This document shows, in pieces, positions 1 to 54,812 of a stretch of DNA of 54,812 nucleotides. The stretch comes from Gonapodya prolifera JEL478 (Eukaryota; Monoblepharomycota; Monoblepharidomycetes; Monoblepharidales; Gonapodyaceae). The notes below the pieces were generated by a model. That model saw only the letters and a program-made list of their open reading frames with translations, was not told the origin of the DNA and searched no databases. The position numbers were made by a program, and so were the translations under genes. The first letter of the stretch is position 1. Every line of letters starts with the position of its first letter. The stretch lies in NCBI GenBank assembly GCA_001574975.1, contig KQ965881.1, forward strand, positions 17,531 to 72,342, written 5' to 3'.

Positions 1-1885
1 GGGGGGGGGTGTTTCGCGCGGGAGGAGCAGGGAAAGGGACAGGAGTGGGAAATCGCCGATGCGGGCGAGGAATCGGGCGGGAATTGAGCGATGGGTGTTG
101 GATGCCTTCCCAATACAGTCTTCACCTCTCAAACCGCTCGCCGATTCCCACCCCGCCCCCACCCAAAGGCAAAGACCACGCCAAACGCGAACCCGTGCCC
201 TACGTCCGCGACATCTCCATCCCCTCCTCATCCCCGGACGTCTCCAATCTCGTCCGACTCTACGTTCCCACCCCCGACGCCGCCGAGCCACTCCCCGTCG
301 TGGTCTTCTACCACGGCGGCGGGTTTACGGTCGGATCGCTCGATACCGTCGATGCCATGGCGGCCGGGATCGCGCTGAGAGTGCCGTGTGCCGTTGTGAG
401 CGTGGACGTGAGTTTGAGTTGTGGGAAGTGCGGGTCCTACCGGAGTTGCGAAATGTGAACTCATTCATTTGGGGCAATTTTTTCGCGCGCGAAGTATCGC
501 CTTGCCCCGGAGCATCCGTATCCTGTGAGTATAAGGTTAGAGGGGCAGGGGGGGGAGGAGATGGAGTCTGAAATGAAGCGCGATGAAATGAAAGTGTGTT
601 GACCGGGTGACCGGGCGCTCTTTCTCAGTCCAAGGACATGGACGTCCCCAGGAGCGCAGCGCAGCACCCACCGCGTTTCGACCAGCGGTGGATCACATGT
701 GTCACGAAACACGAACGCTCACACGTCCATCGCGATAGGTCCCCTTTCTGGACTGCCTCAGCGCGGCAGTATGGGTATTCGACCACGCTGACGAATTCAA
801 CCTTGACCGAACTCGGATCGGTACGTCTCGCGCTTCTGCTCCCGTCATTCCGGCAATCTCATCTCATCTCATCGTTCATAACCGACGACCCCCGCACCAC
901 TATCCCACGAAATAAGCCCTCGCAGGGGACAGCGCTGGCGGCAACCTCGCCGCCGCAGTCGCGCTGCGTCTCGGCGAGCCCGAGTTTTCTGCGCGTGGGA
1001 TCAAGATCGCGCACGTCACCATGGCATACGTGAGTGTGCGCTTGTCTCTCCTGAAGCTTCCACCATTGCCATTGACACGGCGCGTTGTGGGCACGGCACG
1101 TTTGCTGCAAATAAGCCCGCCACAGATCTTCGGTTCGATGCGGACGCGTACGACAGCTACAAACGCAACGGGGAGGGCTAGTACGTGTCGTGGCTTTCCT
1201 TTTCCCTCTTTCCTCCCTCACCCACACCAACTCCGCCGCACGCCGCCCACCCGTCCCACGTTCCCACGTCCCCCATCCCAGCGGCCTCGACTTCGCCGCC
1301 ACCCAATGGTGCCTCAACAACTACATCTCAGGTCTACGCGCCACCCCCCTTTCCCCAGAGGAGCGGCTTCGCATCACGAGCGATATGTTCGTCAGTCCCG
1401 TCGTGGCGACCGCGGAGCAGATCAGGGATAGGTTGGGCGGCGTGAAGGGGTTGCATGTGTTGACGGCAGGGTATGGTGAGTGTGAAGGGGAGGGGTAGGT
1501 GGGTGGGGTGGGTGTAGGTGTGGTGTGCTAAGCGTGTTTTTATGTGTGTCATGTGCCACGCCCCATGCTTCCACCCCGCAGACCCGATTTGTGACGAAGG
1601 TGTCCGTTTCGCACGTAACATCGAGGCCGCATTGCCTTCTGGCGTCGTGACGCATTCGCACTACCCGGCGTTCATGCAGTGAGTACCCTTCGCCTGAGGA
1701 GAGTTCGTACGGTGACTCAAACTTCAACTCGTTCTTGCAATTCACTCCACGCATTTCGCCTGTTATCTGTTCAAAGCGGGTTCCTCGAAGCGTTCCTGGA
1801 ACCTGCGATTCCAGAGGCCAAGGCGGCCATGGAAGACGTGTGCGCGAGGATTGCAAAGAGTTTTGGATTGCGTGAGGTGAAATAG
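1..1885 (+). CDS. HSL-type alpha/beta hydrolase (esterase/lipase), 5' end uncertain
   Basis: Predicted carboxylesterase of the hormone-sensitive-lipase family, which hydrolyses short acyl esters. The oxyanion-hole motif HGGGF lies near position 315, followed by the family motif YRLAPEHPYP (495-524). The nucleophile elbow GDSAGGN is encoded at about 926-945, the catalytic Asp lies in DPICDEG (about 1581) and the His in THSHYPAF (about 1650). Exons inferred: up to 407, 495-524, 739-820, 926 to about 1026, then further exons to the stop near 1883-1885, all joined by GT..AG introns that keep frame. No convincing ATG is visible for the first exon. The reading frame runs to the window start, so the true start may lie upstream or in a spliced 5' exon. 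The triad appears complete, so the gene looks functional. The substrate cannot be told from sequence. Confidence 0.85.
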
Positions 1886-2227
1886 ACTGCGTCTGTGGAC
1901 GTGTGGACGTGTGGGGGTGGAGGGGACGAACGGAGACCGACCTAGACCTGTGCTGTGTAATTGCAACCTGTAACTGTTGCTCAAACCAAATCGTGTTTAC
2001 TTTGCAAAAAGTCTATACATTTTTCGAAACTGCACCAGTGAGCGACCAGGACCTGGACCAACATCAAGACTCAAAACGGCACCCTACTCGGAGCACTGAC
2101 CCGACACCTCACACATCCCGTGCCGCCATGTGCTGTTTTGCAGCGGAGCGATTGGCATGGAATGCACTAGCGCCCCATCTCCCATCTCCCTCCTCCACAA
2201 GCGCTCCAACCACACCACTCGCTACCG
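1886..2227. other. Convergent intergenic region
   Basis: This is the shared 3' region between the plus-strand esterase and the minus-strand SWEET gene. I see no coding-like stretch, RNA gene or repeat. It presumably carries both 3' untranslated regions. Confidence 0.5.
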
Positions 2228-3410
2228 CTACCGCCTCCCGTACACCGCGAACAGCGCTAGCCCGATCCCGCCCAAGACAGTTGCGATGGCGTTAGGAACG
2301 TACATTACGGGGTCGGTTCGGGAAAGGCCGTAGAGGGTCCAGAGGAGCTGAAGATGGGGCGGGGGCGGGTGAGAAGGATGCAGAGTGAAGACGGTGGTAG
2401 GAGAAACCCCCATTAAGCAGAAAAACGCACGGGTACGACGGTGGATGCGAGGGAAAGTGGGAGAGACATGTGCAAGGTGGATTTTGTGGAGATGGCGGCT
2501 GTAGAAGATTGTAGGGTTCAGTGAAAAATGGAAGGTATGGAGTGCAATGGCAATTGATACATTGGAACGCGGGCGATGCAGTCTTCATCGTGTCAGAGCT
2601 CTCCAGTATATTGCTCCGTTCCGAGTGTCGTAAGGGAATCCCAACCGAACAAACCGACCACAACGTCTTCTTCCCAATCAACTGATCCTTCATCCGAGCG
2701 TTCCGAGAATTGCGGGTGCTCTTTAGAGTATTATATCCACGTCCAACAGTCGCCACCGTGGATCTCTAGGAAATGCTTCCTCTGTAGCTTTCACACGTAG
2801 TCCCCATTCTGCTCTGTCGTACATCCACGTTTGCGCTTCCCCCCGAAGTCCCACCCCAGGAAAGAACACATTTAATACTCACTTGCAAGCCCAGCCAACG
2901 GACTCGCGAACATTGCAATGCTTCCCGACGCCGCAAAGAAGCCCAGTGCATCAGGGTCCCACGCCTTGACGTAGTACAGCGCAACGACGAGTGCCACGAC
3001 GGCAATTGCCAGGTGTTTCTCGACAATCTGGCGTGACTCGTGGGTGGATGCAGACCAGAACGAGTGGGCAGCGTAGAGGGAGCAAGCCGCGCCGGCGAGA
3101 TTGACGATGAGGACGGGAGGGTCGGCGGTGGCGAGGGCGTACTTGATCCAAAGGGAGCAACTGGATTCACATGGTTGAATTCAAGGTAGTGGTGGTCGGG
3201 GCAGGCAAGGTTTGAATTAATTCAGCGACAAAGACCCCTTGGGAGACAGCATCAGACGACGGACTTTGCGAACTGAGCGAGAAACGGGATGTGCGATTCC
3301 CCGGCGGTAGAAGAGGTGGCGATATATCGTCTGGCCGACACTATGGAGGTTCCAAAGAGGGCCAGTGTGGTCGCGACAGCTGCGAGTGGTAGCACGGCGT
3401 CGCTGTCCAT
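2228..3410 (-). CDS. SWEET (MtN3/saliva) sugar transporter
   Basis: Membrane uniporter family that moves sugars along their gradient. Exon 1 (3410-3265) begins with ATG and encodes a first helix and FLAQFA. A GT..AG intron then joins it in phase to exon 2 (3160-2883), giving QFANCSLWIKYALATADPP and the second and third helices, a loop, and GFFAASGSIAMFASPLAGLA, which matches the start of the second MtN3 repeat. The last exon (about 2372-2228) encodes LLWTLYGL, then DPVMYVPNAIATVLGG and ends in YGRR and a stop. These match the paired three-helix MtN3 units. The exon or exons between about 2880 and 2375 could not be resolved: a segment reading RSNVSIAIALHT fits the family but lacks clean splice ends in my reading. 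The gene may use a non-GT donor, or may be damaged there. Confidence 0.8.
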
Positions 3411-3797
3411 CAGAGCGTAGAGCGGGCGGTTTCAACGAAATAATTATTGTCGTGTGTCGCAGGTGGGGGGGTTTGATGTTATTCGTTTGGTTGTTCTGAA
3501 GCACACGGACGCAGTGAAACCGCTGCAACGCAACAACTTCCAAAAACCGCAAAAACAAATCCGTGTATTTTGTTGTTAGTGAGCCTTTTGCGGACGGGTG
3601 AAGAAATGCCCTTGCAATGCACAGTGACACGCCGTAGAACATAGTCAAGACAAGAAAACATCAAAAAAATTTACGTGAACTTTAAAGGGACACTAGTAGG
3701 AATGGGGGAAAGGGTAAATGGGTTTCACGTTGCTGCGGACACAGTCACCACTCGAGCTTGGACTTGCTTTTTTAATTCCTTTGCAGAGCAGCCGGTG
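3411..3797. promoter_or_regulatory. Divergent intergenic region, SWEET / SREK1-like
   Basis: This 387-base region separates the start of the minus-strand SWEET gene from the start of the plus-strand splicing-factor gene, so both promoters should lie in it. I did not identify a clear TATA box or other named element. Confidence 0.4.
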
Positions 3798-5392
3798 ATG
3801 TCGGGCGACACGGCAGTGAAGGCGAGCGTTTTGTTGTACGCGCGCGTCCGCGTTTCCCAATCCTCACTCTCTCTGGAATCACTGTGATCCCTGCAACCTC
3901 TATCGCTCTCCAGGTCGCGAACGTCTCATCACTCGTAACCGAATCTCTTCTGAGAGAACTTTTCGGTTTTCTCGGCGAAGTGAAAAACTTGGTGCTCTCG
4001 CCGAGGTAGCCATCGCAGCGTTTTGCTCTCCACCTCATATCATCCAACACTGTTCTCCCGCCCCCAGCTCATTCTCCCAAACCCAAGAAGGCACTGTCCA
4101 CTTCTCTTCATCTGCCTCAGCTACCACCGCACTTCACCTCACCGGCACAGAGCTCGGCGACCGCACCCTAATTGTCACAACCTACTCTTCAGACCCTTCC
4201 ACGCAAACCGCTCTCGTACCCGCCATTCCCGCTGCCATTCGGGGTGTTAAATCGGGTGTTGCAGCAACACTACAGCCGGGAGGGTACTTGGGCGTCGCTG
4301 TTGTAGACCCTGCGAAAGCGGATGCGATTAGCAGGACTGTGTATGTTGGCAACGTGCCCGTGCAGGCGAAGGAGGAGGAATTGTTGGCCGTGTTCGAGAG
4401 TTGCGGGCCCGTGAACGCCGCGAAGCTTGCTGGAGATCCCTCGAAGGAAACTAGGTTCGCATTTGTGGAGTTTGGTGAGTCTGCAACCGAGCACGTCGGA
4501 CGAGTAACATTGCGACCTCAAGTAACACGGAAGGGAGCCAGAAATTTATTGGCCTTAGATAACTGCTCGTTTCTGGATTCGGTGCCAATGGCGGGTGTTT
4601 TCCATTAACTAACGAAGATCCCACACCACCCAGCCACCCGCGAAAGTACCGAAGCGGCCCTCCGTCTCAGCGGCGTTGTCTTGCGTGACAAAGCGCTCAA
4701 GTATGTCGATATTTTTTACATGGAGGTTTCGGGGCAATGTCCCTTACCTAATCTTTTCCCCAGAATCTCCCAATCCAAAAACGCCATTTCTCGCCCCGTT
4801 CCACCCCGCCCCAGATCTTCTTTGTCGCCAGGACCCGGGGAGTCGGGGATGAGGTCGGATGGGATAAGGTCGAGGAAGAGGTATGAAGGTTAGTTGTGAA
4901 TGACAAGTTGCACGTTTGGAGATCTTTGGGGAATTCGGGGAGCCAGAGCGGATAGTACGCTACATATTCCGGGTCCCCTTCATTCCATTTCTGACTTGTG
5001 GTTAACTCATCACACCACCTACCCACACCATAGACCGGTCCCGCTCCCGGAGCCCTGACCGGACCCGCCGGCGCAGGTCGCGAAGTAGGAGCAGGGACAG
5101 GGAGCGTGATCGGAGCAGGAGTAGGAGTCAGATTCGGAGGGAGAGGGCGAGAGACAGGGAGCGTGACCGGGAGCGGTCGCGGGAGAGGGACCGAGAACGA
5201 GACCGGTCCAAGGAGCGCGACCGGGAACGTGATAGAGAGAGAGATAGGGACGGTGATCCAGACAAAGACCGAGAGCGAGATAGGGAAAAGCAAAAGGTGG
5301 ACAAGGGGGATGATGGGAGGGACCGTCGTGAGAGGAATGAAAAGGAGAGAGATGAGAGAGAGAAGGAGCGAAAAGACAGAGTGAAAGATTAG
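3798..5392 (+). CDS. SREK1-like splicing factor (two RRMs plus RE/RD-rich tail)
   Basis: Nuclear pre-mRNA splicing regulator. Six exons join in phase: 3798-3815, 3914-4005, 4068-4474, 4634-4700, 4764-4888, 5034-5392. The 18-base first exon encodes MSGDTA. The first RRM runs VANVSSLVTESLLRELFGFL through HLTGTELGDRTLIV, close to the N-terminal RRM of animal SREK1 (SFRS12). The second RRM starts TVYVGNVPVQAKEEELLAVF and continues across two introns to LSGVVLRDKALK. The last exon encodes alternating Arg-Ser, Arg-Asp and Arg-Glu dipeptides, typical of SR-related proteins. The order RRM-RRM-RS and the FGFLG motif favour SREK1 over general SR proteins. Orthology is inferred from motifs, not from a tree. 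The 18-base first exon is chosen because it gives an in-frame ATG directly before the RRM. Confidence 0.82.
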
Positions 5393-5613
5393 CGGAAAGG
5401 GGGCAAAGGGAAAGAAAAAAATATAAAGCAAGAAAACTGCTAGCAAATGAATTGTTGCTAATCTCCACCCTGGTTGATTCCACTGCTACACTTCTAGAGG
5501 AAGGGACCCCTTGCTTCAACTAAACCTCAGCGCAAACCACCACTGAACCTGCAGAATCACCAGAAGCGGCATCCACGCTCAGCAAAGCATGGAAAGCTCC
5601 CAGACAAGGACCC

Positions 5614-8600
5614 ATGCGAGACGATTCCCCGACTGGAAGAGGCTTAGGAGGTGGGTTGATGTCGAGGAAAGAGCTGATCGGACAGGAAGATTTGCTGGTT
5701 AGTGATGGTGACGTGTGTGTTACTGACCCCCCCTGCTGCTCCCCACATCCCCGATCGAACCCATTTTTTCTGACTCAAATGCAACATTATTGTCTTACCT
5801 CACTGTCGCCAGGCCCTTCAGACCACGAGGCAAGGGCAGCCCCGGCTGAAAGGTCCGTCGGCGGTCGTAGCGAGTGATGTGGAAATGTCATTGGCGGTCA
5901 TCATCAGGGTCCAGAGTGGGGTTATTGACAAATTTCTTTGCAATAAGTAAGAGGAAGAATGCGGTTCGATGTTCGAAGGGCAGGCAATGGCTTGATGCGA
6001 ATGTTGGGACATAATTGCAGGTCACGACCCTTCCCAACGGCTCAGTATATCATGTAATTTACCGTTTTCTGTCTGGTGGTAATGTGGGGCGCCTGAGACA
6101 ATTCCGCCCAAGTACCACGTCACAGCAAAGGATAGAAACAACAGGGAGGTCGAGGCATCTAGGGGTCAGGATAGGTAATTTCTTGCGTTCGTCTCGAAGA
6201 GAGGGCAGTGGCGCTCCATGTTTGATTCCCCAAACTCCCGTTCTCCCTGCTCGCTCCCAAGCCCACGCTACAGAGCCATTCTCAACGCTTTTCATGCTGC
6301 AAATTCGACGATCTTTCCCCCCGATATTCTCTACGCGTACGACAGCAGACGCAACCGTACACAACAGGCTCGCTAAATATACCTGGTGGGGCTCGGGATA
6401 TTGCGGGAGAGTGTGAGGTAGACAATGTAGAGGCGACAGGGAAGTTTAGAGTGGGTGAGTGTCGTGCAATAAGGGCTTAATCGGTGTTTCAGAAGTTGAG
6501 GGTGAAATGCGGTGATCTTTCGTCAGAGCTCCAACGGTCCGATCTACCCACAGTCAATCTCTCAACAGTGGCAACATATCTCAGCCAAAGTCCACGAAGG
6601 TTCTCCATTCCGCCTCCTCACCTGCAGCTGAACGTGCTTGATCTCTTCTTGATGCAGAATCCAATCGCTCGTGGGGGGATGCACCGACTTGGCCAGTCAC
6701 TATTCACCTCGGCCAACAAGACTGACATTGGAGCAGGACTGGAAGTGTGGAGGGTCATGTACCAGAGCTATCGAGTTGCAGAAGGATCTGGCATAACGCA
6801 AGGGCAGGGCACGAAGACTGGTGGGAAGGGCGCACTTCTCCTCAACGCCGATCTAAGCTACAAGGCCGTGTATAAGGAGCAGTCAGTGCTTTCCTTCATC
6901 AAAGAGGTACTTGGCCCCCAGTTCAGTCCGGAGCGCAAGTTGAGCGAACGGGAACGGAGGGAACTTCAAGTGAGAATTAAGAAGGCAAAGATAGAGCTGG
7001 ACTACAGACAAGTCGCACAAGAACGTGGTGTAAGAAAAATTGTTGAAGCAGTGTCCCCCATGAATGCTATCGATGCGAGGTTTGAAGGCCCGGACGGGAC
7101 GATGACCAGCGCGGCAGAGTACTTTCAGAAGAAGTACAACAAGAAGCTACATTATCCACAGCTAAACTTGCTTGCGGGCGTTCAAGACACTACATTCTTT
7201 CCCCCTGAAGTGAGGACTTGGTCGTTGGCGCAATGTTAAAAGAATCCATCTCACTTTATGCTTTTGCAGCTCTGCAAAACTGTAACCGGAGTCCGATACG
7301 GGGGTTCGTATGCAGCTTGGTCCTTTACGGAAACGCGAGTGACACTGACCACGTCTACAGGTCCAATGACAGACAAGGATAGGACAGGGATGATCCGTGC
7401 CTCAACGCAGCGACCCAACGATAAAGCAAATGCTATTAAGCAGTCGGTACGTGCCATATGTGGACTTGATCTGTGGAGAATTGTTCTCATCGGTTCATTA
7501 CATAGGTGCAAGGTCTCGATGTCCCGAACAACCCACATCTCCGAGGCTTGGGGATCGAAATTGATCCGAGAATGGTCAAAGTGGAAGGGAGGATTCTCCC
7601 CCAGCCGAAATTGCTCTACGGAGAGAACAAGGTTGGTTTCAAATCATTATGGAGAGCCAATAGAGCGGAAACGCTGAGCCACCGTTAACCCCACCATGCA
7701 GATTGTTAACCCTCAAGGTGGTGCTTGGAAACTTCTTCCGACGAAGCTGCTGCTCATTTTACGCATAGGAGGTTACGGATATGTTGTGCTGATGAATGAC
7801 CGAGACATGCCGGACAACGCCGTGAAGATGTTTGATGACGCACTGAGGACCACGTTTCAAAACGTCGGGATTCAATTCGCTCCCGGTGAGGATAGCTGCG
7901 TTTTGTGCCGCTTTACAGGAACTGATATTTTTTTAATCACAGCGCAAGGAGTTGCCATTTCGAGACTTACGTTACCACGTGACGTCAAAACATATGAACT
8001 GATTGCAAGGCTGCCCAACGTAGTAGACGCACTACGCACACAATCTTCGCATTTTTTTCCCAGGGATATTGCCAATCGTATTCTTCATCATGGGTGGACG
8101 CGCAGAGGCATATGAGGGCATTAATACTGCCATGGATATGAGACTGGGCATACCAAGGTGGGACTGAATTCACGAGTCTAGTAGTTTGAGTGTTCTGAAC
8201 TCGATTTCTGTTTTATTTATTTATTTACTTTTTTTTTGGGGGGGGGGGGAAAATGCAGTCAAGTAATGTTGTCCAAAAATGTTTGACAGTCTCAGGCATC
8301 GCGCATGGAACAGTACCTCGTAAATGTAGCTCTCAAAGTAAACGTGAAGCTCGGGGGAGTCAATCAAGGTCTGAACGGTGAGATTTGCTATTGTTTGGGC
8401 GAGTGTTATACTTGTTATGTCTTTGACGACACTCTTGATCGTGCAGATCCACCTGCAGACTTTGTCCGTCAAGATAATTACATGATCATGGGAGCCGATG
8501 TGTCACACTACAGGAATGCAAGTGAAGGAAAACCCAGCATTGCGGCGGTGGTGAGTCATCTTTTGTTCTGAAGAAAGGGAAGCGCAGAAACCAACACAAT

Positions 8601-9722
8601 ATGTTCAGGTGGCATCTTCAGATATGCGCTTCAACAGGTACTTTCCAAGTTTGAAGTTTCAAGGAGCGCGCACCGAAGTCATAAAGGACCTTGAGATAAT
8701 GGTATGGTGGTCTCGATAGCTGAAGAATGTCTCCCGCTTTGATACGAAGTACCTGTAGGTTCGAGAATGCCTGAATGCCTACGCTCGGGCCAATGGAAAT
8801 CAGTTCCCAACCAAGCTTATGTTCTATCGTGACGGCGTCTCTGAGGTGGGAGGCTTTTCGGGGAGGAATAAAGTTGATCAAATGACGCCTGATGCTCCAC
8901 AAACCAGGGCCAGTTCAAGGCTATTCTCCAGGAAGAGGTGCCCGCCATTAAGCGTGTCTGTGCAGCAGTAGGGCCTGGATATATGCCACCGCTTACATTC
9001 GTGGTGGTCACAAAACGGTGGGTACGTCACTCAACCTGGAGGGAAACTACTCTCTTACAAATGCTCCCTCTCAGCCACAACACGAAACTCTTTGTGCAGC
9101 AGCCAAGCATTACAATAACAGATCGGTCTGGTAACCCAATGCCAGGGACTGTTGTTGATTCAAGAAAGCACGTAAAGGAACCATTCCTTCTTTCGAAAAC
9201 AAAATCTTATCATCCCCCATTTCATATAGCAATAACTCATCCATTTGAGTACGACTTTTACCTCATGTCGCACTCGGGTATTCAGGGTACCAGCAAGTGC
9301 GTTCTGCTGACCTGGATTTTCATTCATGTTATCTCACTTCGTTGGTATAGAACGGCACACCACTACGTGCTCCTTGATGAGAACAATCTCTCCGCAGACA
9401 TTCTTCAAAAACTTGGTGTTGTTCGATGGAGTGGGGGTGGGCGGGTTCACGACTAACAAATTATGTCAGTTCACCTATCGGCTCTGCTATACCTACGCCC
9501 GCGCTACTCGAAGTGTGTCGCTTGTGCCTTCAACCCATTACGCGCACCTTTTGGCATGTGAGTCAAGGCGCTGACGAACGCAGGCGCTGCGGAACTTTTC
9601 TTACCCACACAATGGGTACAGAGCGTGCTCGACTTTACGTCAACCAGAACGCGGCGGGGGGCTCGATCCATAAGAACTTTGTGTCGTCGGGGGATCTCTC
9701 GAAGGCCATGCTCTTTATGTGA
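5614..9722 (+). CDS. Argonaute, slicer-type (N, PAZ, MID, PIWI domains)
   Basis: Small-RNA-guided endonuclease of RNA interference. Domain order is visible: N domain (VTTLPNGSVYH near 6020; YRAILNAFHAAN near 6270; linker near 6400-6700 with GLEVWRVMYQSYR), PAZ (about 6840-7210, with SAAEYFQKKYNKKLHYPQLN), L2/MID (GLDVPNNPHLRGLGIEIDP near 7510; IVNPQGGAWKLL at 7700) and PIWI from about 8300. PIWI keeps the catalytic residues: Asp in IMGADVSH (about 8490), Asp in FYRDGVSE (about 8825) and His in THYAHLLA (about 9540). Other PIWI signatures are VNVKLGGVN, GIQGTS and the C-terminal SKAMLFM before TGA at 9720. At least fifteen short introns are implied. The first exons (5614 to about 6060) and the MID/PIWI junction near 8150-8310 are not securely resolved; the latter is off by a phase with standard splice sites. 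Confidence 0.88.
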
Positions 9723-9860
9723 TTCGCAACGAAGGGGGGTTTGGAAAATTGGGGGATCAAAAAATTTAATATATGCTTTTGGATCTCTTTGCCTTTGCGG
9801 ATTCAATAATGAAAATAAAGCAAATGATAACTACAATACGAACAAGATATTCTACCACTT

Positions 9861-10966
9861 CTATACGTTTGCGACTGTGGAATTGTCTGTGCTTCCCTCC
9901 GTCTCTCCCCCTGGCTGAGGAGCACCCTTCCGGAATCCAGCAACAAATGTCACCAGGCCCTTAAGGGAGGTGCGGCGCATCCACACGAACGTGTAGATCA
10001 TGGCACCAGCAATGACGACACTCGTGGTGACCCAGCCGTATATACGCGTTGCAATGACCAAGCCGTCAACGTCCATCGGGCTGCCAAATATGATGCCGAT
10101 GAGGCCTGCACATTCGATGACTAGGAGCACCCCGACGAAGGCGGTCTGTTTGTGGTGACGGAGGTTTGGTAAGACGACAATGAACGGCATTCAAACATCG
10201 AGGGGGAGAATATGCAACGCACCAGGACGACACAGTCGCGTTTGAATGCAGGGTTTTCGGCGTAGTAAAGCGCGACGTAGTCAGGGTCTGGCGTCGGGAA
10301 TCCATCCTCATCCTTCGCGATTTGGTCGTGTTCCTGCGACGCAAGTGCGGTGGTCGCCGAGCTGGTCGAGGCTGCCGCTTCTGGAGTGGTGACCCTGGCA
10401 GCAACCTGCTTTATACGCTGGATAGGGATCTCCTCGTGCATAAGTGTGTAGGCCAGCGGGTTGATGGGCGCAACGAGCGTGAAAAGAAAGAGCAGGGCTA
10501 TGCAGCCCGTGGTGACGGCGTTGTCGAGAAGGACGAGCCGGGCGTCGTTGGTGGTTAGGCCCATGATGGCCGATGCCACGAAGGAAATGAAAATCTTGGG
10601 GTGGGACGGCGTGAGATGCAGTTCGCCCGGGATAGAGTTTTCGTTCTTGAAAGCTCACAATGATGAGAATGTAATCCGTTTTCCGCGCCCAGAAGTATTT
10701 GAAGAGGGAGCGTAGCAAGGGAGGCACGCCCGACACAATCAACGCCACGGGACGTGAAACATAGTTCTGCGTGTATTGAATAGTCGGTCGGTTACGAGAG
10801 ATATGCGTGAGATGCGATTCGACGTGCTCACGATCAGAATGTAGTACAACGCCAACGGAACTGCGACGTCGAACGCTATCTCGGCCAGCTTCCACAGAAG
10901 CGTGTGATTCCGCTTCAGAACGTCCAAGATCGAGCGATTGGGTGCTGTGTTGCTCTGCGTTGACAT
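9861..10966 (-). CDS. Polytopic membrane protein, VC0807-like
   Basis: Predicted integral membrane protein of about 300 residues. Four exons join in phase with GT..AG introns: 10966-10832, 10766-10659, 10594-10223 and 10145-9861. The ATG at 10966 opens MSTQSNTAPNRSILDVLKRN. Hydrophobic segments include AFDVAVPLALYYILI, PVALIVSGVPPLLRSLF, YILIIIFISFVASAIMGL, AVTTGCIALLFLFTLVAPI, TAFVGVLLVIECAGLIGII and VTTSVVIAGAMIYTFVW, so about six or seven helices. A hydrophilic, Ala/Thr-rich loop lies between helices four and five. The layout and the GVPPLL...R..D motif recall the VC0807 family, whose function is unknown; this assignment is from memory of the family and only moderate. It is convergent with the Argonaute gene 138 bases away. 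Confidence 0.72.
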
Positions 10967-11810
10967 TCTGCTGCAGCCTGTAGCGAAAGGTGAGTCGCAA
11001 CTGCCTCGCGAGTTTTTGTACCAAGAAACTTAGGGCGCGCTTCGGTCGGATCACCCCCTCAGGTTACCGAAATTGTACCGAACCGAGCATGGCGCAAGCG
11101 AGGCAACGGAAGAGCTAAGGAAGCCAAGCAAATCCAACGGTTGATTACGTTCTGGCGGCGAAGGTTCACGCTCTCCTCTCGGCCACCTGACTCTTCTTGG
11201 TCTTCATTCCCCCATCGCACCGACGGAAATGCCTCACTCCGCGGCGAGGGGACAATAATCAACCGTTACCCCACAACTATAAGGATCTCTTGCGCCAGCG
11301 ATCACAGAACAGTCGTGGAAAGGGAAGGACGTCGACAATGAAAACAAGCAGCGAGGGAACTAGGGAAGTCTAGGAGCACGAGGGAGCGCACAGAGAGAGA
11401 GAAAGAGAGGTCGCATTGGAAGGTGGAGAAGATGACAGACATTGCGCAAACGAAATTGGAGAAGTTCTTTGTGGGTCGAGGACCAACAACTCCCGCCGGC
11501 CCACCACAACCATTTATCGGCCACCCACCCCCCCCCCCCAAACCTTCAATCAAAATTTATCTTTCTTACACACGTGATACAGTTCATGTCAAGGTCCTCG
11601 TTCGACTCATGTCTTCGTGGAAAATGTGACATGTCTTCGAATTCTAAGGCATAGACACAAGTAGCGTCACCTAATGTAGTTGTAAATACATTCACGTCGG
11701 CAAACTCTAAATCCACCCAGAAAGTGTCGGGTGGTACCGACTGCGCCACTGAGGCACAGCCACTCTCAAGCTGGTCCCCTTCTCGTGCCATTATCGTTTT
11801 ATATCGGGGA
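10967..11810. other. Divergent intergenic region, membrane protein / HSE1
   Basis: This 844-base region holds the 5' ends of two divergent genes. No exon could be supported. A cytosine run (about 11528-11540) and a minus-strand stretch resembling a tRNA A box (11734-11751) are present, but no complete tRNA folds. Confidence 0.4.
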
Positions 11811-13718
11811 ATGAGCATCGAAGCTCTGGTCAACAAGGTGCGGGAGCGTTAAAGGGGTCTCGCCCCCCACTTGCGCAAGGTGGATCGACGGTGGAAACAT
11901 AAGCCTTCAATAATTCAACCTTGGATTAGGCGACCGACGAAAACAACACCAGCGAGGACTGGAACTCCATCTTGGATATCGCGGACAGAGTGAAGTCGAC
12001 AGACGCGTGAGTGGTTTCTACGCCGAGTTCTATTCGTTTCCCCCGATAATCTTTGAACGAAAGCGCTCGATCCGCTGTGTCCGCTTTAATCGCCCGAGTT
12101 CAGCATCGAAGCTCGAGTGTGCGTTGCTGCTCCATTTACCCTGCTCGTGTGCGGTGTTCATTGCGTCCCGCTATCCCTCTAAACGACTTTAGGTGGTTCT
12201 GAGTTCAATCACCGTTGCTGACGCTCTCATCAAGAACTGCGGCGTTGTTTTACACCGGGAAATCGCTTCCAGAGCCTTTTTGGACGCGCTCAAGACAAGA
12301 TTAGCGGACAGGGTGGGTCCAAAGTGCCGCTTTATGGAGCTCAGCGGTTCTGCCGGAGCTTGCGAACCCAGTCTCATGTTCTGCCGCTTCCATTTTGCGC
12401 TCTTGAACAACGCAGACTCTCCACGAATCGGCTCGCAACAAGATTCTCGAGTCGATACAGTCCTGGGCGAATTCTATGAAAAGTGACCCCAGCTTGGGAT
12501 ACGTTCAGGAAACATATCGAAATCTGATGGCTCAAGGTACGTCGTGAGGATCCCCACTGGATGAATGGTCGGAGCCCGTATACTTGTGGAAGTGGAATAT
12601 GGGAACATTCAGGAGTGTGTCCTACGACGATGTCTCACGCTGACGCGATGGTAACGCTGTCTCTCCAGGTCACCGTTTCCCCTCTTCCCAACCGCCCCTT
12701 CCCTCAAGCAAACCCACCGCCCCCTCCAAACCCTCTCAATCTACTGAAGACGAGGAGCTTCAGCTTGCCCTCGCCCTTTCCCTCTCCGAAGCGGAGGCCG
12801 CGAAATCTCAACCGAAAACCACCAGCTCCGCACCTCCTCCGAAGCAAGCTGCACCCTCTCAACCGACGACATTCAAAGTTCGTGCTCTGTATGACTTCAA
12901 TGGAGATGCCACCCAGGGGGAGCTTCCGCTGACGAAAGGGGACATTGTCACCGTGACGGATCAGACATACAAGGACTGGTGGAAGGGCGAAACACGATCC
13001 CGGGCGGGTTTCTTCCCTGCGAACTACGTTGAGCTTCTTCCCAAAGAGGCGACGGCAGATCCCGAGGCGGAGCGCAGTGTATTGGAGGGTGTGCGCGATG
13101 TGGACCGGTTCCTCATTATGCTCGCAAAGGTTGACCCAACGAGGGAGAACCTGAGCGAGAATGAACAACTGTTGGAGCTTCACCATTCGATTATCACACT
13201 GAGACCCAAGTTGGTCAGGCTCATTGAATATTACTCGAAGAAGAAAGGTACGTCGGACAGAGCCTCGTGATTCTCTAGGTTTCTTCTTACCAGTTCTTCC
13301 TTTCGTTACTTTGTCGACGTGCATCGCTTGTGAACTCGTCCCAGAGCAACTCCTCGATCTCAACGACAAGTTCACGAAAGCGCAAACATCTTACACGCGT
13401 CTTGTCGATCAAGCAGTTTCTGCTCAAAGACAAGCCGCTCTTTCTGAGCCTTCGTCATTGGTTGGCCCTGGACCAGGCGGCGCTTCGCGAGATCCGAATG
13501 CCCCAACAGGGTCCCAACAAGGAGGCTATTATCCTCCGAGTGGTGGTCAGGCGTCGTACTACCCCGGTGCCGGTGCCCCCCAGCAATATTCCCAAGGGTA
13601 TGGAGGATGGGAGCAGCACGGAGGAGGCGCGCAATCGCCGGCGGCGCAGTATGGCGGCTACCCGGAAACGCAACCTGGGACCAATGGGTATCCACCAGCT
13701 TACGGCCAAGGGTATTGA
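11811..13718 (+). CDS. HSE1: ESCRT-0 subunit Hse1 (STAM homologue)
   Basis: Endosomal sorting protein that pairs with Vps27 to bind ubiquitinated membrane cargo. Exon 1 (11811-11837) gives MSIEALVNK and joins exon 2 (11930-12006) to read KATDENNTSEDWNSILDIAD, the start of the VHS domain. VHS continues through AVSALIARVQHR and VADALIKNCGVVLHREIASR to SWANSMKSDPSLGYVQETY. Next come a ubiquitin-interacting motif (EDEELQLALALSLSEAEA, about 12750), an SH3 domain (FKVRALYDFNGD to GFFPANYVELLP, 12870-13045), a GAT-like helical region (13060-13420) and a Gly/Tyr/Gln-rich tail ending AYGQGY. Domain order VHS-UIM-SH3-GAT is diagnostic. Introns are short, and every junction checked keeps frame. The start is set by the ATG that splices in phase into the conserved VHS N terminus. 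Confidence 0.93.
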
Positions 13719-13898
13719 TGGGGAGTTTAGTGCACCATTTACATTGCGAAATTGATGTATGTTTGCAATACCGTATCAACAATGAGAGTCCGCACTGAGC
13801 ATAAATAAAACCTCATACGTCTTGATGCTGCAAACGGACCTTCCACCGTCCTTCGCAACATTACTCCGACATGATGTCATTCGAGGCTTGGGAGGTCC
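13719..13898. other. Convergent 3' region, HSE1 / SSX2IP
   Basis: A 180-base gap between two convergent stop codons. An AATAAA-like motif (near 13801-13809) could serve as the HSE1 polyadenylation signal. Nothing else is visible. Confidence 0.35.
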
Positions 13899-16081
13899 TC
13901 ATCTCACCGGACCGAGGTCGCCATCGCCGTCCCATTCAGAACCATGGCGGACCCGACTGGATCCATTTTCCCTCATTGCCATTAACCTGGCAAGTGTTGG
14001 AGACTGAGCGACGCCCGAGCGCGAAAGAGCAGCGGAGCGCGACTTTGACGGAGTTCCGTCACTAATGAAGGGGTTGTTATCATCAGGATGGTGGGATTGG
14101 GGTAAGTCCTCAACATAATCGGAATGTCCCGGTCGTGTGGCTCGTATCTCTGATCGAAGCCATCCTGGTGTTTCAGGGAGCGACTGAAGAACACGTCGGG
14201 TCTCCATTGATCGACGTTCTTCGTCGAGTTCAGAGCGTTCGCGCTTTTGAATACGACACGAGATGACATTTCCCGAGGTACTTGATCAATAACCGACTCG
14301 TAGCCCACCTGCAGCACTGCTCTCTCCTTTCCCATTCGTATCGCCGCCTCCGTGAACTTCTTGCGGTCTTCCTCCAGTCGATTTCTTTCCTCTTCCAATG
14401 ACTCCGCGATTCGGGCCAGCTCCGTTGTTGAACTTCAGTAGAGAGGCAAATGGCTTGAAGCTCACAGTGATGGCCAAACCTCGAATTACATAATGACTCA
14501 CATTCGTTCCCCTCCAACAGTTTCCCCAGCATCGTCCAATCGTGCCGCCAGATTCATTTCGATCATCTTAGCTTGCTCCTCGAGCATCCGCTTGTACGCA
14601 GCTTGGGGGGTGGATTCTTCAACAAAGAAACTCGATCACGGAACGTTGCACACTCCACTCACCCACTTCTCCTTCAACCTCGCCAATGCGAGACTCCCAA
14701 TTTCTCCTTTCCGCCTCCCACATATCCTCTCTCTCTGTCGAACGGCGTGCGAGCTCACGAACATCGGCAACTTCCAGCTTCCAACCATCCACCGCCTCTT
14801 TACACCGTTCTGCCATCATCTCGACGGCGTCTTCCACGCCTGCTTCCGAAGCAGGGTCAAAGGGCACCATGAGTCGCAAGAGCTCCTGCAATCCATGTCG
14901 AGGAGAAACAAGGTCAAGGGGAGGGGTGTCCATTGGGTCAGCCGAGGTGGCATCGAGCTCTGTTCCGAGCGCTGTCAAGAAGTGCTCCGCGATTCTTCGC
15001 ATTTGCTCATACGCAGAGTAATAGGACCGACGAAGGCGGAGATTTTCGTCCAGGAGGTCGCGTTCGCGAAGGGTGTGAGAGGAGAGAACGACATGGTAAA
15101 GATCATCTTCCCGCTTAGGTTCAACTGTGAGTTGTGGGTCCTTGACCTCTTCAGTTGTAGCACTCACGCTTTCGCCACCCCGTGCAAACGGTTTCCGTTC
15201 TCCACGAAGGCCATTGATGCAAGTCATTTGTCCCTTCTTCAACTGTTTTTCCGCAACCACCTTGTTCAGTCGTTCCCGAAGGCGGTCCTGCTCCTTCAAC
15301 TCTCGTTTCAGCTCGTGTTGACACTGGGCTCGGATTTGTTGAGCGGCTCCTCGAGCTTGCTTCACCTCGTCCCGCAGGAGCGATAGTTGCGAATTGGAAG
15401 TGTTGAGCGACTTTGCTGTCATCCTGAGAAGTGTCGCAAAGCTTTAGCGAGGGCACGTATGAGATAGGGAGTCGGTACTAACGACAAGCGGGCGTTCACA
15501 GAGTCGACTTCACGCTCAGAAGTCTCAAGTTTGGACCTGGTTTTGTTCTGAGCCAAATTGACGTGTGATTGAAGGTATTGCCTCAAGCGTTACTTGCACA
15601 CCTACAAGGGCAGAAAGTGTTTGGTCATGATCATACTGCAGTCTTCGTAACCGTTCTTGTAGTTCGTCCTGAATAGCAATATCTCTCTGGGAATACAGGA
15701 GTTATCCCTCTGCAGCTGCCAAACGATCATCTTTCTCAAACACTCACCTGCCTTTGCTGCAGCATAGCGAAAACGCAATTTACGTTCCTCAGAGTGTCCT
15801 CGCGTGGCACATCTGGTCGATACAACTTCAGAGGTGAAGGAAATCCCAACGAGGACAGCTCTCGATTGAGGAAGTCACAAGTCGCCCGAAGATTTTCGGC
15901 GGAAACGGGTCTTTCAGATAGATCAGAGTCCGAGGGGCAGGTTACCCAGAATCATCAACGGTACGTTTTGGGGATTCGGCGTCAGATTGACAGACCCTGA
16001 TCCTCGACTAGAAACAACGCCAAACACTTACCCGGGACCCGATCCGATGCCAGCAGCGCCGCCATCTGTGTTAGAAAGCAT
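13899..16081 (-). CDS. SSX2IP/ADIP family centrosomal coiled-coil protein (fission yeast Msd1 type)
   Basis: Protein family that anchors microtubule minus ends at centrosomes, centriolar satellites or spindle poles. Exon 1 (16081-16032) encodes MLSNTDGGAAGIGSGPG and splices in phase to a conserved N-terminal block: ENLRATCDFLNRELSSLGFP, then REDTLRNVNCVFAMLQQRQ and QDELQERLRRLQYDHDQTL. A long exon (about 15433-14610) is almost wholly coiled coil (LLRDEVKQARGAAQQ; LLDENLRLRRSYYSAYEQM). The next exon carries EEERNRLEEDRKKFTEAAIR, nearly identical in pattern to the ERERRSFTEAAIRLG block of vertebrate SSX2IP. The last exon reads RERSELDEERRSMETRRVLQ and ends in a Ser-rich tail. All introns are short. 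The C-terminal block makes the family assignment firm. The protein is expected at the basal body or spindle pole of this fungus. Confidence 0.87.
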
Positions 16082-16465
16082 AAACCTCCCGTTGACGGGT
16101 GAATGATCCCCAACGTTGCTGTGGTCATGACCTTGCACTCAAACCATTCCATGAAAACGAAACGACGCGACGACCTGAACGGAATCTAATCATTCGAAAC
16201 TGCGGTTCTATATCAGACGCTCCTTTCACCCTCAGACTCACAATCCGCCAAAAGCAATCTATCAAAATACTGTGTACACTCAGTTGAGCAGCTCAAAACA
16301 TTGTTTATTTTGCAGATGATACCTCGTGTAAAAGTGTGGGTGATGGATTCACGAGATTCCCCGTGCGTCATTCCACACATCACATCACACTGCGGAGCTT
16401 CTTTCGGATCGCCCACTCTGAAAAATCGTTTTGCGTCAAGACTGCCGCGTGCATCAGCCATCGGG
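16082..16465. promoter_or_regulatory. Divergent intergenic region, SSX2IP / Reeler-LysM
   Basis: This 384-base gap contains the promoters of both divergent genes. The reading frame of the Reeler gene is open upstream as far as 16301, but residues encoded there do not form a signal peptide, so I treat this stretch as 5' leader. Confidence 0.4.
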
Positions 16466-19400
16466 ATGCTTCTCTGGCGAAAGCTGGAGATTCTCGTCCT
16501 CTCCGTGATAATTCACCATCTTGTGATTTTCGCCTCCGCCTACCCGGGGGGAAGCCCATGCTCCGCAGACGAAGACAGCATCACAACCTCTTTTCATGGC
16601 GCATCACTGTACGCTGGTGATGGGGGCTATGGGCTGGTCGTGAAGCAGATTTCAACCCCCGGCGCAACTCCCCAAAAGTACACTGTAACCATATATGGAC
16701 CACAAGCGATTGAAGGCCTTTTGGTGTACTCGAGCTTATCTGATGGAACTCGCGTCGGAAGCTTCGTAACGACGACTTTTCTCCAGTCGTTGAACTGTGG
16801 AGGAACGGGGACGAACACGTTGACGCACAAGGACAAATCCTCGAAGTCGATGAATATTACGCTTCAGTGGAACGCAGATACTCCCGTGAAACAAAGTGAG
16901 GAATTAAATGTGCAGCTCAATGTCACTTTTTCACTCTTGACGCGTGTTGTAGGTTCCCCTGTGGAGATACATGCGATTGGTGAGTGGACGCAATTTACTC
17001 CTCGAAAATGATCTGCAGCTCAAACTAACGATCGTTTTAGTGGTGCTATCTCTCAATGAATGGTATATCCTCCAAAGTGTCGCCTTCGCTGGATCGTAAG
17101 TGCAGTCCCGCTTCGATGCCTGTGTGACGTCGACCACACATAATTTTTTTGCCCTGACCGCTTGAATATCTCTAGTGTTCCAACTTCGGGTCTGTCCTCC
17201 TCTTCTACAACGAGAACAACGACGAAAAGTACCACTGTACCACAGTTAATCCAGACAACTACATCATCTTTACCCGCAATACCAACTAACGTCCTAGCAT
17301 CAAAGTCCACCCGATCTTCGGGCGCCATTGCACGCACACGAACAACAACTCGAACGACACAAACAAGGACTACCAGAACACGTACGACAAAGACTCGCAC
17401 TACGACGTCGAGGACGCAAACAACCACTCTCTTTACTACCACACAGTGAGTGCATCCGTGCGTGCGGGTCGAGGATGATGTGATCCCAAATGTCACCCCA
17501 AATCGATCACGAAGGGCACGGAACACAATGCTTTTGTATGGTTCTGACGTTGTGTGCTTCAAAGCTCACACAATAAGCGCAGGCGACACGTGCTACAATC
17601 TCGGAATCGCCAACAATTCAACCGTACAGGATCTTATCAATCTCAACTCCAACATGAACTGCGATAATTTGCCAATCGGAGGTGTAAGTAAACGTTTTGT
17701 GTGGTCATATTCTCTCTTTGGTCTCACGCTTCCCAATATCGCCATGCAGCGACTTTGTCTTTACGGTACCACCCTTCCGTGCTCAAAGCCCTATGTCGTA
17801 CAGGGTGGCGACTACTGCGAACTCATTGCGGACGGGGCGGGCGTAACGTTTGACAACTTGTTGCTGTTCAACCCGGGGTTGGATTGTGATAATTTCTTCG
17901 TTGGCGATGTGAGACCAAACGAACACTTTTTTCGCTTACGGTGAATGAACACACACGCTTGCAGGTTCTTTGCTTGGGCTATAGTACAAACGGTGGTGGC
18001 GTAACGCCGCCAGTTAATCAGCCGAGTTCTTCATGCACATCGTTTTACGAGGTCGGGGATGGCGACACATGCTATCTTATCGCTCAAAAAAATGGCATTA
18101 CTCCCGAGCAACTAGTTGCACTCAACAGTCAATTGAACTGCACAGATTTCTACGTTGGAGATGTGAGCTTTTGCAAGCACTTCCATGGATAACAAAATGT
18201 CAAGAGCTGACCCCTGGTTTAGATTCTCTGTGTCTCTAATACCAACAGGTCTCCAACCGTCTCACCCGTCATCCCCGTACCGCTATGGACTACAACAGCT
18301 ACTCATACTGCCACTCCAACGACCACTAAAACAAGAACGAGCACTGCCATGCCAACGAAGACGAAAACAAGAACGAGCACATTAACAACGTCAAGAACGA
18401 GTACAGTAACAACATCAAGAACGATTACAGTGACGACATCCTCCACAACCCCGCTTGTCACCCCATCTTCTGGAACATGCGGAAAATACTACACGGTCGT
18501 GGACGGAGATTCGTGCCCGTTAATTGCAATCAAAAACTCGATCACTCTGTTCCAACTGCAGCTGCAGAATCCTACGTTGGACTGCAATGAGTTTTATGTC
18601 GATGACGTGAGTTTCCGTTCTTCGTGGTAAAAAAGGAGCACCACAGGCCTGACACCTTTTTTCCCGTGTTCAGCAATTGTGTGTTGCAGTTGCACCTGCT
18701 TTGGTGACAACCACAGCCCCTCAAGCAACGACAATTCGAACAAGCACCAAAGCTCTGGTGACGACGACCTCCACATCGAGTCCAACCATATCGCCATCCA
18801 CTTGCTCGAAATTTTACACAGTTATCGACGGCGATTCGTGTCCCTCTATTGCTGCCAAGAATGGTATCAGAGTGGCAGATTTAACACAATTAAACCCCGA
18901 CCTCAACTGCTCTGAGTTTTACGTGGATGATGTGAGGTTTCAGAGTTATTTTCAAGGAATTCACGATGTCAAGAGCGCGCGATTGTACTAGTTGCTATGC
19001 GTCGCCAGTTTCTCTCTTGTTCCATCGGTCTGCGCTGTGGAGTATGTCGTCCAAGACGGAGACTACTGTGACCTAATTGCATCGAAGAGTGGCATATCGT
19101 ACAGCGAGTTGATTCAATTGAACCCGCAGTTGGATTGCGACGCTTTTTATGTTGGCGATGTAGGTTCCACCTCTCTTCTTCTAGACTATCGTCTTTCCAA
19201 CAACAATCTACGTAGGTCCTTTGCGTTGAAGCCGGCACCGCCACCACCACGCGGAGCACCACGAGGGCAGGTACATCAACGACAAGTTTCGTGCGAACAA
19301 CGACCACCACCGCCACCACCATATCTTTGGGCTGCTCACAACGTAGAACCATCGCTTCTGGTGATTTGTGTTACAAAATCGCAGAAGAGTATCAGATTTC

Positions 19401-20749
19401 CTTGGCTACTTTGCTCTCCTTGAATCCGGGACTGAACTGTGCCGCCTTGCAGATTGGGCAGGTGAGGAGAAAGTCTTCGGCTTCTCTGCTTATTTGCTTG
19501 CAATCAATTGTCACATGCGCAGCAATTGTGCGTTCGAAATGGCGCTGGAGATATTACACGGACTGCAACAACAATCACGCTATCTCCACAGGCAACCAAT
19601 TCCGGATGCTCGAGAACGAAAACGGTTGCAGCTGGTGACCTATGCTACACTATTGCCTTGCAGTTCGGTCTGTCTCTACAACAGCTTGCTGCCATGAATC
19701 CCAGTCTGTCTTGCAGCAATTTACAGATAGGACAGGTAATATTGATTCGGGAATCGATTTCGGTACATTTTTCAATCTCACTTCTGGAACTAGGTCATTT
19801 GCGTGGTCGGCGGATGTCAAAATAGCTACAGCGTCGTCGCAGGAGACTATTGTTATTCTATTGCGCAGAAGCAAGGGATATCAGTCGCACAGCTCCAAAA
19901 CGCCAACCCAGGGCTTAATTGCGCGAGCTTACAGATTGGAGCGGTACTGATTACCATCTTTGAGTGCAAGTGTGACCACAATTCACCCCCTCGTTTGATT
20001 CTTGTAGGCACTCTGCTTGCCTGAAACCGCTTCTGCTGCTGCTGCTGCTGGTGGTACCATCTTCAAGGATATACCAGTTCCTGTGATTTCAAACGTCTCG
20101 AATTGCACAATACCTTACGCCATCAAAACCGCCGACGACTGTGATGGATTGTTGACAAAATATGGTAACATGACAATAGACCAGTTCCTTTCCTACAATC
20201 CTGATCTGAATTGTTCGAACGTGCAAGCATCTGAGGTTGGTGCTTCCTAACTAAATGAATGTTTGTACGTGTTGGTGACAACTTGCTTTTCTCAGGTTCT
20301 TTGCGCTCCGTGGGACGTTCGATCGTGTACAAAGACTGACCTTGTCCAGGACGGCGACTTTTGTGACTTGATATCCACCCGAAATCATATTTCAAAGGAT
20401 AATCTATTGGAGCTGAATCCGCTTTTTAATTGCTCCTCTTTCTATGAAGGCGATGTAAGTAGTCTGTGATGTCACTTGAAGCACCGTCTCCCTTAAACAA
20501 ACCATGACATGTCTGCAGGTTGTGTGCGTCTCATCTGCATCCCACATAACCGCGTCGAGCGGAATAACATCTGCAACCACGACCCCACCAAAGCCAGCAA
20601 CGACAGTTACGACTCTTGTACAAACACCCGTTAGCCTCACAACTACCAGTGCTCGATCTTACAATCGCCATCGACATCATCGCCGAGCGAAGACCTCTAG
20701 TGAACGATCAGCTATCGTCGCGTTGCCTTCTCGCGTTCGCCAAAGATAG
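16466..20749 (+). CDS. Secreted Reeler-domain protein with eleven LysM units
   Basis: Starts at the ATG that opens a signal peptide (MLLWRKLEILVLSVIIHHL, cleavage probably after FASA). A Reeler-like domain follows: YPGGSPC, TPQKYTVTIYG, EGLLVYSS, VGSF, LNCGG, LTHKDKSSKSMNITLQWNAD and, after introns, VEIHAIVVLSLNEWYIL. A Thr/Arg/Ser-rich linker (about 17176-17445) leads to eleven LysM-type units, each with a pattern like YxVxxGDxCxxIA...L..LNPxLxC and closing Asp or Gln. Unit exons: to 17683, 17750-17908, 17965-18162, 18223-18606, 18674-18931, 18992-19159, 19216-19461, 19523-19735, 19794-19943, 20008-20235, 20296-20454. A final Thr-rich exon begins at 20519. LysM modules bind chitin-type glycans, so a cell-wall or extracellular chitin-binding role is inferred. 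No GPI signal is evident. The exon before unit 1 (about 17450-17565) has an unsure boundary. Confidence 0.85.
17176..17445 (+). repeat. Thr/Arg-rich low-complexity linker
   Basis: In-frame degenerate repeats of Thr with Arg, Ser and Lys (for example TRTTTRTTQTRTTRTRTTKT) separate the Reeler domain from the first LysM unit. A similar Thr-rich block recurs at about 18280-18450 inside the exon of unit 4 and, more weakly, before units 5, 7 and 8. Such stretches are typical O-glycosylated stalks in fungal wall proteins. Confidence 0.7.
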
Positions 20750-21158
20750 ACGTATACCGTTTTTGAGGACATGAGTGACTTGCAATTTGGATGACCACAT
20801 ATCATCCAAACCTCGTTTTTTTTTTGGAAGTACACGTTAGTTTTTTGTTGTTGCACATACGCATGCCCGATTTGGATACTAGTAGATTATTCACGCAGAG
20901 AATCTTTCGTACATACTTGTAGCCTTTAATTACGAACCGACATCCAACAGTTCTCTTCCACGATTGATCGATTGAGCTCCACACAATTTTAGTTCGATCC
21001 ACTACAAAAGAGCCAAGGGTTCCGATCTTCCCAAGATTTACCAGCAGTCTCTAATTCACTTCCGTCGACCCGTCTACACATTTGGCGAGACACACTTCTC
21101 CATAGTGTACACAAGATTGATCGGCAGCCCCCGCTTCCTTCATTTACTCCTTTCGGTC
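20750..21158. other. Intergenic region, Reeler-LysM to CENPJ
   Basis: This 409-base spacer follows the LysM stop codon and precedes the CENPJ ATG, both genes on the plus strand. It is more A/T-rich than the flanking exons. No gene, RNA or repeat is supported. Confidence 0.4.
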
Positions 21159-24100
21159 ATGTCGTTCACCGCGGGGATCTCTGGGCTCGTGACCTTTGAT
21201 GCCCTCTCGAAATTGCGTGTCCTGGATGCCGATGCGTTTGACTCATCGGAACGCACCGCCGAGGCAGCGGCAGAGTTCGAACGAGGTGACTCCGCGCTCA
21301 AACGCAACATGAAAACCAAGCAGTCCATATTTTTTCACCCATTTGATGTAAATGTACAGATATGGAGGCATTTCGCGCTGCAGCTGGTGATGTGGTGTCA
21401 GCTCTGACGGAACGAGCCGCCAACATTGAACAGCTTCGACGAAAAGCAAGTAGACAGAGATCTCGGATGATATGGTTCTGCAATTCCTCCTTCAACTGCT
21501 TTCTGCGTTAGGCGATGGGCTTCCGTCTCCTTGCTGCTCGTGAACGTGAACTGCGCGTGAGTAGGGCCCGAGCTGCAGAAGCAACTTTAGCGGAGAGAAA
21601 GGGTGAACTAGAACGGTGAGTCTCCTTTGCCTCTGCGATTTTTGTTATCCATCAGAGCTAAGACGTTTTCTCAAAAAGACTTGCCGCTCAGTACGAATCT
21701 CTTCGCAAAATGGAGAGTGAACAACGTGAAACAATCGAGGAGATGATGTCGCGATGAATTTTATGTCTTCGATATGTAATAAGAGAGAAATGTTCATTGG
21801 GAAACAGATTGTTTCTAGTTGCACCTCGCACATTTCGATGCGAAACGAGGTTGATGGAGCAATCGACAATGATGACATCCTCGACGTTCTCCGCACCACA
21901 AACGAGGCCCGATTTTTACAGAGATTACGCGAGGACAAGCGTGAAATTGACGACTTTCTAAGGCTCGAGGAAGAAGCCCTCCGCACGGATGCCGAATTCG
22001 ACATTAACAAAACTCTAGACGATGCCGAAGCGAGATCGCGATATGCGAGGAAGTCATCGGGGAAAGCTTCCAAGGGGGAGCAGATGAAGGAGGAAGCGGG
22101 GGAAAGCAGCGGTGTCCTCAGTGTAGCGACCAACAAGGGGACGTCAGATAACGATGCAGATGCTGGCGAGCTCTGGGAAAGAGAAGACTCTTCGGATCTG
22201 GCACCGCAGACAGCTCACGGACCCCGTTTTCCTGTGCGTATGACCGCCAACTCAACCAACAAAACTGATTTCGAATGAGTCTTCTCAGTCCGCACAGGGT
22301 CTAAAAGATACCCAAAACGACTGGAATCATCGCACTGAAAAGCCGTCTCCTCGGCCGGAGGAGGTTGAGGCTCTCTTAAATGAGCTGGTGACGGAAGGTG
22401 GGTCAGGAGAGGCACATGCAACATTCCGGAAGTCATGGGGAATAAAGAGGACCACCCGTTACTATCTCAACGACGATAATGAAATCACAGTTTCTTTGCG
22501 AGCCTGATAGCATTTTCACCATAGATGCTCGCCATCGAATCAAGTCCTCCGCAACAACGCCATCCGAACCAGAAGTTGATGTCGCGGATCGCCTGTCCAC
22601 GTCTTCCGACATATCTGTCCCCCCCGGTGTGACCTCACCCATTCCTCCGCCGTCCAAATATTTGGCGTCCATGTTTCCTGGTCTTGCGAGGGAGCACCAA
22701 AGACGTTATGGAGGAACAGAAGCAAAAGAGAGTGATGCAGTTGAACTTCCTCCAGCCGTCGCCCCAGTGCAACTTACCCGTACTCGCGCACCATTGAATA
22801 TGCACCCTGCCTCCGTTGTTGCGGACGCTTCGACAGCCACTGCGAACGGAAAATATGCAACCCTTCTGATGGAGGATTTCGAAAACATGGGCAGCGTCGA
22901 ACTCAAAACTTTTGTTACCACGAAGCTGGCGGTTGGTTTTCATGTCGGTGCTGTACTGAATGGACGTGGCTAAATCTTCCTCTTTGACTTCTTGAGGATC
23001 TCGATCGTCAAGTTTTTCGCTTCAAGCGTGCAGCAGAAGATATGGAGCGTGCCCGAAAGGAAGCTGAAGAGCGGGGGAGGTCGGCGAAGGAGGAAGAGGT
23101 GAGCTTGCAAATCCTACAGTGGGAAACAGCTTGATATATTTCATTGATCAGGGAGCCCTGCGGAGGCACCGCGCAGAGCTTGACGCGCAGAGGGCACAGC
23201 TGGCCGCAGAACGACGTGACTTTAAGAGGGATAAAACCAAGTGGGAGAAGCAACGACAAGCGGCAGAAGTTCTGCCCACAAAGAGGTAAGTTGCTTACGG
23301 ATATATTTCGTGAAGATAAGGAAATAACTGTTGCCGCGCCTAGGGATCGCAGCGACATTGCTACACTTCAGTCTCAAGTCACGCACCTGACATCGGCTCT
23401 TCACCAAGCCAAACTTCGAGCGTCGTTAGATCGAGATCGGCTTGAGCGTCGATGTGAGGATTTAACAAAACGGAACGCAGAACTGGTTGACGAAGTGCGC
23501 GCATTGGAGCGTGAACGCGCTAGCTGGTTGGAACGAGAGAAGTCGAAGCCTCTCCAAAATGGCACCACACCACCTTCCGCAAAAAGCAAAACGCAATCCA
23601 CCCTTAGAATCGCACCATTAGCCTCCGTTGCAGGGGGGGATCACGGGTCAACATCATTGAACGGTGGCCGACACACACCAGAACAAGGTCGGAGTGCATC
23701 TGAACCACGGACAGCCGCTGTAAAGGCGGCCCCAGTTGGGGCCAGAGCCGCTACTTCGACAACACGCACAATCAAACGACCGATTTCGGGGAGCACCTCG
23801 TCGGAATTAGGCGGTGCGGCGCCAGCTGCAGAAGGCCGTCAAGCGAACCCACTGACATCTCCCGGAGTACATAAAGCTGACCTTGCTGCGGGGTCTGCCC
23901 TGCCCTCGGCCTCTTCAGATGTGACTGACCGACTGGATGCTCTTGAGCGCAACTTGGGTTTGGCCGTGTCTTTTCTATCGGAGTACGTGCTCGAGGGTGG
24001 GGGTGTGCGACGGACATACCAGGATGGAACTGTGCTTGAAGCACGAAAGGGGGGAGTTGTGAAAGAGACACGTCGTGATGGCCGAGTGGTTGTCCGGTAT

Positions 24101-24558
24101 GGGAATGGCGATACAAGAGAGGTGAGTGAGAAATGTAAACAACATTCTTGCTTCACCAACTCATTCTTGTCAAAAAGACTGTTCCCGGTGACCGGGAAAC
24201 GTATGTGTACGCAGCGACGCGCACGCAGGTGACCACCTACGCTGATGGTCGTCGAGTGTGCGTATTCGAAAATGGGCAGACTGAATATCGATGGTCCGAC
24301 GGTAGCGAATGCATAGTCTAGTAAGTTTTTACCGAGCCTCGGTTATATGCCTTCTTATGTGGTGTTTCACACATTTTCTCAGCACTGACGGTACAAAGAA
24401 GTACATCGGACCGTCTGGAGAGGTGAGCACAGCCGTTGCTCTTTCCCTTGCGATTTCTTATTTCTTTCTTTATACAGGAGGAACTGGAATACCCCGACGG
24501 GACGAGAGCTGGCAACCTTTCGCAAGGGCTCGCTATTCAGTGGGGACAACAAAATTGA
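21159..24558 (+). CDS. CENPJ/CPAP (SAS-4) centriole protein
   Basis: Centriole assembly and length-control factor. The C terminus holds the G-box/TCP10 beta-repeat: VRRTYQDGTV, KETRRDGRVVVRYGNGDTRE, TQVTTYADGRRVCVFENGQT, YRWSDGSECIVYTDGTKKYI and ELEYPDGTRAG, each carrying the repeating Y-x-DG or NG pattern (about 24000-24530). Upstream is a long coiled coil (QRAQLAAERRDFKRDKTKWE at about 23190-23260; QVTHLTSALHQAKLRASLDR at 23375). The N-terminal exons start MSFTAGISGLVTFDALSKL and continue EFERDMEAFRAAAGD, then IEQLRRK joined to AMGFRLLAARERE by an intron with a GC donor (21446-21511). Several exon edges between 21740 and 22980 are provisional, including a small in-frame stop that must lie in an intron near 21756. 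An alternative ATG exists at 21105. Presence of CENPJ indicates a centriole-bearing, flagellate life stage. Confidence 0.85.
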
Positions 24559-24868
24559 ATTTAAAACCCAACAATCTGTAAATATTTATTTTCCAAAGTA
24601 ATGATACTGCAACCAGTGAAGTATAATGAAGGATCAAAGTGATAGGACGATGATCATGTAAACTCAATACTTTCATAAGGGGCTGGCTTTGGATCTCCGA
24701 AGGTAATCTATAGATCGTGTTTTCGTGGAGTGTAGGAGATGCGTAGATGTGGTTTACTTGCATCGCTGGACTTTGAAGCGGAATAAAACAAGTGCTAATT
24801 GTGAAGGCCATTCCGACGAGACAGGTTTCTTTCTTCTCATTTGTGAGACCACCTGATGGAGGTGGTAG
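24559..24868. other. Intergenic region, CENPJ to RPC9
   Basis: A 310-base spacer between two plus-strand genes. It is A/T-rich, and no coding or RNA feature is supported. Confidence 0.4.
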
Positions 24869-25402
24869 ATGAGCAAAGCGCTCGACGTAAGTGATCTTTC
24901 AATTCGCAGAGTAAGAGTATGCCTTTGAATATCACCAGGACCGCCTTGCTCGATGGGCCCAACTTCTAGTCTGCGACTCAGAGGTTTTAGCCCTCGTTCG
25001 CGAGTCACATGAGGCCCGATCCAAAGAGAAACGACAACGCCGCGGTCATCAATCGGAGCTTGCAACTGTGGAGCATCAACTCATCTCGTACTTCAAAGAA
25101 TTGGATCTTCCCTCGACCCACCAAACGCCTGCCCATGTCCAAGCTCTCCAAGTTGCTCTGAAGCCTTACAATTTGAAGAGAAACGAGCTGTTACAAATTG
25201 TCAATACCCGTCCAACTCTTCCGGTGGAGCTTGCGATTGTGAGTTAACACGAACAAGAAGCGTCATTACACTCAACACTCACGCATGTCTCGCTTCCATT
25301 TCTCTACAGGTTCTGAGTAACCCTGACAGCCACGAGCATCATCTCGAAGATATGCTTGCTGCGATTGGAGAGGCACTACCCGTTCCTCCAAAGAGAACAT
25401 AG
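24869..25402 (+). CDS. RNA polymerase III subunit Rpc17/RPC9 (CRCP)
   Basis: Stalk subunit of RNA polymerase III that pairs with Rpc25 and helps initiation of tRNA and 5S rRNA genes. Three exons join in phase 0: 24869-24886 (MSKALD), 24939-25238 and 25310-25402. Exon 2 begins DRLARWAQLLVCDSEVLAL and carries the RPC9/Rpb4 core: TPAHVQALQVALKPYNLKRN then ELLQIVNTRPTLPVELAI, matching the family motif L..E.LQ..N.RP....E. Exon 3 ends in LEDMLAAIGEALPVPPKRT. The length of about 136 residues fits yeast Rpc17 (161) and human CRCP (148). The start is chosen because only this ATG splices in frame. A nearby upstream ATG at 24856 would be out of frame. Confidence 0.88.
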
Positions 25403-25493
25403 CATCTTCAAGTATTTCCTTGCTTTACTCCTCATTCAATACACCGTCATGATCACCAAGACTTAGAAATACTAGATACAGCGTGATTATCGA

Positions 25494-28400
25494 TTACCCC
25501 TGCTTCAAAGACGCGACGGATGTAGCATTTCCACCCAATCGCAAAATCTCCCCACGTAGAAATTCGGCCTCTTGTTCCCGTTGTCTCACCACTCCTCTCA
25601 ATCGTGCCACTTCTCTTCGCAGAATCGAAAGTTCTTCCGCCGGCGGAAGGGCAGGTGACAGTGCAGGAGATCCAGATCCTGGGGGCACTGGGTTGAGGAC
25701 CCCACTTAGTGTGGAAGACCCCGTTGACAGGGTTGGAGAATATCCTGTCCCACTTGGGGCGGCGAGATTACCCGTCGATCCACTACTCTGACTCGACAAT
25801 AAACTGGACAATAGATCCTCAAGAGCACGTGCCTGCTCACGGTTTTGCTGGAGGAGCATCTCTACTCGATCCACGGTGGCTGTACCGGGTGGGATTCGCG
25901 CACCGGGTGATAAGCCAACTGGGGGACGAGCAAGCGCCGGATTCGGGGGTGTTCCACTGAGCACCCCGGCCAGCGATTGTGAATCATCAACCCGATCAGT
26001 CACGGAAAATCGACCACGTCGTATTTCTTGTGGCGCACTACCTGTTCCAGGTGCACCAGACGACTGTGCTGACAGCGGAATGGCGACGAGTGGTGGTGGG
26101 GAAGGAGCATTCGGGAGAATTTGGCCGGGCCCTAGTAGTCCATCGCGATTGTAGAGAGACGAAGGTGGATATCCCGGGAGGTGGATGTGGGCAGCATTAG
26201 ATGGAAAGCTAGATGAAAGAATGCCGGCTGAAGGGGGACCTGAGCTCATGGACATCGCCGGTGAGGCTGAAACAGGCATCGGCTGATATCCCGAACCACC
26301 AGCCACTGTAGGTGGACTGTCAGTTGGCGATGGCGGAGCGGTTTCGACTGTGAAGCGAGATTTTTTCACTGGTTGCGGATGCGCTGTCTGCAGCGTGGTA
26401 GATGGCGAGCGCCCATGAGTGGAAGTAGGTGTCCCCCCTCCAGAACTCCCAGCGCCCGGCCGCCCTGGCATGGTCAATCGTGACGGCGCAGCTGGGCTTG
26501 ATGCACCAGAAGAACCAGCGGACGCTGAATTTCCAGTCGTCCGAGCTGCAGCCAAAGGTGACGTAATCTGAGGCGGCGATGACCATCCACCGTGGGATTG
26601 TATGAGAGAGGCAGAAATGTGGACACCGTCGATGGACGCAAGCGATGCCCGTCTGACAAACGCGGGATCCGCTGCTACCACGATATGTGCTGTTGTGGGG
26701 GCGTCTGTAACTTCTGCACCAGATGGAGCCCGCGATACAGGCGCCGAAGTGTCAGAGGCCGTTACAGAGGTCCCGTTCATTGATGGAGAGCTGGGAGCTC
26801 CATCCTGTGAGGTAAAGTCCCAAGAGATAGGGGTCAAGTCACTCGGGACGGGGGGTTTAGATGGTCGGGACTCTTAAGGCAAATAAACATTGCGGAAAGT
26901 GCAATGAAAATTAGAGACTGATGGCAACGATGAAATGCCAATACGGGGACCCACTTCGCGCCTGCTGTCTTCGCTCAATTGGCGGTAGACCCACAAGTAC
27001 CTTCTCGCGGAGGTACTGTGCCTTGCGAGCACTTTTAAAGAAAGCATGTTGAAGGAGCTTCTCCGCAGTCGGGCGCTTCGCAGGATCGCGGATAAGACAC
27101 TGATCTACCAAATCTTTAAAAAGCCTTGTGTATCGGTTCTTTGTGGCGCTCAAATCGAGCGTAGGTGGGGCAGACTGCAGCGTTAGCATCAGAACCTTGG
27201 GGAAGAGGACACAAGATTACTTTGCGGGCGCCCCAAAGAATAGACTGACTAAAAACCTTGATCGGTGGGTACTTTGCATATGGCGCCTGTCCCGTAGCAA
27301 GCTCGATGCAAGTGATACCAAAGCTCCAAATGTCAGCTTTGAAGTCGTAACCTGATTGTTCCATGACCTGGAAAAACGGCGTAACCAGTCAGTAAATAAA
27401 TCACTCTTGCCAATTAAGTCAGAGGCGCGAGAAGAATACTTGCCTCCTGTTGACGTCAGGGTAGGTGGGAACCACGGGTAATTGGATGTTGGTGGCTCAA
27501 CACTAATTCTTCGCAAGCCTTTTCACATAGTCTTACCGGAGCCATCCAGCATGGTGTTCCAACTGGGTTGTACAAGCAAAAAAGCTTTAGTCGAAGAGGA
27601 ACTTGCCAAATATTGAGAGGTCGAGCACCCACCGAATGTCTTTCGCATTGCCCTCCGGTCACCATTGTCCGTCAAAGATGAGCTTACTCCAAAGTCTGCC
27701 AGCTGAACATTTCCATCGTCATCCACGAGGAGATTTCCTGCTTTGATATCCCTGTGAATCAACCCTGACCTGTGGAGGTATTCTATCCCTTGCAGGGCTT
27801 GTTTCATGATCGTTGCTATGACCGTTTCTTCAAATCCGGAAGGATGCGTGAACTTGAGGATGTCGAGGACGGATCCAGGGGAGAGGTATGGCGTTACGAT
27901 GTAAAGACGTTCGCCAGCAACGAAGGAAGTGAACACCGGAAGGAGATTCGCGTGCTTGGACAATGACATTGTCTGAATCTCGCGCTGGAATATCGCGTGA
28001 TACAAAGATTGAATCGGAGGTTCAGTTCGTCACCCATGAATTCGCCAAAGGCGTCCGGCCGTCAAGACAACCAAAGTTTATCCATTGAAATGAAATGTCA
28101 GATAATCAATTCGATTTGATCGGGGAAAGGTGGGATGGGAGATTTCCCATTCACAGCGGGGAATGTAATGAGGAAGGTCACATCAGAGTAGAGCCACTTT
28201 CACGTACCCTCAGCTCTTCGATCTGACCACGCTCAAACATATCCAATTCGATAACTTTGATGGCAACGTCTTTCATGGTCGGTGCGTAAAATGCCTTGTA
28301 GACAACAGCAGAAGACCCATAACCAATTGGAGTGGGCTCAAGCCGATAATCGGCAATGTTTTTCGAGAATTCTGGCAGGGAAGCCAAAGATCCAGCATTT

Positions 28401-28594
28401 GAGGGTGGGGAAGGGGAAATGAAGGCAGACGCGGGGTTCTTTTGCTGTTGCGAGGGCATTTGAACGGGGACAGAGGAAGGAGTCAATCCAGGGCCCGGTG
28501 TTGCTCCAGCTGCAGCTGCAACTCGTGCTGCTCCAGGTGTGGAAATCATGCGAGATGGAACGAGGGGCGGTTCTTGCGAGGGCTTAGAATCCAT
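25494..28594 (-). CDS. STE20-family kinase of the OSR1/SPAK (FRAY) type
   Basis: Serine/threonine kinase of the group that in animals regulates ion cotransport under WNK control. Exons: 28594-28208, 27984-27633, 27562-27537, 27367-27257, 27195-26955 and 26872-25494. The kinase domain shows [13 protein letters not shown] (Gly loop), VAIKVI (Lys), [17 protein letters not shown] (catalytic loop), [22 protein letters not shown] and [20 protein letters not shown]. The run [20 protein letters not shown] and the C-lobe [19 protein letters not shown] are very close to OSR1. A short ISWDF segment follows, then a long Ser/Pro/Thr-rich tail and a C-terminal coiled coil ([20 protein letters not shown]); no CCT/PF2 domain is seen. 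Between exons 3 and 4 the Glu of the APE motif is missing unless a 3-base exon at 27444-27446 is used. Confidence 0.88.
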
Positions 28595-29355
28595 CTGCCG
28601 ATCCCAGAAACCTCGCCTGGGCTTTGGTGTGAGTTGGTACAACTTCAAGCCGGGCCAGGCCTTTCCCCCCCTTCAATTTCATACGAGTGAAAATTGGATG
28701 ACGAGGAAGCCAGTCTTAACATTTAATGAAACAATGTCGGAGTTCAAATCACGTTGGCTTCCACGCAGCGCACCCTCGAGTATTCCCGGAGTAGTGTTTG
28801 CTTATTTATTTTACGGCAACTTTACAAACGGGTTTGGGGTTCTTGGCAAAGAGCTTCGCCGAGGGTTGTTCTCCAGTGAGTGATCGAGGAACCAACCGAC
28901 ATTCCATTTGCCCCTCCACAGAGGTTACCTCCTATCAAGCGCCGATACGCTGTCATCTCGTCTCTAGACAGCAACAAGACCCTCGATTCCAGCGCAAACG
29001 CACCCCATCGGCAACACCAACTTAACCTCTGTCACGGGAATCTCCCACGATCTGGACTCGAGGAACTCGCACGGATACGATCTTAGACCAAATAGCCCAC
29101 TTGGATCTTGGGATCGCTGTCCTGCGATCGAAGCCATCACTCGGCCCGTTTCAACTTGGTGCATCCAGGAGACAACTCGGGACTGCACTTTGGAGGTCTG
29201 AGAAAGGCCAGGTGACCATCTTGCGCTTGTCTTACTAGAATGCTTTCCAGGCTTGACTATCTTTACGCTTCTGCATTCGGACTGTCAGTTCATCCCGAGT
29301 AAATCTGTACAGCAATCCCCTCTCCATCTCACATCTTCCTATTCCTTGAGTCTCA
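28595..29355. other. Divergent intergenic region, OSR1-like kinase / helical-repeat gene
   Basis: This 761-base region lies between two divergent start codons. Short open frames of up to about 75 codons occur (for example near 28990-29205), but none has family motifs or supporting splice sites. It probably holds promoters and 5' leaders. Confidence 0.35.
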
Positions 29356-32300
29356 ATGGCTGATATCGATTTTGCACGCCGGAACAGTCAAAGGCGTCAA
29401 TCCATAGCGCTTGGCTACGCTGACAGTGACACACAGCGTCGGCGTGCTTCGCAGATATCAGGCGATGGAAAACCTCTTCCTCTCCGATATTCTGATGGAC
29501 CAGCGTCTCCCGCAACAATTGTTGCATCAGATGCTCTTGGTTTCATGGGTGGAGTGGTGGATCGTGGAGTGGATCTGCCAGAAGCCCCGTCAACCGAGTC
29601 GGAGACAGAAGAGGAGAGGCATCGGCGCGAACTGGTGGCAGACGCGAACTCCATGGATGGTGACTCCTCGAATGACGGATCGGGTTTGGACTTGGTAGAA
29701 CTCCCAAATCTGCGATTTACATTGTCTCGACGAAAGAGCAAACCTGGAGCAGACGTACCCCCACTGGACACTAAAACCGCTGCCTGGGACCCTCCCCCTC
29801 TACCACACTCTGATGACGAACCACCAAATACTGCCGCGACATTAGGACCATCGGTGTTACCCACCGAAGTACCACTTCAACCATCGACGACAAATTCACG
29901 CCGTGAATCGAGTGCCGACAGCCATCCAATGGTGCCTGCGTCTGCCCAAGCCTCTGATGCGCCTACTGTCGATCAGCACCCTCCAAAACGTGGCTCCCTC
30001 ATTAATCAGATCAACCCGTCTGCTGTCGCTTCCGCAATCGTTCACGCTCTCTCCAGCAAGGAGCACTATACTGCAGCAAAGCTTATCCTCAGCGTCTCTC
30101 ATCACCCTACACGATATCCGCTGGAGTCGGTCGTGGCTTCTCAAATACTATCGCTTGCTTCGGAGTTGAGCGAGCAGCAGTCCTTGCGGACGGCGCTGGA
30201 GTTCGCAAACCAACATTCCAAACCCACTTTGACGCGCCAGAATATGCTGCAGCCACTTGATAACCAGCGTCTCAGTGTCGTGTCGGGTACAATGGGTGCG
30301 ATGGGTCCTGAATCAACGTCCAGTGGCCCACCTCTGATTTTATCACTTCCGTGGTTGTTCTACGTTTCCATGTTACGAAATCCGGATGTTCACTTTACCC
30401 GAGATTCTCTGGTTAGGCTTTCTGACGTGCTTCAATCGGCTGGTGACGTGGACAGGGCTCTGAAAGTGGTCAACTCCGTCAGTCGTGAGCAGTGGGACCG
30501 CCATTGCTACGAGCGAGCAATTGTACTAAATCTCAGGAAACGGCCACGAGATTTTGTGAAAGCTAAGCGTCTGACTTCTGATTTTGGGCTCAGTATGGTT
30601 GTCATCGAAAGCGAAGGAAGAGGACCCACAAAGTTCATAAGCACACCGCTTGTGGGCAATGCCACTGACTCTGAGCGAAAGGAGATGTGGAAAATCTATG
30701 AAGACACCTCGAAGCAGGTTAAGTGGGAAGATAATCTTCTGAACTACGAGTTTCTGAGAACGATAGTAATGAAGGAAGCCGAAGAGGAACGTTTGGCCGA
30801 AATCGCGAATCGTTCGGACTCGACGGCTTCTTCGCTGGCTCCTGGCAATTTCTGGAGTGCAGCAGTCAAGCGATTCTTGGCACCGGATGCTGACGATCAA
30901 CCTATGCCCTCTCAACAAACTCCTCAATCGGCGCCACCAGGTCCAACCCAAGAAAACCGCACACCCTCTCGCCGCTCATCAAGATCTCAGCCACAAGCGC
31001 TAGAAAAAAGAACACCTAGCATGACAAGTATACAAGTTGCTGTTGGAAAGCTTCCGGACCTGGACAATGCCATGATGGAAATGTGTCGAACCTTTGGCAA
31101 GTGGGAGAAAGCGTGGGAAATCTATCAACACATGCAACAGTTCGATCGACACACGCCGGGGATCGTTGTCACCATGTGTCGACGTGTGAGCAATGTTTTG
31201 CCTTCTTCGATACAGGCCATCCTTATTCACCCAGATATGTTTTGGCAGGCGTTTAATGAAATAAACCCTGAAAAGGATCCGGAAACCCGCAAGATGTGGG
31301 AAGACCGAGCATGGTTTGTGTACACAAAAGTGCTGGCCCGAAAAGAAAACCTCGCAATGCTGGATTCGTCAATCCGGTATATGCTCCACGAGCTGTTCGA
31401 AATCGTGGGTTCTCAAGAAACCACGCCATCCACTCTGTTTTCACACTTGTTCTCCAACAGCTCAGCGAATCGTCAGAAACGAAGAATCGTTTCAGCAAGG
31501 TAATGGGCGTATCAAAGGTAAGAGACTATTGACAGGTTATATTGCACAAAGTAACAACGGTGTGTGGGGAACCCGCTCAGGAATATCCGGATGTGTTGAA
31601 CAACCTTCGAGATGAGTATCTTGCACGACCGATATTCCGGATATGCCTCGCAGCCATGCAAGCGGAGGTGGCCAAATTTCCTGGCGGGACGATCGGCAAT
31701 CGTCAGCCGCCAAAAGCATGCACCGAAGTTTGCAACAAAGCGTTTGAAATCTACACTGGGGTCCGGCAAACCTTTGTTTTTGGGAACCGGCGAACGAAGA
31801 AGTGCAATTTGACAACGTACTGCATGTTGCTCGAAATGTGCACAAAGATCAACGACATACCACACATGTCAACTGTACTACAAGACTTATGGGACGCAAA
31901 AGTGGAGCTGGAACTCGATATTTTGCAGGCACGTAAACCCTTTGGAACCGTTGTCTTGACGTGGTGTCTTGACTACGAACTCACTTGTTCACACAGCATC
32001 TGCAATCCATCCACGACGATATGCTTTGCTTCGACGACGACGAGTGCCAGTTCACTGACGTACTCTACCACCCCATCCGCCAACGAAATGCCTCGCTTGC
32101 TGGCTCCGTAGCAGGGTCTACCCGCGATGTCCAAGGTGGGGCCATCGAAGGATCACAGGATGATGACGACGAGGGGGCTGCCAAAGTCACGAAGTTGGTC
32201 TTACCCGTCTACGTGGATCATCCCGAGGCCAAAAAGCTGCTGAAACACGCGATCAAGAGGGCTAGCATGCTCGCAGCAAGGATGGCTAGAGGAGTGGTGG

Positions 32301-32386
32301 AGCCTGGTGGTGCTGGGAAGGCACCTGAGGCGAAGGCGGCTCCATCAGGTGGACTGGGTGGACTGAGAGGGAAGATGGGATGGTAG
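29356..32386 (+). CDS. Large helical-repeat protein, PPR-like
   Basis: I do not recognise a named family with certainty. A long first exon (29356 to about 31406) starts MADIDFARRNSQRRQSIALG, has a Ser/Pro-rich acidic N-terminal third, then helix pairs of pentatricopeptide style, such as SDVLQSAGDVDRALKVVNSV and MCRTFGKWEKAWEIYQHMQQ. A 57-base intron (gtgggt..caacag, ending at 31463) removes an otherwise misleading frame, joining LHELFEI to LSESSETKNRFSK. A second intron then leads to VILHKVTTVCGEP. The third exon (31539 onward) includes CNLTTYCMLLEMCTKINDIP. The last exon begins HLQSIHDDMLCFDDDECQF and ends in a Gly-rich LGGLRGKMGW. The final intron appears to use a GC donor or an alternative GT site near 31930-31960. 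No mitochondrial presequence is obvious. PPR-type RNA binding is only an inference. Confidence 0.72.
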
Positions 32387-32626
32387 TTTAGCACTGTTGC
32401 GATTGATACGGTTCTGGTATAATGTCGGTATGGTCTGGCGCATTAAGCTCTCGGCATGTTTGTGTAACTTATTTTCTTTCAATGGCCGACAAAAGTCTGA
32501 TGAGTAACCCCAGTGTATATTCGTTTGAATGAAACATACGATAATTCAATGCCTTTCATTGTCCAAAAGAATACATGACTTCGTCGCTCTTCACCTCCGT
32601 GGCCTCGGCAAAGGCGCCACTCCCAC

Positions 32627-34099
32627 ATGTCTCTCGCGTCGCACCCGCACTCGGCCATCATCAGCCAGGGCGCAGAAGCCGTGCGTGCAGTCTCTCTGTG
32701 TCCCTGTGCGCGCCCCTCACGCGATCCCTCAGTGCGTCTTCCGCATCGAATGGCCAATCCCACTCCCCACCCTCGCCCGTCCACCTACCACCGCAATCGC
32801 CAAACACCGTCCGCCAAAGCCATACAGGCATCCGCTCCTCGACGCCAAGATCACCCCGCGCCGAGTACTCTCGGAGGCCCGATGCTTGGCCAGGCTGACC
32901 CGCGCAGGCGTTGACGTGCCGAGAGTCTTTCTCGTCGATCCAGAGGGCGGCGTGCTCTACATGGAGGATGTGCCCGGATTGACGGTCAAGGAGGTTTTGT
33001 GGGCATGGGCCAAGGAGGAAGAGGAGCGCGGTGGTGGTGCAGGCGCTGAGAGAAGTGCTCAACCACAGGACGCGGACTCAGCGTACGTATCAGACAGAGC
33101 AAAGGCTCTCGCAGAGTCTGTCGGCCTCGCGCTGGCAAACATGCACGCGGCCGAGGTCGTCCACGGCGACTTGACCACCTCAAACATGATTGTCCGTGGC
33201 GGATGGCCTGGAGTTGATGCTGTGTCGGGGACTGGAGCTGGAAGTGGACTTGGATCAAAAGGTGGTGTCGCACAGCCGAGCGTCGCGACGTTGTCCACCG
33301 TCACCACCCCGCGCATATCCCTCATCGACTTTGGCCTCGCACACGTCTCGCCCATGATCGACGACCGCGCGGTGGACTTGTACGTCCTCAAGCGCGCCAT
33401 GCTCAGTACACATCCGGAGGCGGGGGGTGTGGTGAGTTGGCTGTCGCGAGGGAGTCGGGGCTCTGAGTGTGGGAGTACATAAGGAACGGAGTGGGTGATG
33501 AATGGTGGAAGGAAATGGGGGAGGGGGGAGAGAATGAAATGTGGCGACGACAAAAGTCCAGGAGAGCGGGGCTGAGAAGATGTGTGACGACACGTAGGAC
33601 ACGGTGACCCGTGCGAGGATCCGGACTTCGCGAGACGTGACCCGTGAGGACCATTGGGACGAGCGCATCATGCCGAGAGAGCGAGATTGCATTCTGTTCA
33701 CTGAATTAACCGTCCCGTGCGCTGGTGTGATCTGACCCAGCTTCCCCCGATCAACAGTTCGCCCACATCCTCGACACGTACGCCTGCGCGGCAGCACAGG
33801 GATCCCAAGTCGTGCGCCAGCTTGCTGAAGGTGAGTTAGACTTTCGGGTGGTTGTTGGTGGTTGCAGTGTTTGGGTACTGACCCCAGCGTGCGCGTGTTT
33901 GTGTTTGTGTGTGCGTTGTGGACGGCGTGTGGACTTTTGTTACTTGGGGTGGCGTCATGTACATGCGGGGTGTGGTGATGTGATGGGGTCGGAATGTGAC
34001 GGTGGGAATGGATTGAAAAAATTTGACAAACGCCGATCGTGCCGCGCCGCGGCTGGTGTAGTCGAACGACGAGGTCGGAAGCGGTCTATGGTTGGATGA
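32627..34099 (+). CDS. BUD32: EKC/KEOPS complex kinase Bud32 (PRPK/TP53RK)
   Basis: Small atypical kinase/ATPase of the KEOPS complex that makes t6A37 in tRNA. Exons 32627-32680, 32733-33431, 33758-33830 and 34062-34099 join in phase. Signatures are IISQGAEACVFR (Gly-loop equivalent), KPYRHPLLDAKITPRRVLSE, EARCLARLTRAGVDVPRVF, LYMEDVPGLTVKEVL, VVHGDLTTSNMIV (catalytic loop), ISLIDFGLAHVS, DDRAVDLYVLKRAMLSTHPE and the C-terminal ERRGRKRSMVG, which is the conserved RGRKR.MVG tail. Between the catalytic loop and IDFG there is an unusual Gly/Ser/Thr-rich insertion of about 40 residues, and another acidic, Gly-rich insertion follows VLWAWAKEEEE. Introns 2 (326 bases) and 3 (231 bases) are much longer than typical here. 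Confidence 0.93.
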
Positions 34100-35073
34100 T
34101 TTGGCGGTGAGCGGGAGTTGAGGTTGGGAAGTTAGGGTAGGGGTGACTTGGGATGGGACATGGACTTTGGGCGGATAAAATCGGAGCGACAATTGATGTG
34201 TAGTTGTGGGTATGGATTTACGCATGTTTGGACGTATACGTTATCATGTAGTCAAAACGAAACCGATCTTGAAAAGTATGGCTGGTGTGTGCGTGAATGT
34301 GGTGGGGAGGTTGCGGGTGGGAACAAGAGGCTCCGCGGCACGGACAATTGGACGGGTAGTTACATGAAAGACGAGGCGAGGGAGAGGCAAGGAGGACATG
34401 TCCTACAACGTTGCTTTCCCAGTCTGGTGCAGGTGGATGATACTCGGTTCATGTAAACAAAACCACTGTGCATGAACAGAACGTCAGCGCAACGATAGTG
34501 TGGACTGGGAGGTCGACGAGCGGTCACGACAGAAACGAGTCCAAATACCGTAGTGGTTTGTTCGTCCCGCGAGATGTCTACCATGAACGATATGGACCGC
34601 AGACCAATGGAGCAACAGGATCCGAACTTCACGGGGCGTTCAGTGCAAGCCGGACCAGACCGCGTCATGAGAACAAAATAAGAAATTACCAAGTGGGAGA
34701 GGGGGGTACAAGCAATAGGGGCTGCTGCGAAACTAGAAACTAGCGGTGCGTTTCGTGGGGGAGTGGAGTGTCAGGCGCGTAACGATCCAGGTCCATCTTG
34801 TCGTGCCGTGCGCTCTGACCATCACCAGCCACACACCGCCAACCGCCAACTGCCAACCGCCCACCTCTCCGACCGCGACCGTTCGAGTGCGAGTGTGCGC
34901 TCGGGTATGTCAAAAGGCCGGAGGTGCCTGTGTCCTCCCAAACTTGCGTACACTCGCAGAACCCTCCCACCGTCCAAGTCAACACCGTCCACCTAACACC
35001 AAACCGACACTCTTCCACCCCATCCGACACACACCACACGCCATCCACCCATCCGTCACGTGCCCGAGAGAGG
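34100..35073. other. Convergent intergenic region, BUD32 / VMA9
   Basis: A 974-base gap between two convergent stop codons, long for this gene-dense window. Open frames occur on both strands but show repetitive composition and no recognisable motif. I see no RNA gene or transposon remnant. Confidence 0.35.
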
Positions 35074-35638
35074 TCAGTGCCCGCCCACTTTGCGCTCTGG
35101 CGCGACGAGGGGGTTGTACTGGGCAAGGTAGGTGAATGCGTACCTGGAGACGGCGGGATGAGAGAAGGGGTGAGACGAGAGGAAGAGAGAAAGAGACGAG
35201 AGGGAGAGGGGACGTACATGAGGTAGCAGCAGACGAATACGAGTGTGAGGGATGTCTTTGTGACGCTGGAGGGTGGGAGAGCGCGCAGCAGCGGGAGTGG
35301 GAGCAGGGTGAGGAGGGTTAGCAGAGACGCGAGGAGTGAAGACGTGGGGATGCAATGGAGATGGAAGGGTAAGGGGAAAGAGAGAGGAGGGAGCTCGTGT
35401 ATCAGCTCAAGTCCTTGTCACCACCCCCCTAGCTCCCCCCCTCCCGCCGTCCCGGCACGCACCCGTCGTTTGGCGGCCCCCAGCTCTTTCCGTAGAGTCT
35501 CCCCGGCACGAGGTTCACGACGACGGAGAGCGCGACCATGAGAATAGTAGCGATGAGCACGGGCGACCCGGTAATGTTAGCGTCCTTGTCAATGATGCCG
35601 TTGCAAGGCGACTGGCCTGTCTGGCAGGAGACGCCCAT
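35074..35638 (-). CDS. VMA9: V-type proton ATPase subunit e (Vma9-like)
   Basis: Small membrane subunit of the V0 sector of the vacuolar proton pump. Three exons join in phase: 35638-35463, 35265-35218 and 35143-35074. The protein has two transmembrane segments: PVLIATILMVALSVVVNLV followed by PGRLYGKSWGPPND, and SLTLVFVCCYLMYAFTYLAQ followed by YNPLVAPERKVGGH. The second segment and the motif L.Q.NPLVAP.R match yeast Vma9 (LCQLHPLVAPRR). At about 97 residues it is longer than the yeast protein (73) because of an N-terminal extension starting MGVSCQTGQSPCNG. The 48-base middle exon is small. The gene is divergent from the uL11m gene, with 222 bases between starts. Confidence 0.85.
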
Positions 35639-35860
35639 GGTGCGGTGCAGGTGCGGGGAGTGCGGGAGACACGAAAGTGGCAGTGCGTGGATGGAGTACG
35701 CACAAAATGAAATGGCACAGGGTGTGTGCACGGATCGCTTTTTGCTTTCCAGTCGTGGTTGGAAATTCTGCAATTCCTTTTCTTCTTTCCCACTCAACAA
35801 CCCAATCCACCCGTCGTCTTCCCTCCCACGGCACCGTCCTCCCTCCCATCGCACGCCACA

Positions 35861-36313
35861 ATGTCCAAATCCGCAAAGGCCGTCCAATCCAAAACAATCG
35901 CTTTCAAACTCCTCGTGCCTGCAGCAAAGGCCGCGCCCACACCCCCCGTGGGTCCCGCTCTCGGGCAGCGCGGAGTCAAATCAATCGACTTCTGCAAGCA
36001 ATTCAACGACGCCACGAAGCACATCGTGCCCGGAACGCCCATCCCAACCCGAATCACCGTCAAGCCCGACAGGTCCTTCTCGTTCATCACAAAGGCACCG
36101 CAGACGGCCTGGCTCCTCATGCGCGCGGCCGGGATCGAAAAAGGCTCGGCAACGTCTGGCAAGGACATGCAGGCCTCAGTGTCTGTCAAGCACATCTACG
36201 AGATTGCAAAAATAAAGTCAAACGATCCCGGGTTCAAGGGCCTCGAGCTCGAAAAGGTGGCAAAGTGCATCGCAGCCCAGACGAGGAGTTTGGGCATAAA
36301 GGTCGTCCTGTAG
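35861..36313 (+). CDS. Mitochondrial large-subunit ribosomal protein uL11m
   Basis: Bacterial-type L11, which in eukaryotes belongs to the mitochondrial ribosome, where it binds the GTPase centre of the large rRNA. The intron-free frame of 150 codons starts MSKSAKAVQSKTIAFKLLVP and contains APPVGPALGQ-type PTPPVGPALGQRGVKSIDFC, ITVKPDRSFSFITKAPQTAW and the C-terminal KCIAAQTRSLGIKVVL, all hallmarks of L11. The frame is open further upstream to 35726, but that part includes a hydrophobic and Pro-rich run and lacks a better start; the chosen ATG gives the standard L11 N terminus with a few extra residues. Yeast counterpart: MRPL19. It is one of the few genes in this window without introns. Confidence 0.92.
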   Translation: MSKSAKAVQSKTIAFKLLVPAAKAAPTPPVGPALGQRGVKSIDFCKQFNDATKHIVPGTPIPTRITVKPDRSFSFITKAPQTAWLLMRAAGIEKGSATSGKDMQASVSVKHIYEIAKIKSNDPGFKGLELEKVAKCIAAQTRSLGIKVVL

Positions 36314-37523
36314 ACTGACGGAGGGAGTGCTGGCCGGGATGGGTGTCGGAGGTCAGAGATTGGAGGCCGGAGGACGGAGTCCGAAAGAGGAGGGGACAAT
36401 GTGTAGCCTTTTGGAGAGTTGGGGTGGATGGAATTTGACATTTTCGAGACTCATGGCGGATGCACTGGTGGGACATCTATTCCTGACTGAATGGAATACC
36501 GGACATGTGCAGTGGAACAGATGTTTGCAACGGACTGGTGTCCTCATATGCCATGCAATCACGAGCTGTCGGAGTCGTGGTGATGGACTTCCTTTCCTTA
36601 CAACGCGGGGAAGTGGAACTCACATTGAGCATCTGGGTGATGAAGATGTGTGGACATTAGAGCGTGTTGATAGTGACGGATGCTCCCATGGTGCCAACTC
36701 GTTAATTTTGGCCTGACCGTGGAATTCTGATGCGGACCCAGCCTGGCTCCCCTTCTCGCTTAGGATCGAATCCCCAGCCCTACCTGCCTTCTCACGTCCG
36801 TTTCGTGCACTACGCGTCGTACGGTGGTGTGCTACCCTATCGGTCGTTCCTTCGGCGCGAGGCGTCCAACCCCGCCCACACAACTCTCCGATCACGACCT
36901 TCCTCCTCGACGCTCTATCCCTCTCCGGGTCGTCTGTCTCGCAGACGACCAACGCCGACCGACGTGTGGTGCATAGTCTGCGTTGGCGCACTTTATGGAC
37001 ACCTCCAGTCTCCGAGTTGGATTCGGTATCCTTCCAGACCTCCATCTCCTCTCGTCCACCTCAACGGCAGTCAGCATTTATTTTCCGGTCCTTCCATCTC
37101 CCAAACACTGTCATTACCTCCCTGCAGTTCCTCCAACCCTGTTCTCGCCTCCTTCAGCACCTCCCGCACCAACTGCGCCCTCGTTCGTGCTCTTTTTCAC
37201 AGCGCGCACATGGCTTTACTGGGATTTTCTGTAATCTTTTGTGTGACTCGGGTTGAAGAACAGATGAGCCCCTGTGATAGTGTATTAATGTGTTCGTGCC
37301 ACTGGCTATAATAGAGGACCACGCCCCCGCAACCTCCAGTCCACCCGTAAAAAGGAGATTATTAAATACTATGAGATAATACCGGGCCCGATTTATTTTT
37401 TACCCTGTGGCAACACAAAAATGATGGCACATTCTGTTTGGCAAAGCCATTTGTGGTTGTACCTGGTTTCAGTTTCCAAACATCCAAGGTGACCACCACA
37501 AGCACCCGCGCATCGCGCCGACG
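36314..37523. other. Intergenic region, uL11m to CDC25
   Basis: The longest gene-free stretch here (1210 bases). A minus-strand segment near 37070-37190 could read as a short helical peptide (LVREVLKEARTGLEELQGG) ending in a stop, but no matching upstream exon or ATG was found. Otherwise no gene, tRNA or repeat is supported. Confidence 0.3.
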
Positions 37524-40352
37524 ATGGCATCCCCGTTCGAGTCCCCCCTCTCCCACTCGACGCACCCGTCAGGCAGGCCCGCCGACCTGTTCCTCAGCGC
37601 CGAAGACTACGACGTCGCGACTCTCGCGGCGCACTTCGGCGCAAACATGGGAGCCGAGTACAGGTGGGCACGCGAGCACGAATGCAGCTGGAATTTTATT
37701 GCGGCGTGGGGAACAGGGCGGATTGAGAGGAATCGCGCCCCAGGAAGGGCCGATTTCCGGGATGGATGTGTCATGGATGGGATGGAGGGGAGCTTGGGAT
37801 TTCTCCGGGAGCTTTTCGCCCGATGGCACCGATGGATTGCCTCGGAGGCGTACCGATCGCAGTGCGTGGGTCGATGCGGCCGGATGGCGGTTTCCTTGGC
37901 GTGTATGGCAGCTCCGGGGTGGAGCTGGTGTCCAAACATCACATCCCATCTGACAAAAAAAATACCATCTGCATCCGCTACCGGTTCTAGCCCTCTTCAA
38001 GCCCCACCTCCACCAGCAACGCAGCAAAACCCCTTCTTGGCGCCCGCCCGCCTCGTGACGTCTGCACCTGCGACGGCCCGCACATCCACGTCCGATCCGT
38101 TCGCGCCGGCGCACGGCCCCTCAATACCGAAGCGCCCCGCATTCACTAAGACCCGCACGGCGCCTACGTTTGGTCTGTCGCGCTGCTCGTCTGGGACCTT
38201 TGCGGAGCGTCTTGCCCGCGCAAGGGACCTCGGGTCTTCCTCGGACGATGAGGACGGCGGGATGAGCCTCCTCGGCGGACTGACTAACGTGCAGAGAGTT
38301 CGTGATTCGGGAGTCGATATGGATGGAGTTATGGTCGAGTTGACATCCGCAAGCGCAAAGAAGGTGAAAGATTTGTCGTTCGGCCACAAGACTTCAGCTT
38401 CGTTTTCAAGCACGTGAGTTGCAATCGGGGGTTTCAGAGAGTGGAGCGGAGATGCCGTACTTGCTCACGCATCCGAATGATTAATGAGCATGACGAATTG
38501 GGATCCTCATTTGAATGTGGCTCATGGTTTTTGCGTGTCACCAGTAACGCCTTTTCAAACTTCTCCCAAAGCAAACAATCTAGTGGCGGACCACACATTG
38601 CATCCAACGCATCCATGCGGTCTATTTCCACATCGAACATCACTCCACTCTCACTTGGACCCAAAGCTCTCGCCCCAAAGAACTTGAAGGAGGAGGCGCT
38701 GAACAAGTAGGTCTGACTCTGGTTGCTACCACGTCGCTACGATTGAGTCGATATTTTTATTGCTTCACGTAGGCTTCGAGGTCCCACCCAGAGATGGCAG
38801 ACAGGGTCGCGCGGGAACCCTGTGAGCTCCGGCTCTTTTGCAGCAAGACCACCACTTCGTCAGAGCGGGACGAAGACGCAAGCACCAGTAAGAGATCCAG
38901 GACGAATCCGAGTAACTTGACGCTCGATTAATGCTTTTTTTCCGGTGTATTAAAGTCCGCCCCTGCTCCACTGCGTCGGTACGTAATGGCGTTGATTTCC
39001 TCCACATCCACAACTAATCAAGGCTTTATTTTCATATGAAAGCCCCGCCCCAATCCCTCTGCAAATCAAAACCGCATGCGACGAGGATACGGAGATGGAG
39101 TCGGTGGAGGCGGACCCAGTTCCGACCTCGGCCGCTGCAACATCGTCGCAGAGCTCGGTTCAGTCTAATACATCTTCGCAAGGAGATGCATGCGTTCCAA
39201 GTTGGTTTCTTTTGTTTTAAGCTGGTATTGGAATGTGCAAGAGCGACTGAGCTGCCCACCTTCAGGCATCCTTGGCGACCTCTCCTGCTTGTCGTCATGG
39301 GATGCAACTTTATCCGGCCATGGAAGAGCCGCACTATTACCTTACATTGAAGGGAAAGATTCCATTAAGAGGATTACAGGAGAGACGGTGTGTTTGGTTT
39401 GGTGCTCCGAGTGGAACCTATGCTTTATTATTTGCTTGCACAATCTCGGAAGCTTGTGAAGCTCCTCTCAGGTCACTTCAGCAGCACCATAACCACCTTT
39501 CATATTGTCGATTGTCGTTACCGTTACGAGTACGATGGAGGACACATCATTGGTGCGAAGAACATTTTTGCCATCGACGACATGGAGGAGCTTTTTGTCA
39601 AGGCAGTGAAAGACGGTGGACCAGATGTGAAACCTCTCATGAGCAGGGATGTCTTTGTGTTCCACTGCGAGTTTTCAAGTCATCGAGGTCCAAGAATGTG
39701 AGTTAGTTGGATTCGTGTATTAGGGAAGAAAGTTTCGGCATCCGAATGATGTGTGCTTCGCATGATATTCGATAGGGCTGCAAACCTTCGAAGTCGCGAC
39801 CGAGAACTGAACTACAAACACTACCCCAACCTGCATTGGCCAGAGATTTATGTTTTGAGCGGAGGTTATCGAGAGTTCTTCCAGAATCACAAGGTATTTG
39901 CACAATCCTCTTCTCCGTCAGCACGGCAAACTCTTTATGCAACCCTACTATCTCAGTTGCACTGCGAGCCGCAAGGGTACGTCGAAATGGCCGATGAAGA
40001 TTACAGAGAGGAATGCATGCAGCACCGAAGGGAGTTCAAAAAGGCGAAGTCGTTTTCGGATGCCTATTACAGGTGCGATCGCACGCGACATTATTTCTAC
40101 ACTTGATATCCGGCTGATAGATTTGCCTCTCTGAATGCATCAGGGACCGCATCGCTTTCTGATGCGTTGAGATCTCAGCCGTGGGAACGGAGAAACTTAT
40201 CTTCACGTTTCCTGGATCTCGCCTGTGCAAGACAAGCGGCCACGATCCACTTATACCTTTACAAGAAGCCAACGAAATTTCAACAACTCCTCCTCATTTC
40301 CAAGACCTTTAGAAAGTTGCAGAGAGCCGTGGCATGTCAGTTGCGAGACTAA
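37524..40352 (+). CDS. CDC25: Cdc25-type dual-specificity phosphatase
   Basis: Mitotic inducer that removes inhibitory phosphates from Cdk1. The first exon (37524-37663) starts MASPFESPLSHSTHPSG. After a 327-base intron a regulatory N-terminal region follows (37991-38413; DLGSSSDDEDGGMSLLGGLT), then several small exons rich in Ser, Pro and Asp. The catalytic rhodanese-fold domain runs from LPYIEGKDSIKRITGET (about 39340) through TTFHIVDCRYRYEYDGGHII and NIFAIDDMEELF to the active-site loop HCEFSSHRGPRM (39662-39697), with Cys and Arg of CX5R intact. It continues LNYKHYPNLHWPEIYVLSGG, YREFF, YVEMADEDYREEC and FKKAKSFSDAYY. The tail ends LQRAVACQLRD. Length, linker-plus-domain layout and active site identify Cdc25. 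A few N-terminal exon boundaries are provisional. Confidence 0.9.
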
Positions 40353-40492
40353 GACACCAAGACCATTGGATTATTTTTGCTTTTGTAAAGTTTCTCGTTT
40401 GCTATACGTATAAAAATTTAATGCTGGGTTTTTGGATTTTCAATTTATGAAATGATCGGGTAGAAGTGGCTTCGAACGGTTCAGAAAGACAA

Positions 40493-40530
40493 GGGGGGGG
40501 GGAAAGAAAAGGGGGGGGGGAAAGAAAAGG
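40493..40530 (+). repeat. Purine tract with two long G runs
   Basis: Two runs of about ten guanines, each followed by AAAGAAAAG, form a short tandem purine repeat about 50 bases upstream of the dihydropteridine reductase ATG. It is in the 5' leader or promoter of that gene. The exact G-run lengths may be affected by sequencing error. Confidence 0.7.
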
Positions 40531-40579
40531 GCTTGTGGTCAATCGGTTCAACTGGTGATCCCGCTTGCCGAAAACGAAC

Positions 40580-41816
40580 ATGTCGCTCTTGAGATTTTCA
40601 AGGTCACAGCACGCGCTGAGTTACCGTATCATCCCTCAAGCTCTCGCCCGAAGCCCCACCGGAAATCTCTTGCGGCGAATGGAGTCCGCAGCGTCGAAAA
40701 GGAACGTTCTTGTTTATGGAGGAGCTGGTCAGTTAGGCAGAGCCGTCGCCGATGAGTTCACAAAGAATGGATGGGTGAGATGATCTTCTGCTTCCGTTCG
40801 AACATATCTGGTGTCGTGGAGCATCAACCGTCCGGACCCCTTCTTGCAACGAAGGCCACTATCTCTGCAGATTTGGCAGCCAATCCGAACACTACCAATT
40901 CTATCAAAATTAATCTCGATATCCCTCTCGATGAGCAGGCTCGTAGTATCGACAGAAACTTGCAAGGTCAGCTTTCGCGTAAAGCTGAGAGGAATAACGT
41001 TGACTTTCACATCCCAATCCAGAAGTGTTGCAAGGTGCCAAATTAGATGCCATTGTGAACGTCGCTGGGGGCTGGGCAGGTGGGAATGCCTCCGCTGATG
41101 GTGAGTCGGAGAGCAATTGGGATGGGCAAACTTTCACACAATCAACCACAGACCTTCTCCATAATGTCGACCTCATGCTTCGCCAGAGCGTGCATAGCTC
41201 TTTTATCACAGTACAGCTCGCAAACTCCTTTCTCAAAGAGTACGTTGTGCTATTTGCATATGATTGAATGTGGTGTTGCTGGACGTGCAGTTTAGAGGCG
41301 GTCTCCTATCACTTACTGGCGCAGCTACAGCGACTTCACCAACACCGTCGATGGTGAGTTGCTTCTCGCATTGATCTTTCTACGACTCGTTTCAACTTTC
41401 ATGGTCACATTTAGCTCGCGTATGGTGCTGCAAAGGCTTCAGTGCATCATCTTGTCCGCTCTTTGGCAAGCAATGATGCTGGGTTGCCTATCGGAGCCAC
41501 AGTTCTGGCTATCCTTCCAGTGACCTTGGATACCACCTCCAATCGCAAGTTTGCAGCACCAGATACAGATTTTGGGACATGGACTCCGCTGGGAGATATT
41601 GCAGCGTGAGTGTACATCTCTGTGGTGCTTATGCATTTTCAATTTCAAATCGTGGGTGGTTTTTACGTGCGTTATACATTCCCCATACTTCCGGTTATGA
41701 AACACCCAACGGCTTCCAGTAAATTGTGCCGGTGGGCGGAGGGTGATGCTCGTCCACCGAGCGGCAGCTTGGTAAGAATTGTGACAAAGGATAGCAAAAC
41801 AATGTTTATCGCCTGA
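40580..41816 (+). CDS. Quinoid dihydropteridine reductase (SDR family)
   Basis: Regenerates tetrahydrobiopterin from its quinoid dihydro form using NADH. The Rossmann motif NVLVYGGAGQLGRAVADEF is followed after introns by a DAIVNVAGGWAGGNA block, SNWDGQTFTQSTTDLLHNVD, LLSLTGAATATSPTPSMLAY (SDR active-site Tyr) then GAAKASVHHLVRSLASNDAG, and the specific LAILPVTLDTTSNRK and WTPLGDIAA segments; the last exon ends PPSGSLVRIVTKDSKTMFIA. LPVTLDT.NRK and PSSGSL are characteristic of QDPR. Two in-frame ATGs exist. The first (40580) adds 33 Arg/Ser/Leu-rich residues resembling a mitochondrial presequence; the second (40679) starts MESAASKRN right before the Rossmann fold. The gene ends only 67 bases before the Pro2 start. 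Confidence 0.9.
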
Positions 41817-41883
41817 GGCAGCTGGTGTCTTAGAGTTGTGAAGAGACCTGCTGTGCCACTGACCGAACCAATACATTCCAACG

Positions 41884-43592
41884 ATGACCGTTAATGGAGC
41901 CAATGGGATCGATACGACACTGGAAATCGCAAGAGCGGCGCGTGGTGCCTCCCTCGAACTTCAGGCGGCTTCCCTAGAGTCAAAGTCGCTCGCGCTTCAC
42001 CGCATCGCCGAGCAGCTTCTCAAGGACAAAGAGACCCTTCGGCAGGCCAATCAGCGAGATTTAGATGTACGTGGGGCATGGAAGTGGTCTAAATTTTCTC
42101 TTTTTGGCCCTCGGTTGCTCACCGAATGCACTGTCGTTTCGAAAGGAAGCGAGAGCTCGAAAAGATAAGGGAGAGCTCAGTGAGGCCCTCTTCAAACGCC
42201 TGGACCTTTTCGGCCCGGATGGATCGAAGTTTGAAACGTTGCTGGAAGGTGTAAAAGATGTCGATAAGCTTGCGGATCCAACTGGTGCGGTGTTGCCGAT
42301 TTGCACATTGCATCACGACTCAACCACGACGAATCATAGGGCAAGTGACATATGCCTGTAAACTTGACGATGGGCTTGATCTCTACAGGGTGACATGTCC
42401 GGTCGGAGTACTTCTCATCATTTTCGAATCTCGCCCAGAGGTTGTGGTGCAAATCTCCACTCTTGCCATCAAGTCTGGTAAGTTGGTTCACTGCTAACGA
42501 ACTATCATGAAACACATTTTCATATTTTCTTTAGGTAACGCGGTAATATTGAAGGGTGGTCGTGAGGCTGCGCATTCGAATGCTGCTCTCCACGCATCCC
42601 TCACGACTGCACTTTCGAGTCTTCCTGCCGGCTCTGGGGTTCCCCCGCAGGCTATCCAGCTTGTATCCACACGAGATGAAATTGCAGCCCTCCTTAAGCT
42701 TGACGAGTACATCGACCTGGCCATACCTCGAGGCTCCAATGAATTCGTTCGGTACGTCAAGGATAACACTCGGTGAGCACCAAAAAGGACTTCATCAAAT
42801 ATTTCGCTCGAAAATAATATACCTTTCCGGCAAGAATACCTGTTCTCGGGCATGCCGATGGCCTGTGCTCGATTTACCTCGACGAATCCGCTGACACCGC
42901 GAAAGCTGTTTCCGTCGTAGTTGATGGAAAGACGAACTATCCAGCGGCCTGCAACGCTGCGGAAACATTACTTGTGCACGAAAACGCACTCTCCACTGTT
43001 CTCCCCGAAGTTGCTCGTGCTCTGTGGGAGAAACGAGTACAGCTACGATGTGATACCCCTTCCCACGGTTTGCTATCGCAGTTGAATCCCCCTAGTGGCC
43101 TCCTCCGAGAAGCGACTCCGGAAGATTTCCGCACAGAGTTTCTGGAGTTGGTCATGGCAGTTCGGACTGTTCCTTCGTTCGCTGACGCGATTTCCCATAT
43201 CAACACCCACGGATCACACCACACGGAGTGCATCGTGACCGAAAACCAGAAACAGGCCGAAGAGTTTATGAGAAAAGTTGACGCGGCAGGGGTATACTGG
43301 AACGCAAGCACACGGCTTGCTGATGGATTCCGGTACGGATTTGGAGCGGAAATAGGGGTAAGTCGTCTTAATCCAGCAGTAGTCATGGTCGTGAGACGCG
43401 TATCTTTTGCAGGTCTCCACCAATAAGACTCATGCGAGAGGTCCAGTGGGCTTGGAAGGTCTTGTAATCTACAAGTACAAGGTTTACGGTTCAGGTCAGG
43501 GCGCGGGAATGTATGGCCCGAGCAAAAAGAAGTTTTTGCATGAAGTTCTTGATGGAAGAGAAGAGCTTCAACGAAGACCAGGGTTGGCGTGA
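41884..43592 (+). CDS. PRO2: Gamma-glutamyl phosphate reductase
   Basis: Second enzyme of proline synthesis; reduces gamma-glutamyl phosphate to glutamate semialdehyde with NADPH. The first exon encodes [20 protein letters not shown] and continues to QANQRDLD. Later exons give [20 protein letters not shown], the conserved [69 protein letters not shown], then the catalytic-Cys segment [20 protein letters not shown], and [17 protein letters not shown]. The last exon holds [20 protein letters not shown]. It is a stand-alone reductase, not a fused P5CS with the kinase, as in other fungi. Junctions use short GT..AG introns. Together the motifs cover the full ProA/Pro2 length. Confidence 0.94.
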
Positions 43593-43777
43593 AAATATAA
43601 TAATCTATTGTAATGACCCTGACTAACTGGTAGTGTCCCGCTTAACACAACCGGCCCCAACCAAACTTTCGATTCTTACTCCTTTTGCGATCACCCATCA
43701 ATCAAATGGTACACGTTCTGCTCTATTCCAACCATATTGCATGTTGCATGTTGAGCTAATGCTTGGTTCACTGCTGA

Positions 43778-44441
43778 ATGACATCCAAGATTCGATTCAT
43801 TCTTGTACAGAATCGCCAAGGCAAGACCCGCCTGCAAAAGTGGTATATGCCCTTTGAAGACGAGGAAAAGCAGAAACTCAAAGGAGAAGTCCACCGGCTT
43901 GTGGCGCCAAGGGACCAGAAGTCTCAGAGCAACTTCGTGGAGGTGAGAACCATCCAGGCCATCGCTGCGAGCCTTGTTGAAGTTTGAAAGGCTGATTAAA
44001 TAAATTGCGTGTTCGTGCAACGGTGGCTTGACTACTTCAGTTCCGAAACTACAAGATCGTGTATCGACGTTACGCCGGTCTCTTCTTCTGCTTCTGTGTG
44101 GACCAGAATGATAATGAACTCGCTTATTTGGAAGCTATCCACTTTTTTGTGGAAGTGCTGGATGCTTTCTTTGGGAATGTGTGCGAGTTAGACTTAGGTG
44201 TGTGGTTGTGCTTCTTGGGATTGGAACCGAGTTGATTGTTCCTCTTCGCAAAGTCTTCAACTTTTTTAAGGTAAGATGCGGCTGAATTTTCAATGGGTTG
44301 GTGGGGCACGTCACATACCTGTTATTTCATGTTGCGTAGGTCTACGCGATATTGGATGAGGTCTTCCTCGCCGGTGAGATACAAGAGACTTCAAAAAGCG
44401 TTGTTCTTGGCCGTCTAGATCAGCTAGACAAACTGGAATGA
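43778..44441 (+). CDS. APS2: AP-2 clathrin adaptor sigma subunit
   Basis: Small subunit of the AP-2 complex for clathrin-mediated endocytosis. Exon 1 (43778-43942) reads [20 protein letters not shown], then [20 protein letters not shown] and SNFVE. Exon 2 begins [20 protein letters not shown], then [20 protein letters not shown] and NVCELDL. A 17-base micro-exon (VFNFFK) is followed by a last exon [20 protein letters not shown] and a Leu-rich end before TGA at 44439. VNDN/YLEAIH and LAGEI.ETS are universal in sigma adaptins; the specific [20 protein letters not shown] and NFVEFRNYKI fit AP2S1 better than AP1S. Length is about 143 residues, as in human AP2S1 (142). Confidence 0.92.
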
Positions 44442-44614
44442 TCGAACATTTACATAATTCAGAGGGGTCCGCATCATGGCAAGGAACACACTTATTACCC
44501 GCTTTTGCACATTTTTTTGTAGCTATTTTCCCAACAATATGATCAAGTGTATGTGTCAGTTCAATCGCAAGGGGAGCATGGAACCTACAAAATGCGAAGA
44601 TTTCACCACTGCCA

Positions 44615-47481
44615 ATGCAACAACTCACTCCCAACGCGGTCCAATCTATCTGGTATGAGGAGCAACCGGGTCAACATGGTACATACGTGCTGCAAGCGGT
44701 CAACATCAAATTGGTCGCCGGCCAGACGGCTCGTTACAGGTTGGTGGGAGGTGACAAGTTCTCGTGATGCATCGATACGATTATGGACGGAGGGAAGCTA
44801 CCATGAGAGTATCTAAAGTCAAAGATTTGTCGAGATTTCAGCTGTATCTCTGCTGTGTTGACGTTGAGTACCCTTTTGATGGCAACCATTACGAAATTGG
44901 TTGATTCACACCCCCTTGGGGTTCCGTCGCCATTCTGGGACTGGATAAGCGTGTTGAGAGATAACTCTGATGGACTGACTGTTTCCGTTTGCTTTTTTTT
45001 GTCGTCCTCTGAAAGAATCATGATGTCGGACGGAACTCACTTCATCCAAGGAATGTTAGCCACCCAGTTGAACGATATTCTAACCTCTGGCGTCCTTCAG
45101 AGGAATGGATTATTCAGGCTAACGGAGTATGTTCTCAACACAGTCAGCACACGGAGGTAAGGTTTTGAGGGTAAGACGACATTCATAGCTTGAACTTACT
45201 TGAACACGCGTTTGTCTTTTAATCTCACATAGAGTCGTCGTGATTCTCAATATTGAAGTGCTCACGCCGAACAACGGTCAGGTTGAGCGATTTGGCAATC
45301 CGAGAAACATCGAGGAGGTTGCCAATAGCAATGACGGTCATGGGAACGAATTGCAACATGGGAGGGCGCAAAGACCACCTCCTACGTATCAGGGAGGATT
45401 AAATGGTCAAGGAAGTAGCTCAATCAATGGTGACTATCAACAGCTACAGCAACAACGCAACACAGGTAGCAACTATGGCGGCCAGTATGCTGGTGGAAAT
45501 AGTTACCAAAGTCAACCAACTACTGCTGGGACCTATGGTGGGGGCAGTGGTGGCGGCGGGCGTGGAAGTGGGGGCGGCGGAAGCAACGGGGGTGGTGGAA
45601 TCCCGGATGGACTTGGGCCAATCTTTCCTATCAGTCACCTCAGTCCATATCAAAACAAGTGGGTGTAAGATTGCATTTCAAAGTAGCACTGCTTACTATG
45701 GTGGTGCAAAGGTGGACAATCCGAGCGCGTGCAGTAAACAAGTCCGACATCAAATCGTGGTCCAACCAGCGAGGAGAAGGAACTCTTTTCAGCGTTACAT
45801 TTGTTGATGAGTCCGTGAGTGGAGCACTTTTCAGTAGCTAAAATAACTTTTATGAACGAGTTTGCTTTCAACGCTGTAGGGAGAAATTCGTGCGACTGGC
45901 TTTAGTGAAGCTGTCAAAACCTTTTACGAGGTCATTCAAGAGGGCCAAGTGGGTAGCGGCCATTCTATTGCTCTCATATGTGGACTCACCTCTCCCAGGT
46001 GTACTACGTTTCCCGTGCCATGATAAGACAAGCTAAGAAACAATGGGGTGTCCAGAACGAGTATGAAATGACGCTCGATCCCTCATCGGTCGTTGAACGA
46101 TGCGATGATTCGGCTGCTGCAAACGTCCCTGGGACAAAGTTCAACTTTGTACCTTTGGATAGGCTCATGGAGTTCGAGAAGGATCAAACCATCGGTGAGC
46201 GCAAGGTAATACACGAACTTAATCTTCGTTGAAATTTACTCTTTTATTACCAGACGTTGTAGGGGTTGTTCACTCGTACAGTGAAGCTACCACCATTATC
46301 GGCAAGCAATCGCAAAAACCCATAGAGAAGCGTGAACTCACACTCGTGGATGACTCCAACCGGCAAGTAAGGCTCACACTATGGGGGAGACAGGCCACCG
46401 AATTCAGAGCAGAGGACAACCCCGTGTTGGCCGTCAAGGGGGCAAGACTCGGAGATTACGGAGGTGGGGCATCGTCACCGGCCAGGGAAATTACCACATT
46501 GCTCACAGATTATTGCAGGTCGATCACTCTCCGCATCCGCGGGATGCAGTCTGGTCTTTAATCCTGACGTTCCAGAGGCGACCAATTTGCGCGCTTGGTA
46601 CGATCACCTTCAGCCAAAACCTGATTTTAATGGCTACAATAACGCGGGACCTGGTGCGACCGCTGGTGGGGCGACCGCGCGGAAAGACAACTTCAAAATG
46701 ATATCGCAAATTAAGGATGAAAGTCTTGGCCAGAGTGACACGGTGTGTACGCGAAAAGATGAAACCCGCAATTGTCCACTGTTTCTTTTCTTATCGTTTT
46801 TTTTCCAGCCTGACTTCTTCAATGTTCGTGCCACTATTATTTTCATCCGAAACGAGAATATCGGATATCCGGCCTGCCCCACACCAAATTGCAACAAAAA
46901 GGTAACCGAGGAAGCCCCGGGTCAATGGCGATGTGAGAAGTGCAACAAAACTTATCCGGAACCGCACTATCGGTGCGTGTGATTGCGTTTCTTGGGGTTG
47001 GTTTCCCTTTCACTTTGGTCCGCACTACCAGATACATCCTCTCCGTTTCTGTGAGCGACCATACTGGCCAAGCATGGCTGACAGCATTCAATGAAATTGG
47101 CGTTCAATTGTTGGGCATGGAGGCCGGTGATGTTTTGCGACTCAAGGTGCGTGGCGGGCGAATTCCTGAAGTCATGGTGTTCATATTCTAGAATTTTTTT
47201 GTTGCGCTTTAGGATAACGGATCCCCGGGAGAGTTTGATGCGGTCTTCAGCGACGGCACTTTCAAAATGTTCGATTTTAGGATCAAAGCGCGATCAGAAT
47301 CATATAACGTAAGTTGCTTTCTTCGAAAGTTTCCGTGTTATTTGTATCTGATGCCTGAATGAACGTCTATAAGGATGAAGTGAAGACTCGGTTGCAAATA
47401 ATGAGCATGACACCAGTCAACTGGAAATCTGCCAGCCAGCAGCTGCTTGGGACAATTGAATCTTACGAGAAATCAGGCTAG
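44615..47481 (+). CDS. RFA1: Replication protein A large subunit (RPA70)
   Basis: Single-stranded DNA binding subunit used in replication, repair and checkpoint signalling. Exon 1 encodes MQQLTPNAVQSIWYEEQPGQ and NIKLVAGQTARYR, and a 270-base intron joins it to IMMSDGTHFIQGMLATQLND (N-terminal OB fold). A Gln/Gly/Ser-rich linker (about 45330-45600) leads to DNA-binding OB domains: PISHLSPYQNKWVIKARAVN, TLFSVTFVDESGEIRATGFS and VGVVHSYSEATTIIGKQSQK. Domain C keeps the zinc ribbon CPTPNCNKKVTEEAPGQW with CEKC (about 46876-46950) and then YILSVSVSDHTGQAWLTAFN. The last exon ends TPVNWKSASQQLLGTIESYE. Order and content match RPA1. Exon edges around 46470-46740 are approximate. Confidence 0.93.
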
Positions 47482-47871
47482 CTTAATATTCTCTGCATTG
47501 TTTTGAGAGAGGCTGCATTTTGATAGGATTGTGTTTCATAACTGTGGACAAAAATGCACTTCTGTCCTCTATCCCCCGCCAGCATCGTCCTCGTCCCCCC
47601 TACATCTCCCTTTTTCCGATCCGCCGCGGAGTAAAAACGCACCATCAATCGGTCGCATCGCATCGCTTTCCGGCAACCAGCGGTACGCCTTCTCTGAACT
47701 CTACTTCATCGCCGCAAAACCGCCGCGCTGGCCAGCCGCCGAACCAACCCACCCACTGGGTCCAATCGTGGTGTTCCCGAAACTCCAGGAGTTTCTCAGC
47801 CCTCCCTTGAATCTGGAAATCGACCTCCTCGAGACCGCTCGCCCTCTTCCTCGTCCACCCCACTCGTTAGC
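47482..47871. promoter_or_regulatory. Intergenic region, RFA1 to kinesin-5
   Basis: A 390-base spacer between two plus-strand genes, with pyrimidine-rich tracts directly upstream of the kinesin ATG. An open frame crosses it but is out of phase with the kinesin exon and has no motif. Confidence 0.35.
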
Positions 47872-50800
47872 ATGCAATCGGAAGTTGTGTTCTCCCCTGG
47901 CAAGGCTTCGAACGCCGGATCGCATTTACATTCTCACAGAGATGTCGGAGAGTCCAAAGAGACTAACATACAGGTCGTTGTGAGGCTCAGGTGAGATCGC
48001 GCTCTCATTTGCAACATCATTCCCCATCATTTTTAATGGGAACGCGGTAACATGCGGAATCAAAATGTTTTGTATGGTCGCCAGACCTCGTTCATCGAAA
48101 GAAATACGGGAGAATTCTCCAGTACTCATTTCTGCTGGTGGATCCGCGACAGGCTCATCCGGCTGCCGGGAGGTCAATGTCCGCATGTTTTCGAGCGAAG
48201 CAACTCATAAGACATATACGTTTGACCGAGTTTTTGGTCCCGAATGTGAGCTCTACGAAACAGTTCAGAAAACACGATCGGGGAACCATGGACTATTGGA
48301 GGCGATCAATAAGCATGGGAACCGGGACTGCTTTTAGTGCGCTGGCGTTTCCTAAAATTGTCTGTCACGAATTCTTTCACAGCCGACCAGGAAACTATCT
48401 ACAACGATGTGGTTCAGCCTATTCTCGAAGAGGTTTTGATGGGCTATAACTGTACCATATTCGCGTACGGTTAGTACTTTCGATACCTTTGTCCCATGGG
48501 AACGTATTTACGGTTTTGATTGCATCGAATTTGTTCCAGGCCAAACTGGTACTGGCAAAACGTAAGTTATTTGATCTCATACCAAGAGTACTAAGACCGT
48601 CAACTCCTCCTTTACCAGCCACACAATGGAAGGCTCGCTTGATGCTCTCCCAAATGCGAATGCTGGAATTATTCCCCGTGCTCTGCATCGCCTCTTCGAG
48701 ACTCTTGAAGCACAGTCGTCAGACTTTTCTGTTCGTGTTTCCATGCTTGAACTGTACAATGAGGAACTGCGTGACCTTCTCGCCCCTGATTCTGGGAACC
48801 CTCTCGGAGCATCTGTGAATTCGGTTGCATCAGCCGTAGCTTTCGACAGTCAAAAACTCCGGCTCTTCGAGGAACAACGCGGTCGTGGCATCATCATACA
48901 AGGTCTGGAAGAGGTACTTGCGAAAAATGTCTGGGATGTGCTCGCGTCGTTACGAAAGGGAGCGGAGAAGCGACAAACGGCCGGAACACAACTCAACGAG
49001 AAGAGTAGTCGCAGTCATTGCGTTTTCTCCGTTACTGTTCACATCAAAGAAGCGACTCCGGAGGGAGAAGACCTTCTTAAGGTGAGTTTTCACCTTGAAA
49101 GTGCTTACCTTTCGTCTTTGACGACCGTCTTTGCAGGTTGGCAAATTGAATCTTGTCGACTTGGCTGGTTCCGAAAACATTGGGCGATCCGGCGCAGAAA
49201 ACAAACGCGCACGAGAGGCCGGCATGATCAACCAGAGTTTGCTCACCCTGGGAAGAGTTATAAATGCTTTGGTGGACAAAAGTCCCCATGTGCCTTATCG
49301 AGAGTCGAAACTCACTCGACTTCTCCAAGATTCACTGGGTGGTGAGCTACCCTGTCCCACGATGATGCGCATTGACAAGCGAACAACAATTGATCAAATT
49401 TCAGGTCGCACGAAAACTTGCATTATCGCCACAATCTCTCCCGCGAAGGTCAACATGGAGGAATCTCTTTCAACCCTCGACTATGCCCATCGCGCCAAGA
49501 ACATTCGCAACAAGCCTGAGATAAATCAAAAAATGAGCAAAAAGGCTCTCATCAAGGAGTATGTTCAAGAGATCGAGCGCTTGAGAGCTGACCTTCAAGT
49601 ATGATTTATCAATTTGTATAATCGATTTTTGTTCTCATCCCATTTTTCTTCGTTCCAGGCGAATCGCGAGAAAAATGGAGTGTTTATGTCCCTTGAGTCA
49701 TATAATCAGCTCATGGAGTCGCATCAAAGTGGCCGCGACAGGGTAGGGGAATTGGAAAAAGAGCAACAAGCGAGAGAAGAACAATTGCGTCGACGCGATG
49801 AAGAGACCGCCCGCCTTCGAGACGAGCTCGTGTCACAGAAGGAAACCGTGAAACGGCTTCAGCTTCAACTGGAAGATTCACGAGAAAAAGCTCGAATGCT
49901 ACAGGAGGACTTAGATAAGACCACAGTCCAATTGAGGGAACAAGAAGTGCTTACAGCTGCGCATAAACAAACGGCAGAATCTTTGGAAGTTGTCTCAAAG
50001 AGTTTCAAAGTTTTGATTGAAAACGGAGTGGAAGAGCTCGATGGCGTTCATTCGAAGATGGGTGGGTAATATGAGATCACGTTGGCAACATCGTTTTACA
50101 CAACGTCTCTTCTAGCTCGTCGTGAATCCCTCGAAAGGGCGAACAATCTTGCAGTCGCCGAGTTCAAAGGGTCATTGGCTAAAAAACTTGCCGAGCTTGA
50201 AGTCAAGAGCACCAATTTCATGCACAAACAGGAAAGTACCATTGAAGATATTTATGGGGCTACCACTGGATGGCTGGAAGAGAGTCGCAGGGTGGGTGAA
50301 CAACTTAACGGTTGTTCAAGTAGATCTCACTCACTATCCCGCGAATGAATGCCAGTCCGCTGCAAAGTCTTCAACCCTTCTCTCAACTTCAATTGCCACC
50401 CTCGAAGAGATTCTTGCAGATCTGTCTGATAACACTGCTCATCTTTTGACCAACCCGGAGACTGGACTCCAGGCAGTCCTCCATCGTGCGAAGGCCGCAG
50501 CAAAATCTTCGATTATTGCGCTGCGATCTTTCCAGAAAGATTCCGAGACTTCGTGGAATGATATTTCTGAGTCCTTCTCCAGAAGTACATCCGAATGGCG
50601 AAGTAACGTTCACACCGCGGTAGCTGATATGAGAAAGGAATGTGAAAAGTTGGCAGAGGATATAAATTCCGCCTGTGACAAATGGGGGCATGAGGTGGCA
50701 GTGGTGGCTCGGAGAATCGGGACAACTCTTGCTGATGAAAACACTCGGCTCCGTGAAGAATCTGACAATCTGAAGAAGCGCCTCCGTGAAATCAACGTGA

Positions 50801-52288
50801 ACGAGGAGGTCCAACGTAGGGAGTTGCTTGACGGTATTACGGGGTTGGTTGGGAGATTTTCCCATGCGAGAGCCCAAGATATTGCGAGTGTGGTGGAAGC
50901 CTCATGCAACCAGTTCTCGAAGACATGGGAAGTCGGCAATCACGCCTCGAATGATCTGTCCTTGAGTGTTGGTGATTTGGTGTCAGGAGTGTCAACTATC
51001 AGCAGCAACCTTTGCGGTGCAGTGGAGGACGTCGCACGGAAAGCAGAGGAGACAGAGTTCAAACTGGATGCAACGTCAAGAGAAATGACGGAGTCTTTCG
51101 AAAAACTCAGTCAATCACAGGCTCAATTTAGAGGTTCTCTTGTCGATTCAATTGAAAGGAGCTTGGTTGTAATCCAAAAGATCGCAGGGACTGAAGGTGA
51201 GATAACTTTGTTTGTATATTCAACGTTGTGCTAACGTGTCGCTGATTTTCGCAGCCGTGAAAATTGGTGCCTCTTTGAGTCAATTAGTTGAGAGCAGAGT
51301 AACCTCAATCCGTGGGGAGCTCGAATCAGCATCTGCCGCAAGTATCAAAGAAGCTTCTACATTGATTGAATCCTCCGAGGCTAACCGAGACTCGGTACAC
51401 GGAAAGGTATAGCTGCGCTTTAATTTGATAGTTCACTTTGTCATCCTAATAACGTGGGTGTTGCAGGGTGAAGTTTCAACGGCAACCTCACGCGAACAGC
51501 ACGACTACCTGAAAAGATTGGGTAACGAAATAACTCAGGAGCAGGAAATCTTGCTGGGGAAGCGTTTCCGTGCATATGCTTCCACTGGTATGACTCCCAG
51601 AAAACGATCCTACCAGTGGCCTTCTGATTGGGAAACCTTAAAGGATCCAGGTAAATTTGATGAGAGGCGTCACGTGCCGATCTTTTTATTCATTCGTTTT
51701 CTATTTGCAGAAACTGTCCTCACTGAGTTCCGACAGTCTGGTGTACCACCTGTACGCCGCACGCCGTTATCGCCCACCAGAATCGGATTCTCAGTTTCCG
51801 ACGCCGCCACGAACAGCCCGTTAGACGTTTGGGAGCAGTCACACAAGCCTGATTCATCTTCCTCGGACAAAGAAAATACCTCACCCATATTTCTGCCCAA
51901 AATTTCATCCTCCAGTCCTTCCGCAACATCTTGCGTCAGCCCCATGGATGAGATCTTAGAAGATCCCTTACCTCCTTCAGATACACTGCCAATCGATACG
52001 GCGCCCGCTGTAGCACAAACAGCTCCGCTTTTGACATCTGCGGCGAATCGTCAGCGCCCCAATGCACAACCTTCAAGTCACGTTTCTGCCCCAACGATAC
52101 CCCTTGTTCCTGCCCGACCACCATCGGCGAGCGACAATCAAGGACCTGCATATCCCTCGCGCCAAGCGGAGCGCGTTCAAAGATCGCGAATCCCCGCAGC
52201 TGCACATGCCGACAATGCATCTTCCAGACTTCCAGTTGCGGGTGGTGGCACAGGACTTTCTCAGACTGGAAGGTTACGAAAGCGATAA
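47872..52288 (+). CDS. Kinesin-5 (BimC/Eg5/Cut7) spindle motor
   Basis: Plus-end-directed homotetrameric motor that slides antiparallel spindle microtubules. The first exon encodes [16 protein letters not shown] and NIQVVVRLR. After introns come [45 protein letters not shown] (P loop), [20 protein letters not shown] (switch I), [20 protein letters not shown] (switch II), [20 protein letters not shown] and [20 protein letters not shown]. The long stalk is coiled coil (49670-51400). The C-terminal BimC box is clear: [20 protein letters not shown] (about 51590), with the Thr-Pro Cdk1 site that targets this class to spindles. The tail is Ser/Pro-rich and ends GRLRKR. Kinesin-5 identity rests on the neck sequence and the BimC box. 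Several short introns interrupt the motor domain. Confidence 0.94.
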
Positions 52289-52729
52289 TCGAAGGGGAAA
52301 ATGATTTGTTTTGGAAGATATTGGTTAGCTTTCATTGTATTTTTTCAAAGACGAGAAGAATTTGCATGTTGTGACTATGAAATCAACCATTGAATTTCAA
52401 AGTACACGAGAATAGACTCTACGATGACTGTGGGTACTCCTTCGGCGCGAGTTTGTCCTGGGTGGTGATATAAGGTGAAATGTCAGTATGACCATCGGGG
52501 CCAACTAATCACAATAAAATAACACCAATGGTGTAGCGTAGATCTCCAAGCGATGAGCTTCAGGTGATTGCAACCAGGGCAGATCCGAGACATCCAACCC
52601 AACGTTCAGGGTTGGGGGGTTGCTCCCCACGTTTCCCCAATCGTATATCCGGTGTCCCAGCATACTCCAGCATTTGGCATGGAGGGGGCGGACTATCCCA
52701 GAAACTGTTTGGGGACTCGAACAACTCAC
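52289..52729. other. Convergent 3' region, kinesin-5 / NDUFB11-like
   Basis: This region follows the kinesin stop and precedes, on the other strand, the last securely placed NDUFB11-like exon. The minus-strand frame stays open to 52505, so this gene's last codons may lie here. No other feature is supported. Confidence 0.35.
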
Positions 52730-53281
52730 ATGTCGATAATTTGGCGGGAACGGCCAACCAAACGTTTCACCCCGTGCAGCAAGACGACGTTCTGCCTCGA
52801 CGCGGGCCCACTCAGTCGGGCTGAAAGTTATGAAGATGAGTTGGCAAAATAGCGAGGAGGTGTAGATCAGCGCTCCTCATTCCAGCCAGACAATGTGGAA
52901 TTCGAGCAGCTGGTTGGTCCCTCTCCAACTGTCGCTCCTCCCCGCATGGCTTCGCATTCCAAATTAAGTGTCTCACCTGGAGTTAGGTTTGTAATTGTAC
53001 ACGACAAGAAGAGCGATGCTGGCTCCCCCAAACCCGAAGTACATGGGAATTTCCCACCACTCGCGCTCGTACTTAACACCGGGCTGTATTCGGAAAATGA
53101 TTGTGTAATGTTTCAAAAACGACTGTGTCTACAACAGCTTTCGGCAACTCACTTTCTGATTGAATAGGTATCCGCCCGGTTCGTAAGTGGGACCCTCACC
53201 ACCAGCCCTCGCAGCTCGAGAGCTGTGAAACAGACGCCGCCCTCCATGTGATGTCGAAAGATGGAGGAGTCGCGTCGCCAT
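52730..53281 (-). CDS. Mitochondrial complex I subunit, NDUFB11/ESSS-like (3' end unresolved)
   Basis: Accessory single-span subunit of NADH:ubiquinone oxidoreductase. Exon 1 (53281-53153) starts MATRLLHLSTSHGGRRLFHS, a typical Arg/Ser-rich mitochondrial presequence, then GGEGPTYEPGGYLFNQK. Exon 2 (53083-52977) gives PGVKYEREWWEIPMYFGFGG and a hydrophobic segment ASIALLVVYNYKPNS. Exon 3 (52820-52730) gives PTEWARVEAERRLAARGETF and ends GWPFPPNYRH. The sequence EPGGYLF...PPG.K...E.WE....FGF and the WARVEAERRLAARGE tail match fungal ESSS-type subunits. The exon lengths (129, 107, 91) sum to a whole number of codons. The frame then stays open to 52505, and the final exon or stop could not be fixed: a GTGAG donor follows exon 3 directly. 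Confidence 0.75.
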
Positions 53282-53371
53282 GATGGTTGTATTTGGTCAC
53301 TCCTTCCCCCATCCCAAGATGCACGGGCCTTTTTTCGGCACCTTTGGTCGTTCACGATTCCAACAGTCCTG
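53282..53371. promoter_or_regulatory. Compact bidirectional promoter
   Basis: Only 90 bases separate the ATG of the minus-strand NDUFB11-like gene from the ATG of the plus-strand ATP synthase j-like gene, so both must share this promoter or use start sites within each other's leaders. No TATA box is seen; the stretch contains TTTTTTCGG and GATTCCAA. Confidence 0.55.
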
Positions 53372-54110
53372 ATGGCTCCCCACACGTACCCCACGTACCC
53401 CATCCCGAAGACGCGCATCTTCTTGGGGCGCGAGGTGTGGCCTACGCCCTTCTATAAGCTCATTTACCCCTTCCTCTTCACTTTCACCGGTCTGGTTTTC
53501 CTGAACCGTTTCTTGGTCACTACTATGCAGAATGGTGAGTGTCTTTTGACAATCGTGGAGCATGTGATGTCGGGAAGCGATGCGAGCGAAGGAAGGATGG
53601 ACTGAGAAGGTTCAATTGTTCATTAACATCCCTCTCTTACTTTCCAGACCCATACGACAAGTGGAACCGACAAATGTGAGCTCCTACTTTTTGAACTGTA
53701 GAATTGTCAACCTGTGCACTTGAAGTCACTCCGAAAAATGAAATATGGGTGGCTGGAGTTTCGAGAGGCCCAAGTAACAGCATGGATGACCAGGATTGCG
53801 ATAGCATTGGCGCTGTTTCCAAGAATACGGCAATTTCAAATGTGAAGCAGGATATGTGTACATGTGGGAGCTTGATGATTATTGTTCAGGGAGGATATGA
53901 GGTGTTGGAGATACGTCTTCAAGCGGGACTCAACGGCGATGAGGAACTTGGGACCATTATTCGTGATAATCCGTCGGATCTTGCTCTGAATTTCGCCATT
54001 TTCCTTTCAGTGACATCGTAAACGCTGACTCTGCTCGGGGCAAATTGAAAGCGGAGGCGTCTGCTTGGTACCAAGAACAGCAGAAGAAGAATGCAGATGG
54101 TCATCATTAA
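53372..54110 (+). CDS. Small mitochondrial membrane protein, probable ATP synthase subunit j-like
   Basis: Three exons (53372-53534, 53648-53675, 54011-54110) join in phase to encode 96 residues. It starts MAPHTYPTYPIPKTRIFLGR, then EVWPTPFYKLIYPFLFTFTG and LVFLNRFLVTTMQNDPYDKW, with one transmembrane helix, and ends in a charged helix DSARGKLKAEASAWYQEQQK and NADGHH. The WPTP..K..YPF motif directly before a single helix, followed by NDP, resembles Atp18/subunit j of the mitochondrial F1Fo ATP synthase (FPTPILKVYWPFF in yeast). The C-terminal extension is not found in yeast Atp18, so this is a moderate call; another small inner-membrane protein is possible. Intron 2 is 335 bases, unusually long. 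The gene shares a 90-base promoter with the complex I subunit gene. Confidence 0.6.

Positions 54111-54812
<702 letters not shown>

Follow-up and report, generated by a model that had tools for sequence, protein, structure and literature searches.

Fungal proteins are described in the available part of PMC5600412 as carrying 1–7 LysM modules, Ecp6 having three of them, and the accessible section of PMC5662087 distinguishes multi-cysteine, fungal-specific LysMs (Tal6-like) from LysMs that have at most one cysteine, those of Ecp6 among them. LysM effectors are defined, in the portion of PMC7176902 at hand, as secreted proteins with a variable LysM number that lack a catalytic domain. Arthropod Reeler proteins, e.g. 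Noduler and PcReeler, are reported in excerpts of PMC12113285, PMC5126049, and PMC13373891 to bind microbial wall components, and Noduler (168 aa) and LvReeler1–3 are presented in the first of these excerpts (PMC12113285) as having a single Reeler domain each. Both Reeler and LysM are mentioned in the excerpts of PMC13373891 and PMC5126049, as separate subjects. A full-text literature search found no paper describing a Reeler domain joined to LysM, in agreement with the statement in a preliminary description of the present gene that no described protein of this kind was known. Similarly, a literature search on the Reeler domain and fungi gave no fungal Reeler protein as a topic among the titles and abstract openings listed. 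The combination of the two domains may exist elsewhere. To our knowledge, little has been published on the surface proteins of zoosporic fungi.

The window, i.e. the whole stretch of DNA that was analyzed (54,812 nucleotides of the Gonapodya prolifera JEL478 genome), contains on its forward strand, at 16466–20749, a gene with 15 exons and 14 GT-AG introns, each 56–80 nt long. The spliced product is a single frame of 1,133 amino acids with no internal stops. The parts of the gene are as follows:

16466..16979, + strand: exon 1, signal peptide and most of the Reeler-like head (to aa 171), ending in a phase-1 intron
17041..17095, + strand: exon 2, last part of the Reeler-like head, which aligns to the C-terminal exon of Reeler-type genes of this genome
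17176..17445, + strand: exon 3, Thr/Ser/Arg-rich stalk, aa 190–280
17446..17514, + strand: intron 3, 69 nt, donor GTGAGT, acceptor AAG, in-frame TGA at 17447–17449
17515..17683, + strand: exon 4, LysM unit 1 (aa 294–339) as far as the unit intron
17750..17908, + strand: exon 5, end of unit 1 and LysM unit 2 (from aa 347)
17965..18162, + strand: exon 6, LysM unit 3 (from aa 413)
18223..18606, + strand: exon 7, Thr/Lys/Arg-rich linker of 82 aa and LysM unit 4 (from aa 541)
18674..18931, + strand: exon 8, linker and LysM unit 5 (from aa 627)
18992..19159, + strand: exon 9, LysM unit 6 (from aa 683)
19216..19461, + strand: exon 10, Thr-rich linker and LysM unit 7 (from aa 765)
19523..19735, + strand: exon 11, LysM unit 8 (from aa 836)
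19794..19943, + strand: exon 12, LysM unit 9 (from aa 886)
20008..20235, + strand: exon 13, LysM unit 10 (from aa 961), with AD instead of GD
20296..20454, + strand: exon 14, LysM unit 11 (from aa 1015)
20519..20749, + strand: exon 15, remainder of unit 11, a Thr-rich segment, and the basic tail, rich in His and Arg

From its N to its C terminus, the protein thus consists of a hydrophobic signal peptide (about aa 1–25, judged by eye), a head of about 165 aa (to aa 190), a Thr/Ser/Arg-rich stalk (51% S+T over aa 191–290), eleven four-cysteine LysM units starting at aa 294, 347, 413, 541, 627, 683, 765, 836, 886, 961, and 1015, and a basic tail. No hydrophobic anchor was seen by eye at the C-terminal end, and no catalytic Pfam family scored above the cut-off in the 1,133-aa protein. 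The preliminary description is right about the position and strand of the gene and about its signal peptide (by eye), its stalks, and its eleven LysM units. The surroundings of the gene in the window include ordinary neighbors, namely a Ribosomal protein L11 family gene (35711–36310, + strand) and a kinesin motor piece (48575–49342, + strand), so that the locus looks like a normal chromosome. Also on the + strand are an Argonaute-like piece (6481–7236), with PAZ and ArgoL1 above the Pfam cut-off, and a frame (12644–13267) in which SH3 is above and GAT and UIM are below the cut-off, a combination found in Hse1/STAM-type sorting proteins.

A search with the Pfam LysM model (PF01476), suggested as a check in the preliminary description, matched 11 stretches (E 1.1e-106; 348.9 bits versus a cut-off of 20.9). 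All 44 of 44 cysteines are kept, four in each unit, in a pattern equal to that of 5bum. The GD of the first loop is present in 10 of the 11 units, the N of the second loop in 11 of 11, and NP in 9 of 11. On this evidence, the LysM array is beyond doubt. A phase-0 intron lies inside all 11 units at an identical spot, before the last xLC, and the length of every exon from 5 to 15 is divisible by three; LysM units could therefore be duplicated or skipped with the frame kept. Exons 5–14 are of phase 0-0, each with one LysM unit body (window 17750–20749). Pairwise identity among the units is 26–64%, which makes the duplications look old, and unit 10 is the most divergent by best match (26–36% identity to the other units). 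When a profile of the units was compared with solved structures, the closest chains were 5bum (E 4.6e-21) and 4pxv (E 1e-16), both named Chitinase A, and a chain of Ecp6 (4b8v) was the fourth match (E 3.1e-13), ranking below a designed repeat protein. Since the nearest solved relatives are Chitinase A LysM chains, binding of chitin by the array is likely.

The four-cysteine units are of the fungal-specific, Tal6-like kind, as it is delineated in the available text of PMC5662087. Like the units found here, those of Tal6 (Trichoderma atroviride, seven LysMs) and of the proteins P0004 and P0005 (basidiomycete) are cysteine-rich, P0004 and P0005 having 4 Pfam LysM stretches each; the present protein differs from these in its eleven units and its Reeler-like head, and it has a common intron site in every unit. 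Ecp6, although a LysM relative of these units by the structural match mentioned above, differs in its LysM number (PMC5600412, excerpt), in being of the one-or-no-cysteine type (PMC5662087, excerpt), and in having no Reeler domain. Six proteins matched the full-length query; these bear LysMs, and none had a Reeler domain listed. Two of them resemble the present protein in their many tandem LysMs: P0001, with 13 Pfam LysM stretches, aligned over 47% of the query, and P0002, with 10, over 63%. They are probably bacterial and differ from it in the lack of a listed Reeler domain and, in the case of P0001, in the presence of peptidoglycan-binding domains.

Elsewhere in the genome, at least five LysM matches were found (one on contig C1, two on C9, and two on C30), which read GDTY or GDTF and not GDxC, and whose frames stop before the place of the third cysteine. 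We regard these matches, at loci L011, L012, and L013, as a separate kind of LysM protein. Pro-rich frames were observed at L011 (C30) and L013 (C1), and a short hydrophobic segment near L012 (C9). The gene under study is the only GDxC-type LysM array found, a count that is a lower bound, as the genome-wide search recovered 8 of the 11 units of this very gene and may for this reason miss other arrays.

Intron 3 falls exactly between the stalk and the LysM array, and its splicing, which is predicted from the DNA sequence, is the weak link of the gene model. Its acceptor, AAG, is the sole non-YAG one among the 14, the other 13 introns ending in TAG or CAG, and a TGA stands in frame directly after the donor, so that a retained intron would yield a Reeler-stalk protein of 280 aa. 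Both features speak for two genes or isoforms, i.e. a secreted 280-aa Reeler-stalk protein ending at this TGA and a separate LysM protein downstream. The same can be said of the finding that no deposited protein of 623–1983 aa (best 7,990 candidates by shared words) matched the 1,133-aa protein over its full length, so the gene is probably absent from the deposited gene models or divided in them. However, the donor of intron 3 is a perfect GTGAGT, and the LysM frame picks up in phase after an intron of normal size (69 nt). Moreover, a single ATG (17528) is present between the TGA and unit 1, and no signal-like stretch was seen by eye after it, yet the units are cysteine-rich. Finally, the stalk before the intron resembles the linker that separates units 3 and 4 in its Thr/Arg-rich make-up. 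Taken together, the frame, the length of the intron, the lack of a signal peptide in front of the LysM units, and this similarity of the stalks lead us to favor one protein: the join of stalk and LysM array is likely to be real, and a division into two genes or isoforms is rather improbable. Three other ideas about this intron were set aside. A supposed lack of a branch site was dropped, as intron 3 scores at least as well as 8 of the 13 others, and our estimate for one protein is the same without it. Among alternative acceptors inspected by eye, only the AAG at 17514, followed by GG, leaves the frame intact and unit 1 with its first cysteine. Read-through of the TGA was judged unlikely.

Besides the studied gene, the genome has 17 further Reeler-type loci. 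One gene (A) came from a six-frame Pfam search, and the use of its neighbor (B) as the query gave 21 rows corresponding to 17 loci, A and B included; an iterated profile recovered all 17. They lie on contigs C1, C24 (four loci), C29, C30, C31, C49, C56, C57, C58, and C78 and also on C84, C93, C118, and C119, and are labeled L010 and L024–L038. The Pfam Reeler cut-off was passed by six of the eight kin tested, and two were below it. The kin share the signature C / HG / YTVTL / VG.F / C / H..K / W and have a signal-like N terminus where this was read. For genes A (by eye) and B (by model), both on C24, the C terminus seems to be a membrane helix. Gene B shows 100% identity, over 85% of its length, to a deposited protein of Gonapodya prolifera JEL478. 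The loci L024 and L025, nearly identical to each other, are both located at contig ends and may be duplicates produced by the assembly. A LysM search that recovered 8 of the 11 known units indicated no LysM match within 100 kb of any of the 17 loci. These loci are therefore like the studied gene in their signature motifs and in an intron site (15 of 17), and unlike it in having no LysM match within that distance.

A domain search for Reeler at residues 25–190 had been set beforehand as the refuting test, and the Pfam model PF02014 matched the head neither at E ≤ 1 nor at E ≤ 10. By that model, the name Reeler given to the head in the preliminary description does not hold. A profile made from 13 of the Reeler-type kin (drawn from the 17 loci, with the window sequence left out), however, scored 27.6 bits against the head, while shuffled sequences reached at most 14.2 bits (20,000 run, 18,600 reported). 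With hhalign, the same profile gave the head a probability of 95.8; the controls were far lower, with 0.2 when the head was reversed, no more than 5.0 in 200 shuffles, and no more than 2.5 in 116 decoys, which were other frames of the window trimmed to 170 aa. A profile comparison with 10 kin gave 94.4. On the whole 1,133-aa protein, the 13-kin profile returned no row under default filters and 17.1 bits with the filters off. An early kin profile of 74 columns scored 15.1 bits on the cut-out head (shuffles ≤12.4) and did not match the whole protein. Furthermore, the first intron of the head agrees in aligned codon and in phase with an intron of 15 of the 17 kin, the exons of the other two reading through without an intron. 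The motifs of the head follow each other in the order of the kin (YPGGSPC / HG / YTVTI / GTRVGSF / C / H..K / QW), though they are kept only in part, and an insert of about 19 aa missing from the kin is present.

Direct searches with the head were negative. It had no phmmer match in the PDB, matched only itself (two exons) in its own genome, and had no homologue at E ≤ 10 among 1,063 candidate proteins. One kin sequence likewise had no match in the PDB, a ten-kin profile matched no solved chain there, and a three-sequence profile gave four matches (best E 0.68), which we read as chance. AlphaFold, given exon 1 minus its signal peptide together with two relatives, produced a model of low confidence (pLDDT 46), for which Foldseek found nothing at E ≤ 0.001, and none of the 50 matches listed was a Reeler chain. 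One could conclude that the head is some other beta domain and that its likeness to the Reeler-type genes arose by chance or convergence, a reading consistent with the Pfam negative, with the lack of a Reeler chain among the matches of the model, and with the lack of a solved chain matched by the kin profile. The fold result for the head says little, since the kin control P0007 (pLDDT 50) gave no Reeler chain among the matches listed either, these being mostly Ig/FN3-like sandwiches with CBM56 first. Chance or convergence is opposed by the hhalign and HMM scores, far above their controls, by the common intron position, and by the Reeler signature motifs in their kin order, and we hold it to be very improbable. 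The head is, in our reading, a divergent Reeler-like domain with remote homology to the Reeler-type family of this genome. The earlier characterization of the gene as encoding a secreted protein with a Reeler domain and eleven LysMs in an early-diverging fungus thus stands overall, with "Reeler" applying only in the sense of a divergent relative missed by Pfam's model. Arthropod Reelers (Noduler, LvReeler1–3, and PcReeler) are, as far as the excerpts cited above describe them, also secreted Reeler-domain proteins, from which the present head differs in being below the Pfam threshold and joined to LysMs.

These findings led us to propose, with somewhat more confidence than doubt, that the gene encodes a secreted, non-enzymatic, multivalent chitin-binding surface protein with an outward Reeler-like head, which would act as a cross-linker or adhesin. 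Its secretion, glycosylation, chitin binding, and location, as well as the partner of the head, are predictions from sequence. Eleven LysM units on Thr-rich stalks, themselves probably O-glycosylated, are predicted to hold chitin at many points and hence with high avidity. The chitin bound would most likely be that of the fungus's own wall, and the target could instead be the substrate or foreign chitin; chitin-synthase families have strong matches in the genome (best E 2.6e-176). The head, displayed outward by the stalk of about 100 aa, could bind a second partner, such as a matrix polysaccharide, the substratum, bacteria, or another copy of the protein, and such two-ended binding would make the protein a cross-linker or adhesin. 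This is our best guess in view of the many LysM units and, by analogy, of the reported binding of microbial wall components by arthropod Reeler proteins. Of the roles contemplated in the preliminary description, a wall scaffold or adhesin is the best fit.

The protein might alternatively be an effector-like shield that coats fungal chitin against chitinases or against recognition by a living host or competitor. It does fit the definition of LysM effectors in the available portion of PMC7176902, with its signal peptide (by eye), its LysMs, and no catalytic Pfam family. However, its eleven LysMs exceed the range given for fungal proteins in the excerpt of PMC5600412, and a second gene with GDxC-type LysMs was not found by the search that recovered 8 of the 11 known units. 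We therefore consider a shield of this kind unlikely. The water-living chytrid Gonapodya prolifera is a saprotroph. As it has no known host, a host-directed effector is less likely, and the effector-like role entertained earlier, in its sense of a host-immunity effector, found no positive support.

Returning to the surface protein proposed above, it is conceivable, though we would not expect it, that the gene encodes the fungal equivalent of a pattern-recognition or matrix protein of animals, in which a Reeler domain of an expanded family was fused to a chitin-binding array in an early-diverging fungus. If this were true, the chitin wall would bear an outward Reeler recognition domain catching microbes, substrate, or neighboring cells, and Reeler-based surface recognition would be common to animals and flagellated fungi. 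The gene appears to link a divergent relative of an animal matrix and immunity domain with a GDxC-type LysM array, the only one found in the genome (a lower bound), and 17 other Reeler-type loci accompany it there. This suggests that surface proteins based on Reeler belong to early fungal biology, and the gene described here is a concrete candidate for adhesion or wall cross-linking.
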